Shown piece after piece: positions 1 to 48,883 of a stretch of DNA of 48,883 nucleotides. Source of the DNA: Streptosporangiaceae bacterium (GTDB taxonomy: Bacteria > Actinomycetota > Actinomycetes > Streptosporangiales > Streptosporangiaceae); NCBI GenBank assembly GCA_025935815.1, contig JAICUO010000002.1, positions 1 through 48,883 on the forward strand, read 5' to 3'. The notes beneath the pieces are model-generated. The model was given only the letters and a program-made list of their open reading frames with translations. It was not told the origin of the DNA and made no database searches. Both the position numbers and the translations under genes were made by a program. How positions within the stretch are numbered: the first letter of the stretch is position 1; each line of letters begins with the position of its first letter.

Positions 1-42
1 CTGCTGGGCGCCGTGCACTGTTCCGGGCGGCTGATGATCTAA
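1..42 (+). CDS. 3' end of an unidentified gene (partial)
   Basis: The first 13 codons of the window stay open in frame 1 and end at a TAA (40-42), reading LLGAVHCSGRLMI. This looks like the tail of a gene that begins left of the window, but the segment is too short to assign. A GCCCGGG (43-49) / CCCGGGC (69-75) inverted repeat just after the stop could be a weak transcription end. It could equally be chance open frame. Confidence 0.3.
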   Translation: MLGAVHCSGRLMI

Positions 43-183
43 GCCCGGGAGCCCCGGCCTGAGAGACCCCCGGGCCACGAGTAACTACCACCGCGCGGCG
101 CTGGTAACCCTAATGAGGCATCCGGCCATGCGCGGCTTCCGCCGCGGTAGTTTGAGCTTGTGCAGGAGGGTAACCGTTACCTC

Positions 184-1539
184 ATGCTGAGGGGACGGCG
201 CCGGGGCGGGCCCCCAGGGCGGGCTCCGCGGCCCGACTCCGGGGCGCTGCCTCCCGCGACCCGGCCAGAGTCCCCGGAAGCGCTGGCCGACCGGCTGCGC
301 GACATCGAGGCACTAGCCGACGCGGCGCTGTCCAGGCTCGGGGAGGAGCACTTGCTCGAAACCCTCCTCGAGCGGGTCAAGACGGTGCTGCACGCCGACA
401 CCGCGGCGGTGCTGCTGCTCGACCATTCCGCCAGCCAGCTGGTCGCGACAGCCGCCAGCGGCCTCGAGGAAGAGGTCCGGCAGGGCGTCCGGGTCCCGCT
501 GGGCACCGGCTTCGCCGGCCGGATCGCCGCCTCTCGCCAGCCGGTCATCTTGTCCACGGTCGACCAGACCACGGTGCGCAACCCGCTCCTGGTCGATCGC
601 GGCATCAAGTCCCTGCTCGGCGTGCCGCTGTTCGCCGGCGGCAGGGTCATCGGAGTGCTGCACGTCGGCTCGCTGAACGGCCAGGCGTTCGGGCAGCAGG
701 ACGTGGAGATGCTCCAGCTCGCCGCCGACCGGGCCGCGCTCGCCCTGCGGTCCCTGATGTCGCAAGATGACGCCCTGGCCGCGGTGGCCCTGCACCGCAG
801 CCTGCTCCCGGCGGCGCTGCCCGATGTCCCCGGGACTGACCTCGCGGCGCGCTACGTCACCGGCACCGGCAACGTGGGCGGGGACTGGTATGACGTGTTC
901 CGCTTGCCGGACGGGAAGCTCGGCGTCGTGGTCGGCGATGTGGCCGGGTCAGGGCTGGAGGCCGCGGTCATCATGGGCCGGATGCGCAGCACCCTGCGCG
1001 CGTACGCGCTGGAGGCTGAAGACCCGGCCGCCGCGCTGCGCATGCTGGACCGCAAGATCCAGTACTTCGAGCCGGACGCGATGGCTACCGTGCTGTACGG
1101 CCTGTACACCCCGGAGACCGGCGAGCTCGTGTTCTCCTCGGCGGGCCACCTCCCTCCGGTGGTCGCCGCCCCGGGCGGGCACCCGCCGGGGATGCTCCCC
1201 ATTCTCCCGGACCCGCCGATCGGCACCGCCGATGACCCCGAGCGCCGGTCCGCCACCGCCGTCATTGCGCCGGGCGCGCTGCTGTGCTGCTTCACCGACG
1301 GCCTCGTTGAGCGCCGTGACCGGGGAATCGACGTCGGGATCGACCACGTCGCGGCGACCCTGGACGAACTCATCACCACCGGCCCCAGCCGCGGCGGCAC
1401 GCCGGTACCGCTGGCCGAAGACGCGTGCGCAACGGTCATGCGCGCCCTGGTCGGAAACGCCCCCGCCTCCGACGACATCGCCCTGCTCGCGCTCCACCGC
1501 CACGCCGACCTCGAACCGGCGGCGGCTACTGATCACTAA
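184..1539 (+). CDS. GAF-domain PP2C/SpoIIE-type serine phosphatase
   Basis: Predicted cytosolic signalling phosphatase that would dephosphorylate serine or threonine, classically on anti-sigma-factor antagonists. With the ATG at 184 it has 451 residues. After a Pro/Arg-rich leader comes a GAF sensor domain (about residues 40-190, with GFAGRIAASRQPV and LLGVPLFAGGRVIGVLHVG), then the PPM/SpoIIE domain. The metal-site motifs of that domain are visible: GGDWYDVF, GDVAGSGLEAA, FTDGLVERR and ASDDIALLAL. ATG 184 is preferred over GTG 160 because AGGAGGG (164-170) precedes it, although the spacing of 13 is long. No STAS or anti-sigma kinase partner lies in the window, so the target is unknown. The family call is firm. 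Confidence 0.92.
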   Translation: MLRGRRRGGPPGRAPRPDSGALPPATRPESPEALADRLRDIEALADAALSRLGEEHLLETLLERVKTVLHADTAAVLLLDHSASQLVATAASGLEEEVRQGVRVPLGTGFAGRIAASRQPVILSTVDQTTVRNPLLVDRGIKSLLGVPLFAGGRVIGVLHVGSLNGQAFGQQDVEMLQLAADRAALALRSLMSQDDALAAVALHRSLLPAALPDVPGTDLAARYVTGTGNVGGDWYDVFRLPDGKLGVVVGDVAGSGLEAAVIMGRMRSTLRAYALEAEDPAAALRMLDRKIQYFEPDAMATVLYGLYTPETGELVFSSAGHLPPVVAAPGGHPPGMLPILPDPPIGTADDPERRSATAVIAPGALLCCFTDGLVERRDRGIDVGIDHVAATLDELITTGPSRGGTPVPLAEDACATVMRALVGNAPASDDIALLALHRHADLEPAAATDH

Positions 1540-1594
1540 CGGGAGGCCGAACTTGACTGAGTGCCGTCGAGCCGGCGCACTCATCCACGGCCAC

Positions 1595-2437
1595 TCAGGC
1601 CAGCGCCGGCGACGGCACCGTCCGGCGCGGGTCGAGCAGGCCCGGGTCGGTGGCCATGAACAGGTCGAACTCCTCGAGGCGCCAGCCGGCGGCCAGCAGC
1701 GCCCGGACCGCCGGGTGCGGCCCGGGAAGGCAGACCCGCGCCGTCTCGCCCTCCAGGCTCGCTAGCACGACGAGCACCGCGGCAGCGGCGTCGGCACTCG
1801 GCGCCACCGCCAGGTGCGTCACGCCGTACTCGCCGCCCGCGCCGCCCACCGTCGCGGCCGCCATCACCTCGCGCCCGTGCCAGGCCAGCAGGCCCGCCCC
1901 GCCCGGCCGCCGCGTCCACGCGAGATGATCATCGGCCCGGTCCGCGCCAGTCCAGGCCAGCTCCATCCGGGCCACTTCGGCCGGGACGGCCGGCGCAGCC
2001 CGCCAGCCGGCCGGCGCCGCCAGCGCGCCCACGGGGCCATGCAGGTACAGCAGCGGCCACCAGGCATCGACCCCGAAGCCGGCGTACAGCGGCAGGGCAT
2101 TGGAATGCAGGCTGCTGAACGTCATCCGGCGGCCCGGGGCCGCCCACAGCTCGGCCAGCATCGCCCGGCCGCAGCCACCGCCATGGGCGCCCAGGTCGAC
2201 GAACAGGTCGCACAGCATGCTGACCGGGCCGGGGCCCATGGCGAGCTCGCGGGTGGCGCCGAAGCCGATGACCGTCCCGCCGCTGACCCCGACCACGACC
2301 GTGCCGTGCGCCAGCAGGTGCCTCATGTAGGCGGGGTCAGCCCCGGCCCACTCCTCGCCCTGCCCGTTCGCGAGCGCCACGGCCGCGATGCCCGGCAGGT
2401 CATCCGGGGCCGCCGTGCGCACTTCGATCTTCGTCAC
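1595..2437 (-). CDS. GNAT-family N-acetyltransferase
   Basis: Predicted acetyl-CoA-dependent N-acetyltransferase of 280 residues with a GTG start. The N-terminal half is a GNAT domain whose acetyl-CoA pyrophosphate loop reads GAHGGGCGRAML, following the usual beta-4 strand (SMLCDLFVDL) and followed by NALPLYAGFG. The second half (from about residue 140) looks like a degenerate second GNAT-like unit, giving a length nearly twice a single domain. The gene lies 9 bp after the nagB-like gene on the same strand, so the two are probably cotranscribed. That makes an amino-sugar-related substrate possible, but this is inference from position only. Confidence 0.85.
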   Translation of the reverse strand: MTKIEVRTAAPDDLPGIAAVALANGQGEEWAGADPAYMRHLLAHGTVVVGVSGGTVIGFGATRELAMGPGPVSMLCDLFVDLGAHGGGCGRAMLAELWAAPGRRMTFSSLHSNALPLYAGFGVDAWWPLLYLHGPVGALAAPAGWRAAPAVPAEVARMELAWTGADRADDHLAWTRRPGGAGLLAWHGREVMAAATVGGAGGEYGVTHLAVAPSADAAAAVLVVLASLEGETARVCLPGPHPAVRALLAAGWRLEEFDLFMATDPGLLDPRRTVPSPALA

Positions 2438-2446
2438 GTGGGAACG

Positions 2447-3274
2447 CTACCGCGCTGTCCTTGCCATCCTGGCGGTGAGCTGGCCGGCCGCGGCCCGGTC
2501 GACCAGCAGCAGCGGGCAGGCGCACTCGGCCAAGATGGTGGCGGGCCACTCGGGCTGGTAGCGGTCGGCCTCGGCGACCAGGCGGGCCGTGCGGGCCTTC
2601 GACTCCCCGTGCGCCACCATCACGGCCTGCCTGGAGTGCTCGCGGATGGTGCCCACCCCGACCGTCACCCCGTACAGCGGTACCCGCCCGATGTCGCCCC
2701 CGAAGCTAGGAAAGGAATCCAGGTTGTCCCGGCGGGTCTGCTCGGCCAGCCGGACCACCCTGGTGACCGAGTCCCGGGCCGAGCCGGGCGGATTGAACGC
2801 GATGTGCCCGTCGCCGGCCCCGCTGGCCACGATGAACAAGTCGATGCCGCCGTAGCGCTCGATCATCCGCTCGTAGGCCTCCGGCGCCGCCGGGTCAGGC
2901 ACCCAGAGCCGGCCGGGCCGGATCCCGCGACCCGGGCCGGCCACCGCAGTCAGCCGGCCCTCGATCTCCGCCTGGCCGAACCGCAGGCAGCTGTGGCCGG
3001 CGGCGGGGTCGACCCGCCGCATCCCGCCGCTGGCCTCATCGCGCTCGACGTACTCGTCCATCATGACGATCACCAGGCCAGACAGGTCCAGGCCGCGGGC
3101 CGCCACCTCGCCGGCCAGGGCCTCGTAGGTGCTGCGCGGACTCCGGCCGCTCGGGCAGCCCAGCAGGAACGGCCGCCCGGCTCCGGCGGCCTCCTCGATC
3201 CCGTCCGCGATCATCGCCGCCAGGCAGCGTCCCAGCTCCTGCGGCCCGTCGAACACCGTCGCCTGCACGCCCAT
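2447..3274 (-). CDS. nagB: Glucosamine-6-phosphate deaminase (NagB family)
   Basis: Predicted cytosolic isomerase/deaminase converting glucosamine-6-phosphate to fructose-6-phosphate and ammonia, the last step of N-acetylglucosamine catabolism. It has 275 residues, close to the usual size. Visible family motifs are LLGCPSGRSPRSTY (phosphate loop), VIVMMDEYVERD (carrying the proton-transfer Asp) and SGAGDGHIAFNPPGS (carrying the catalytic Asp-x-His). A ribosome site (GAGAGGTGGGG) lies just before the ATG. A GntR regulator is upstream on the same strand, and a DasR-like operator sits about 60 bp before the start, which supports the amino-sugar role. Related lactonases (6-phosphogluconolactonase) share the fold, but the DEY and GDGHIAFN motifs favour NagB. 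Confidence 0.9.
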   Translation of the reverse strand: MGVQATVFDGPQELGRCLAAMIADGIEEAAGAGRPFLLGCPSGRSPRSTYEALAGEVAARGLDLSGLVIVMMDEYVERDEASGGMRRVDPAAGHSCLRFGQAEIEGRLTAVAGPGRGIRPGRLWVPDPAAPEAYERMIERYGGIDLFIVASGAGDGHIAFNPPGSARDSVTRVVRLAEQTRRDNLDSFPSFGGDIGRVPLYGVTVGVGTIREHSRQAVMVAHGESKARTARLVAEADRYQPEWPATILAECACPLLLVDRAAAGQLTARMARTAR

Positions 3275-3321
3275 GCCCCACCTCTCTCAATCAGGTGACA
3301 CCAGTCATTCCAGTATGACCA

Positions 3322-3348
3322 TAACTGGCCTAACTGGTCTGGTCAACG
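3322..3348. promoter_or_regulatory. DasR/NagR-like GntR operator upstream of nagB
   Basis: Two adjacent 9-bp direct repeats, TAACTGGCC (3322-3330) and TAACTGGTC (3331-3339), run into ACTGGTCTGGTCAA (3333-3346). This resembles the DasR-responsive element (consensus ACTGGTCTAGACCA), with the second half-site imperfect. A further partial copy, CCAGTCATTCCAGT, lies at 3301-3314. The site sits 50-70 bp before the nagB start, between gntR and nagB. The adjacent HutC-type regulator is the obvious ligand-responsive binder, but that is inference. Confidence 0.6.
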
Positions 3349-3384
3349 CCGCGCGCGATCACCTGCCCGGCTACGGCTGTGCGG

Positions 3385-4113
3385 CTACGGCGTGCGGAAG
3401 AGGTCAGCCCGGAAGCGATACGCGTCCGCCCGGTACGTGATCGCCCCGGCCAGGATCGGGCTCCCGTCGGACAGGTAGGTGACCTCCTCGCACACCAGGA
3501 CCGGCGAGCCCGGCTGGACGCCCAGCGGGCCCGCCAGGGCCTTGCCGCACGCGTCCGCCCGCAGCGTGTAGGAGCTGCGCTCGATCCGCACGTCCGACAG
3601 CGACTCGATGGCCTCATACAGCGAGCGGTCAGCCAGGTCCGCGCCGGCCAGCAGCGGCACCTTGGCCAGCACGATCACGCTGGCGTCCACGCAGGTCGCC
3701 ACCCCGTCCAGCGTCCGCAGCCGGGATAGCTCCAGCACGCTCGCCGCGGGCGCGATCCGCAGCCGCCCGGCCTCCTCGAAGGTCGCCGGGCGCTCCCGCG
3801 CGCCCAGCACCCGCGCGCCGGGCTCAAGCCCGCGCGCCCGAGCCATCTCCGAGAAGCTCTGCAGCGTGCTTGGCGGCTCCCCCACCACCCGGTGCGGCAC
3901 GAACCAGCCTCGTTGCGGCGCCCGGTCTACCGCCCCCCGGGCGGCCAGCAGGTCAAGCGCCTGTCGCAAGGTCGACCGGCTCACCCCGATCCTGGCCGCC
4001 AGCTCCCGCTCCCCCGGCAGCCGGCTCCCCGGAGCGAGGGAGCCGCGGCGCAGCAGGTCGCTCAGCTCCCGGTAGGCGACCGCGACGGCGCCGCCCGCGT
4101 CCGCCTGTGACAT
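3385..4113 (-). CDS. GntR-family (HutC subfamily) transcriptional regulator
   Basis: Predicted DNA-binding repressor of 242 residues. The N-terminal winged helix-turn-helix (about residues 8-75) shows the GntR signature LAPGSRLPGERELAARIGVS followed by RSTLRQALDLLAARG. The C-terminal UTRA effector domain (about 90-240) shows YLSDGSPILAGAITYRADAY. The start chosen is ATG 4113 (MSQADAGG); the open frame continues further upstream, but only as an antisense shadow of the protease gene. It lies upstream of nagB on the same strand, with an operator-like repeat between them. Control of amino-sugar catabolism is therefore likely, with a phosphosugar as ligand, by analogy with DasR and NagR. Confidence 0.9.
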   Translation of the reverse strand: MSQADAGGAVAVAYRELSDLLRRGSLAPGSRLPGERELAARIGVSRSTLRQALDLLAARGAVDRAPQRGWFVPHRVVGEPPSTLQSFSEMARARGLEPGARVLGARERPATFEEAGRLRIAPAASVLELSRLRTLDGVATCVDASVIVLAKVPLLAGADLADRSLYEAIESLSDVRIERSSYTLRADACGKALAGPLGVQPGSPVLVCEEVTYLSDGSPILAGAITYRADAYRFRADLFRTP

Positions 4114-4175
4114 GCCCGGACCATACCAGCGGGCACCACCCGCGCGCAGGCCCGGTGCTTTCCAGGCCCGAGCCG

Positions 4176-4209
4176 CCCCTGGGCGGCAGGTTCGCCCCCC
4201 GCCCAGGGG
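4176..4209 (-). terminator. Hairpin terminator of the S53 protease gene
   Basis: A perfect 11-bp inverted repeat, CCCCTGGGCGG (4176-4186) and CCGCCCAGGGG (4199-4209), has a 12-nt loop and lies 11 bp beyond the protease stop. There is no U-tract, as is usual for high-GC actinomycete terminators. Confidence 0.7.
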
Positions 4210-4220
4210 CCCGCAGGTGG

Positions 4221-6293
4221 TTAGTTCGTGTTGATGGCGGTGTCGTCCACGACGAAGGAGGTCTGCAGCGAGGAGTCCTCCGTGCCGGTGAACTTCACGG
4301 TGACGGCGCCGCCGGCGAAGCCGCCCAGCGAGAAGGCGTGCGGCTGGTAGCCGGCGACGTGGTTGAGGTTGGAGAAGGTGGCGATAGTGGTGCCGTTCGC
4401 CGTGATCGTCAGCTTGTCGAACGCGGTCGTGATGGTGGTCTCGGCGGTGTCGATGTGCAGCCAGAAGCTGACCGACGTGGCGCTGCAGCCGGCCGGGATG
4501 GTCACCGTCTGTGACAGCGTGTCGGTGTGGGTGGTGCCGTACCCGTCCAGCCAGGCGTACCAGGTACCGGAGTGGGAGGCCTCGCCCGCCCCGTTGGGGT
4601 TGATGACGGCGGGGGTGGAGGTCCACGGCGCGGCCGAGCCGGCCTCGAACCCGGGGTTGCCCAGCAGCTGGGTGCGGGTGGGGCAGGCGCCGCTGCCGCC
4701 AATCGCCCAGCTGAAGGTGGCCGAGCCGTGCGCCCCGGTCGCGTCGGTGGCGGTCACCATCACGCCGAAGGTGCCGGCGGTGGCCGGCGTGCCCGAGATC
4801 CGCCCGGAGGAGCTGATCGACAGGCCCGCGGGCAGCCCGGTGGCGTTGAAGGTCAGTGTCTGGCCGGACGCCGAGTCGGTGGCGCTGACCTGCAGGCTGA
4901 CCGCCGTGCCGACGGTGCCCGTCTGGTTGCCGGGGCTTGTCACCGTCACGGTGTTGCCGCCGGTGCTGCCGCTGACCAGGCCGGCGATGCCGTTCGGGGT
5001 GCCGATGCCGGTGGGGCCGTCGTACCCGGCCTGCGCGGTGCACAGGTAGGCCGGGCTGCACGACCCGTCGTTACCGCTGGTGACGTCGAAGAAGTTGCCC
5101 GTGCGGGTGTAGATGTCCTGGGCCGGGGGGTTGCCGGGCTGGCCCGCGAGGGCGTACATGGCGGCCACCATTGGCGAGGAGGCGCTGGTCCCGCCGACCT
5201 CGTTCCACCCGCCGTTGCCGTTGGAGGTGTCGTAGACCGCGACCCCGGTATTCGGGTCGGCGTCGGCGGCGACGTCGTTGTCGATCCGCCGGGAGCAGCC
5301 GGTCAGGCCGAGCGCGCTCTGCCAGGACGGCTGCGGCTCGATGGCGGAGCAGCCCGACCCCGTGCCCTCACCGGGGGCGGTGTTCCACACCGACTCGGTC
5401 CAGCCGCGCGCATTCGCGGCCGTGCTCAGCCGCGTCCCGCCGACCGAGACGACATTGGGCGAGGTCGCCGGGTAGATCACGCCGAGGCCCGCGTCGCCCG
5501 CGGACGCGGTGATCACCCTGCCCGGGTGATTGAAGCTCGAGGAGTCGAGCGTCAGGTCCGCGGACGACTCGCCCCCGCCCCAGGAGTTGGAGATGTAACC
5601 GGCCACGTTCGCGGCGGCGTTCTCCGCGGTGTACAGCCCGTTGTTGGCGTCGTCGTTGGCCTCGACCAGCACGATGTCGCACAGCGGGCAGATCGCCGAG
5701 GCCATGTCCAGGTCGAGCGACTCCTCCAGGGTCCAGTCGTCGCCGGGCGGCGCCGGGGACGGCAGCGGGGAGGCCTGGCCGTTCTGGTTGAGCTTGGTGA
5801 AGCCGGGCACGGCGGGCAGCCCGGCCGCCGACCGGTAGGCGGCCAGGTCGGCCGCGGCGGTCGGGTCGTCGAAGGCGTCAACGATCGCGATGGTGCGGCC
5901 CGCGCCGTTGGCGGCCGAGGCCGCGGTCAGGCCGTAGGCCGCCTGCAACTGGGAGGGCCCGTAGCCCACGCCCGCCGGAATCGCCTGCGGCGAGGCGGTC
6001 GCGCGGATCGGCCGCAGGCCAGCGCGCTTGAGCACGAGGCATGACTGGCGGCCGGCGACGATCGCGGCCGCGCACGCGCGCGTTGAGCGAGAGTTCGCGC
6101 TCGTCACGGCGGGCTGCGAGGCATGCGCGCCGTGCGAGATCTCCGAGGCGATCGAGACGTGAGGCGGGGGCGGTGCCGCGCTGGCGGCGCTGGCGGCGCT
6201 GGCGGTCACGCCTGTCATGCCCGTCGCGAGCGCGGCGGCCGACGCGACGGCCGCGCCTCGTCGCAGCAGCCACCTGGAGAACGGAAGGTCCAT
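4221..6293 (-). CDS. Secreted sedolisin-type (S53) peptidase with Ig-like and C-terminal beta domains
   Basis: Predicted exported serine-carboxyl protease of 690 residues. The start ATG 6293 (MDLPFSRW) has GAAGGGA ahead of it and opens a signal peptide: RRGAAVAS, a hydrophobic stretch, then an Ala/Ser-rich cleavage region. The catalytic domain spans about residues 115-430. The Glu/Asp pair lies in LEESLDLD (E190, D194), the oxyanion Asp in SAGDAG (D267) and the nucleophile in GGTSASSP (S370). A long sedolisin propeptide is not evident, because only about 110 residues precede the catalytic core. A putative Ig domain (about 435-530, TATDATGAHGSATFSW) and a C-terminal jelly-roll-like domain (NPGFEAGS... 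VDDTAINTN) follow, probably for substrate or wall binding. It is monocistronic, with its own promoter and terminator. Confidence 0.9.
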   Translation of the reverse strand: MDLPFSRWLLRRGAAVASAAALATGMTGVTASAASAASAAPPPPHVSIASEISHGAHASQPAVTSANSRSTRACAAAIVAGRQSCLVLKRAGLRPIRATASPQAIPAGVGYGPSQLQAAYGLTAASAANGAGRTIAIVDAFDDPTAAADLAAYRSAAGLPAVPGFTKLNQNGQASPLPSPAPPGDDWTLEESLDLDMASAICPLCDIVLVEANDDANNGLYTAENAAANVAGYISNSWGGGESSADLTLDSSSFNHPGRVITASAGDAGLGVIYPATSPNVVSVGGTRLSTAANARGWTESVWNTAPGEGTGSGCSAIEPQPSWQSALGLTGCSRRIDNDVAADADPNTGVAVYDTSNGNGGWNEVGGTSASSPMVAAMYALAGQPGNPPAQDIYTRTGNFFDVTSGNDGSCSPAYLCTAQAGYDGPTGIGTPNGIAGLVSGSTGGNTVTVTSPGNQTGTVGTAVSLQVSATDSASGQTLTFNATGLPAGLSISSSGRISGTPATAGTFGVMVTATDATGAHGSATFSWAIGGSGACPTRTQLLGNPGFEAGSAAPWTSTPAVINPNGAGEASHSGTWYAWLDGYGTTHTDTLSQTVTIPAGCSATSVSFWLHIDTAETTITTAFDKLTITANGTTIATFSNLNHVAGYQPHAFSLGGFAGGAVTVKFTGTEDSSLQTSFVVDDTAINTN

Positions 6294-6372
6294 CAAGGTC
6301 CCTTCGGTAGGGAATCGTCCAGCGCATCCCGCGGGCGCGCATGGCGGCACCAAGGTCGAGATGCCTGCGCGT

Positions 6373-6401
6373 AACGTAGTGTGACGATTACTTAGGGTCA
6401 A
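6373..6401 (-). promoter_or_regulatory. Sigma-70-type promoter for the S53 protease
   Basis: On the minus strand TTGACC (6401-6396) and TACGTT (6378-6373) are separated by 17 bp, in an AT-richer pocket of otherwise GC-rich DNA. Transcription would start near 6366, giving a leader of roughly 70 nt before the ATG at 6293. Confidence 0.6.
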
Positions 6402-6538
6402 TAACCGCGCCCAGGCTCGCGGATGTGGGGTTCCTCACCGTTTCAGCGGCGACGGGAAGTGCGCGATCAAGCCGCGAGGAGAACCAGTAAAAGTGATGGC
6501 CGCCATTCCGCGGGGCACTACCGGGGCTGCGCGTAGGC

Positions 6539-7177
6539 CTAGGCGCGGTGCGCCACCGTGGCGCGGAGCTCAGCGAAGGCCGCCGGCCCGTCGCCCGCCT
6601 TCTTCATGGCGTGCTTCCAGGTATGGCCGCGCGTGTCCTGGTCCAGGGTCCGCAGGTCGCTGGCGGCCTTGGCCCTGGCCCGGCCGGGCAGGCCGTCCAG
6701 CGCGCCGATCATGGCGATGACGTCGAAGGCGAGGTCGAAGGTCCAGATCTCCGCGGGCGTGTACACCGCGAGGTTGTCATCGAAGTCGTCCTTCAGCAGG
6801 CCCGCGTCGCGGACCCGGACCCCGGCCGCGCTCACCGCCGTGCTCAGCGCCCGGATCTGCTGGAGAAGCCGGGGTTTCCGTTGCATGTACTCCCGCACGA
6901 CGGGCTCGGTGCTCAGCAGGGGCCCGAGCGTGCTGAGGGCCAGGAACAGGAAGGGGGCCGACGACATGCAGTCATCGGTGTCCTCCGGTACCAGGCTGGC
7001 CTGGCTGCCGGAACGCAGGACGGGGATCTTGGCCCGCTGCGTGCGGATGTGGGCGTGGCACCAGCGGCACGCGCCGGTCTCGTCAAGGTCAAGCGGCGCG
7101 CCACAGTAGGCGCACACATCCACGACCGGCGCGGCATTCACGGCAGGATAATAGTGATCTTCCAGATCGTTGGGCAA
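6539..7177 (-). CDS. Uncharacterised protein with N-terminal zinc ribbon
   Basis: Unrecognised 212-residue protein. Residues 20-45 form a probable zinc ribbon with two CxxC knuckles (VCAYCGAP and ACRWCHAH). The rest is mixed alpha-helical with no catalytic motif I can name. The likely start is TTG 7177, 14 bp after the LysE stop, so it is probably cotranscribed with and downstream of that exporter. Internal GTG codons just before VCAYC are alternative starts. Roles such as TerB-like or redox-metal sensing cannot be supported from sequence alone. Confidence 0.7.
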   Translation of the reverse strand: MPNDLEDHYYPAVNAAPVVDVCAYCGAPLDLDETGACRWCHAHIRTQRAKIPVLRSGSQASLVPEDTDDCMSSAPFLFLALSTLGPLLSTEPVVREYMQRKPRLLQQIRALSTAVSAAGVRVRDAGLLKDDFDDNLAVYTPAEIWTFDLAFDVIAMIGALDGLPGRARAKAASDLRTLDQDTRGHTWKHAMKKAGDGPAAFAELRATVAHRA

Positions 7178-7191
7178 TGCGCCTGTCCGGC

Positions 7192-7827
7192 TTAAAACTG
7201 GTGGACCACCGCCAGGGCGGTGGCGGCCACCAGGGCCACGGCCAAGACGAGGTTGATGACCCGAGACCGGCGGGGATCGCGGAACGCGGGGGCCAGCGAT
7301 GCTCCGGCGATCAGCCAGGCCGCATTGATCAAGATGATCATCACGGTCAGCGCCGAGGTCTTGGCGGCGGCGTCGGCGGCCGGGTTCGCGGTCAGGTGAG
7401 CGCTCGCGAACACCGCGGCGATCGCGATCCAGGCCTTCGGGTTGGCTATCCCCAGCAGCGCCCCGCCAGCCAGTGACGGCGAGCCCTTCGCCTCAGCCTG
7501 CGCGCGGGCGGGCGGCGCGGTCGCGATGTGCCAGGCCAGCCACAAGATGTAGGCGGCCGCGGCCACGATCAGGACCAGCCGCAGCGCCGGGAGCGCCAGC
7601 AGGGCCGCCGTGATCCCGGTCGCGACCGCGATCAGCACGGCGGTCGTGCCGGCGACGATGCCGGCCAGGTAACCAGCGGACCGGCGCACCCCGTAGGCCG
7701 AGCCGGCCGCGGTGAGGCTGATCGTCGCGGGCCCGGGGCTGCCCATGATCGCCATCGAGGTCAGCAGGAGCGTGCCCGCCTGCCCCCAGTACACCGGCGC
7801 GCTGGTCAACGGCTCAGCCAGCGCCAT
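7192..7827 (-). CDS. LysE/RhtB-family exporter
   Basis: Predicted inner-membrane amino-acid exporter of 211 residues with about six hydrophobic segments. The N-terminal segment carries the LysE signature SPGPATISLTAAGSAYGVRRSAGYLAGI, shown here as SPGPAT and the following glycine-rich stretch. The later LGIANPKAWIAIAAVFAS block (GIANPK) is also typical. GAAGG upstream of ATG 7827 supports the start. It is followed 14 bp later by the zinc-ribbon gene. The substrate is not predictable. Confidence 0.9.
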   Translation of the reverse strand: MALAEPLTSAPVYWGQAGTLLLTSMAIMGSPGPATISLTAAGSAYGVRRSAGYLAGIVAGTTAVLIAVATGITAALLALPALRLVLIVAAAAYILWLAWHIATAPPARAQAEAKGSPSLAGGALLGIANPKAWIAIAAVFASAHLTANPAADAAAKTSALTVMIILINAAWLIAGASLAPAFRDPRRSRVINLVLAVALVAATALAVVHQF

Positions 7828-8270
7828 CTGGGATACCTTCGGTTCATGCCGGAAACGCTACGGGGCACCGAAGCCGGGCGTCTTGAACGGTCGTGCCGCC
7901 CCCGGCCGGGCTCGGTGCGGTTCGGCGCGGGCACGCCAGGGGTCGACCGCGCGGAGGCATACCTGTCGGCGAGCGCGTTCTCACCCCACCGGCACGACAC
8001 CCTCACAACCCGGCCGCGCAATCTCCGATGGCGGCGGCATTGACGGCCAGATTGTGCGTATAGCCTATTTATCGGCCGCTGGCTGCTATCTCAGCCTGAA
8101 AGTTTCAAATGCCCAGCACGTCGCGTCGCCTGGGCCCGCCTCGCGCCCTCCCGTGGATGGACACGCCCGTTTTGCACATGACTATTGCTCTCAGGAGCCA
8201 TGTTAATTATCGTCCCCGGCAATGACCAATTACCTGCTGGCCTGGCAAATACGGAAAAGGTGATGCCGAA
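7828..8270. other. Gene-free interval before the Asp-box protein gene
   Basis: There is no convincing coding frame in this 443-bp gap. The right half (from about 8040) is markedly richer in A and T than its surroundings and probably carries the promoter of the downstream gene. TTGACG at 8040-8045 with CCTATT at 8064-8069 (18-bp spacing) is a weak candidate. AAAAGGTGAT (8254-8263) is the likely ribosome site for ATG 8271. Confidence 0.5.
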
Positions 8271-9737
8271 ATGCGACTAACGGGAAAGATGATGCGGCCG
8301 CGGTCCGCGTCAGTGATCGCGCTACTTGCGGTCCCCTCCGCCCTGACGCTGGCCTTGGCGACCCCCGGCGCGGCCTATGCGAATGTGACCGTGACGCAGG
8401 TCAGCCAGGATATCTTCACCGACGCCCAGGCCCAGCACAACACCGAGGTCGAGCCGGACACGTTCGTCTCCGGGTCCACGATCGTCTCGGCCTTCCAGGT
8501 GGGGCGGGTTTCCGGCGGCGGCTCCTCTGACATCGGATGGGCCACCTCCACCAACGGCGGAGCGACGTGGGCCCACGGGTACCTGCCGGACCTCACCACC
8601 AACACCGGCGGGACGTTCGGGCAGGCCAGCGATGCCTCGGTCGCCTTCGATCCCAAGCACAACGTGTGGCTGATCTCCTCCCTCGGCGTCAGCGGCTCGA
8701 CCGTGGACGTGCTCACCAGCCGGTCCACCGACGGCGGCCTGACCTGGGGCAATCCGGTAATCACGGCGACCGGCGCCAACGACAAGAACTGGATTGTCTG
8801 CGACGGCACCGCGAGCAGCCCGCACTTCGGGAACTGCTATACCGAGTACGACATCACCAGCTCCGGTGACTCGATCCGGATGCGCACTTCGACCAACGGC
8901 GGCACTAGCTGGGGCTCCGCCCTGGCCCCCGGGGGCAGCCACACCGGGCTCGGCGGCCAGCCGGTGGTCCTGCCAAACGGCGACGTACTGGTCCCCTATG
9001 AATCCCTCAACAGCCAGATCCGTTCCTTCAGGAGCACCAACGGCGGCACTTCCTGGAACTCCACGGTGCTCGTCTCCAGCATCAGCCACCACGACGTGGC
9101 CGGATCGCTTCGCGAGGAGCCGCTGCCCTCGGCCGAGGCTGACGCCGCGGGCACCGTCTACGTGACGTGGGCCGACTGCCGGTTCCGCTCCGGCTGCCCC
9201 AGCAACGACATCGTCCTGGCCAAGTCCACGAGCGAAACGACCTGGGCCGCGCCCGTCCGGGTGCCGATCGACGCGACCACCAGCACGGTGGACCACTTCA
9301 TTCCGGGCACCGGCGTCGACCGGTCCACCTCGGGCAGCAGCACCCGGATCGGCCTGGCCTACTACTTCTACCCGACCGCGAACTGCACGGCGTCGACCTG
9401 CCAGCTCGACGTCGGCTACATCTCCTCGGTCAACGGAGGCACTAGCTGGAGCACGGCAACCCAGCTCGCGGGCCCGATGTCGCTGTCCTGGCTGCCGAAC
9501 ACCTCCCAGGGGCGCATGTTGGGCGACTACATCTCCACCTCGGTAGTGTCCGGCGGCAACGCCTACCCGATCCTCGCGCTCGCCAGCGCGCCGACCGGAT
9601 CCACCTTCAACCAGGCCATGTTCGCGCCCACGGGCGGACTGGCGGTCACCGGCGGCAGCAATGCGTCAGCAGCGCAAGCCGCGACGACGGCGCCCTCCGT
9701 GAAGACCGCGTTCACGGCGCCCACGACCGCTCACTGA
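8271..9737 (+). CDS. Secreted Asp-box (BNR/sialidase-like propeller) protein
   Basis: Predicted exported beta-propeller protein of 488 residues. A signal peptide spans about residues 1-38, ending TPGAAYA. At least five Asp-box repeats are visible: STNGGATW, STDGGLTW, STNGGTSW (twice) and SVNGGTSW. These place it in the sialidase/BNR-repeat superfamily of extracellular glycan-binding or glycan-cleaving proteins. I do not see the full arginine triad needed to assert sialidase activity. The C-terminal 40 residues are a low-complexity Ala/Thr tail. It is followed by a strong hairpin terminator. Confidence 0.85.
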   Translation: MRLTGKMMRPRSASVIALLAVPSALTLALATPGAAYANVTVTQVSQDIFTDAQAQHNTEVEPDTFVSGSTIVSAFQVGRVSGGGSSDIGWATSTNGGATWAHGYLPDLTTNTGGTFGQASDASVAFDPKHNVWLISSLGVSGSTVDVLTSRSTDGGLTWGNPVITATGANDKNWIVCDGTASSPHFGNCYTEYDITSSGDSIRMRTSTNGGTSWGSALAPGGSHTGLGGQPVVLPNGDVLVPYESLNSQIRSFRSTNGGTSWNSTVLVSSISHHDVAGSLREEPLPSAEADAAGTVYVTWADCRFRSGCPSNDIVLAKSTSETTWAAPVRVPIDATTSTVDHFIPGTGVDRSTSGSSTRIGLAYYFYPTANCTASTCQLDVGYISSVNGGTSWSTATQLAGPMSLSWLPNTSQGRMLGDYISTSVVSGGNAYPILALASAPTGSTFNQAMFAPTGGLAVTGGSNASAAQAATTAPSVKTAFTAPTTAH

Positions 9738-9741
9738 TCAC

Positions 9742-9784
9742 GTCAGGCCGGCGGGGCCGCGCCAGGCGGTCCCGCCGCCCTGAC
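9742..9784. terminator. Bidirectional hairpin terminator
   Basis: A nested stem: GTCAGG (9742-9747) pairs with CCTGAC (9779-9784), and CGGCGGGGCC (9749-9758) with GGTCCCGCCG (9768-9777, one G-T wobble). It lies in the short gap between the convergent Asp-box gene and the membrane-protein gene, so it can end both transcripts. Confidence 0.75.
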
Positions 9785-9790
9785 TCACCG

Positions 9791-10228
9791 CTATGGCCGT
9801 CTTCGGCGGAAATAACGGAGCCAGAGCAGGCCGAAAACGGGAAGCACGAGCGGGACGAAGCCGTAGCCGCTGCCAAAGCCCGACCACACTGTTGCGTCAG
9901 GGAAGGTGGCCCGGTCGGCGAGGCTCCAGGCGCCGACCGCCAGCACGCCCGCGAGCTCGACCGAGCAGGAGATGACGGCGATCCGCCGCGCGGCCGGGCT
10001 GCCGGCGGCGAGGGTGACGGTCGCGAGTATGTAGACCACGCCGGCGAACGCCGACAGCAGGTAGGCGACCGGGGCGTTATCGAACTTCGTCGCGATCTGC
10101 ACCGAGGCCCGTGCGGTGGCCGAGAGCGCGAACAGCGCGTAGATGGCGACCAGCACCCGGCCCGGGCCGGTCCTGGTCGAGGCGGCCTGCGATGTCGCGG
10201 GCTCCGGGGCCGTCGCGTGCTCAGGCAT
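9791..10228 (-). CDS. Small integral membrane protein (4 TM), unknown function
   Basis: Unrecognised 145-residue protein. A polar 25-residue N-terminus is followed by about four hydrophobic segments (VLVAIYALFAL, YLLSAFAGVVYILATVTLAAG, SCSVELAGVLAVG, GFVPLVLPVFGLLWL), and a basic tail (RYFRRRRP) suggests a cytosolic C-terminus. Its start overlaps the stop of the upstream membrane gene by 8 bp, so the two are translated from one message. No catalytic or transport motif was seen. Confidence 0.75.
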   Translation of the reverse strand: MPEHATAPEPATSQAASTRTGPGRVLVAIYALFALSATARASVQIATKFDNAPVAYLLSAFAGVVYILATVTLAAGSPAARRIAVISCSVELAGVLAVGAWSLADRATFPDATVWSGFGSGYGFVPLVLPVFGLLWLRYFRRRRP

Positions 10229-10595
10229 GGATGACCGGCCAGACCTGGTGCAGCCGCACCATCAGCACGGCCGCGACGAGCCCGGCCACGGCGATGACCG
10301 CCGGGCCCCACCGTGACCGCTCCAGCAGCCCCCAGAACCCCGCGACCACCGGGACGAGCGGCATCGCGATCAGGTACCCGATGAGCGTGGCGATCCCGGC
10401 CGGGCGCTCACCGCCGGCGAGCCTGGCCACGATGACGCCGACCAGGACGAGCAGCAAGATCTCAAGGGCGCCAAGCGCGGCGAGCAACCCGATGCCCATT
10501 CGGCGGTTCAAGGCGGTCATCAGCAGCGCGTACCCGGCGAGCGCGAGACCGGCGACGATGACGATCGTGGGCAGGGTGCCGTTCACGCGGAACAT
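10221..10595 (-). CDS. Small integral membrane protein (4 TM), unknown function
   Basis: Unrecognised 124-residue, very hydrophobic protein with about four transmembrane segments (TIVIVAGLALAGYALLM, IGLLAALGALEILLLVLVG, IGYLIAMPLVPVVAGFWG, AVIAVAGLVAAVLMV). It is the first gene of a two-gene membrane operon. A TACTAC-N5-GTAGTA palindrome ends only 2 bp before its ATG, so the pair appears to be repressor-controlled. Confidence 0.75.
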   Translation of the reverse strand: MFRVNGTLPTIVIVAGLALAGYALLMTALNRRMGIGLLAALGALEILLLVLVGVIVARLAGGERPAGIATLIGYLIAMPLVPVVAGFWGLLERSRWGPAVIAVAGLVAAVLMVRLHQVWPVIHA

Positions 10596-10597
10596 GC

Positions 10598-10614
10598 TAC
10601 TACTTCTCGTAGTA
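10598..10614. promoter_or_regulatory. TACTAC-N5-GTAGTA palindrome, probable repressor operator
   Basis: A perfect 6-bp inverted repeat (10598-10603 and 10609-10614) with a 5-bp spacer, immediately upstream of the two-gene membrane operon. TAC/GTA-type half-sites of this kind are seen for BlaI/CopY-like winged-helix repressors. No such regulator gene is in the window, so the binder is unknown. Confidence 0.5.
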
Positions 10615-10632
10615 ACGGAACCGGCCCCGGGG

Positions 10633-11238
10633 CTAGCTGGCCCGCACGGCGAAGAAGATCTCCCGCACCTCCCGCGCGGCGTAATACACCAGCACGTACC
10701 CGGCGGCCGGGTCCGCCCACCACCAGCCCGCCGCCGCGTTCAGTACCAGGCCGGCCAGCACCGCGGTCGCCAGGATGCCGTCGACCATGGTCACCCGGCC
10801 CTCGGTGCGCAGCACCGGGTTATCCAGCGCCCGCCCGGTCCTTGCCTTGCCCGCCGCCAGCGCGAACATGACCGCCGCGGTCACCGCCGTCCACGCGATC
10901 CCGGCCACCGAGGGCCGCGGACGATACCCGGCCGCGAGCACGAGCGTCGACTGGATGAGAAGGTACACGGCCAAGGCGGTGAACGCGTACCCGATCAGCC
11001 GCAGCCCCCGCCGCTGGCGGTCCTCCCCCGCGCCCGACAGCTCCCAGATCACCACGACAGACGCGCCGATCTCGATGAGGGAGTCCAGGCCGAAAGCAGC
11101 CAGCGCGACCGACCGGGCCGCGAGCGCCGCGACCGCCAAGACAATGATCCCGGCCACGTTCCAGCCCAGCGTCACGTACTCCAGCACGAACCCCCGGCGC
11201 ACGAGCCGCGCCCGCGCGTGATCATTTGTCGCAGTCAC
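10633..11238 (-). CDS. Cation-efflux (CDF-like) membrane transporter
   Basis: Predicted inner-membrane protein of about 200 residues with five to six hydrophobic segments, resembling the short cation-transporter branch of the CDF superfamily. The second transmembrane segment reads ALAAFGLDSLIEIGAS, with an Asp where CDF proteins carry metal ligands. A later segment reads TEGRVTMVDGILATAVLAG, again with an Asp. The cytosolic C-terminal domain of full CDFs is absent. The start is uncertain: GTG 11238 (VTATNDHARA) is chosen because the family usually begins near RRGFVLEYVTLGWN, but GTG 11295 is possible and would overlap the adjacent gene fragment. Metal specificity is not predictable. Confidence 0.75.
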   Translation of the reverse strand: MTATNDHARARLVRRGFVLEYVTLGWNVAGIIVLAVAALAARSVALAAFGLDSLIEIGASVVVIWELSGAGEDRQRRGLRLIGYAFTALAVYLLIQSTLVLAAGYRPRPSVAGIAWTAVTAAVMFALAAGKARTGRALDNPVLRTEGRVTMVDGILATAVLAGLVLNAAAGWWWADPAAGYVLVYYAAREVREIFFAVRAS

Positions 11239-11290
11239 CGCCAGATCATCCCACCGCGCCGGAAGCTCGATCCACAGCCGTGGCGCCCTG

Positions 11291-11760
11291 GCCACCGGTG
11301 CGGCGGATCGCGGCCAGGCGTACGCGGCCGCCAGCCCTCCGCGGGAGGCAGCGGTACCGGTCTATCCCGAGGCCTCCGGCAACGGCTACGCCACCCCGCA
11401 GCCGCCCGCCTTCCCGCCGGCGCCTGCCGACCCGGGCGAGCACGGGTCGCACCCGGCCACTTCCGGGGGGCGGGCCGCCGCCGACATCGCCGAGGCGGAG
11501 CGGTCCGACCAGCGGATCTCGCAGCTGTCTTACCAGGACGCCGTCTTGATCGGGGCCACGCAGATCCTCGCGCTGCTGGCGGGGATCAGCCGGTCCGGGG
11601 TCACCATGGCCGGCGGCCTGTGGCGCGGGCTGGACAACGAGGACGCCGCCCGGTTCGCGTTCCTGCTGGCCACCCCGGTCATCCTCGCGGCCGGCATCCT
11701 CAAGGTGCCCTCGCTGGCCGGCCCGGCCGGGGCGCACATCCACGGCCAGGTTGCCGGACT
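11291..11760 (+). pseudogene. Truncated undecaprenyl-diphosphatase (uppP) fragment
   Basis: An open, GC3-rich frame with no ATG, GTG or TTG start back to an in-frame TGA at 11219-11221. After a Pro/Gly/Ala-rich stretch it reads RISQLSYQDAVLIGATQ, then LLAGISRSGVTMAGGLWRGL and DNEDAARFAFLLATPVILA, the second conserved block of UppP (BacA), which carries the SRSG active-site motif. Homology stops near 11757, short of the last two membrane helices. The N-terminal half with the first catalytic block is also missing. It is squeezed between two CDF-type genes and overlaps the 5' end of one. It is probably a relic of cell-wall lipid recycling and not a working enzyme. Confidence 0.7.
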
Positions 11761-11774
11761 GCACGCGAAGGACA

Positions 11775-12707
11775 TTAGTGGGTGCCGGGCTCGTGTCCGG
11801 CGTGGGCGGCCGCCTCGAGCTGGAAGGTGGAGTGCTCAACGTCGAAGTGCCCGGCCAGGCAGGCCTGGAGCTGGTCCAGCAGCCGGGGGGCGTGCCCGTC
11901 GTGGAAGCACGGGTCCTCGATGACGATGTGCGCCGACAGGGCGGGCAGCCCGGAGGTGACCGTCCAGGCGTGCAGGTCGTGCACGCCCAGCACGTGCGCC
12001 ACGCCGGACAGGTGGGCGCGGACCTCCGCCAGGTCCATGTCCTCCGGTGCCGCCTCCAGCAGCACCCGCCCCGAGTCCCGCAGCAGCTCCCACGCGGCCT
12101 TGCCCATCAGGGCGACCACAAGCAACGAGGCGATCGCGTCGGCGCGGGTGAACCCCGTGGTCACGATGATGATCCCGGCGATGACGGTGCCGATGAACCC
12201 GTACAGGTCAGTCAGCACGTGCCGGAACGCGCCCTCGACGTTGAGGCTGGACCGGTTCGCCCTGGCCAGCACCCAGGCGGCGGCGACGTTGACCACGATC
12301 CCGGCGGCCGCGACGGCGATGACCGGGCCGCCATCGACAGCAGGCGGGTGGATGAGGCGGCCGATCGCCTCGACGGTGACGATCCCGGCCACCACCAGCA
12401 AGGTGATCCCGTTGGCGGCGGCGGACAAGATCTCCGCGCGCTTCCAGCCGTAGGTCCACTTCCCCGAGGGGGGCCGGGCGGCCAGCGCCATCGCCCACAG
12501 CGCCCCGCCGATTGCCCCGACATCCGACAGCATGTGCCCGGCATCCGACAGCAGCGCCAGCGACCCTGACAAGATCGCGGTGATCACCTCGGCCAGCATG
12601 AACGCCGCCAGCAACGCCAGCGCGGTCAGCAGGTACCGGCGGTCCGACCCTGCTCCCGGGCCATGCGCGTGGCCGTGCGAATGCGCGGGCTCGGGCGGGG
12701 AGGCCAT
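11775..12707 (-). CDS. czcD: CDF-family zinc/cation efflux transporter (CzcD/ZitB type)
   Basis: Predicted proton-coupled exporter of divalent metals, 310 residues. A His-rich N-terminus (HSHGHAHG) precedes six membrane segments. The metal-site motifs are complete: SDAGHMLSD in TM2 (HxxxD) and FRHVLTDLYG in TM5 (HxxxD). The C-terminal cytosolic domain follows (VLGVHDLHAWTVTSG, AHIVIED), ending in another His-rich tail (HAGHEPGTH). Length and layout match zinc and cobalt CDF exporters. The cluster context (second CDF-like gene, two MntP-like genes, DUF302) supports metal homeostasis. The exact metal is not determinable, though the HD-HD type site favours zinc. Confidence 0.92.
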   Translation of the reverse strand: MASPPEPAHSHGHAHGPGAGSDRRYLLTALALLAAFMLAEVITAILSGSLALLSDAGHMLSDVGAIGGALWAMALAARPPSGKWTYGWKRAEILSAAANGITLLVVAGIVTVEAIGRLIHPPAVDGGPVIAVAAAGIVVNVAAAWVLARANRSSLNVEGAFRHVLTDLYGFIGTVIAGIIIVTTGFTRADAIASLLVVALMGKAAWELLRDSGRVLLEAAPEDMDLAEVRAHLSGVAHVLGVHDLHAWTVTSGLPALSAHIVIEDPCFHDGHAPRLLDQLQACLAGHFDVEHSTFQLEAAAHAGHEPGTH

Positions 12708-12748
12708 GAGCTAAGGGTATCGGGGCCAAGGGTAAATAGGCTGAGCGT

Positions 12749-13294
12749 GTGCCCGCCCTGATCCTGGTCGCCTTGTCGCTGGGCCTGTCGAACTTCGCCG
12801 CCGCGATCGGCATCGGAGTCTCCGGCGGCAGCGCCCGCACCCGCCTCAAGGTTGGCATCATCTTCGGCGTCTTCGAGGCCGGCATGCCCGTCGCCGGGCT
12901 GGCGCTCGGCCGCGGGCTCGCCGGCGCCCTCGGCGGCGCGGCCCGCTGGGTCAGCGCGGGGCTGCTCATCGCCACTGGCGCCTGGGCACTCGCCCAGGCC
13001 ATCCGCGCCGACGGGCCGGCCGACGCCCCGGCCGGCAGTCAGGGAACCGGCCGGCTCATCGTCACCGGGCTCGCGCTCAGCATCGACAACCTCGCCGTCG
13101 GCTTCGCGCTCGGCGCCTTCCGGGTCAGCCTGCCCGTGGCCATCGCCGTCATCGGCTGCGTCAGCATCGCCCTGTCCCTGGCCGGCCTGGAACTGGGCTC
13201 CCGGATCGGCTCCCGCGCGGGCCAGCGCGGCGAACTGCTGGGCGGCCTGGTCCTCATCGCGGTGGGCGCCGCCATCGCGGCAGGCCTGATCTAG
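12749..13294 (+). CDS. MntP-like membrane protein with altered first transmembrane motif
   Basis: Predicted inner-membrane protein of 181 residues with six hydrophobic segments in the MntP (DUF204) arrangement of two inverted three-helix repeats. TM1 reads SLGLSNFAAAIGIG, with Asn-Phe where MntP proteins usually have Ser-Asp or Met-Asp. TM4 reads LALSIDNLAVGFALG and keeps the Asp. The start is GTG 12749. It lies 27 bp upstream of a second MntP-like gene on the same strand, so the two may form a heteromer. The missing TM1 Asp argues against independent manganese export. Confidence 0.8.
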   Translation: MPALILVALSLGLSNFAAAIGIGVSGGSARTRLKVGIIFGVFEAGMPVAGLALGRGLAGALGGAARWVSAGLLIATGAWALAQAIRADGPADAPAGSQGTGRLIVTGLALSIDNLAVGFALGAFRVSLPVAIAVIGCVSIALSLAGLELGSRIGSRAGQRGELLGGLVLIAVGAAIAAGLI

Positions 13295-13321
13295 GCTGGT
13301 CGGGGTGAACGCCGTTCGTCC

Positions 13322-13903
13322 GTGCCCGCCCGCGAGCCTGCCGGCGTCATGCTGACGCTGCTGGCCTTCGTCTTGCCGCTCGGCCTGGACTCCTTCGCCG
13401 TCGCCGCCGCGATCGGCGCCGCCCAGGCGACGACTACATCGCAGCGGCTGCGGATCTCGCTGCTGTTCGTGATCTTCGAAGCCGGGATGCCGCTGATCGG
13501 GCTGGGCCTGGGCACCGCGCTCGCCCGCGGGATCGGCGCCATCGCCGGCTACCTCGCCGCCGCCGTCGTCATCGGCACCGGCGCCTGGATGCTGCTCTCC
13601 GACGACGATGACGAGGAAGCCAAGGCTGGCCGCATCACCACCAGCCGGGGGCTGGCCCTCATCGGCCTCGGGATCAGCATCAGCATGGACGAGCTGGCCA
13701 TCGGGTTCAGCATCGGCCTGACCCGGCTGCCCGTCACCATCGTGATCGCCGCCATCGCGCTGCAGGCATTCATCGCCGCGCAGCTCGGCCTGGCCGTCGG
13801 CGCCAAGATCGCCGAGCGCTGGCGCGAGCGCACCGAACGAATCGCGGGCATCGCGCTGATCGCGCTCGGCGCCTACCTGATCGCCGGGCAGCTCACCCGG
13901 TAA
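13322..13903 (+). CDS. Putative manganese efflux protein (MntP-like)
   Basis: Predicted inner-membrane Mn(II) exporter of 193 residues (or 184 from the ATG at 13349) with six hydrophobic segments. Both acidic membrane motifs are intact: LPLGLDSFAVAAAIG in TM1 and ISISMDELAIGFSIG in TM4, separated by an acidic loop (DDDDEEAK). It is the second of a tandem pair; its neighbour lacks the TM1 Asp. No yybP-ykoY-like leader can fit upstream, so riboswitch control of this copy is unlikely. Its 3' end overlaps the convergent DUF302 gene by 11 bp. Confidence 0.85.
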   Translation: MPAREPAGVMLTLLAFVLPLGLDSFAVAAAIGAAQATTTSQRLRISLLFVIFEAGMPLIGLGLGTALARGIGAIAGYLAAAVVIGTGAWMLLSDDDDEEAKAGRITTSRGLALIGLGISISMDELAIGFSIGLTRLPVTIVIAAIALQAFIAAQLGLAVGAKIAERWRERTERIAGIALIALGAYLIAGQLTR

Positions 13904-14315
13904 GGCGCGATTCCGGGGCGCCCGGCACCGCCGCGAGCGCGGCGCGCAGTTGCTGCGCTATCTCAGCGGCGAGGCCTTCCAGGTCACCGTGGCCGCCGGC
14001 TAGCTGCATCATGGCGCCGGGGTCGAAGGCTTCCACGAGCGTGGAGCGTTCCCCCAGCGACCGCACGACGACGTTGCACGGCAGCAGCGCGGCGACCGAG
14101 GGGTCGACGGTGATCGCTCGGTAGGCGAACCGCGGGTTGCAGGCGCCGAGGATGACCTCGGCCGGGATCTCGGCGCCGATCTTCTGCCGCAGCGTCGCGC
14201 GCAGGTCGATCTCCGTGATGACTCCGAAGCCAGCCTTCGCGAGCTCGGCCCGGACGGCCGCCACAGTCTCCTCGAATGGCCGCTCGCACGTAGCCTGGAT
14301 GGTGTAGCCCGACAT
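13893..14315 (-). CDS. DUF302-domain protein
   Basis: Small cytosolic protein of 140 residues from ATG 14315. That ATG is preferred over 14318 because GGGGAGG then lies at a proper 5-nt distance. It matches the DUF302 alpha/beta fold: FEETVAAVRAELAKAGFGVITEIDLR near the N-terminus, shown by FEETV and GFGVITEID, then ILGACNPRFAYRAI and the single-Cys block LLPCNVVVR. DUF302 proteins often accompany redox or metal-related genes but have no agreed reaction. It sits at the end of the metal-transport cluster, converging on the MntP-like gene. Confidence 0.85.
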   Translation of the reverse strand: MSGYTIQATCERPFEETVAAVRAELAKAGFGVITEIDLRATLRQKIGAEIPAEVILGACNPRFAYRAITVDPSVAALLPCNVVVRSLGERSTLVEAFDPGAMMQLAGGHGDLEGLAAEIAQQLRAALAAVPGAPESRLTG

Positions 14316-14361
14316 CATGTCCTCCCCCGGTGACAAGGATCGCTCCCCTGACGCGAGGCGG

Positions 14362-15216
14362 TCACGGGTCGATCCCAGTATCGCCTGCCAGCGAAAAGCC
14401 CACCGCCGCGTCGCCGCGCAGGAACTCGATATAGCGGCTGGCGGAGGACTCGAGGATCTCCCGGGCGCCCGCGCGCACGACAGGCTGCCACCAGCCCCCG
14501 TAGATGCGGTCGAAACGGTACGGCCGCACCGCGTCGACCACGCCCCGGACCGCTGGCTCCGGCAGCGGCAGCCGGTTCGGCGCGCTCCACACGAACGTGA
14601 CCCGGTCCTCCCCCGGCGTCACGAAGATGGTGTCGCCGGCGAGCAGCACCCCGGCGCCGCCGGCGCCCTCGGCCCAGTGGGCGACCGCGCTGCCCGGGAA
14701 GTGCCCGCCGCACTGGACCAAGGTGACGCCCGGGAGGACCTGGGCGGAGCCGGACCAGGTCCGCACGGCCGGATCCGGGCGGGTCAGCCAGTGCGCGTCC
14801 GCCTCGGGCAGCAGGATCTCGGCGCCGAACGCGTGGCTCCACTCCACGATCGAGGCGTAGAAATGGGGGTGACTGGCGGTGACGGCCCGCAGGCCGCCGG
14901 CGTCCCTGACCGCGGCGATGGCCTGCTCGTCGACGAACCCGGGCGGGTCCCACAGCAGGTTGCCCTCGGGCGTCTGGATCACCAGGGCCCGCTGGCCTAT
15001 CGCCACCGGCGGGTCGACGCCGATGCCGAGCAGGCCCGGCTCGACCTCACGGACGTCGCTGCGATGCCCTTTGCTGGCCAGCTCCGCCGCCGTCGTCCAC
15101 CGCTGGCCCGACGACGGCACCCACTGGCGCTCATCGGAGCAGATCACGCACTCCCCCGGCGGCTGCTCCTGGTCGGCGTACTGGTTGGCGCACGTGGCGC
15201 AGATCCATACCGGCAT
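14362..15216 (-). CDS. Metallo-beta-lactamase-fold hydrolase with N-terminal Cys-rich knuckle
   Basis: Predicted cytosolic protein of 284 residues. ATG 15216 is favoured because GAGGAGG lies 6 nt ahead. Residues 5-30 carry CATCANQY and ECVICSDER, a rubredoxin- or zinc-ribbon-like knuckle. The MBL-fold core follows, with strand turns NLLWDPPGFV, VTASHPHFYAS, CGGHFPGSAVAHW, LLAGDTIFV and YGGWWQP. The canonical HxHxD ligand loop is altered to SHPHFYAS, losing the Asp, while the later His and Asp remain. It may be a mononuclear or catalytically altered member. No operon partner is evident. Confidence 0.85.
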   Translation of the reverse strand: MPVWICATCANQYADQEQPPGECVICSDERQWVPSSGQRWTTAAELASKGHRSDVREVEPGLLGIGVDPPVAIGQRALVIQTPEGNLLWDPPGFVDEQAIAAVRDAGGLRAVTASHPHFYASIVEWSHAFGAEILLPEADAHWLTRPDPAVRTWSGSAQVLPGVTLVQCGGHFPGSAVAHWAEGAGGAGVLLAGDTIFVTPGEDRVTFVWSAPNRLPLPEPAVRGVVDAVRPYRFDRIYGGWWQPVVRAGAREILESSASRYIEFLRGDAAVGFSLAGDTGIDP

Positions 15217-15393
15217 CGTCATCCTCCTCGGTGGTCACCCCTAGTCCATCAGCTTCCCGCCCCCGTCGCACCTCGGGGGCAAGCCACGCCGCACGGGGAA
15301 GTTGCCGTTCAATGCAGTTTTCGCGGGCCTCGTTAGGGAAGGGGGCAAGACCGACAGGGCGGCATGGTCGCGCGGGCGGGGAGGGAGGCTGGG

Positions 15394-17748
15394 ATGAGTC
15401 CCTTCGGGAAAGCAGGCGGCATCGGCATCGGCCTGGTGGACGACATCATCAAACGGATGCTCACCGGCGACCAGTCCGGTGACGGGAGCACCCGGCGGCT
15501 GTCCGCCCCGGCGCGCGAACTGCTGGAGCTCGCCGCGGAGCGGGCCGCCGAGTGGGGCAGCCCGAGCCTGGGCACCGAGCACCTGCTGCATGCCGCCACC
15601 CAGCTTCCCGACACCCGGTATGTGCTCCAGCGGGCCGGGGCCGATGTCGATGACCTGGCCCGCCGCATGGAGGGCGCGGTGGACAAGCGCCCCCGGGGCG
15701 GGGGCCAGGAAGGCACCCCGCCGCTGAGCCCCGCCGCCGAGCGGGCGTTGCAGGAGGCGCGAGCCCAGTCCCGGGCCACCCGGTCCTCCCGCATCGGCGC
15801 CGAGCACATCGTGCTGGGACTGGCGGCCGACCCGGAAACCGCGGCCGGGCAGGCCCTGCGGGCACTGGGATCAGGGGGGCTGCGGGTAGCGAGCAGCCCC
15901 GCCAGTGAGCCGGGCAGCACGCCGGCGCTCGACCAGTACGGCCGGGACCTGACCGCGGCGGCGCGGGACGGCCAGCTCGATCCGGTCATCGGACGCGAGT
16001 CCGAGGTTGAGCAGGCGCTGGAGGTGCTGTCCCGGCGGGCCAAGAACAACCCGGCGCTGATCGGCGAGGCCGGGGTCGGGAAGACCGCGGTCGTGGAGGG
16101 CATCGCCCAGCGCATCGTGGGCGACGAGGTACCCCGGAGCCTGGCCGGCCGGCGGCTGGTGGCGCTCGACCTGGCGGGCCTGGTGGCGGGCACCACGCGC
16201 CGCGGCGAGTTCGAGGAGCGGCTCAAGAACGTCATCGATGAGGTCCGCGACGCGGACGGCAAGGTCTTGCTGTTCATCGACGAGTTGCACGCCGTCGCCG
16301 GCGCCGGGGCGGCCGAGGGCGCCATGGACGCCTCCAGCATGCTCAAGCCCGCCCTGGCCCGAGGCGAGCTGCACGTTATCGGGGCCACCACGGTGGAGGA
16401 ATATCGCAAGCACATCGAGCAGGATCCCGCCCTGGAACGGCGCTTCCAGCCCATCGTGGTCCGGGAGCCGTCGGTCGAGGGCGCCGTCGCGATCCTCACC
16501 GGGCTGCGCGGCCGCTACGAGTCCCACCACCAGGTCCGGATCACCGACGAGGCGCTCCGGGCCGCCGCGGAGCTGGCAGACCGGTACATCACCGCGCGGC
16601 GGCTGCCGGACAAGGCCATCGACCTCATGGACCAGGCCAGCGCCCGGGTGCGGCTGCGCCCGGGGACGCCACCACCGGACCCCGGCCAGCCGCGGGAGCA
16701 GAACGAGCCGCCGGAGCAGCCGGCCACCGCCCCCGGCGGCCAGCCGGCGCCGGAGGTGACCGCCGAGGACATCGCGCAGGTAGTGTCCCGGCAGACCGGA
16801 ATCCCGGTGGCCCAGCTGACCGAGGAGGAACGCGCCCGGCTGCTGCGGCTGGAAGATCACCTGCACGAGCGGGTCATCGGCCAGGACGAGGCGGTGCAGG
16901 CGGTCGCCGAAGCCGTGCGGGAGTCACGAGCCGGCCTCGCTGACCCGCACCGGCCGACCGGTTCGTTCCTGTTCCTCGGCCCCACCGGGGTGGGCAAGAC
17001 CGAGCTGGCCCGCGCCCTGGCCGAGGCGCTGTTCGGTGACGAGGACCGCCTCCTGCGCTTTGACATGAGCGAGTTCCAGGAGCGGCACACCATCTCCCGG
17101 CTGCTCGGCGCGCCGCCCGGGTACGCCGGCTACGAGGAGGCCGGACAGCTAACGGAGGTCGTCCGGCGCAACCCCTACTCGCTGGTCCTGCTCGATGAGA
17201 TCGAAAAGGCCCACCCGGACATCTTCAACGCCCTGCTGCAACTGCTCGATGCCGGCCGCCTGACCGACGCGCAAGGACGCACCGCGGACTTCACCCACAC
17301 CGTGGTGATCATGACCAGCAACATCGGGGCGGACAAGATCCTCAGCGCCGGCGGTGAGGTCGAGTCCCTGCGCGAGGAACTGCAAGATGACCTGCGCGCG
17401 CACTTCCGGCCGGAGTTCCTCAACCGCGTCGACGAGATCATCATGTTCCACCGCCTGGACGACGCCCAGCTCCAGGCCATCGCCGAGCTGCTGCTTGGGC
17501 AGGTTCGCCGCCGCCTGCAGGGCCAGGACATCACCATGGACGTCAGCCCGGACGCCGCCGGCTGGCTGGCCAGCGCGGGCCGCCAGCCCGAGTTCGGGGC
17601 TCGCCCGTTGCGGCGCGCCATCCGGGCTGAGCTGGACCGCAAGCTCTCCCGGATGCTGCTGGCCGGTGACCTCAACCCCGGAGACCAGGTTGACGTCGAC
17701 GTGCAGGACGGCGGGCTGCGGCTGGCCGTCAGCCGACGACCTCGCTGA
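15394..17748 (+). CDS. Hsp100/Clp AAA+ ATPase (ClpB/ClpC-related) lacking the middle domain
   Basis: Predicted hexameric protein-remodelling ATPase of 784 residues; the start is ATG 15394, preceded by GGGAGG. A double Clp N-domain (about 30-165) contains [10 protein letters not shown] and [15 protein letters not shown]-1 has Walker A GEAGVGKT at about 224 and Walker [12 protein letters not shown]-2 has Walker A GPTGVGKT at about 529, pore loop PPGYAGYEE and Walker [14 protein letters not shown], with arginine-finger region [11 protein letters not shown]. Between the two rings, residues 418-455 are a Pro/Gln-rich linker in place of the ClpB coiled coil or the ClpC UVR-type coil. The ClpP-docking GF loop expected after TSNIG is also absent. 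It therefore looks like a stand-alone unfoldase. Confidence 0.92.
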
Positions 17749-18022
17749 CCTGCATCTGCGGCGTGATCGAGGTGTAGTTCGGGACGTCCGCCTGGACCGC
17801 GGCCGTGCCTTCGGAGGCCATGGCCTGGTCCATCGCCTCGCGGGAGGCGAACGTGAAGTGAACCGCCGCCACGAACGGGCCGTGCACCCCCCGGTCGACC
17901 TCGGTCTTGGCCGGCTGCCACGTCTTCTGGCACATCGGAATGTGGACGTCGCGGTAGTAGTCGTGGTCGAACCGCTCGTCCTCGCCCCGCGGGTAGTACA
18001 CACTCAGGCGGACCTGCGTCAT
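17729..18022 (-). CDS. EthD-family protein
   Basis: Small ferredoxin-like-fold protein of 97 residues. The EthD signature is visible at the N-terminus (VRLSVYYPRGEDERFDHDYYRDVHIP, with FDHDYY and VHIP) and in the middle (FVAAVHFTFASREAMDQAM). Family members are dimeric and accompany ether- or polyketide-modifying enzymes, and many have unknown roles. AAGGGGAC precedes ATG 18022. The last 20 bp overlap the 3' end of the convergent Clp gene. It has no obvious partner here. Confidence 0.85.
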   Translation of the reverse strand: MTQVRLSVYYPRGEDERFDHDYYRDVHIPMCQKTWQPAKTEVDRGVHGPFVAAVHFTFASREAMDQAMASEGTAAVQADVPNYTSITPQMQVSEVVG

Positions 18023-18249
18023 TGACTGTCCCCTTCTCTCGCCATCGGACTCAACAACTATGCCGAATGGACGGCGTGATCGCTAGCAGGCAATCGCGGT
18101 CAGCCGCTTTCCGTCGTGATGCGGATCGGGCCGCCCACTGGTAGGAGTAGCCGGACAGCGGGACTCGAAGATCGCGGCGACTTGCGGATAGGGGCCCGCG
18201 GCCACGAGGATCGGATCTCGAACTGGCGGCGAGCGGACGGAGACAGCGC

Positions 18250-19158
18250 ATGCGGATCGGCACCACGGCCGTGGAGACGGGCGGCGCCCAAGCCCTGGGC
18301 AAGCTGGCTGACCAGCTCCGCCGGGCGGCCGACGACGGGCTCGCGTCGGTGTGGATGGCGAACGTCTTCGGGCTTGAGGCACTGACCTCGCTGGCGGTGG
18401 CCGGCAGCCAGGTGCCGGGCATCGAGCTCGGCACCGCCGTCGTGCCCACCTACCCGCGGCATCCGGCGGTGCTCGCGCAGCAGGCGCTGACCACGGCGCT
18501 GGCGGTCGGCCCGGGCCGGCTGACGCTCGGCATCGGGCTGTCGCACAAGGTCGTCATCGAGAATATGTACGGTTACAGCTTCGACAAGCCCGCCCGGCAC
18601 ATGCGCGAGTACCTGTCGGTCCTGCTGCCGCTGCTGGACGGCACCGCGGTCAGCGTCGATGGCGCCACGCTGAGCGCGCACCTGGGCCTGTCCACGCCCC
18701 GCGATGGCCGGGTGCCGGTGCTGCTGGCCGCGCTCGCACCGCGGATGCTGGACCTGGCCGGCGGGCAGGCCGACGGGACGGTGCTGTGGATGACCGGGGC
18801 CGCCACCGTCCGCGACTACGTGGTCCCGGCGATCTCGGCCGCGGCCAACGCCGCCGGCCGCCCCCGCCCGCGCGTCGTGTGCAGCCTGCCGGTCTGCGTG
18901 ACTGACGATCCGGACGCAGTCCGGGCGAGCGCCGAGAAGGAGTTCGCCATCTACGGGCAGCTGCCGTCCTACCGCGCCATGCTGGACCGGGAGGGCGCGG
19001 CCGGCCCGGGCGACGTGGCGATCGTCGGGGACGAGGACACGGTCGCGGCGCGGATCCTGGCGCTCGCCGACGCCGGGGTGACCGACTTCGTCGCCGTTGA
19101 GTTCGCGCGCGGCCAGGACCGGGAACGGACCCGCGGCGTGCTCAAGGCACTTGCCTAG
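18250..19158 (+). CDS. LLM-class F420-dependent oxidoreductase
   Basis: Predicted luciferase-like flavin/F420 TIM-barrel oxidoreductase of 302 residues. Typical segments are visible: LGTAVVPTYPRHPAVLAQQALT, shown by GTAVVPTYPRHP, then TLGIGLSHK, YLSVLLPLLDG, VPVLLAALAPRMLDLAG, ADGTVLWMTG and VGDEDTVAARI. The pattern matches the actinobacterial F420-type branch, in which F420 is the hydride donor. The substrate cannot be inferred. GGAGAC precedes ATG 18250. The 227-bp region upstream contains no convincing gene. The gene ends convergently, overlapping the lysozyme gene by 4 bp. Confidence 0.88.
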   Translation: MRIGTTAVETGGAQALGKLADQLRRAADDGLASVWMANVFGLEALTSLAVAGSQVPGIELGTAVVPTYPRHPAVLAQQALTTALAVGPGRLTLGIGLSHKVVIENMYGYSFDKPARHMREYLSVLLPLLDGTAVSVDGATLSAHLGLSTPRDGRVPVLLAALAPRMLDLAGGQADGTVLWMTGAATVRDYVVPAISAAANAAGRPRPRVVCSLPVCVTDDPDAVRASAEKEFAIYGQLPSYRAMLDREGAAGPGDVAIVGDEDTVAARILALADAGVTDFVAVEFARGQDRERTRGVLKALA

Positions 19159-19988
19159 CCCCACTTGCCCGCGGTCGCTTGCTGGTAGATGCCCTTGGCG
19201 ATCGCCTGGCGGCGGCTGTTCTGGTGATGACCGAAGCCGCAGTCCGCGCAGGCTTCAACATAGGCTGACCAGTTGCTCGCCACCTGCGCGACCGTCGAGC
19301 CCCTGAGCCCTTTCCTGATTCTGCGGGTGTGGTGCAGCAGGTACTGCACCTGCCGCGCCAGGTCCGCCCGCTGGTGCCCGGTGACGAGCGACGGCGCGTG
19401 CGGGTAGAACTTGGCGTTCCACGAGATCAGCCCGTAGGCGTGGAAGCCGTTCGTGTCGGGCCAGTTCGTCTCGACATTGAAGTCCGACTCGTTCCGCATG
19501 TTGCCCATCACCCCGGCCGCCTGGATCCGGCTATAGCCCGCCGCCCGCAGCGCGCCCCAGATGACGCGCTTGGTCACCGGGCCGGCGCGTGGTAGCGGGG
19601 GTGGCGGCGGAGCGGGAGCGCGATGGGTCGTAGCAGGGGGCGCGGCCGGACGCGCGGGAGTCGTCTCGCGAGGAGCGGCCGGGGCTGCCGCTGCCCGCCG
19701 GGGCGCCGTCCGCGCCCGGGCCGGAGCCGGCGCGGACGATCTTGACGCGACTCGATCCATCGCCTGCTGAGTCGCCGTGCTCGACGGCGCCGCCGGGACC
19801 GGGCTGACGGGCGCGGAACTCTCCCGCGCCGGCTGCCGCGCGGGAGCCGCCGGCCGGGGAGGCGCCGCGACGCCGGCCGCGATGGGAGCCGAGGCTGTCC
19901 CGGAAGAAGGGACAGCGTTCATCTGAATGCCTAGGTAGAGCAGGAGCGCCGCCGCCAAAATGAGCGTGACCCCTGCGAAGGTAGCCAT
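19155..19988 (-). CDS. Membrane-anchored phage-tail-type lysozyme protein
   Basis: Predicted single-pass protein of about 277 residues. One N-terminal transmembrane segment (ATFAGVTLILAAALLLYLGI) is followed by a long Ala/Pro/Thr-rich linker (about 30-135) that would span the cell wall, and then a C-terminal domain. That domain reads WGALRAAGYSRIQAAGVMGNM, shown by YSRIQAAGVMGN, then RNESDFN with the likely catalytic Glu, then YGLISWNA and QVQYLLHH, as in phage tail tip lysozymes that cleave peptidoglycan. Start choice is uncertain: ATG 19988 is given, and GTG 20015 is in frame. It is not within a prophage, so the domain seems domesticated for wall remodelling. Confidence 0.8.
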   Translation of the reverse strand: MATFAGVTLILAAALLLYLGIQMNAVPSSGTASAPIAAGVAAPPRPAAPARQPARESSAPVSPVPAAPSSTATQQAMDRVASRSSAPAPARARTAPRRAAAAPAAPRETTPARPAAPPATTHRAPAPPPPPLPRAGPVTKRVIWGALRAAGYSRIQAAGVMGNMRNESDFNVETNWPDTNGFHAYGLISWNAKFYPHAPSLVTGHQRADLARQVQYLLHHTRRIRKGLRGSTVAQVASNWSAYVEACADCGFGHHQNSRRQAIAKGIYQQATAGKWG

Positions 19989-20081
19989 CGCGCTGGCCCC
20001 GCCACCGCTACGCACTGACTGCTCGCATCGGATGTCAGTGTTCCCTGCCGAGGCTCACCGCAATCAGCCATCAGGCCCCGG

Positions 20082-20119
20082 GGTCACATTGCATTTACCG
20101 GCATAAATGCAATGTGACC
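20082..20119. promoter_or_regulatory. 38-bp perfect dyad, probable operator of the lyase gene
   Basis: GGTCACATTGCATTTA (20082-20097) and its exact complement TAAATGCAATGTGACC (20104-20119) flank a 6-bp centre. The 16-bp arms have no mismatch and are unusually AT-rich for this window. The right arm overlaps the expected -35 zone of the lyase gene. The sequence CATACT (20132-20137) fits a -10 box that would start transcription at the ATG (20145). ACCGGCATA occurs twice, at 20097-20105 and 20127-20135. Confidence 0.65.
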
Positions 20120-20144
20120 GGCCATAACCGGCATACTGTGGCGC

Positions 20145-21944
20145 ATGCTAATCAGGCGGGGACTGGCACTCATCGCGCTCCTGGTGGTTGCCGCCACCGG
20201 GCTGGCCTCCGGGGGGAGCCCGGCGCGGGCGCTGCTGGGCGGCGCATTCAAAGACGACGTGGTGTCCGGCGCGGCCAAGGCCTGCGGCGGGCTGCCCCGG
20301 TTCTCCCAGGCGACCGCCGACGCGATCATGGCGGGCAAGCTGACGATCTCGCCGTTCCCTGCGGTCACGATCGACCCGGGTAAGAACGGCAACATCAACT
20401 GGAACCAGAACCCGTTCCACCACCCCACCTGGCAGCAGGACTTCCAGTCCGGCGGGTGGATCGAGATGCTGATCTCCGGTGACCTCGCCGGCGGGAGCGG
20501 GGCGGGTGCCTACCTCGCCCGGGCGGAGGCCATTACCAAGAGCTGGCTGAAGGGCGTGCCGATCGGCAGCCGCGACCCGCAGGTCCTCATCTGCCTCTCG
20601 GAGGGGTTCCCGGGCCAGGCGTGGATTGATGACCAGGTCGACGCGAGCGTCAACTGGCTGGCCAGCCACTGGCAGGGGGCGTGGAACCACGGGCTGGTGC
20701 AGGACATCAAGCTCATGCGCATTGGCTGCGCGTACCTTCCGACCGCGTTCGGCGGGGACGCCCTGAAGTGGCGGAAGACCGCCTACAGCCAGATGCTCGC
20801 GTCGTTCCAGCCCAACCGGCTCGGCCCGTCCATCGACGCCAGCGGCGTCGCCAACGAGCAGGCGACCGGCTACGAGCGGTTCGTCTGGGACCTGTGGCAG
20901 GTCGGCCAGCCGGAGCTCGCGGCCTGCGGTTACCGGCTGCCCGCCACCATCACCGCGCGGATCGCGAAGATGGCCGCCTTCCTGGCCGACGCCACCCAGC
21001 CCGACGGCAACCTCGCGCAGATCGGCGACACGTACGTCGAGCCGCCGCCAGCGCTGCCGCGCGCGACGGTCACCGCCCGGGTCGCCGTCTTCGCGGCCGG
21101 GTATGTCTTCGGCCGCTCGCAAGGGGGACCGAACGGGACGTTCTACTCCCTGCGTTTCGGCCCCGGCCGGCAGGTCCACGGCCACAACGACCACATGGGC
21201 ATCACCTACTACTCGCGGGGCCGGAACCTGATCGTCAACGCCGGCCACACTGGCTACGAGGTTTCGGCGTACCGGACCTACATCCAGTCCCCGCAGGCGG
21301 CCAGCACCCTGGTGGCGCCCGGGAAGAGCTTCCGCGCCTCCGCCGCCACGACGCTCGCCGGTGACGCGGTCAAGCCGCGCAGCCAGTACTTCCAGTTCGC
21401 GGACTCCGCGTTCGGGGGCCCCCGCAGGCGGAGCGTCTACGTCCACCAGGGGCCGGACTTCATGCTGGTGCTCGACCGGGACCAGGGGGCATCCGCCTAC
21501 CAGCAACTGTGGCACCTCGATCCCGGGCTGACGGTCACCGCGGTGACCGCCAGCCGGGCCGTGGCCACCGCCCCGGCCACCCCCGCGACCGCCGCCTCTC
21601 CGGCGTTCCCGGCCACCGCCTTGACCATCGCCCGGCTCCCGCTGCCCGGGCAGGTGATCCGGGCCGGGTCCACGACCGTCGTCAAGGGCCAGGTCAATCC
21701 CTACCAGGGCTGGGTCTCTCGCCAGGCGCTGCAGCGGCTCCCGGCTCCGGTGGTCATCATGGCCGGCCAGGGCACGGGCACGGCGCTGGCCTCCGCGATG
21801 CTCACCCTCATCACCGCGGCCGCCCCCGGCACCCGGGTAACCGCGCGGGTGGTCGCCGCGGCGGGTCATGACGTCGCGCAAATCACGATCGGCACCGCCA
21901 CGGTTCCCGTCAACGTCAACCTGTCCACCGGCGCCCTGGGGTGA
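20145..21944 (+). CDS. Secreted heparinase II/III-like polysaccharide lyase
   Basis: Predicted exported lyase of 599 residues acting on an acidic or exopolymeric polysaccharide. A signal peptide (about 1-30) ends SPARALLGG. Residues 60-330 form an all-alpha toroid (NPFHHPTW, NEQATGYERFVWDLW). The beta-sandwich half opens with the family catalytic motif HGHNDHMGITYYSRGRNLIV, shown as HGHNDHMG, followed by NAGHTGYE, where heparinase II/III proteins carry their catalytic His and Tyr. The substrate (heparin, alginate, or another uronate) cannot be told. No ribosome site precedes the ATG, and a -10-like box places the transcript start at the ATG, so the mRNA may be leaderless. Confidence 0.82.
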   Translation: MLIRRGLALIALLVVAATGLASGGSPARALLGGAFKDDVVSGAAKACGGLPRFSQATADAIMAGKLTISPFPAVTIDPGKNGNINWNQNPFHHPTWQQDFQSGGWIEMLISGDLAGGSGAGAYLARAEAITKSWLKGVPIGSRDPQVLICLSEGFPGQAWIDDQVDASVNWLASHWQGAWNHGLVQDIKLMRIGCAYLPTAFGGDALKWRKTAYSQMLASFQPNRLGPSIDASGVANEQATGYERFVWDLWQVGQPELAACGYRLPATITARIAKMAAFLADATQPDGNLAQIGDTYVEPPPALPRATVTARVAVFAAGYVFGRSQGGPNGTFYSLRFGPGRQVHGHNDHMGITYYSRGRNLIVNAGHTGYEVSAYRTYIQSPQAASTLVAPGKSFRASAATTLAGDAVKPRSQYFQFADSAFGGPRRRSVYVHQGPDFMLVLDRDQGASAYQQLWHLDPGLTVTAVTASRAVATAPATPATAASPAFPATALTIARLPLPGQVIRAGSTTVVKGQVNPYQGWVSRQALQRLPAPVVIMAGQGTGTALASAMLTLITAAAPGTRVTARVVAAAGHDVAQITIGTATVPVNVNLSTGALG

Positions 21945-22079
21945 CGTCCGCCCGTAACTGCGCGGCCGGTAACTCAGCGGCCAGGACCTCGGGCGAGGGT
22001 CAGCGCGGCGGGGATCACCCCCACCGCAGCGTAAGCCAGTTCACCGGAGCCGGTGACGGTGCAGCCGCCTTGGCCCCGG

Positions 22080-22622
22080 CTAGGGGTACCGGGCGTCGAC
22101 GACGGTGGTGACCCGCCCGGTCTCGACGTCGTACACATGGCCGGAGACGCCCATCCCCGGCGGGAGCAGGGGCGAGGCCAGCAGGCGGCCGACGTCGGCG
22201 ACGACGGTCGCGTGCGGGTCGCCGACGGCGGAGGCCGCCAGGGCCGCCTCGTCCACGCCGGTCGCCGCGGACGCCTCGCGCCGGAAGCCGGGGTCGGCGA
22301 GAAAGCCGGTCCCGCATTGCGTGTGGTGAATGACCGCGACCTCGACGCGACTGTCACCGGCGAGTTGCCCGCCGGCCAGCCTCCCGCCGAGGAAGGCGAG
22401 GTAGGCAACCTCCTCGATGACGAGCTGGGTGACGCGTCCCCCCGCGTTGCGCAGGACGGGGGCGTCGCCGAGCCGGAGCCCGAGGGTGACCGCGGGGTCG
22501 ATCCGGTGGTCGAGGCAGGTGATGACGATCACCTGCGCGGCGGGCAGGCCGAGCGGCACGGGGGTATAGGCCCGCGCGAACTGCTCGTTGTGCTCGAGCA
22601 GCGGGGTCATCCGGCTGGTCAT
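22080..22622 (-). CDS. Beta-class carbonic anhydrase
   Basis: Predicted zinc enzyme of 180 residues interconverting CO2 and bicarbonate. The zinc-binding pattern is intact: ITCLDHRIDP supplies the first Cys and the Asp-Arg dyad, and IHHTQCGTG supplies the His and second Cys. Its size matches the small beta-CA subfamily common in actinomycetes. The start ATG 22622 (MTSRMTPLL) has GGAAGGAACGGAG upstream. It is divergent from a TetR regulator, and three operator copies lie between them, so expression is probably TetR-controlled. Confidence 0.9.
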   Translation of the reverse strand: MTSRMTPLLEHNEQFARAYTPVPLGLPAAQVIVITCLDHRIDPAVTLGLRLGDAPVLRNAGGRVTQLVIEEVAYLAFLGGRLAGGQLAGDSRVEVAVIHHTQCGTGFLADPGFRREASAATGVDEAALAASAVGDPHATVVADVGRLLASPLLPPGMGVSGHVYDVETGRVTTVVDARYP

Positions 22623-22651
22623 GGTGGCTCCGTTCCTTCCAGGTCCGGTTT

Positions 22652-22715
22652 GTGGACGATGTCCACTAACAAGTGGACGCTGTCCACTGTATTTGAGTTG
22701 GTGGATGCTGTCCAC
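22652..22715. promoter_or_regulatory. Three copies of a TetR-type operator in the carbonic anhydrase/tetR divergon
   Basis: TGGACGATGTCCA (22653-22665), TGGACGCTGTCCA (22674-22686) and TGGATGCTGTCCA (22702-22714) are imperfect palindromes of one motif. The first two start 21 bp apart, two helical turns. The flanks extend the dyads (GTGGAC...GTCCAC). They fill the gap between the divergent genes, and the third overlaps an upstream in-frame ATG of tetR. Confidence 0.85.
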
Positions 22716-22728
22716 TAAGTTGTCGTCC

Positions 22729-23382
22729 GTGACGATCGACGGATCAACGGGTGCGGCGACCGGGGCCCGGCGGCGGCGCCCGCGCGGCGCCGTTCGCGAG
22801 GGCCTGGTCGCCGCCGGCCTCGAGCTGGCCCGGGCCGGCGGCCCGGACGCCGTCGTGCTCCGCGAGGCGGTCCGGATGGTGGGCGTGGTGCCCAACGCCG
22901 CCTACCGGCACTTCGCCAACCGGGACGAGCTGCTGGCGGCGGTCTGCACGGCGGCCATGCGCGAGCTCGCCGCCCGCATGGCCGCCGGCGTCGGCCGCGT
23001 GCGCGGCAAGCACGGCGACCCCGCCGCCGCCCGCCGCCGCCTGCAAGCGATCGGCCGGGCGTACCTGGAGTTCGCCCGCCAGGAGCCGGGCCTGTTCGCG
23101 ACCGCCTTCGCCGTGCCCAATCAGCACGCCTACGGCGCGCCCGGCGGCGGAGCCGGGCCGTACCCCCTGCCCCTGGACCAGCTTCGCGCGGTACTCGACG
23201 AGCTGGCCGACGCCGGCGTCCTCAGCCGTCGCCGCCGGGCCGGGATCGAGTACCCCATCTGGTCAGCCGTGCACGGGCTGGCCGTGCTCACCGGGCAAGG
23301 CCCCCTGCGGGACGCCCCCGACGCCACCCGCCGTCACATTGAGGACGTCACCAGCTCCTTCATCGAAGCGGGACTGGCCTGA
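22729..23382 (+). CDS. TetR-family transcriptional regulator
   Basis: Predicted repressor of 217 residues. The N-terminal helix-turn-helix (about residues 20-70) reads LREAVRMVGVVPNAAYRHFANRDELLAAV, shown by VPNAAYRHFANRDELL, a clear TetR recognition helix. The C-terminal domain (about 85-215) resembles the WHG type, with YLEFARQEPGLFATAF and WSAVHGLAVLTGQGPL. GTG 22729 is preferred because the in-frame ATG at 22705 lies inside operator copy three. It is divergent from the carbonic anhydrase gene and probably represses both itself and that gene. Confidence 0.9.
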   Translation: MTIDGSTGAATGARRRRPRGAVREGLVAAGLELARAGGPDAVVLREAVRMVGVVPNAAYRHFANRDELLAAVCTAAMRELAARMAAGVGRVRGKHGDPAAARRRLQAIGRAYLEFARQEPGLFATAFAVPNQHAYGAPGGGAGPYPLPLDQLRAVLDELADAGVLSRRRRAGIEYPIWSAVHGLAVLTGQGPLRDAPDATRRHIEDVTSSFIEAGLA

Positions 23383-23415
23383 GCCCCCGACTCCCGGCCG
23401 GCCCCTTGACCGCCG

Positions 23416-24474
23416 CTAGCCAGCGGCGACGATCTGGCGGTGCAGGTCCAGCAGCGCTGGCATCTCCTCCCGGCCCGCCCGGCCCATGCCGCACTCGGTC
23501 GATATCCCCCAGGGACGGGGGCCGGCCGGGCTCCTCGCGAGGGCGGCGTCGATGAGCCGCACCTGCTCGGCGGTGGTGCCGGGCGCCTGGTCGGCGGGGT
23601 GATACGGCACGATCCCGAAGTTGAGCTCGGTGTCCGGCCCGGTGGCCAGCTCGGCCAGCGGCGCGAAGTAGCCCTCCGAGCGCTGGTACTGCGGCACGGT
23701 GAAGGAGACGAAGCTCACCGGCCGCCCCGCCGCCGCGGCCACCGCGTTCAGCACCCGGACCTGCAACGCCAGTGACGGCGGCTCCTTGAAATGCTGGTGC
23801 CCCCAGTCCCCGTAGCAAAGGTGCAGGCCCGCGGGCACCTCGGCGGGCACCGCGGCCACGCAGCGCGCGAGGCTGGCGATGATCGCGTCGCGGGCCTGCG
23901 GGCTCAGCGGCCCGAAGAACTCCTCCAGGAGGCTGAACTCCACCGCGACGTCCCACTGGACGGCCACCTGCTCGCGCGGGACCGCCGCCAGCAGCCGGCC
24001 CAGGTCCGCGAACATCGCCCGCTCGTAGGCCGGCAGCAGGGCCTGCTGATCCTCCCGGACGACGTAGGCGCTAATGGCGGCCATCGGCGTCGGGTATTCC
24101 ACCTGGAAGCGGACTCCGGCGGGGATGACGCCTTCCTCGCGCAGCGCGGTGAAGGTCACATAGGACCCGAGGTAGGCATCCGCGTAGCCGGGGTCGGGCC
24201 AGGTCACCGTGGCCGGGTCGGCTCCCCCGGCCAGTCGCAGCTGCGGCATGTGCTCGTAGTCGCCTTCGGCCGGGTCGAACGGCTGCACCGGCTCCAGCCA
24301 GGGCAGGCGCAGGAACTGATGAGCCTGGAAGAAGATCCAGCCGGCCCGGTCCCCGGTTTCCCCGTCCGGGACGCGGCGCAGGCCCGCCGGGATCCGCGCG
24401 GCGATCTCGCGCATCACCGTCTCGGCATCGGCCAGGTTGACGCTGCCGTTGAAGTGGACATGACTCGGTGGCAC
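23416..24474 (-). CDS. MetE-like (cobalamin-independent methionine synthase-type) zinc protein
   Basis: Predicted TIM-barrel protein of 352 residues related to the C-terminal catalytic half of MetE, which transfers methyl groups to thiols at a zinc site. The zinc-ligand motifs are recognisable: GLHLCYGDWGH (His-x-Cys) and ISTECGMGR (the distal Cys). An N-terminal block reads HVHFNGSVNL and RRVPDGETGDRAGW. GTG 24474 is preferred over ATG 24507 because GGGGAGGGGAG lies 9 nt ahead. It lacks the N-terminal half of true MetE, so methionine synthesis is not implied. A role in methyl transfer from an aromatic or small thiol is possible. It is encoded alone. Confidence 0.6.
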   Translation of the reverse strand: MPPSHVHFNGSVNLADAETVMREIAARIPAGLRRVPDGETGDRAGWIFFQAHQFLRLPWLEPVQPFDPAEGDYEHMPQLRLAGGADPATVTWPDPGYADAYLGSYVTFTALREEGVIPAGVRFQVEYPTPMAAISAYVVREDQQALLPAYERAMFADLGRLLAAVPREQVAVQWDVAVEFSLLEEFFGPLSPQARDAIIASLARCVAAVPAEVPAGLHLCYGDWGHQHFKEPPSLALQVRVLNAVAAAAGRPVSFVSFTVPQYQRSEGYFAPLAELATGPDTELNFGIVPYHPADQAPGTTAEQVRLIDAALARSPAGPRPWGISTECGMGRAGREEMPALLDLHRQIVAAG

Positions 24475-24638
24475 TGGCGCCAGCTCCCCTCCCCATAGGT
24501 GGTTCATATACAGAGTGTCACATGATCATTACTGAGTGTGCACGGCCGTGATCAAGTCGGTGAGGTCGTCGGGGCGCAGGAACGACGGCGGAGGCGGCGG
24601 GCCCCAGCTGAACAGGCTGCGGGCACTCGCTCCAGTTC

Positions 24639-25813
24639 TCAGACGAGCGGGGTGATCTTCTCGTCCACGCCAAGCAGGGCCTTGCCGTAGACCTCCGCGC
24701 TCACGGTCGGCGAGACCACGGCATGGCGGGCGGCGACGTTGCAGTCGCGCCAGATCCGCTGCAGCGGGCTGGTGTCCGCGAACCCGCCCGCCCCGTGTGC
24801 GTTCATCAAGATGGTCAGGGCATCGACGACGCTCTGCACCGCGTACCCGGTGTCCGCGCGGACCCGCGCCCGGGCCCGGTAGTCCAGGTACTCCCCGCGG
24901 GCCGCGGCATCGTCGATGTCGGCCGCCGCCCGGTAGCACAGCAGCGCGGCGACGTCGACCTTGGTGGCAGCGTCGGCCATCTGGAGCTGGAAGGCGACCG
25001 ATTCGGCCTGGGACTCGAAGAACGTGTAGGAGATGGGCTTCTTCGCCGCCTTGGCCAAGACGAGGTCCAGCGCCGCCCGCCCCATGCCGAGCTGCGGGCC
25101 CGCCAGCACCAGGGTCAGCAGCGGGACGAAGGCCGACCGGTACAGCGACTCGCCGGTGAACGGGGTCTGGTAGTGGCCCTCGATCGCGGCCGGCACGGAC
25201 ATGACGCGATGCTCGGGGACGAAGGCGTCCTCGGCCACCAGGCAGTTGCTGGCGGTCCCCCGCATCCCGGTGACGAACCACACGTCCTCGATGGTGAAGT
25301 CGGCCGCCGGGATGAGGACCAGCCCCTGATCGACACCTCGCCGGCGTCGTCGGTCAGCGGCACGCCGAGCACCGCCCAGGTGGACCACCAGGAACCGGAG
25401 TTGAAGTACCAGCGGCCCGACACCCGCCAGCCGCCGTCCACCTTGCGGGTGGTGGCCGACGGGGTCAGCACCCCGGTCACCCGGGGCTGCGCGTCGGCGA
25501 ACACCTCGTCCTGCGCGCGCTCGGAGAACAGCGCGGCGAGCCAGTGGCACACGTTGACGAGCGCGACGACCCACCCCGCGGAGCCGTCGCCCGCGGCGAC
25601 GGCGGCCGACACGTCCAGCATCGTGCGCAGCGGGGTCTCGTTCCCGCCGTACCGCCGGGGGACGGAGATCTTGAACAGGCCGGCCTCGCCCAGCGCGTCC
25701 ATGCACTCGGGGGCTACCCGGCGGCCGGCATCGCCCTTGGCCGCGTGCTCTCGCAGCAGCGGCGCGAGCGCCCGCGCCCGGGCCACGAGCTCGGCGGCGG
25801 TCGGTTCGGTCAT
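24639..25813 (-). pseudogene. Acyl-CoA-dehydrogenase-fold flavin monooxygenase, frameshifted
   Basis: Two overlapping frames together encode one protein of about 391 residues of the acyl-CoA dehydrogenase-like monooxygenase group (HsaA/DszC type), which uses reduced flavin and O2 on aromatic substrates. The first frame, from ATG 25813, reads FKISVPRRYGGNE, GDGSAGWVV and VSGRWYFNSGSWW, and stays homologous to about 25325. The second continues VLIPAADFTIEDVW, GMRGTASNCLV and NAHGAGGF to the stop at 24639. The joined length is one nucleotide short of a multiple of three. A run of four C on the plus strand (25323-25326) marks the likely site, so either a real lesion or a base-call error is possible. 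It is downstream of the two zinc-ribbon cupin genes. Confidence 0.85.
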
Positions 25814-25868
25814 GGGCTCCTCCTCGGAGCGCCGCGACGCCGCGGAGGCCGCCCGGGCTCATCGCCGT

Positions 25869-26417
25869 TCATGACACTGAGGGAGCAGGCGCTTGCGCCG
25901 GCGGCCAGCTGTAGGCGGCCAGGTCCACCGGCGCGGCCACCGCCCCGCACTTGCCGCAGGTCCGCGCCGCCTCATCGGCGGAGAACCGGGCGCACGCGGC
26001 GGCGTAGTACCGCACCGCGGGAGTGTCGGCGTCGTGCTCCCACTCATACCGGCGCAGCTCGCTGTCGCACCCGTCGCAGTACCACGCGGCGCCCTGCAGC
26101 CCCGCCTCGGCCGGCTGGAACCGGAGCATGAGGCCCTCGCTGACCGGCACGATCCGGTGCGGCGTGCCGGCCGGGATGTACACGTGGTCCCCGACGTCCA
26201 TCTTGAAGCGGTTGACGGAGCTGTCGCGCAGGTGGACGTGCGCGGACCCGGACATCAGGCTGAGCACGTTGTCCGTGGAGCAGATCAGGTGGAACGGCTG
26301 CGGCTGGCGGTTGCGGGACAGGTACAGCTGCGGGTCGGTCTCCGCGGGAAGCGCGGCGGCGTCCTCGTACTCGCCCACCTCGGCCTTGAAGGCGTGCAGC
26401 ATGCGCCGCCGGTTCAT
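25869..26417 (-). CDS. Zinc-ribbon cupin (3-hydroxyanthranilate-3,4-dioxygenase-like), second copy
   Basis: Predicted cytosolic protein of 182 residues. The cupin core (about 35-115) shows GSAHVHLRD, KMDVGDHVYIPAGTPHRIVP and LMLRFQ. It is followed by a zinc-ribbon tail with two CxxC knuckles, WYCDGCDSE and RTCGKCGAV, as in bacterial 3-hydroxyanthranilate dioxygenases. Iron ligands are less complete than in the true enzyme; a His is seen in PHRIVP, but the first HxH..E set is not clear. Its ATG overlaps the TGA of the upstream cupin gene (ATGA), so translation is coupled. An aromatic or related ring-cleavage role is likely. Confidence 0.75.
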   Translation of the reverse strand: MNRRRMLHAFKAEVGEYEDAAALPAETDPQLYLSRNRQPQPFHLICSTDNVLSLMSGSAHVHLRDSSVNRFKMDVGDHVYIPAGTPHRIVPVSEGLMLRFQPAEAGLQGAAWYCDGCDSELRRYEWEHDADTPAVRYYAAACARFSADEAARTCGKCGAVAAPVDLAAYSWPPAQAPAPSVS

Positions 26418-27127
26418 GACGCGGCCTCCGCCGGCGACGCGGCCTCCGCCAGCGAGTGGCAGGCGGCGTTGACCGTCCGGGTCTGCAGTACCGTTCGCTC
26501 CCACCCCCACCGCTCGGCGGGGAAGCGATCGTTGACGTGCCCGCACCCGGCGCAGGTGCGGCCCTCGTCGCTGTTGCGGGCGGTGATGAAGTCGGCCGAG
26601 CCCGCGAGGGTGGCGAACTGCCGGACCGGGTCCTCGTCGGTGCCGTAGCGCTTGGCGTCGTAGCCCGGCAGCCCGTGCGGGGTGGCGTCGTACTCCGTCC
26701 GCACCAGTTCCGCCTTGCACTTGGCGCACCGCGCGATCAGCGCCTCCTTCTGGTCCCCGGAAGCCGACTGGTGCTGGGTGATGACCATGACGGCGAACGC
26801 GTCCGGGTCCTTCTGATCGCGCAGGAACGAGTTCACCCCGTGCAGTTGCTGGGTCACGAAGATCTGCCCGGGGGCCAGCATCGCCTTGCTGGCGCCGTAG
26901 GTGACCGCGACCTCATTGACGGTGTTCCAGTGGAAGAAGTGCCCGTACTCCATGTCCGGGCCGCCCACCAGGACCGCGCCCGCGGGGATGATCGCCCCGG
27001 CCGAGTCGTAGGGGAACAGCGGCGTCAGCTGCGCGGCCGCCTTGGACATCCGCTCGTAGACATTGACCTTGAGCGGTTCGCGATCGGGGTCAGGCGGCGG
27101 GATCCGCCGGGTGTCCTCTAGGTGCAC
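26414..27127 (-). CDS. Zinc-ribbon cupin (3-hydroxyanthranilate-3,4-dioxygenase-like), first copy
   Basis: Predicted cytosolic protein of 237 residues, GTG start with GAGGTGA ahead. A cupin-like core (about 40-140) contains GGPDMEYGHFFHWNTVNEVAVTYG, shown by MEYGHFFHWNTVNE, with two His and a Glu in ring-dioxygenase spacing, and QIFVTQQLHGVNSF. The tail carries zinc knuckles CAKCKAE and CAGCGHVN. It heads an operon with the second cupin (ATGA overlap) and the monooxygenase. A conserved IclR-type motif (27141-27163) lies just upstream. The paralogue pair suggests two subunits or two steps of one ring-cleavage process, but the substrate is unknown. Confidence 0.75.
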   Translation of the reverse strand: MHLEDTRRIPPPDPDREPLKVNVYERMSKAAAQLTPLFPYDSAGAIIPAGAVLVGGPDMEYGHFFHWNTVNEVAVTYGASKAMLAPGQIFVTQQLHGVNSFLRDQKDPDAFAVMVITQHQSASGDQKEALIARCAKCKAELVRTEYDATPHGLPGYDAKRYGTDEDPVRQFATLAGSADFITARNSDEGRTCAGCGHVNDRFPAERWGWERTVLQTRTVNAACHSLAEAASPAEAAS

Positions 27128-27140
27128 GCTTCACCTCATC

Positions 27141-27163
27141 ATGTAGCGTCATGCGGAACACTG
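27141..27163. promoter_or_regulatory. Bipartite IclR-type motif upstream of the cupin operon
   Basis: ATGTAGC (27141-27147), 7 bp, then GGAACACTG (27155-27163). The same two blocks with the same 7-bp spacing occur at 28040-28062 next to the iclR gene. The site lies 14 bp upstream of the first cupin start and is a natural binding site for the locus regulator. Confidence 0.65.
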
Positions 27164-27208
27164 ACCCCCATTGTGATACCGAAACGGGAGCGGCCGCAAG
27201 CCCCGGAG

Positions 27209-28030
27209 TCAGCCCAGCCGCTCACCCAGATCGCGCGCGACCTGCATGGTCGCCGCGGCGGCGGTCTTCACCCACGCGTCATCGACGCGCGACAGCGGCG
27301 CGGTGACCACGACGGCGCACCGCAGGCGGCCGCGCTTGTCACGGACCGGGGCCGCGACCGCGGCCACGTCGCTCTCGCTCTCGCCGTAGTTGACCGCGTA
27401 CCCGAGCCGGCGCACCTCGGCGACCTGCTCCAGCAACTCGCCCAGGCTGGCCAGCGCGCGGGGCATCGGCCCGGCGGGCAGCCCGGCCGGGTACAGGGCG
27501 GTGATGTCCGCGTCGCCGCGCTCGGCGAGCAGGACCTTGCCGGTTGCCGTCGCGTGCGCGGGCAGCATCCGGCCGACCCGGCTGCTGGTCCGCACGACCT
27601 GGTAGCTTTCGACGCTGTCGAGGTACAAGACGTTGACGTCGCCGCGGGCGATGCCCAGGTGCGCGGTCTCGCCGGTCCGGTCCCGCAGTTCCTCCAGCGA
27701 CGCGTGCGAGACGGCGACGAGGTCGAGCTTGGACACCACCGACAGGCCGATGTCGACCAGCACCGGCCCGGGCCGGTAGGCGCGCGAGTCCTCGTCCTGC
27801 TCGACGAACTGATGATGGCTGAGCGTCGCGAGCATGCGGTGCACCGTCGACCTGGACAGCCCCATGTCCCGCGCGACCTGGTTGACCCGGATCATCTCGT
27901 GATCCTCGAAGAGGCGGAGCAGGCGCAGCACGTTGTCGACCGCGCCGATCAGCCCGCCCGGGCGGTCGGGCCGGGCGTCAGCGGGACCTTGCTCCACCCC
28001 TGCAGGGTAGCGCATCGGGGTCTTGCACAT
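27209..28030 (-). CDS. IclR-family transcriptional regulator
   Basis: Predicted regulator of 273 residues. The N-terminal winged helix-turn-helix (about 28-90) reads NQVARDMGLSRSTVHRMLATL, shown by DMGLSRSTVHRML. The effector domain (about 105-265) carries GETAHLGIARGD, LPAHATATGKVLLAE and GYAVNYGESESDVAAVAAPV, all typical of IclR proteins that sense aromatic acids. The start is ATG 28030, one codon after a GTG. It sits between the two arms of the aromatic cluster and reads away from the plus-strand operon. A palindrome and the bipartite motif lie in the shared intergenic region. Confidence 0.92.
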   Translation of the reverse strand: MCKTPMRYPAGVEQGPADARPDRPGGLIGAVDNVLRLLRLFEDHEMIRVNQVARDMGLSRSTVHRMLATLSHHQFVEQDEDSRAYRPGPVLVDIGLSVVSKLDLVAVSHASLEELRDRTGETAHLGIARGDVNVLYLDSVESYQVVRTSSRVGRMLPAHATATGKVLLAERGDADITALYPAGLPAGPMPRALASLGELLEQVAEVRRLGYAVNYGESESDVAAVAAPVRDKRGRLRCAVVVTAPLSRVDDAWVKTAAAATMQVARDLGERLG

Positions 28031-28039
28031 CACTTACTG

Positions 28040-28070
28040 ATGTAGCAGACTACGGAACACTGTTCCGTAG
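28040..28070. promoter_or_regulatory. IclR operator: bipartite motif with CTACGGAAC-ACT-GTTCCGTAG palindrome
   Basis: A perfect 9-bp dyad with a 3-bp centre (28050-28058 and 28062-28070) overlaps the ATGTAGC-N7-GGAACACTG motif (28040-28062) shared with the cupin operon. It lies 20 bp before iclR and 24 bp before the plus-strand operon, fitting control of both. Confidence 0.8.
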
Positions 28071-28094
28071 AGTGGCACATTCAAGGAGAATGCC

Positions 28095-28367
28095 ATGGCC
28101 CTGTTCCTGAGCCTCCACCAAGCCCCCGGCCTGTCGCCGGAGGAGATCGCGGGCTACGCGCCAGACGTCGCCAAGAACGTCCACGCGACCTTCCGGCAGC
28201 TGTACGTCAACACGGGCACCGGCTTCATCGCCACGCTGTACGAGGCAGGCAGCGCCGCCGAGGTTGAGCAGGAATTTGAGCGCGTTGGCTTCCCGTTCGA
28301 CTCCATCAACGAGCTTGACTACACGCTCAGCGACGCGCAGCTCGCGCAGATGCTCGCCCGTGGCTGA
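28095..28367 (+). CDS. Small DUF4242-like protein at the head of the catabolic operon
   Basis: Predicted cytosolic protein of 90 residues of ferredoxin-like alpha/beta character, with two beta-alpha-beta parts (MALFLSLHQAPGLSPEEI and GFIATLYEAGSAAEVEQEF). It resembles DUF4242-type small dimers, some of which bind nickel, but the match is partial. It has a strong ribosome site (AAGGAGA) and is the first gene of the plus-strand operon, overlapping the next gene by 8 bp. It could be a small isomerase or cofactor carrier. Function not assigned. Confidence 0.75.
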   Translation: MALFLSLHQAPGLSPEEIAGYAPDVAKNVHATFRQLYVNTGTGFIATLYEAGSAAEVEQEFERVGFPFDSINELDYTLSDAQLAQMLARG

Positions 28368-29307
28368 CGAGCCGCGCCTGGACCACCCGGTCACCCTGGC
28401 CTTCCGCGGTGACTGGGGGCAGGCGAACATGCACCGGATCTGCGGCTGGCTCGCCCAGGAGATCGGCGACCGCTCGCCGCGCGAGTCTCAGTTCGCGATC
28501 TGGTCCGGCCGCGGCGGCACGGACGCGATCGCCGCCCTGCGCTCGGGCGCGGCCGACATCGCCGTGGTCACCCCGGCCGCCGCGGTGCCCCTGCTGCAGC
28601 CGGGCGACCTGTGCGCGCTGGGCGTGATCGGGCAGCGCGACCGCCTGGTCGTCGCCGTCGACGCCGCGCTCCCGGCCCGCACGGTCGCCGACCTGGCCGC
28701 CATCCCCGGCGGGGTAACCGTCGCGACCTCCCCCGACGATGGCGTGAACCTCATCGGCCTGGCCGCGCACAAGGCCCTGCGGCTGGCCGGCGTCGACCCG
28801 GCCGCCCTGACGTTGCGCTACGACGAGCGGCCCTTCCCGCCGATCAGCTGGTTCGCCGACGGCGACGCCGACGTGCTGATCCACGAGGCGATCATGACGC
28901 CGCACTGGCAGCGGATCGCCGCCAAGCGGCCGGTGCGCTACCTGCCGTGGGGCGAGGACGTGCTGGCGGGGTTCGCCGCCGAGGGCTGGCCGTCCGCCAC
29001 CGTGGAGGCCGGCTACCTGCCCGGCCTCGATGAGGACCTGCGCACCCTGGACTTCTCCGACTTCGCCCTGCTGTGCCCGCCGGCGCTCGCCGACGACGTC
29101 GCCTACCTGGCCGCGTGGTGCATGGTGAAGACCCGGCGCGCGCTTGAGGTGCAGTACGCCCACCTGCCGCCCGGCCACTCCCCCGTCACCTACCCGCTGG
29201 TCCCCGCCGACATTGCGCGCACGCCGGTCCCGCTGCACCCGGCGGCGGCCCGCGCCTACGCCGACGCCGGCGACGACCCGGTTACCGGACCGCCCATCTG
29301 GAGCTGA
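28360..29307 (+). CDS. TAXI/ABC-type periplasmic-binding-fold protein without signal peptide
   Basis: Predicted solute-binding-fold protein of 315 residues. The TAXI-like segments are visible: GDWGQANMHRICGWLAQEIG near the N-terminus, shown by GDWGQANMHRICGWL, then AIWSGRGGTDAIAALRSGAADIAVVTPAAA and VTVATSPDDGVNLIGLAAHKALRL. No signal peptide or lipobox precedes them (the N-terminus reads VADEPRLDHPVTLAFRG), so the protein should be cytosolic, and no membrane partner of a transporter is nearby. It starts at GTG 28360, overlapping the upstream stop. A sensor, carrier or enzymatic use of the fold in aromatic catabolism is possible. Confidence 0.75.
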   Translation: MADEPRLDHPVTLAFRGDWGQANMHRICGWLAQEIGDRSPRESQFAIWSGRGGTDAIAALRSGAADIAVVTPAAAVPLLQPGDLCALGVIGQRDRLVVAVDAALPARTVADLAAIPGGVTVATSPDDGVNLIGLAAHKALRLAGVDPAALTLRYDERPFPPISWFADGDADVLIHEAIMTPHWQRIAAKRPVRYLPWGEDVLAGFAAEGWPSATVEAGYLPGLDEDLRTLDFSDFALLCPPALADDVAYLAAWCMVKTRRALEVQYAHLPPGHSPVTYPLVPADIARTPVPLHPAAARAYADAGDDPVTGPPIWS

Positions 29308-29311
29308 CCGC

Positions 29312-29656
29312 ATGGCGTACGTCATCAACGAGCGCTGCATCGACGAGCTGGACGGCTCTTGCGTCAGCTGCTGCCCGGTTGACTGCATCTACGAGGGGCT
29401 GCGCAAGCGCTACATCAACCCCGACGAGTGCATCGACTGCGGGGCCTGCCTGCCCGAGTGCCCGGTCGACGCCATCTACGCCCCGAACGAGGCGTACGAC
29501 CCGGCGTGGGAGGCGGACAACGCCGCGTTCTTCACCCAGGTGCTGCCCGGCCGGGATGCCCCGCTGGGCTCGCCCGGGGGCGCGGAGGCCACCGGCCCGG
29601 CCGGGGCGGACACCCCGCTCGCCGCCTCCTGGACCCCAGCGGAGGGCAACGAATGA
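29312..29656 (+). CDS. 7Fe/8Fe-type ferredoxin
   Basis: Predicted low-potential electron carrier of 114 residues. Cys residues follow the FdxA pattern: C-x7-C-x3-C-P in ERCIDELDGSCVSCCPVDC, shown by SCVSCCPVDCIYEG, and the second cluster in ECIDCGACLPECPVDAIY. This is consistent with a [3Fe-4S] plus [4Fe-4S] pair. A C-terminal Gly/Ala/Pro-rich extension follows about residue 75. It lies between the TAXI-like gene and the FAD hydroxylase, so it may feed electrons to an oxygenase in this locus. The FAD hydroxylase itself should not need it. Confidence 0.9.
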   Translation: MAYVINERCIDELDGSCVSCCPVDCIYEGLRKRYINPDECIDCGACLPECPVDAIYAPNEAYDPAWEADNAAFFTQVLPGRDAPLGSPGGAEATGPAGADTPLAASWTPAEGNE

Positions 29657-29690
29657 GGGAACGGGGACACCGCACGATGAGGGGCACGGC

Positions 29691-30887
29691 ATGACGGCGG
29701 ACGTGCCCATCTTGATCGTCGGCGGGGGGATCGGCGGGATGACCGCCGCGCTCGCCCTCGCCCGGGCCGGCTTCCCGGCGCACATCGTGGAGCGGTCACC
29801 GGAATTCGGCGAGATCGGCGCGGGCATCCAGCTCGCCCCCAACGCGCTGCGCGTCCTGGACTGCCTCGGGGTGCTACCGCGGCTGGAGGCGCTGGCCGTC
29901 CGCCCCCGCCACCTGGTGCTCATGCACGCCGACACCGGCCAGCACCTGACCACCGTGGACTTCGGCGCGTCCTTCCGGCGGCGCTACGGCTACCCGTACA
30001 CCGTCATGCACCGCGGTGACCTGCTGGCCGTGCTGCACCAGGCCTGCCAGGCCGCTGTCCGCGTCACGCTGGAAAGCGGCCGCGAGGTCACCGGGCTGGC
30101 CGACCACGGCGACGGCGCGCGGGCCGCCTTCGCCGACGGCGGCGGCTACGAGTGCGGCGCGGTCATTGGCGCCGACGGCCTCTGGTCGACCGCGCGCACG
30201 CTGGTCTCCGGCGATCGCCCGATCGCCCAGAAGTTCGTCGCCTACCGCGGCGCGCTGCCGGCCGGCCCGGCCGTTAGTGCCGACGAGTTCAGTAGTGCCG
30301 ATGAGATCATCTGGATCGGCCCCGGCAAGCACCTCGTGCAGTACCCGATCCGCCGCGGCGAGCTGTACAACCAGGTCGCCGTCTTCCGCAGCGGGCGCTA
30401 CTCCCCCGAGGCCGAGCTGAGCGATGGCTGGGGCACCCCGGATGAGCTGGACGAGGCCTTCGCCCGCGCCTGCGACCGGGTCCGCGCCGGGGTGGCCCTG
30501 ATCAACCGTGACCGCCGGTGGGTGATGTACGACCGCGAGCCGCTGGGCAACTGGACCACAGGCCGGATCACCCTGCTCGGGGACGCCGCCCACCCCATGG
30601 TGCAGTACCTCGCGCAGGGCGCCTGCCAGGCCATCGAGGACGCCGAGTGCCTGGCCCGCCACTTCGCCGCCCGCGACGGCGACGTCGTCAAGGCCCTGGC
30701 CGCCTACCAGGCCGAGCGCATCCCGCGCACCGCGCTGGTCCAGCGCGCCGCCCGCCGCTGGGGCCAGATCTGGCATGACGACGGGCCGGTCATCCCGTTG
30801 CTGCGCGACCGGATCCTTACCCGGCGTCCCCCGGATGACTACACCGACCTGGACTGGCTCTACCAGGACCAGCCGAAAGCGAGCTAG
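29691..30887 (+). CDS. FAD-dependent aromatic hydroxylase (3-hydroxybenzoate 6-hydroxylase-like)
   Basis: Predicted NAD(P)H-dependent flavoprotein monooxygenase of 398 residues. The FAD motifs are complete: VGGGIGGMTAALALARAG (GxGxxG) at the N-terminus, GADGLWSTAR in the middle (DG motif) and LLGDAAHPMVQYLAQGACQA, shown as LLGDAAHP and QYLAQGACQAIEDA (GD motif). The last matches 3-hydroxybenzoate 6-hydroxylases and salicylate hydroxylases. The following gentisate-dioxygenase-like gene favours formation of gentisate. The start ATG 29691 has GAGGGG ahead. Salicylate-type or other hydroxyaromatic substrates remain possible. Confidence 0.88.
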   Translation: MTADVPILIVGGGIGGMTAALALARAGFPAHIVERSPEFGEIGAGIQLAPNALRVLDCLGVLPRLEALAVRPRHLVLMHADTGQHLTTVDFGASFRRRYGYPYTVMHRGDLLAVLHQACQAAVRVTLESGREVTGLADHGDGARAAFADGGGYECGAVIGADGLWSTARTLVSGDRPIAQKFVAYRGALPAGPAVSADEFSSADEIIWIGPGKHLVQYPIRRGELYNQVAVFRSGRYSPEAELSDGWGTPDELDEAFARACDRVRAGVALINRDRRWVMYDREPLGNWTTGRITLLGDAAHPMVQYLAQGACQAIEDAECLARHFAARDGDVVKALAAYQAERIPRTALVQRAARRWGQIWHDDGPVIPLLRDRILTRRPPDDYTDLDWLYQDQPKAS

Positions 30888-30932
30888 CGTGATTACGAGG
30901 GGCCCGGTAGCAGGCGTCTGCGAAGGAGAGCA

Positions 30933-32021
30933 ATGGCCACCACCCGCTTCCACGACGAATCGGCGGACGTAGACGGCCTCTACGCCGACATGGCCGCCGC
31001 CGACCTGCAGCCCCTGTGGACCCAGTCCGGCCTGCTGCCCTTGGCGCCGAATGGGCTGACGCCGCACATCTGGCGCTGGAAGACGCTGCGGGACCTGGCC
31101 GAGCGGTCGGGTGACCTGGTCGGCATCGACCGCGGCGGCGACCGCCGGGTGATCTCGCTGTCCCACCCGGACCTCGGCGGGCAGCCGTTCGCCACGCACA
31201 CGCTGTGGGGCGCCGTGCAATTCCTGCGCGGCGGGGAGCTCGCGCCCGCCCACCGGCACACCCCGGCCGCGCTGCGGTTCGTGCTGGAGGGCAGCGGCGT
31301 TTGGACGCTGGTGGACGGCGACCCGCTCCACATGGCCCCGGGCGACCTCGTGCTCACCCCCAGCTGGACCTGGCACGAGCACCACAACCCGGGAACCGAG
31401 CCGATGATCTGGTTCGACGGGCTGGACGTCCCGCTCGTGCGCAACCTCGACGCGGTGTTCTTCGAGCCCGGCGGCGAGGAGCTGAGCCGCTACGAGCCGA
31501 AGATCGCCTCGCGATCGGAGGGCCTCTACGGCGGCACGGGGCTGCTGCCGGCGAGCGAGGAGCGCGCCATCACCAGGGACCCGGCCCCCGGCCGGCCCTC
31601 CCGGCTCCTGGCCTACCGGTGGGCGGCCACCGACGCGACCCTGTCCCGCCTCATCGAGTCGACCGGGCGGCGGGCGGCCTCCGTCCGCTACAGCGACCCC
31701 GCGACCGGGCGGGACGTCATGCCGACGCTGCGCGCCGAGATGCACCGGGTCCTGGCCGGGCACCGCACCCCGACCACCCGCACGGCCGGCAGCGGGATCT
31801 GGGTGGCCTACCGCGGGTCGGGGGCGACGGTGGTCGACGGACGCCGCTTCCGCTGGACGGCAGGAGACATGCTCGTCACGCCCTCGTGGGCGGCGGTCGA
31901 CCACGAGGCCATCGACGACGCCGACCTGTTCCTGCTGTCCGACGGGCCGGTGCTCGAAGCGCTCGGGCTGGCCCGCACGCGGGAGCTGCCGCGCCAGGAC
32001 GTGCGCGAGGACGTCGCGTGA
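30933..32021 (+). CDS. Gentisate 1,2-dioxygenase-like bicupin
   Basis: Predicted Fe(II) ring-cleavage dioxygenase of 362 residues. The N-terminal cupin holds the metal set, APAHRHTPAALRFVLEG (H107, H109) and WHEHHNPG (from W147), in the arrangement of gentisate dioxygenases. The following IWFDGLDVPLV is also characteristic. The C-terminal cupin has lost its HRH motif (GHRTPTTRTAGS), as in the family. GAAGGAG precedes ATG 30933. It follows the FAD hydroxylase and its stop overlaps the GTG of the hydrolase gene, so all three form one translationally linked unit. The product would be maleylpyruvate or a substituted analogue. Confidence 0.88.
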   Translation: MATTRFHDESADVDGLYADMAAADLQPLWTQSGLLPLAPNGLTPHIWRWKTLRDLAERSGDLVGIDRGGDRRVISLSHPDLGGQPFATHTLWGAVQFLRGGELAPAHRHTPAALRFVLEGSGVWTLVDGDPLHMAPGDLVLTPSWTWHEHHNPGTEPMIWFDGLDVPLVRNLDAVFFEPGGEELSRYEPKIASRSEGLYGGTGLLPASEERAITRDPAPGRPSRLLAYRWAATDATLSRLIESTGRRAASVRYSDPATGRDVMPTLRAEMHRVLAGHRTPTTRTAGSGIWVAYRGSGATVVDGRRFRWTAGDMLVTPSWAAVDHEAIDDADLFLLSDGPVLEALGLARTRELPRQDVREDVA

Positions 32022-32875
32022 GGCTGGTCAGCTACGACGACGGCCGGGTGGGCTGCCTGGCCGGGGATCAGGTGATCCCGCTGCCGGCCGCCACCATGCG
32101 GGACGCGATCGCCGCCTGGGACTCCGGCACGCTGACGGTCCCCGGGCACGGGCACGCGGTCCCGCTGGGCGACGTGCGCCTGCGCGTGCCGGTCGCCGAC
32201 CCCTCCAAGATCATCGCCGCCCCGGTGAACTACCGGGACCACCAGGCCGAGATGAGCAGCGATGCCCAGGTCGGCGCGCTCGGCTTCTTCCTCAAGGCAC
32301 CGTCGTCCCTGCTCGACCCCGGCGGGACGATCCAGCTTCCCTATCACGACCGGCGCTTTGACCAGGAGGGCGAGCTCGCGCTGGTGATCGGGCGGACCGC
32401 CCGCCGGGTCAGCGAGGACGACGCGCTGGCTCACGTCTTCGGCTACACCGGGCTGCTGGACATCACCATGCGCGGCGGCGAGGACCGCTCGACCCGCAAG
32501 TCATTCGACACCTTCACCCCGATGGGCCCGGTCCTGGTCACCGCCGACGAGTTCGGGGACCCCGGCCGGGTGGACCTGCGCTGCTGGGTCGCCGGCGACC
32601 TGCGCCAGAAGGCCAGCACCCGCGACCTGATCTGGGGCGTGGCGCGGCTGGTCTCCTACGCGTCCTCGGTCACGACCCTCTACCCCGGCGACGTGATCAC
32701 CACCGGCACCCCGGCCGGCGTGGGCCCGATCGCCGCCGGCGACACCATCCGGCTCGAGCTGTCCGGCCTCGGCCTCAGCCTGACCGCCGAGGTGGCCGCC
32801 GACGAAGCGGTCGCCGCACCCACCTCCGGCCACGGCCGCGGCCCGGTCCCGCCCCCGCCGCCCGCGCGCCACTGA
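32018..32875 (+). CDS. Fumarylacetoacetate-hydrolase-family enzyme (fumarylpyruvate hydrolase-like)
   Basis: Predicted metal-dependent hydrolase or isomerase of 285 residues cleaving the ring-opened dicarbonyl acid. FAH-family motifs: IIAAPVNYRDHQAEM, FDQEGELALVIGR (metal Glu pair), GYTGLLDITM and TGTPAGVGPIAAGDTI. The N-terminal domain (residues 1-65) is the short FAH cap. The GTG start overlaps the dioxygenase TGA (GTGA). With gentisate dioxygenase upstream, the substrate is most likely maleyl- or fumarylpyruvate. No maleylpyruvate isomerase gene is nearby, so direct maleylpyruvate hydrolysis, or an isomerase elsewhere, must be assumed. Confidence 0.9.
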   Translation: MRLVSYDDGRVGCLAGDQVIPLPAATMRDAIAAWDSGTLTVPGHGHAVPLGDVRLRVPVADPSKIIAAPVNYRDHQAEMSSDAQVGALGFFLKAPSSLLDPGGTIQLPYHDRRFDQEGELALVIGRTARRVSEDDALAHVFGYTGLLDITMRGGEDRSTRKSFDTFTPMGPVLVTADEFGDPGRVDLRCWVAGDLRQKASTRDLIWGVARLVSYASSVTTLYPGDVITTGTPAGVGPIAAGDTIRLELSGLGLSLTAEVAADEAVAAPTSGHGRGPVPPPPPARH

Positions 32876-32907
32876 CTATCATCGAATAAAGATCTTGGTG
32901 CTACATG

Positions 32908-32936
32908 TTGTGTAATGCGATGGTAGCTGCGATAAT
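32908..32936 (+). promoter_or_regulatory. Candidate promoter of the DUF222-HNH gene
   Basis: TTGTGT (32908-32913) and GATAAT (32931-32936) are 17 bp apart in an AT-rich pocket between the FAH gene and the HNH gene. The ribosome site GGAGGTGA (33031-33038) lies 6 nt before the GTG start at 33045. Confidence 0.45.
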
Positions 32937-33044
32937 GGTGTCAGGTCCGATGTGAGCGTCGGCGTCAGCGCCGGATGCGAGCGCCTCCTGCGGCGGCCCG
33001 CCAGCCCCGGATCTCCGATTCCGCCCCCCGGGAGGTGACCTGGC

Positions 33045-34592
33045 GTGTGCACGTCCAACGATCAGCTGCCAGGCAATGCCCCGGAGGCGCTGCGGATGCT
33101 GGAATCCGCCTTGGACTGCCTCAACGGGCCGCTGACCGGAGAGCTGGCCGCCGGGGCGCGCGGCGAGGCGCTGGTGGCGCTGGCCCGGGCCCGCGCCAAG
33201 CTCGGCGCCGCCCGGGCGCGGGTGCTGTCGCGGTTCGACGCGGCGCGTGAGCACGACGCCGACGGGTACGGCAGCTCGCGGGCGTGGCTGGCAGCGCGGA
33301 CCCGGTGCACGCCCACGGCGGCGGGGGCGGAGGTGCGGCGGATGCGGCGGATGCGCCGGCATCCGGTCATCGCGGCCGCGCAGGCCCGCGGCGAGGTCAG
33401 CGAGTCCTGGGCTGCGGAGATGGCCGAGTGGACCCGTAAGCTGCCGGCCGAGTTCCGCGAGGGCGTGGACAAGCTGCTCACCGACACCGCCGCCGCCGGC
33501 GCCAACCTTGAAGACCTCGCGTTCGTCGCCGCCTATGAGCGATGGCGCTCCCAGCAGCCGGACCCGGATGGCGACGATGACGGGTTCGCGGACCGGTACT
33601 TGAAGCTGGGCACCACGATCGGCAACGCGGGCCGGCTGACCGGGGACTTGACGCCGGAGTGCACGGCCGCGGTGCAGGCGGTGCTGGAGGCCCTGGGCAA
33701 GAAGCGCGGCCCGGAAGATGACCGGTCAGAGCCGCAGCGGTTCCATGACTCGCTGCAGGAGGCGTGCGAGCTCCTGATCCGCGCGGACATGGTCCCCGCC
33801 CGAGCCGGGGCCGACACCCGGGTGGACGCGGTGATCTCGCTGGCCGAGCTGCTGGCCCTGCCGGGCGGCCCGGCGCTGACCGAGGCGTGGCTGGCCGCCA
33901 TGGCCGGCGAGCACGCCCACCTAGCCGGCAAGGACGCTGAGGCCGCCGCGTGCGACGCCATCGTCGCCCCAGTCGTCACGGGCCACCCCGACCTGGCTGT
34001 CGTGGATCAGATGATCGACGTCATCGCGGCCTTCCTGGACGCGGCCGAGGATGGCCGGGCACGCGGCGGGGGCGACCGGGCCAGGGCACTGTCTGCGCAG
34101 GCCCGGCAGGCGGTCCGCTACGCCATCGCCCGCCTCGCCGTCGACCTGGTCGCGGGGCCAGACCGGCTCGCCGCCATGCTCCGCCGCGGCCTCCTCGACG
34201 CCCCGTACAACTCCAGGTCCGTCATCCTCGACGTGGGCGTCAGCGCCAGTATCCCCGGCTCCATCCGCCGCGCGGTGCGACTGCGGGCACGGCATTGTGA
34301 GTGGCCCGGCTGCCGCAAGCCCCCCGCCCACTGTGATGTCCATCATCTGCGCCATCAGGTCGACGGCGGCGAGACATCTATGAGTAATTGCGTTCTACTT
34401 TGTCAGTTTCACCACGATATTTGCATTCACAGGTGGGGCTGGCGGCTCGTCTTGCACCCTGACGGGACTACCACCGCGTACGGGCCTCGCGGCAAGGTGC
34501 TGCACAGTCATGGGCCACCCGGCGGCAGCGGCCCGCCCGGCGATCACGGGCCGCCCGGCGATCACGGGCCGCCCGGCACCAGGGCGGCATGA
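33045..34592 (+). CDS. DUF222-HNH endonuclease (13E12 repeat family)
   Basis: Predicted nuclease-like protein of 515 residues of the DUF222/13E12 family, often multicopy in actinomycete genomes. The DUF222 helical region spans about residues 15-370. The HNH nuclease domain (about 415-475) shows RARHCEWPGCRKPPAHCDVHH, shown by HCEWPGCRKP and CDVHHLRH, then NCVLLCQFHHDICIHRWGW with the final His. The C-terminus is a collagen-like tail of GPPG units with a six-residue period. The DNA encoding the last HNH segment (about 34375-34435) is far richer in A and T than the rest of the gene. Biological role is unknown; DNA binding or cleavage is inferred from the HNH site. Confidence 0.9.
   Translation: MCTSNDQLPGNAPEALRMLESALDCLNGPLTGELAAGARGEALVALARARAKLGAARARVLSRFDAAREHDADGYGSSRAWLAARTRCTPTAAGAEVRRMRRMRRHPVIAAAQARGEVSESWAAEMAEWTRKLPAEFREGVDKLLTDTAAAGANLEDLAFVAAYERWRSQQPDPDGDDDGFADRYLKLGTTIGNAGRLTGDLTPECTAAVQAVLEALGKKRGPEDDRSEPQRFHDSLQEACELLIRADMVPARAGADTRVDAVISLAELLALPGGPALTEAWLAAMAGEHAHLAGKDAEAAACDAIVAPVVTGHPDLAVVDQMIDVIAAFLDAAEDGRARGGGDRARALSAQARQAVRYAIARLAVDLVAGPDRLAAMLRRGLLDAPYNSRSVILDVGVSASIPGSIRRAVRLRARHCEWPGCRKPPAHCDVHHLRHQVDGGETSMSNCVLLCQFHHDICIHRWGWRLVLHPDGTTTAYGPRGKVLHSHGPPGGSGPPGDHGPPGDHGPPGTRAA
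34535..34577 (+). repeat. 18-bp direct repeats encoding GPPGDH
   Basis: GCCCGGCGATCACGGGCC repeats at 34535 and 34553, with a partial third copy at 34571. The unit keeps frame and encodes the six-residue GPPGDH repeat at the C-terminus of the HNH protein. Copy number is likely to vary between strains. Confidence 0.85.
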
Positions 34593-34626
34593 CCCGCCAC
34601 CCGGCACTCCAACCGAACAAGCACCC

Positions 34627-34662
34627 GCCCGCGACCGGGTACTAGCGCGCCCGGTCGCGGGC
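34627..34662. terminator. Bidirectional hairpin terminator
   Basis: A perfect 13-bp stem, GCCCGCGACCGGG (34627-34639) and CCCGGTCGCGGGC (34650-34662), with a 10-nt loop. It lies between the convergent DUF222-HNH and peroxidase genes. No U-tract is present. Confidence 0.75.
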
Positions 34663-34691
34663 CTTCGCGGACGGCAGTTCCGTGACGCGGG

Positions 34692-36320
34692 CTACTGGCC
34701 GCGGCTGGTCGGGTCGACGCCGGCGAAGGTGAGCAGGTCAACCAAGCGGAAGTCGCCGGCCGCCCCGGATCGTCGCGGCAGCGTGGGGCGCCAGTTCGGG
34801 TTGGCGGCCAGGTAGGACGTCGGGGACAGTTGCAGCAGGCCGATGAAGACCTCGCCGACGATCCGGGCCCCGACCCCGGCCAGCGTCTGGCCGCCGGCCA
34901 CGACCTCGGCCTCTTTGAGCGCGTAGTACCACAGCGGGGTGCTGGAGGGCAGGCCGTGTCCGAACTGCTGCAACTCGGGGAAGTTCTCCGCCCACAGCGG
35001 GGCCACCCCGAGCGCCTGCGCGATGCTCTGGCCGGAAGGCATCGACCAGGTCATCTGGCGCAGCAGGTTGCGCTGCGCGAGCACCACCGGGGCGGGCTCG
35101 GTCCCCGGGGCGATCGTGTTCACGGGCAGGTGGAACAGCGGCGAGGAGATGTGGGTGTCGATGAGCTTGTTCCGCCGCAGGGCCGTCGTGAAGGTGCCGC
35201 CGAAGTCGAAGAACGTCTGCCAGCCGATGAACCGCCTCGGTGCCCGCGCCCCGCCGCGCAGGTCGACCGGGTCGGCCTGGCCGTCCCCGGCCGGGTCGAA
35301 GACGAGCCCGAAGAAGGCGGGCGCTCCGGTGGCGGGATTGCCGCCCGGGTCTCCGGCCAGGTTGGCGCGGTACGAGGGCCGGACCATGCTGTGCCCGAAC
35401 CGGTAGGCGGCCCCCTGGAATTCCACGGGGATGAACGCCTGGCCGAACGCGGGCCGGTAGAACCGCCGTCCATTGTGCAAGATGTCGTCGACCATCGCCT
35501 GCCCGATGAACAGCGGCAGGAACTCGTGCAGGATCAGCCACTGGTAATGCCACCGGACGAGTTGCTGGGCGGCCGCGAAAGCGCTGCCCGACTGTCCCCC
35601 GGCTCGCAGGAAGTCCACGACGCGGTTGTGGAAGAGCAAGAAGGCGGCCTGCAGCCCGGCGATCATCAGGTTCTCGTCGTTGCGCGGGTCGGCGATGATG
35701 GCCGTGTGGTCCGCCCGCCGGGGCAGGTCTTCGAAGAGGCCGCCGCTTTCCACGAGGAACTTGTCCTTGTCGGCCGGGTTGTACAGCGCGGGGCTAACCG
35801 CCGGGCCGCCGCCGTACACCGAGTCAAGGTCGAACGCCGGCGTCCGTACGTTGGGCGCCTGGGTTGGCTCCAGCGGCACGCCGAGCTTTGACGTCTGGTC
35901 GAACGTGATGTCGTGGTCGAGGAACTGGCCCATGAAGGTCGTCCCCGCCGTGTGGGTGGGGTTGTCGGGGTTGTTCGCGCTCAGCGCCGGGTTGGTCAGC
36001 AGGTTCACCGGGCCTTGATCCAACGCGTCCTTCGCGTCGAGGATCCCGCCGGGGCTGCCCATGGCCATGAGCGCCGACGGCAGCGTCGGAGCGTTCAGGT
36101 CGGCGAAGGCGGGGAGGTTGAAGATGCGGCCGAACCGGTCCGGCGATGTCGCCAGCCCGGCCGCCCGGGGGGTGAGGACCTCGGCGATGGCAGCCGCCGG
36201 TCGCATGGCCAGGGCACCTGCCGCGCCCACCCCGGCGCCCACCCCCGCCAGGAAGCCTCGTCGGCTGATGCGTTCCCGCGCCCGCGAATCGTGTTGCGCG
36301 CCGGTCTCTTCATGGCCCAT
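34692..36320 (-). CDS. Tat-exported haem peroxidase (animal-peroxidase family)
   Basis: Predicted exported haem peroxidase of 542 residues. The N-terminus carries a twin-arginine signal (RISRRGFLAGVGAGVGAAGA, shown by SRRGFLAGVGAG), so folding with its haem before export is expected. The peroxidase core shows TFMGQFLDHDITFD with the distal His, PRNDENLMIAGLQAAFLLFHNRV, shown by NDENLMIAGLQAAFLLFHNR, and YRFGHSMVRPSYR with the proximal His, as in the animal-type (cyclooxygenase/myeloperoxidase-like) bacterial family. It would use H2O2 to oxidise halides or organic compounds outside the cell. A strong hairpin lies in its leader. Confidence 0.92.
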   Translation of the reverse strand: MGHEETGAQHDSRARERISRRGFLAGVGAGVGAAGALAMRPAAAIAEVLTPRAAGLATSPDRFGRIFNLPAFADLNAPTLPSALMAMGSPGGILDAKDALDQGPVNLLTNPALSANNPDNPTHTAGTTFMGQFLDHDITFDQTSKLGVPLEPTQAPNVRTPAFDLDSVYGGGPAVSPALYNPADKDKFLVESGGLFEDLPRRADHTAIIADPRNDENLMIAGLQAAFLLFHNRVVDFLRAGGQSGSAFAAAQQLVRWHYQWLILHEFLPLFIGQAMVDDILHNGRRFYRPAFGQAFIPVEFQGAAYRFGHSMVRPSYRANLAGDPGGNPATGAPAFFGLVFDPAGDGQADPVDLRGGARAPRRFIGWQTFFDFGGTFTTALRRNKLIDTHISSPLFHLPVNTIAPGTEPAPVVLAQRNLLRQMTWSMPSGQSIAQALGVAPLWAENFPELQQFGHGLPSSTPLWYYALKEAEVVAGGQTLAGVGARIVGEVFIGLLQLSPTSYLAANPNWRPTLPRRSGAAGDFRLVDLLTFAGVDPTSRGQ

Positions 36321-36734
36321 GATCGCCGCCCGATTCTCGCCCGCCGCGCGGATCTCATCCGCGCGGCTGATCCGCTGCTGAAATTCCTCAACAGTTCAGA
36401 TGAACTAAACATGATTGGCAAGACCTAGTAGCGGATTGACGGTCATGATAGGAGCCGGTTCCGGGTGATCATTCGCGCTACCAGCCACTACTCCCACAGG
36501 AGGCGCGCGGCGACGCCACCTGACCACGCGAAAGTTACAGCCACCGTGGTTGACGGCGGCCACCCAGGGCATTGGTCCTGCCCGGTGGCCTGGAGGTCCG
36601 CTCCGCTAGAACCGGCCGGACTGGGCACGAGCGACACAACCGGCGCTGGGCATATCTGGTGTTAGCGTTATCGGCGGCGCCGCCGCCCCGCCCTACTCAC
36701 GGAAACCGCCTAGCCACGGGAAAGGAGGCAGGCC
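36321..36734. other. Gene-free interval between divergent peroxidase and DUF1537 genes
   Basis: There is no convincing gene in this 414-bp gap. It holds a perfect hairpin near the peroxidase start (36343-36367). An AT-richer stretch at about 36375-36435 is the best place for the minus-strand promoter. At the right end, AAAGGAGG (36721-36728) serves the kinase gene. Confidence 0.5.
36343..36367. promoter_or_regulatory. Perfect 11-bp hairpin in the peroxidase leader
   Basis: GCCGCGCGGAT (36343-36353), CTC, ATCCGCGCGGC (36357-36367). With a 3-nt loop it would fold strongly in the peroxidase mRNA, 23 nt before the ATG. It could be an operator or a translation-controlling stem. Confidence 0.5.
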
Positions 36735-38189
36735 CTGCCCGATACCCCGCCCTCCGCGACCGAGGTGCTGGCTGGTCTCCCGGGTCCCCGGCCCGACGAT
36801 GACCGCCTGCGCGCCTCCATCCGCGCGATGCGGGCCGCGGACGGACTGCTGCTGGGCGTGCTGGACGATGACCCGACCGGGTCGCAGGCGGTGCACGGCG
36901 TCCAGGTGGTGACCGCGCTGGAGGAGGAGGCGTACGCCGCCGCGCTGGCCGGCCCGGCCGCGACCTGCTTCGTGCTGACCAACACCCGCAGCCTGGACGA
37001 GCCGGCCGCCGCCGGGGTCAACGTCCGGGCGGCGCGGGGCCTGGTGTCCGTGGCCGAACGGCGCGGCACCCGCGTGCAACTCCTCAGCCGCAGCGACTCG
37101 ACCTTGCGCGGGCACGTGATGGCGGAGGTGGCGGCCCTGGAGTCGGTGCGCCGGGCGACGGCCGGCCGCGGGTACGACGGCGTGCTGCTCGTTCCGGCGT
37201 TCCTGGAGGCCGGGCGGCTGACCGCCGGCGACATCCACTGGGCCCGCGCCGGCGGCCGCCTGGTGCCGGTGGGCGAGACCGAGTTCGCGCGGGACGCCGC
37301 GTTCGGCTACCGCGCGTCGAACCTGCGTGACTTCGTGGCGGAGAAGAGCGGCGGCACGATCCGCCGGGATGACGTCGCCAGCATCGGCCTGGCCGACATC
37401 AGGCTCGGCGGCCCGGAGCGCGTCCGCGAGCTGCTGGCCGGGGCGCGGGACGGCAGGTGGGTCGTGGTCAACGCCACCGAGTACTCCGACCTGGAGGCGG
37501 TCGCCGCCGGGGTCCTGATCGCCGAGCGCGCGGGCTCGTCGTTCCTGTTCCGCACCGGCCCGTCGTTCGTGCGCGCGCTGGCCGGCATGGACCCGCGGGC
37601 GCCGCTGCGCAGCGCCGACATCTGGCCGGCGGGCGGGCCCCCGCCCGGCGGGCACGGCCTCGTGGTGGTGGGGTCGCACGTCGGCCAGACCAGCCGCCAG
37701 CTCGCGGCCCTGCGGGCTCGCGGCGGCATCGCCTCCGTCGAGCTGGACGTCCCCGCCGTCGTCGCCGGCCGCGAGGTGGCGGCCGACACGGCGCGGCAGG
37801 TGATCGCCGCGCTCCACGATGGCGACGTGCTGCTGTACACCAGCCGCGCGGTGGCCACGGGCACCGATGGTGCCGGGAGCCTGGCGATCGCCCGCACGGT
37901 ATCCGCCGCCTTGTCGCGGATCGCTGGCCAGGCGCTGGCCGCCCGGCCCGCCTGGATCGTCGCCAAGGGCGGGATCACCTCCCACGACATCGCCCAGCAG
38001 GGGCTCGGCATCCGCCGCGCCGAGGTGGCCGGGCAGCTGTTTCCCGGCGTCATCTCCCTGCTGCGGCCGCTGGACGCGGCGCCCGGGGCGATCGGCGTGC
38101 CCTACGTGGTGTTCGCCGGGAACGTCGGCGACGACGAAACCCTCGCCGACGTGGTGTCCATCCTCAACGGCGAGCGGGACGAGCGCTGA
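36735..38189 (+). CDS. Four-carbon acid sugar kinase family protein (DUF1537), probable CTG start
   Basis: Predicted cytosolic ATP-dependent kinase of the DUF1537 family, which phosphorylates four-carbon sugar acids such as threonate or erythronate. Key blocks are DDDPTGSQAVHG near the N-terminus, LTNTRSL, SRSDSTLRGH, VGSHVGQTS and IVAKGGITSHDIA with the nucleotide-binding region near the C-terminus. In frame after the TAG at 36711, only CTG 36735 and GTG 36765 can start it. AAAGGAGG lies 6 nt before the CTG, while nothing precedes the GTG, so CTG is preferred, giving about 484 residues. A dehydrogenase-like gene begins in the TGATG overlap at its end but is cut short. Confidence 0.88.
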   Translation: MPDTPPSATEVLAGLPGPRPDDDRLRASIRAMRAADGLLLGVLDDDPTGSQAVHGVQVVTALEEEAYAAALAGPAATCFVLTNTRSLDEPAAAGVNVRAARGLVSVAERRGTRVQLLSRSDSTLRGHVMAEVAALESVRRATAGRGYDGVLLVPAFLEAGRLTAGDIHWARAGGRLVPVGETEFARDAAFGYRASNLRDFVAEKSGGTIRRDDVASIGLADIRLGGPERVRELLAGARDGRWVVVNATEYSDLEAVAAGVLIAERAGSSFLFRTGPSFVRALAGMDPRAPLRSADIWPAGGPPPGGHGLVVVGSHVGQTSRQLAALRARGGIASVELDVPAVVAGREVAADTARQVIAALHDGDVLLYTSRAVATGTDGAGSLAIARTVSAALSRIAGQALAARPAWIVAKGGITSHDIAQQGLGIRRAEVAGQLFPGVISLLRPLDAAPGAIGVPYVVFAGNVGDDETLADVVSILNGERDER

Positions 38190-38230
38190 TGCGAGTCGGC
38201 TGGCTGGGGCTGGGTGCTCCGGCGCGAGCG
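38189..38230 (+). pseudogene. 5' remnant of an NAD-binding dehydrogenase gene (3-hydroxyisobutyrate dehydrogenase type)
   Basis: An ATG in the TGATG overlap with the DUF1537 stop starts the peptide MRVGWLGLGAP. This matches the N-terminal Rossmann GxGxxG strand of 3-hydroxyisobutyrate/four-carbon-acid dehydrogenases, the usual partner of DUF1537 kinases. The similarity stops within about 12 codons, and the minus-strand unknown gene ends at 38282. The gene therefore appears truncated, with the block to its right occupying its place. Confidence 0.6.
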
Positions 38231-38281
38231 CGGCGCGTCGGCCCCGGGGAAGATCCCCCCGTCGTCACCGGCTGCGGGACG

Positions 38282-39007
38282 TCAGCCGAGCAGGCCGGTG
38301 AGCGTTTCCCGCACGCCGGCGCCGTCCAGGGAGCGCGGCGCCAGCGCCGCGCGGTCGGCGGACGCCCGGGAGAAGGCGTGCAGCTTGCCGTCGTGGCGCG
38401 CCAGGACCAGGTCAGTGCTGGCCCCGGCGATCTCCGCCGACCCTCGCGTGGTGTAGCGGGTGACGGTAATGAGGGCGGAGCGCTCGGCCGAGGCGAGCAG
38501 GGCGTCGGGATCGGCCACCGCGCCCGGGCCGGCCTCTTCGCCCCTCGGCAGCCACTCGGCCACGAAGCGCAGGGCATCCTCGAGCGTGTACAGGCCCAGC
38601 TCGTGCACGCCGAGCGCGTCGATGCGGACCATCAGGCAGATTGGCTCGGGCTGGGGCAGCAGCAGGACCCGCCATGGCTCACCGGGCACCGTTCCGGTCG
38701 AGCGAGCGTCCAGGACGATCCGGGACCGCTGCTGGAACGCGACCGCGATGCCGAGGTCCCCGCGCACCTGCACCTGCTGGCCGGATGAGCCGGCCACCAG
38801 CAGCTGGCGGGCGGCTAGCGAGCGGACCGCCTCGGCCAGCACGTCGGCCGACGGCCGGGTTTCCAGGAAGTCCACGATCGCGTCCACGGCGGTCAGCTCC
38901 GCGGCGGTGTACGCGCCCAGCAGCACCGGCCCGGTGTCAACCAGGTGCACCACCGCCGAGACGAGGCCTTCCGGGACCGCCGCGCTGTTGGCGGCCGGCT
39001 CACCCAT
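38282..39007 (-). CDS. Unrecognised protein B of the zinc-hook ATPase block
   Basis: No family recognised. It encodes 241 residues, mostly helical at the N-terminus (VSAVVHLVDTGPVLLGAY) with a mixed alpha/beta middle (WRVLLLPQPEPICLMVRIDALGVHELGLY, shown by WRVLLLPQPEPICLM) and a C-terminal strand-rich part (LVLARHDGKLHAFSR). There are no catalytic motifs, signal peptide or membrane segments. Its ATG overlaps the stop of the upstream partner by 8 bp, so it is translated with it. The context (divergent Rad50-like ATPase) suggests an accessory subunit, but this is unproven. Confidence 0.75.
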   Translation of the reverse strand: MGEPAANSAAVPEGLVSAVVHLVDTGPVLLGAYTAAELTAVDAIVDFLETRPSADVLAEAVRSLAARQLLVAGSSGQQVQVRGDLGIAVAFQQRSRIVLDARSTGTVPGEPWRVLLLPQPEPICLMVRIDALGVHELGLYTLEDALRFVAEWLPRGEEAGPGAVADPDALLASAERSALITVTRYTTRGSAEIAGASTDLVLARHDGKLHAFSRASADRAALAPRSLDGAGVRETLTGLLG

Positions 39008-39917
39008 GGCCGCCCGCCGCTGCCCCCAGCAGTCCCTCGGGCATCTGCTCCCCCCGTTGTGCGAAGACCGCCGCGGCGGTCAGCGACGGTGTCTCGGTCA
39101 CCCACACCTCAGAGCTCCCGAACAGGCCCCGCCCGGCCCGCCCGGCCAGCGCCTGGCCGAGCTCGCCGGCCGGGTCCGCCCGCTGCGGGGGCGGGAACCG
39201 GGCGGCCAGGTCCCGTGACGCCGCGGTCACGTCATCGTCGGCCTCGATCTGGCGCAACGCCGAGGCCAGCGACTCCGCCACCGCGGGGGCCAGCGGCGTG
39301 GGGACGGCCACGATGGGCGACAGGTACATGGGGCGCCGCTCGGTCAGCCGGGACAGCCCCCACGGCCCGACGTTGCTGCGGGTCACCCGGTACACGAGGT
39401 AATCGACCAGGTGAAGCACGTCGGTGGGGCTGGGCAGCTTCCGCTTGCCGAAGGCGGCCGGGGTCTTCTCCAGTTGCACCCACGTGCCCTGCGCCGTCCG
39501 CCCGTGCAGCTTTTCCCGGACGACCTGCCCGCGCATCCCGATGTCGGGGTAGCGGGACTTGTCGATGTCACGGTGGTGGCTGGATATGCGCAGGTGGCTG
39601 ACCTGGTCGAACCGCCACTTCTGGTACAGCTTCGGATCATCGACCAGGACGTGCCCCCCGCAGAGCAGGTCATGCAGCTGCGGCACCTGCAGGCCGTGCT
39701 CCTCCAGGTCGGAGATGATCTCCGCTTCCTCCGGGCTCAGGCGCTTAGCCGCCGCGAGCAGGCCCTTGCGGTAGGCCTCGGCCCGCGCGGTGATCTCGAT
39801 CATCAGCTGGACCCGGGTCCGCTCCAGTTCGGCCCGCTGCTCGGCAGCCGTCCCCACCGGCCGGCGGCCGGGCCGCCCGGCTTGCCTGATGACCTGCAGT
39901 GCCTGCTTGCGGTCCAC
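39000..39917 (-). CDS. Unrecognised protein A of the zinc-hook ATPase block
   Basis: No family recognised. From GTG 39917 (VDRKQALQVIRQ) it has 305 residues; an open frame to 40025 is possible but crosses poorly coding sequence. Residues 20-90 form a charged helix pair (QRAELERTRVQLMIEIT, SPEEAEIISDLEEH). The middle is rich in His, Arg and Asp (ISSHHRDIDKSRYPDIG, HGRTAQGTWVQLEKTPA), and the C-terminus is Ala/Pro-rich. The RDIDKSRYPDIG block could hold a nuclease- or metal-type site, but no known motif is complete. It is the first gene of a minus-strand pair divergent from the Rad50-like ATPase. Confidence 0.75.
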   Translation of the reverse strand: MDRKQALQVIRQAGRPGRRPVGTAAEQRAELERTRVQLMIEITARAEAYRKGLLAAAKRLSPEEAEIISDLEEHGLQVPQLHDLLCGGHVLVDDPKLYQKWRFDQVSHLRISSHHRDIDKSRYPDIGMRGQVVREKLHGRTAQGTWVQLEKTPAAFGKRKLPSPTDVLHLVDYLVYRVTRSNVGPWGLSRLTERRPMYLSPIVAVPTPLAPAVAESLASALRQIEADDDVTAASRDLAARFPPPQRADPAGELGQALAGRAGRGLFGSSEVWVTETPSLTAAAVFAQRGEQMPEGLLGAAAGGHG

Positions 39918-40058
39918 GCTCCCAGTAGACCACGGGCCGCAATCGCCGACGAGCCCGGTGGGCAGCGCAGCGGGCCCGCGATCGACTGGCTGGACCAGCT
40001 CCGCCAGCCCTAATCGGCGCAACATATCGCAACAAGGTGAAGTGCGGTCACTCTATGT

Positions 40059-40075
40059 GATAGTTCGAGTATGTG
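40059..40075 (+). promoter_or_regulatory. Candidate -10 box and near-leaderless start of the zinc-hook ATPase
   Basis: GATAGT (40059-40064) lies 8 bp before the GTG at 40073, so transcription would begin at or next to the start codon. No ribosome site is visible, which agrees with a leaderless message. No clear -35 box was found. Confidence 0.4.
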
Positions 40076-42574
40076 AATGACGGACTGCTCGACATCGTGC
40101 TTCAGCGGCTGGCGGTGGTCGCGCTTCCCGACGAGGCTGCGGACCTGCTCTTGGCCGCCCTGGACGGGGACCAGGCGCTGGCCGCGCAGCTCGACGCCGA
40201 CGCCGGCGCCGGCGCCGGCACCGGGGAGCGATACGCGCCGACCCAAAGCACCGGCAGCGGCCCCGAGCCGGTCGGCGCCTACCTGCAGTCGCTGACCGTC
40301 AGCGGGTTCCGGGGCATCGGGCCTGCCGCCACGCTGGACGTCTACCCGGCACCCGGCCTGACGCTGGTGGTCGGCCGGAACGGCAGCGGCAAGTCCAGCT
40401 TCGCGGAAGGGCTTGAGGTCCTGCTGACCGGCACGCTGATGCGCTGGTCAGCGCCGGGCACGCCCGTGGTCTTCAAGGAGGGCTGGCAGAACAAGCACGC
40501 CACCGGCGATATCGAGGCCCGCGCGGGCTTCCTGATCGAGGGAATGGGCAAGGCAACCGTCGCCCGCACCTGGCCGGGCGGCGCTGACATCGCCGGTTCC
40601 AGTTCCTGGCTGCAGGTGGCGGGCCAGAAGCGCCGCCCGGTCGACGGCCTCGGCTGGGGCAGCGCCCTGAGCACCTACCGGCCGTTCCTGTCCCACGCTG
40701 AGCTTGAGGCGTTCTTCGGGCGTCCATCGGAACTCCATGACCTGCTGGCCTCGGTGCTCGGCCTCGATGAGCTGACCGACGCGGCCGCCCGGCTGAACGC
40801 CGCCAGGAAACAGCGCGACGAGATGCTGAATGACGTCAAGCGGCGACTGGAGCCGCTCAGGGAACGGCTGGCCGCAGTGGACGACGAGCGGGCCCGGGCC
40901 TGCCTGGCCGCCCTGAAGGGCCGGACCTGGGACGTGGAGGCCGCCCGGTCGGCGGCCGTTGGAGGAGCGGCCGCCGATAGCGGCCCGCTCGCCCCGCTGC
41001 GGCAACTCGCTCAGCTCAGCCGGCCGGCGGACGCCGAGGTTACCTCGGCGGCAGCGGCGGCGCGCGCTGCCGCGGACGGCATCGAGGCCATAGCGGGGAC
41101 CAGCGCGGGGCAGGCGCGCAGCCTGGCTGAGTTGCTCGACGCCGCCCTGCGCCACCACGCGACTCACGGCGACGGCGATTGCCCGGTCTGCGGCCAGGCG
41201 GGCGCCTTGACGACGCAGTGGGCGCAGGCGACCCGGGAGCATCTCAGCCGCCTACGCGATGAGGCGAAAATCGCCGAGGAGACCGCCCGGGCGGCCCGCG
41301 CCGCCGCCGACCAGGCGCTCGCGCTCCTACGGCAACCGCCACCGGTGCTCGCCGAGTCGGCGGCGGGCTCTGTCGCGGGCGTTGACGTGAAGCCGGCGCG
41401 CGACGCCTGGCGCGCCTGGGCCACCCCGCCGGCCGGCGCCGCCGCTGGCCTGACCTCGCCGGCCGGCCTGCGGGAACTCGCCGGCCACCTGGAGACGTCG
41501 GCGATCGAGCTGTCCGACGCGATCACCACTGTCTCCGCCGCGGCCGCGGCCGAGCTGACCCGACGGGATGACCAGTGGGTTCCGCTGGCTAGCGACGTCG
41601 CATCCTGGTGCGCCGACGCCGAGCCGGCCGTTAGGGCGAGCCAGCCGGTCAAGGCACTCAAGGACGCGCGGACCTGGCTGAACGACGCCACCGCCGACTT
41701 GCGCAACGACCGGCTGGCACCACTGGCCGACCAGGCACGGAAGATCTGGTCACGGCTGCGGCAGGAGAGCAACGTCGACCTCGGCGCGTTCCGGCTATCC
41801 GGCATCGCCAACCGGCGGGCGCTGGAGCTCGACGTCACCATCGACGGAACGCCAGGCGCCGCGCTCGCCACCATGAGCCAGGGCGAGGTCAACGCGCTCG
41901 CGCTGAGCATCTTCTTGCCCCGCGCCACCATGGCGGCCAGCCCGTTCCGGTTCCTGGTCATCGATGACCCGGTCCAGGCGATGGACCCGGCCAAGGTTGA
42001 CGGGCTCGCCCAGGTCCTCCACGAGGTCGCGGCCAGCCGCCAGGTCATCGTCTTCACGCACGACAACCGGCTGGCCACCGCCGTGCGGACCCTGTCCATC
42101 CCGGCGACGATCCTCGAGGTGACCCGGCGCCCGCGTTCGGCCGTGGAGATCCGGCCCTGCCTTGATCCGATCCGGCAGGCGCTCAAGGACGCCCGCGACC
42201 TCAAGAAGGACACCAACGTACCCGAAGGCGTGGCGCGCCGGGTGGTGCCCGGTCTGTGCCGGACCGCCGTGGAGGCCGCGTTCACCCAGGCGTTCTGGTG
42301 GCGCGAGCTGAGCGCCGGCCACGCCCGGGCCACGATCGAAGCCCAGCTGGCCGCGAGCCCGCACTCCCTCACCCGCGTCGCTGCCCTCGCCATGTTCGGC
42401 GACCCCGACGAGGGCGGCCGGGTCCTGCCCGCGCTTGACCGGTGGGGCAAGGTTCACGCCGACACGTACCGCGCGCTGAACAAGGGCGCGCACGAGCCAT
42501 ACGCCGGGGATCTGGCCGGGCTCATCTCCGACAGCCGCGGCCTCGCCGCGAAGATCGGGGAAAGGCTGCCGTGA
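40073..42574 (+). CDS. Rad50/SbcC-like AAA ATPase with zinc hook and C-terminal helical domain
   Basis: Predicted SMC-type ATPase of 833 residues. ABC N-half: Walker A GRNGSGKSS (101-109), after the strand LQSLTVSGFRGI. Coiled-coil arms surround a zinc hook DCPVCGQ (C370, C373). ABC C-half: signature MSQGEVNALALSIFLPRA (from 601) and Walker B FRFLVIDDPVQAMDP (from 625), then FTHDNRLATAV. From about residue 700 a helical domain ends in ALNKGAHEPYAGDL, resembling HEPN/DUF4145-like segments. The arms are shorter than in Rad50 and no Mre11 partner is present. GTGA overlap couples it to the next gene. Defence-related ATPases (RloC, Lamassu LmuB types) share this layout, so a phage-defence role is possible. 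Confidence 0.9.
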   Translation: MNDGLLDIVLQRLAVVALPDEAADLLLAALDGDQALAAQLDADAGAGAGTGERYAPTQSTGSGPEPVGAYLQSLTVSGFRGIGPAATLDVYPAPGLTLVVGRNGSGKSSFAEGLEVLLTGTLMRWSAPGTPVVFKEGWQNKHATGDIEARAGFLIEGMGKATVARTWPGGADIAGSSSWLQVAGQKRRPVDGLGWGSALSTYRPFLSHAELEAFFGRPSELHDLLASVLGLDELTDAAARLNAARKQRDEMLNDVKRRLEPLRERLAAVDDERARACLAALKGRTWDVEAARSAAVGGAAADSGPLAPLRQLAQLSRPADAEVTSAAAAARAAADGIEAIAGTSAGQARSLAELLDAALRHHATHGDGDCPVCGQAGALTTQWAQATREHLSRLRDEAKIAEETARAARAAADQALALLRQPPPVLAESAAGSVAGVDVKPARDAWRAWATPPAGAAAGLTSPAGLRELAGHLETSAIELSDAITTVSAAAAAELTRRDDQWVPLASDVASWCADAEPAVRASQPVKALKDARTWLNDATADLRNDRLAPLADQARKIWSRLRQESNVDLGAFRLSGIANRRALELDVTIDGTPGAALATMSQGEVNALALSIFLPRATMAASPFRFLVIDDPVQAMDPAKVDGLAQVLHEVAASRQVIVFTHDNRLATAVRTLSIPATILEVTRRPRSAVEIRPCLDPIRQALKDARDLKKDTNVPEGVARRVVPGLCRTAVEAAFTQAFWWRELSAGHARATIEAQLAASPHSLTRVAALAMFGDPDEGGRVLPALDRWGKVHADTYRALNKGAHEPYAGDLAGLISDSRGLAAKIGERLP

Positions 42575-42936
42575 CTCCGGAACAGCTGCTGGCCGCCGCC
42601 CGGGAGCTCATCACCCGGCCAGACGCGGCGATCGCCGGGGTGTGGCCGCGAACCGCGGCGCTGCTAGCACGCCAAGCCCTCGAGGAAGCGGTCGACTCCC
42701 GTTGGGCATCCGGGCCAGAAACGGGCCCAATGCGTCAGGCGGCCATGCACTCACAGCTGATCTGCCTGCCCGCCTACCTGGACTCCGCCCTCGCTCACCA
42801 GGTCGCCTACACCTGGGCCGCCCTCAGTAACGCCTGCCACTACCACCCTTATGAGCTCGCCCCCACCTCCGGCGAGCTAACCGCGTGGATCAGCGACGTC
42901 GCGACCCTCACCTCCTGCATCCAGCAGTCAGCCTGA
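42571..42936 (+). CDS. Small helical protein coupled to the zinc-hook ATPase
   Basis: Unrecognised 121-residue protein whose GTG overlaps the ATPase stop (GTGA). It is all-helical: LLARQALEEAVDSRW near the N-terminus and a conserved-looking ALSNACHYHPYELAP segment near the C-terminus. That segment aligns with ALNKGAHEPYAGDL in the ATPase tail, and the preceding helices also match in spacing. The two proteins may therefore share one domain type, possibly HEPN-like, although the catalytic Arg of HEPN nucleases is not present here. It is probably an effector or regulator of the ATPase. Confidence 0.7.
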   Translation: MTPEQLLAAARELITRPDAAIAGVWPRTAALLARQALEEAVDSRWASGPETGPMRQAAMHSQLICLPAYLDSALAHQVAYTWAALSNACHYHPYELAPTSGELTAWISDVATLTSCIQQSA

Positions 42937-42968
42937 CGCGCGCCCGCCCGCCTTGGCGATCACCTCGA

Positions 42969-45872
42969 TCAGCCGGTGGTGCGCGCGATCGCGCCGAGTG
43001 CCAGGTCGATCACCTGACGGTTGTCCAGGAGCCTGCCCCGCTCCGTGCAGTCGCGGAACTCGGCGGCGGTCAGCTGCTCGCGCAGCCGGGCCTCGACCTC
43101 GCGCAGCAGGTCGGCGTCGGCCCCGTAGGCCGGCGCGCCCGTGGTCGCCGAGGTGGCCGCCCCGTACAAGGTGGCCGCGTCCCGGCTGGCGCCGACGCGG
43201 GCCAGCAGGTCAATGAGGGTGCGCAGGGTGATCCACTGCGGCGTCCAGGCTCCCGCGTGCCCCCACTGGGGGATGACCCGCTGGTAGTAGGCCAGCGCGG
43301 TGGCGGGCTCGCCGTGCCGGGCGTGCAGCGCGGCCATGGTGACCTCGGCCAGCCCGGCGACCAGCCGGCTGTCGGCGACCGCGGCCAACTCGATGGCCCG
43401 TTCCAGGTGCCGTACGGCCTCGCCGGGGTCGGTGAGCGCGGCGATCTCGCCGGTGGTCCAGGCGGCGATCGCCAGTGCCGACGGCGCGCCCGAGGCGGCG
43501 GCGGCGTCCGCGCAGCGTCGTGCCCAGTGGCGCGCCTCCTCCAGCCGGCCGTCATAGGTCAAGGCGGCGGCGGCGCTGCTCGCGTCCCACGCGGCGTCAA
43601 GGTGCTCACCCTCCGCCATCGACAGGTGATACGCCTGGTCGTAGACGCTGGCGGCGCGCTCGAGGTCGCCGCGGAAGATGCCGACGTCGCCGAGCGCCTC
43701 CAGCGCCCGGCGGGCGGCCACCGGGGCCAGGGACCGCGCGGCCTGGAGCGCGGCGTGGGCCGCGGTCTCGGCGGTCCCCAGGTCGCCGCGGTACACCGCG
43801 CCGAGGGCGGCGGAGGCCAGGGAGTCCGGGTAAAACGGCGAGCGCGAGCCCGCGGCGGCGGCCGCGCTCACGTCGGCCCACCGGAACACCTCCGGCTGGC
43901 AGCGCCACTGCGCGTACCAGTGCAGCTCGGCGGTCATCCGCAGGCCGAGCTCGGTGTCGTGGCCAGCCGTCCAGCCGTGGGCGGCGCGCAGGTCATCAAG
44001 GTGGCCGCCGAGCCTCGCCGCCCACGCCGCCTCGGCCGGGCCGCGCATCCCGCGGTCCGCCTGCGTCACCAGCGCGGCGGCCCAGCGGGCATGCCGGCCA
44101 TGCGCCGCCTCCAGCTCGCCGCGCTCTTCCAGCCGCTCCAGCCCGTAGCCGCGCAGCGTCTCCAGCATGCGGTAGCGGGCGGTGTCACCGTCGCGGCGGG
44201 CGCTGATCAGCGACCGGTCGGCCAGCTGGAGCACGAGGGGGGCGATGCCGCCCGGCTCGCTGGCGGACACGGCGCCGGCGTCACTGATGTCGAACCAGCC
44301 CCGGAACACCGACAGCTGGTCGAACAGCCGCTGCTCGGCCGGCGGCAGCTGCTGGTAGGACCAGTCGGCCACGGCCCGCAGCGACTGATGGCGGGCATCG
44401 GCCCGGCGGCCGACGGTCAGCAGGCCGAACCGGTCGTTCAGGTTGCGGGCCAGCTCGGCGATCGTGGTGCCGGGCAGCCGGGCGGCGGCCAGCTCGATGG
44501 CGAGCGGCAGGCCGTCCAGCCGGGCGCACAGTGCCGCGATCTCGCCGGCGTCGGCGGCGACGAAGGTCGGGTCCGCCGCGCGCGCCCGGTCCAGGAACAG
44601 CCGCACCGCCGGGGACCGCGGGCCATCGGCGCTCAGCGGCCGGACCGGCCACCGGTGCTCGCCGTCGACCCGCAGTCGTTCGCGGCTGGTGGCCAGCACG
44701 GTGACGCTCCGGGTCTCCCGCAGCAGCCGCTCGGCGATGATCGCCACCGCGTCGGCGACATGCTCGCAGTTGTCCAGCACCAGGAGCAGGTCCCGGCCCG
44801 CCAGGTCCGCGACGAGCTGGTCCTCCAGCGGCTGAAAGGCGCGCTCGCTGAGCCCGACCGCGGTGGCGATCGCCGGTGTGACGGCGGCGGGCCGCCGGAT
44901 CGCGGCCAGGTCGCACAGGCGCGCCCCGTCCCGGTAGCGGGAGCCGATCCGGGCGGTCACCTCCAGGGCCAGCCGGGTCTTTCCCACGCCGCCCGGCCCG
45001 TGCAGGGTCAGCAGCCGCGCCTCACCCAGCAGCCCGGTGATGGCCCGGTAGTCCTCCTCGCGTCCCACGAAGCTCGTCACCGGCACCGGCAGCGGCAGCG
45101 CCCGGCTGGCCGGGCGGGCGGGCGCCTCCGGCGCCGGGAGCGCGTGCCGCAGGATGTCCTGTTCGATGCCCCGCAAGGCGGGCGAGGGATCCAGTCCCAG
45201 GTCCTCGGCCAGGTAGTGACGCCAGGACCGGAAGGCGGCGAGGGCGTCGGTAGGCCGGCCGCCACGGTAGAGGGCCTGCATGAGCAGGCCCCGGGACCGC
45301 TCTCGCTCCGGGTGCTCGGCCAGCACGGCCTGCAAGGCGGCGGCCGCGTCCTCGGCGCGGCCCTGCGCCAGCAGCAGCTCGGCCCGCCGCTCCCGCGCCG
45401 CCAGGTGGAGCTCATCCAGCCGGATGGCCTCCGGCATGGCGAACAGCCGGTCGGTGAACTCAGCCAGCGCCAGGCCCCGCCACAGGGCAAGCACCTGGTC
45501 AAGCCGCACGAGTGCCTGCTCGCCGGTCGCCTGCGTGGCGGCCGCCAGACCGTCTTCGAAGCGGGCCGCGTCCAGCTCGCCGCGCTGCAGGCTGAGCCGG
45601 TAGCCGCCCCCGACGGCGGCCAGGCCGGTCCCGGCCGGGCCGAGCGCGCGGCGCAGGCGGGAGACCTGCGTGCGCAGCGCGGCGGGCGGATCCGCTGGCA
45701 GCGCCTCTCCCCACAGCTCGTCGATGAGGCGGCTGGCGGGGACGACGCGGTTGGCGGCCACCAGCAGCATCGCCAGCACCAGTCGCTGCCTGGCGCCGGC
45801 CAGCTCAATGACGCGGCCATCCACGCGTGCCTCGACCGGGCCAAGCAGCCCGTACTCCCACCGGGCCACCAT
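42969..45872 (-). CDS. AfsR/SARP-type regulator with BTAD, NB-ARC ATPase and TPR domains
   Basis: Predicted DNA-binding signalling regulator of 967 residues. An OmpR-type winged helix (about 1-95, with LRTQVSRLRRALG and the typical GGGYRLSL) is followed by the bacterial transcriptional activator domain (about 95-245, ending YLAEDLGLDPSPALRGIEQDIL, shown by DLGLDPSPALR). An NB-ARC ATPase follows with P-loop GPGGVGKTR at about residue 291 and LLLVLDNCEHV as Walker B. The last 350 residues are TPR-like helices. GAGGAGG precedes ATG 45872. Such proteins often control secondary metabolism. The neighbouring berberine-bridge-type oxidoreductase is divergent and could be a target. Confidence 0.92.
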   Translation of the reverse strand: MVARWEYGLLGPVEARVDGRVIELAGARQRLVLAMLLVAANRVVPASRLIDELWGEALPADPPAALRTQVSRLRRALGPAGTGLAAVGGGYRLSLQRGELDAARFEDGLAAATQATGEQALVRLDQVLALWRGLALAEFTDRLFAMPEAIRLDELHLAARERRAELLLAQGRAEDAAAALQAVLAEHPERERSRGLLMQALYRGGRPTDALAAFRSWRHYLAEDLGLDPSPALRGIEQDILRHALPAPEAPARPASRALPLPVPVTSFVGREEDYRAITGLLGEARLLTLHGPGGVGKTRLALEVTARIGSRYRDGARLCDLAAIRRPAAVTPAIATAVGLSERAFQPLEDQLVADLAGRDLLLVLDNCEHVADAVAIIAERLLRETRSVTVLATSRERLRVDGEHRWPVRPLSADGPRSPAVRLFLDRARAADPTFVAADAGEIAALCARLDGLPLAIELAAARLPGTTIAELARNLNDRFGLLTVGRRADARHQSLRAVADWSYQQLPPAEQRLFDQLSVFRGWFDISDAGAVSASEPGGIAPLVLQLADRSLISARRDGDTARYRMLETLRGYGLERLEERGELEAAHGRHARWAAALVTQADRGMRGPAEAAWAARLGGHLDDLRAAHGWTAGHDTELGLRMTAELHWYAQWRCQPEVFRWADVSAAAAAGSRSPFYPDSLASAALGAVYRGDLGTAETAAHAALQAARSLAPVAARRALEALGDVGIFRGDLERAASVYDQAYHLSMAEGEHLDAAWDASSAAAALTYDGRLEEARHWARRCADAAAASGAPSALAIAAWTTGEIAALTDPGEAVRHLERAIELAAVADSRLVAGLAEVTMAALHARHGEPATALAYYQRVIPQWGHAGAWTPQWITLRTLIDLLARVGASRDAATLYGAATSATTGAPAYGADADLLREVEARLREQLTAAEFRDCTERGRLLDNRQVIDLALGAIARTTG

Positions 45873-46010
45873 GACCTCCTCACCCCGTCCCCAGCATCAC
45901 ACAGCCCAGGCCACGTCCGCGACACGGGAGCGACACGGGAGCGACACGCCGGTGACAGGGCGGCCGGGGATAGTGGTTGACATTCGCCCGGTGCCTGAGG
46001 AGGAGATGTG

Positions 46011-47387
46011 ATGGACAACGTGATCACGGTCGCGGACGAGGTGCGGTCGGCGTTCGCCGGCGAGCTCATCGGCCCCGCCGACCCGGGATACGACCAGGCC
46101 CGCCGCGTGCACAACGGCCTGATCGACAAGCGGCCCGCGCTGATCGCCCGGTGCCATACCGTCCCCGACGTCGCCGACGCGGTCCGGATCGGCCGCGAGC
46201 AGGCGAGCGAGATCTCGGTGCGCGGCGGTGGCCACGGCGTCGCCGGGCTGGCGGTCACCGACGGCGGCCTGATGATCGACCTCGCCCCGATGAAGGGCAT
46301 CAGGGTCGACCCGGGCCGGCTGACGGTGTGGGCCCAGGCCGGCGTGACCTGGAAGGAGCTCAACCGGGCGGCGGCCGGCCACGGGCTGGCCACCACCGGC
46401 GGGGTGGTCTCCAGCACCGGGATCGCCGGGCTCACCCTGGGCGGCGGCGAGGGCTGGCTGATGGGCAAGTACGGCCTCACCATCGACAATCTCCGCAACG
46501 TGGAGGTGGTGACGGCGGACGGGCAAACCATCCGCGCGAGTGCGCAGGAGAACGCCGACCTGTTCTGGGCCCTGCGTGGCGGCGGCGGCAATTTCGGCGT
46601 GGCCACCAGCTTCGAGTACCAGGCGCACCCGGTGTCCACCATCCATGGCGGGCTGGTCGTCCACCCCATCAGCCGCGCCCGGGACGCCCTCGCCTGCTAC
46701 CGCGACCTCACCAGCTCGGCCCCCGACGAGCTCACCGTGTACTTCAACATGTTCGCCGACGCCGCCGCGCCGAGGGACAAGTACGTCGCCATGGCGGCCT
46801 GCCACTGCGGTGACCCCGCGACCGCGGAGGCCGACCTCAAGCCGCTGCGGCAGTTCGGCCCGCCGGTCAGCGAGGACATCAAGGCCATGCCGTACCCGGT
46901 GATGAACACGCTCAGCGACGCGGGCTACCCCCGGGGGGCGCTCAACTACTGGAAGTCGGCGTTCCTGCGCGAGCTGTCCGATGGCGCGCTCGACGCCATG
47001 ACCGAGGCGCTGCACCGGTGCCCGTCGCCGATGAGCGGCCTGGGGATCGTGCCCTACCTCGGCGCGGTGTCGCGCGTCGAGCCGACCGCGACCGCCTTCG
47101 CTCACCGCGCGCCCGGGTACAGCCTGCTGATCGTGTCCCAGTGGCTAGACTGCTCCGACACCGACGTCAACATCGCGTGGGCCAGGGAGACCTTCGAGCA
47201 ACTGCGCCCGTACCTGGCCCACCGCCAGTACCTGAACAACCTGCCCGCCGATGACGGGCGGGTCGCCCGCGACCTGTGGGGCGTCAACTACGAGCGGCTC
47301 GTCAGCGTCAAGCGGCGCTACGACCCGGACAACGCCTTCCGCCTCAACCACAACATCAACCCCGGGGCGGGCGAGGCGGCGCGATGA
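46011..47387 (+). CDS. FAD-linked (berberine-bridge/BBE-type) oxidoreductase
   Basis: Predicted flavoprotein oxidase of 458 residues. The PP-loop FAD domain shows SVRGGGHGVAGLAV, whose His is the usual covalent 8-alpha linkage, then GGVVSSTGIAGLTLGGGEGW and KYGLTIDNL. The Cys needed for a second, bicovalent linkage is not seen in the second motif. The C-terminal BBE segment ends YLNNLPADD, VNYERLVSVKRRYDPDNAF. GAGGAGG precedes ATG 46011. Such enzymes oxidise alcohols, sugars or natural products. It is divergent from the BTAD regulator, suggesting a tailoring or oxidation role under its control. Confidence 0.9.
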   Translation: MDNVITVADEVRSAFAGELIGPADPGYDQARRVHNGLIDKRPALIARCHTVPDVADAVRIGREQASEISVRGGGHGVAGLAVTDGGLMIDLAPMKGIRVDPGRLTVWAQAGVTWKELNRAAAGHGLATTGGVVSSTGIAGLTLGGGEGWLMGKYGLTIDNLRNVEVVTADGQTIRASAQENADLFWALRGGGGNFGVATSFEYQAHPVSTIHGGLVVHPISRARDALACYRDLTSSAPDELTVYFNMFADAAAPRDKYVAMAACHCGDPATAEADLKPLRQFGPPVSEDIKAMPYPVMNTLSDAGYPRGALNYWKSAFLRELSDGALDAMTEALHRCPSPMSGLGIVPYLGAVSRVEPTATAFAHRAPGYSLLIVSQWLDCSDTDVNIAWARETFEQLRPYLAHRQYLNNLPADDGRVARDLWGVNYERLVSVKRRYDPDNAFRLNHNINPGAGEAAR

Positions 47388-47766
47388 CCAGGATGACACC
47401 GAGGATGGCGCTGATCCCGAGGCTGATGATGATCCCGGCGATGTCGGTGGCCGATCCGGTCAGGTGGGTGAGGTGGTAGCCGAAGTGGAGCACGCCGAAG
47501 ACCGTCCATGCCAGGCCGGCCATAACGCCCGGGGTGGCGGTGCGGGCGATGATCCCGGCCACGCTGATCGCGGTGAGCGCGAGGTACAAGCTGCCGACGT
47601 CGCGGATGAGGTGCTCATCCCAGGCTCCGCTGTCGCTGATCCAGTGCCGCCCGAAGCCGGGGAACGAGGTGTAGAAGGCGTGCGGGAGGAACTCGGCCCA
47701 GATTCCGACGTAGAGGCCGACGGCCACGGTCAAGGCGAGTATCAGCCGCCGCGATGGTGTGTTCAC
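47356..47766 (-). CDS. Small integral membrane protein (4 TM), unknown function
   Basis: Unrecognised 136-residue protein with about four transmembrane segments (LILALTVAVGLYVGIW, LYLALTAISVAGIIA, VMAGLAWTVFGVLHFGYHL, IAGIIISLGISAILGVILV). A polar loop after the first segment (SFPGFGRHWISDSGAWDEHLIRD) has a charged pattern with several aromatic residues. It converges on the FAD oxidoreductase gene and overlaps it by 32 bp. Family members of this size are usually annotated only as membrane proteins; no motif for transport or catalysis was seen. Confidence 0.75.
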   Translation of the reverse strand: MNTPSRRLILALTVAVGLYVGIWAEFLPHAFYTSFPGFGRHWISDSGAWDEHLIRDVGSLYLALTAISVAGIIARTATPGVMAGLAWTVFGVLHFGYHLTHLTGSATDIAGIIISLGISAILGVILVIAPPRPPRG

Positions 47767-47830
47767 GCCACCAGGACGGCGCAGCCCCCGGGAGTGTGAC
47801 GTGCGGGGGCCGCCCCGCGCGGCCGCCGCA

Positions 47831-48883
47831 TCACGGGCGGAGCACCCCGGCGCCGACCGTCATCGCGGCGACGAGCAGGGCGACCACCACGAACGACACG
47901 GTCAGCGAGGACAGCCGGGCGATGCCGCCGATGATGCCCGGGGCGACCAGCCCGCTGCCGTACGCGATGCCCGCCGCCCCGGCGATGCTGCGGCCCGGAT
48001 GCGGGCCGATGCGCCCCGCGGCGGCGAACACCAGCGGCACCACCACCGCGATGCCGATGCCGATGAGCGCGAAGCCGCCGACGACCAAGGCGATGTTCCG
48101 GGTGAGGACCACGCCGACCGCGCCCGCGGTGGCGCACACCCCGGCCAGCCGGACAGTCGTCACCGGCCCCACCCGGCGAACCACCCAGTCCCCGGCGAAC
48201 CGCGCCGTGGCCATGCTGACCGAGAAGGTGGCCACGGTCAGGGCGGCCGTGCTGGCCGGGTGCCCGAGCACGTTGTGGACGTAGACCGCCGACCAGTCCA
48301 GCCCGGACCCCTCGGCGAACACCGCGCACAGGCCGACCAGGCCGATCGCGAGCACGGCGCGGGAGGGCAGCGCGAACGCCGGCGGGGCGTCCACCCCAGG
48401 CTCCGGCTGGTGCGGCAGCAGCCAGGCACCACTCGCCACGGCGATGATCGCGAGGACCGCCGCGGTGAGCAGGAAGTGGGCCCGGGCATCGGGCGCGAGC
48501 CGGATCGCCACCGCCGCGGCGGCCGAGCCGATCAGGCCGCCGGCGCTCCAGCACCCGTGCATGCCCGACATCACCGACCGCCGGTAGCGCTCCTCGACCA
48601 CGACGGCATGCGCGTTCATCGCCACGTCAGCCAGCCCGGCCGCCGCTCCGTACCCGACGAGGGCGACGCACAGCAGGACCAGTGACGTCGGCAGCGCCGG
48701 CAGCACCAGCGCCGCGCAGAACACCGCGATGAGCACCCGGACCAGGGAACGCAGGTCATAGCGGTGCACCAGGCGCCCGGAGAGCGGCATGGCCAGCATC
48801 GCGCCGGTGCCCGGCATCAGCAGCGCGATGCTGAGCCCGCCGATCCCCGTCCCCACGTGCTGGGCCACCCACGGGATCCGCGC
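47831..48883 (-). CDS. MFS transporter (5' end cut by window edge)
   Basis: Predicted 12-TM major facilitator transporter; at least 345 residues are visible, and the frame runs off the right edge upstream of WVAQHVGTGIG, where ARIPW precedes in frame, as in complete MFS proteins. Visible features are the MPLSGRLVHRYDLRS loop (between TM2 and TM3), AGLADVAMNAHAV, MHGCWSAGGLIGS and the second-half loop DWVVRRVGPVTT. The gene probably exports or imports a small molecule; the substrate is not inferable. The missing part is about 40-50 residues. Confidence 0.88.
   Translation of the reverse strand, partial: ARIPWVAQHVGTGIGGLSIALLMPGTGAMLAMPLSGRLVHRYDLRSLVRVLIAVFCAALVLPALPTSLVLLCVALVGYGAAAGLADVAMNAHAVVVEERYRRSVMSGMHGCWSAGGLIGSAAAAVAIRLAPDARAHFLLTAAVLAIIAVASGAWLLPHQPEPGVDAPPAFALPSRAVLAIGLVGLCAVFAEGSGLDWSAVYVHNVLGHPASTAALTVATFSVSMATARFAGDWVVRRVGPVTTVRLAGVCATAGAVGVVLTRNIALVVGGFALIGIGIAVVVPLVFAAAGRIGPHPGRSIAGAAGIAYGSGLVAPGIIGGIARLSSLTVSFVVVALLVAAMTVGAGVLRP

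Follow-up and report, generated by a model that had tools for sequence, protein, structure and literature searches.

Dehydrogenases of the L-threonate/2-hydroxyacid type and DUF1537-family kinases serve one bacterial L-threonate route (PMC12540250), and in gene pairs of the LtnD-OtnK type the dehydrogenase starts directly behind the kinase. The same layout is seen in a 48,883-nucleotide stretch of DNA from a soil-dwelling Streptosporangiaceae bacterium (GenBank assembly GCA_025935815.1, contig JAICUO010000002.1; the whole stretch is referred to as “the window”), with the difference that the dehydrogenase has here been reduced to about 70 bp, a remnant that would be unable to work and that leaves the kinase without an intact partner at this place. 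Further downstream, the window encodes an ATPase and a small protein that resemble the AAA/SMC-type ATPases and small helical partners of phage-defence cassettes in that the two genes overlap and stay together in several genomes at different places, although this unit shows only weak and partial matches to several PADLOC defence models and is filed under no named system. The site between the two seems, in turn, comparable with the decay of genes through internal deletions at short direct repeats (a 5-bp repeat lies at the join, the gene has kept both its ends and the flanks are unchanged), from which nothing unusual sets it apart, the mechanism here being read from the join alone.

The initial annotation had regarded this site as the left boundary of a possibly mobile ATPase block that had replaced the rest of the kinase operon. 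It is argued below that the site is very probably a scar, left where the dehydrogenase of an ordinary threonate/erythronate-type kinase-dehydrogenase pair was deleted internally, the ATPase unit being a separate cassette. The window genome and the three genomes on which the comparison mainly draws (the congener G002, the genome G024 and the bog actinobacterial assembly L062) are draft assemblies, mostly metagenome-derived.

Results

The kinase and its partner (Table 1)

In the Pfam domain tests the kinase scored 163 bits (cut-off 25) and 109 bits (cut-off 28), and against the NCBIfam D-threonate kinase equivalog only 53.7 bits, with 450 demanded; it appears to be a member of the DUF1537 (OtnK/DtnK) family whose exact substrate is not fixed by the equivalog score. 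Its identity is 94% to the G002 counterpart and 75% to that of L062. The kinase stop does, as annotated, overlap a start codon, the TGA occupying positions 38187-38189 and its last base A opening the ATG at 38189.

That this ATG begins the usual dehydrogenase partner is also supported. A dehydrogenase was found directly behind the kinase in 48 of the 75 kinase loci having enough sequence downstream, and related intact pairs are present in Actinomycetota. In G024, the kinase stop at TGATG leads into a dehydrogenase of 310 aa that begins MRIGWLGLGAMGAPMA and that the window matches in 9/10 residues over the first ten codons, while in L062 a 301-aa dehydrogenase beginning MRVGWLGLGAMGAPMA is joined to the kinase by TGATG. 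As for the identity of such partners, the one in G033 had L-threonate dehydrogenase (NF043037) as its best match, at 253.8 bits, which is below the cut-off of 350.

Table 1. Coordinates of the features discussed, with the evidence for each (positions are those of the window).
Feature	Position	Strand	Evidence
Intact DUF1537-family (OtnK/DtnK-like) acid-sugar kinase, 474 aa	36765..38189	+	Pfam SBD_N E 9e-48, NBD_C E 5e-31
TGATG, kinase stop overlapping dehydrogenase start codon	38187..38191	+	Sequence; identical TGATG in G024, L062, G002
5' remnant of dehydrogenase gene, codons 1-10	38189..38217	+	27/29 bases identical to G002; MRVGWLGLGA identical to L062
GGTGC, 5-bp overlap where the internal deletion probably closed	38213..38217	+	L062, G002 and window compared
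3' remnant of dehydrogenase gene, VLRRERGASAPGEDP, from codon ~285, not in the frame of the ATG	38213..38257	+	97.8% to G002, 46 alignment columns
m1, 241-aa protein, outside ATPase block	38282..39007	-	92% to G002 at matching place, stop included; also in G006, G021, G024 beside m2
m2, overlaps m1	39000..40025	-	94% to G002; m1-m2 pair in 5 genomes
Stretch lacking in G002, where 77 bp take its place; real extent of ATPase unit	39964..42962		Collinear blastn chain
SMC/RecF-type AAA ATPase, 833 aa	40073..42574	+	SMC_N E 6e-15; 51-57% relatives in G005, G018, G144
Small 136-aa partner overlapping ATPase, judged HEPN-like by inspection only	42529..42936	+	After ATPase in G005, G018, G144, 50-64% identical

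The remnant of the dehydrogenase

The frame opened by the ATG translates as MRVGWLGLGAPARARR, and its resemblance to the intact dehydrogenases ends after codon 10. The earlier statement that the gene fails within about 12 codons is therefore correct as far as the matching part goes and incorrect in two other respects, since the frame itself stays open to 38788 (antisense to m1 and with a non-coding codon composition) and the 3' end of the gene survives immediately downstream. That a genuine protein of 199 aa begins at 38189 was considered and rejected, as the frame yields no family match and its GC content by codon position (0.91/0.56/0.78) is unlike that of the neighbouring genes.

At the join, the 5' end in L062 reads CTGGGTGCGATG, the 3' part in G002 reads GAGGTGCTCC and the window reads CTGGGTGCTCC, with the pentamer GGTGC common to them. 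There is no foreign sequence between codon 10 and the 3' part; both ends of the gene have been kept, and it must therefore have been deleted internally. A sequence search with the 25 bp that follow (38258-38282) matched nothing informative.

Comparison with the congener

Positions 6093-48883 of the window are collinear with contig 92 of G002 over about 43 kb, in a blastn chain of 20 blocks and 19 gaps at 85-98% identity, with overlaps of a few bases where several of the gaps close. The two genomes appear to turn over fast through insertions and deletions, and, with this number of gaps, the scar can be taken for routine turnover. The G002 dehydrogenase itself lies in three pieces in different frames (codons 1-110, 145-170 and 232/237 to the end); judging from these sequences, the gene is dead in the window and in G002 alike, via different internal deletions.

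Other differences between the two genomes lie close by. Between the dehydrogenase remnant and m1, G002 has an MFS transporter gene (about 1.5 kb) that is missing from the window, no ortholog of it having turned up elsewhere in the window genome; its relatives in G004 and G007, which adjoin what was judged by inspection to be an isopropylmalate/tartrate-dehydrogenase-like gene, sit elsewhere and so do not decide between a loss in the window and a gain in G002. On the far side of the ATPase unit, at window positions 42963-43118, only a 28-codon piece of a BTAD-type regulator gene is kept in G002, and positions 43119-47819 are absent from it, so that sequence seems to have been lost beside this point in G002 as well.

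The minus-strand pair and the ATPase unit

The end of the minus-strand gene m1 at 38282, given in the initial annotation, was borne out. The DNA of m1 and m2 is about 95% identical in G002, and the pair was seen without the ATPase there, as also at the loci that were read in G006, G021 and G024. Among the genomes sampled, m2 was found in 5 of 200 from the family and in 3 of 297 from the order.

The two genes overlap and, as a pair, are strongly conserved (65-94% identity); no family matches either of them, and m2 has no hit in Pfam, NCBIfam or PADLOC. As the first ~21 codons of the m2 open reading frame (39000..40025) are without a G002 counterpart, its true start possibly lies inside that frame. 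The dN/dS of m1 to G002 is high, at 0.70 (21 nonsynonymous and 12 synonymous changes), and that of m2 is 0.28. Structure prediction from five sequences gave models of low confidence (mean pLDDT 57 for m1 and 39 for m2), and a fold search with the m1 model found nothing meaningful.

The ATPase and its small partner are patchily distributed within the family, with distant ATPase relatives on plasmids, and the loci read in G005, G018 and G144 show the two in unrelated surroundings, without m1, m2 or the kinase. At the threshold of the search, G002 yielded no ATPase relative at all, the 77 bp occupying its place there matched nothing informative, and no repeat longer than 7 bp is common to both edges of the unit. 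Positions 40073-42936 appear to hold a separate two-gene unit with its own history. The unit may be mobile, two genes travelling together in different surroundings being compatible with this, and either an insertion here or a deletion in G002 could explain the difference between the genomes.

Selection on the kinase

Between the window and G002, the kinase has a dN/dS of 0.30, above the 0.09-0.22 of four neighbouring genes (Fisher p 0.047). The relaxed selection that this suggested was dropped as an explanation once the kinases of L062 and G024, both with intact partner dehydrogenases, were seen to give 0.295. Because its value equals that of kinases with intact partners, the kinase shows no sign of decay yet and seems to be under normal purifying constraint, though much of the divergence may predate the loss.

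Discussion

The sequence of events that would best account for the site starts from an ancestor-like state in which, as in the intact pairs of G024 and L062, the kinase stop and the dehydrogenase start shared TGATG. In the window, the stretch between codon 10 and about codon 285 is missing, roughly 0.8 kb judged by how long the intact gene is, and the ends are joined at GGTGC, probably through a microhomology-type event, be it replication slippage or end-joining, after the split from G002. The locus would no longer be able to make the dehydrogenase, and the ATPase unit, which lies 1.7 kb beyond, would be a separate two-gene cassette.

Could the scar instead be an assembly or binning artefact, i.e., a misjoined contig concealing a full dehydrogenase in the real genome? 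A window genome of 1,009 contigs at 83% completeness invites the question, and still this is very unlikely, given that both sides of the scar are collinear with G002 at 94-96%, that the 5-bp overlap at the join is far below an assembler's word length, and that the dehydrogenase is independently broken in G002. Still less likely is the insertion of a mobile block, made up of the minus-strand genes and the ATPase, that replaced the rest of the operon. The absence of the ATPase unit at the matching place in G002, its patchy occurrence in unrelated surroundings and the plasmid-borne relatives would all fit such an insertion; however, the dehydrogenase retains its 3' end between its start and m1 and is decayed in G002 without any ATPase, m1 and m2 stand in place in that same genome, the ATPase unit starts only about 1.7 kb past the scar, and no repeat longer than 7 bp was found common to its edges. 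The notion that no gene was ever present, with a motif of merely ten codons resembling a Rossmann start by chance, can be dismissed as vanishingly improbable, because the two pieces, of 29 bases each, agree in order with the dehydrogenase segment of G002 at 27/29 and 29/29 positions, against a maximum of 22/29 for 2,000 random 29-mers taken from the window, and the overlapping start is common to four genomes.

An internal deletion in the dehydrogenase thus being the preferred reading, the scar appears to be real but ordinary gene loss, which marks no boundary of the ATPase unit and provides no evidence of the mobility of a block: the break runs from dehydrogenase to dehydrogenase, whereas the edges of the ATPase unit lie at about 39964 and 42962. 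The comparison of relatives that had been proposed did yield the intact kinase-dehydrogenase pair, but not an insertion of the block at the scar. It is possible, if rather doubtful, that the kinase is kept for another role, or that it uses a dehydrogenase encoded elsewhere in the genome, the loss of the adjacent gene in two congeners then representing a switch to a different pathway, as opposed to decay of the function as a whole.

With the supposed landmark removed, the bounds of the ATPase unit have to be drawn at about 39964-42962 instead of at 38282, and m1 and m2 should not be counted within it. The scar itself is one more case of a catabolic pair losing a gene.
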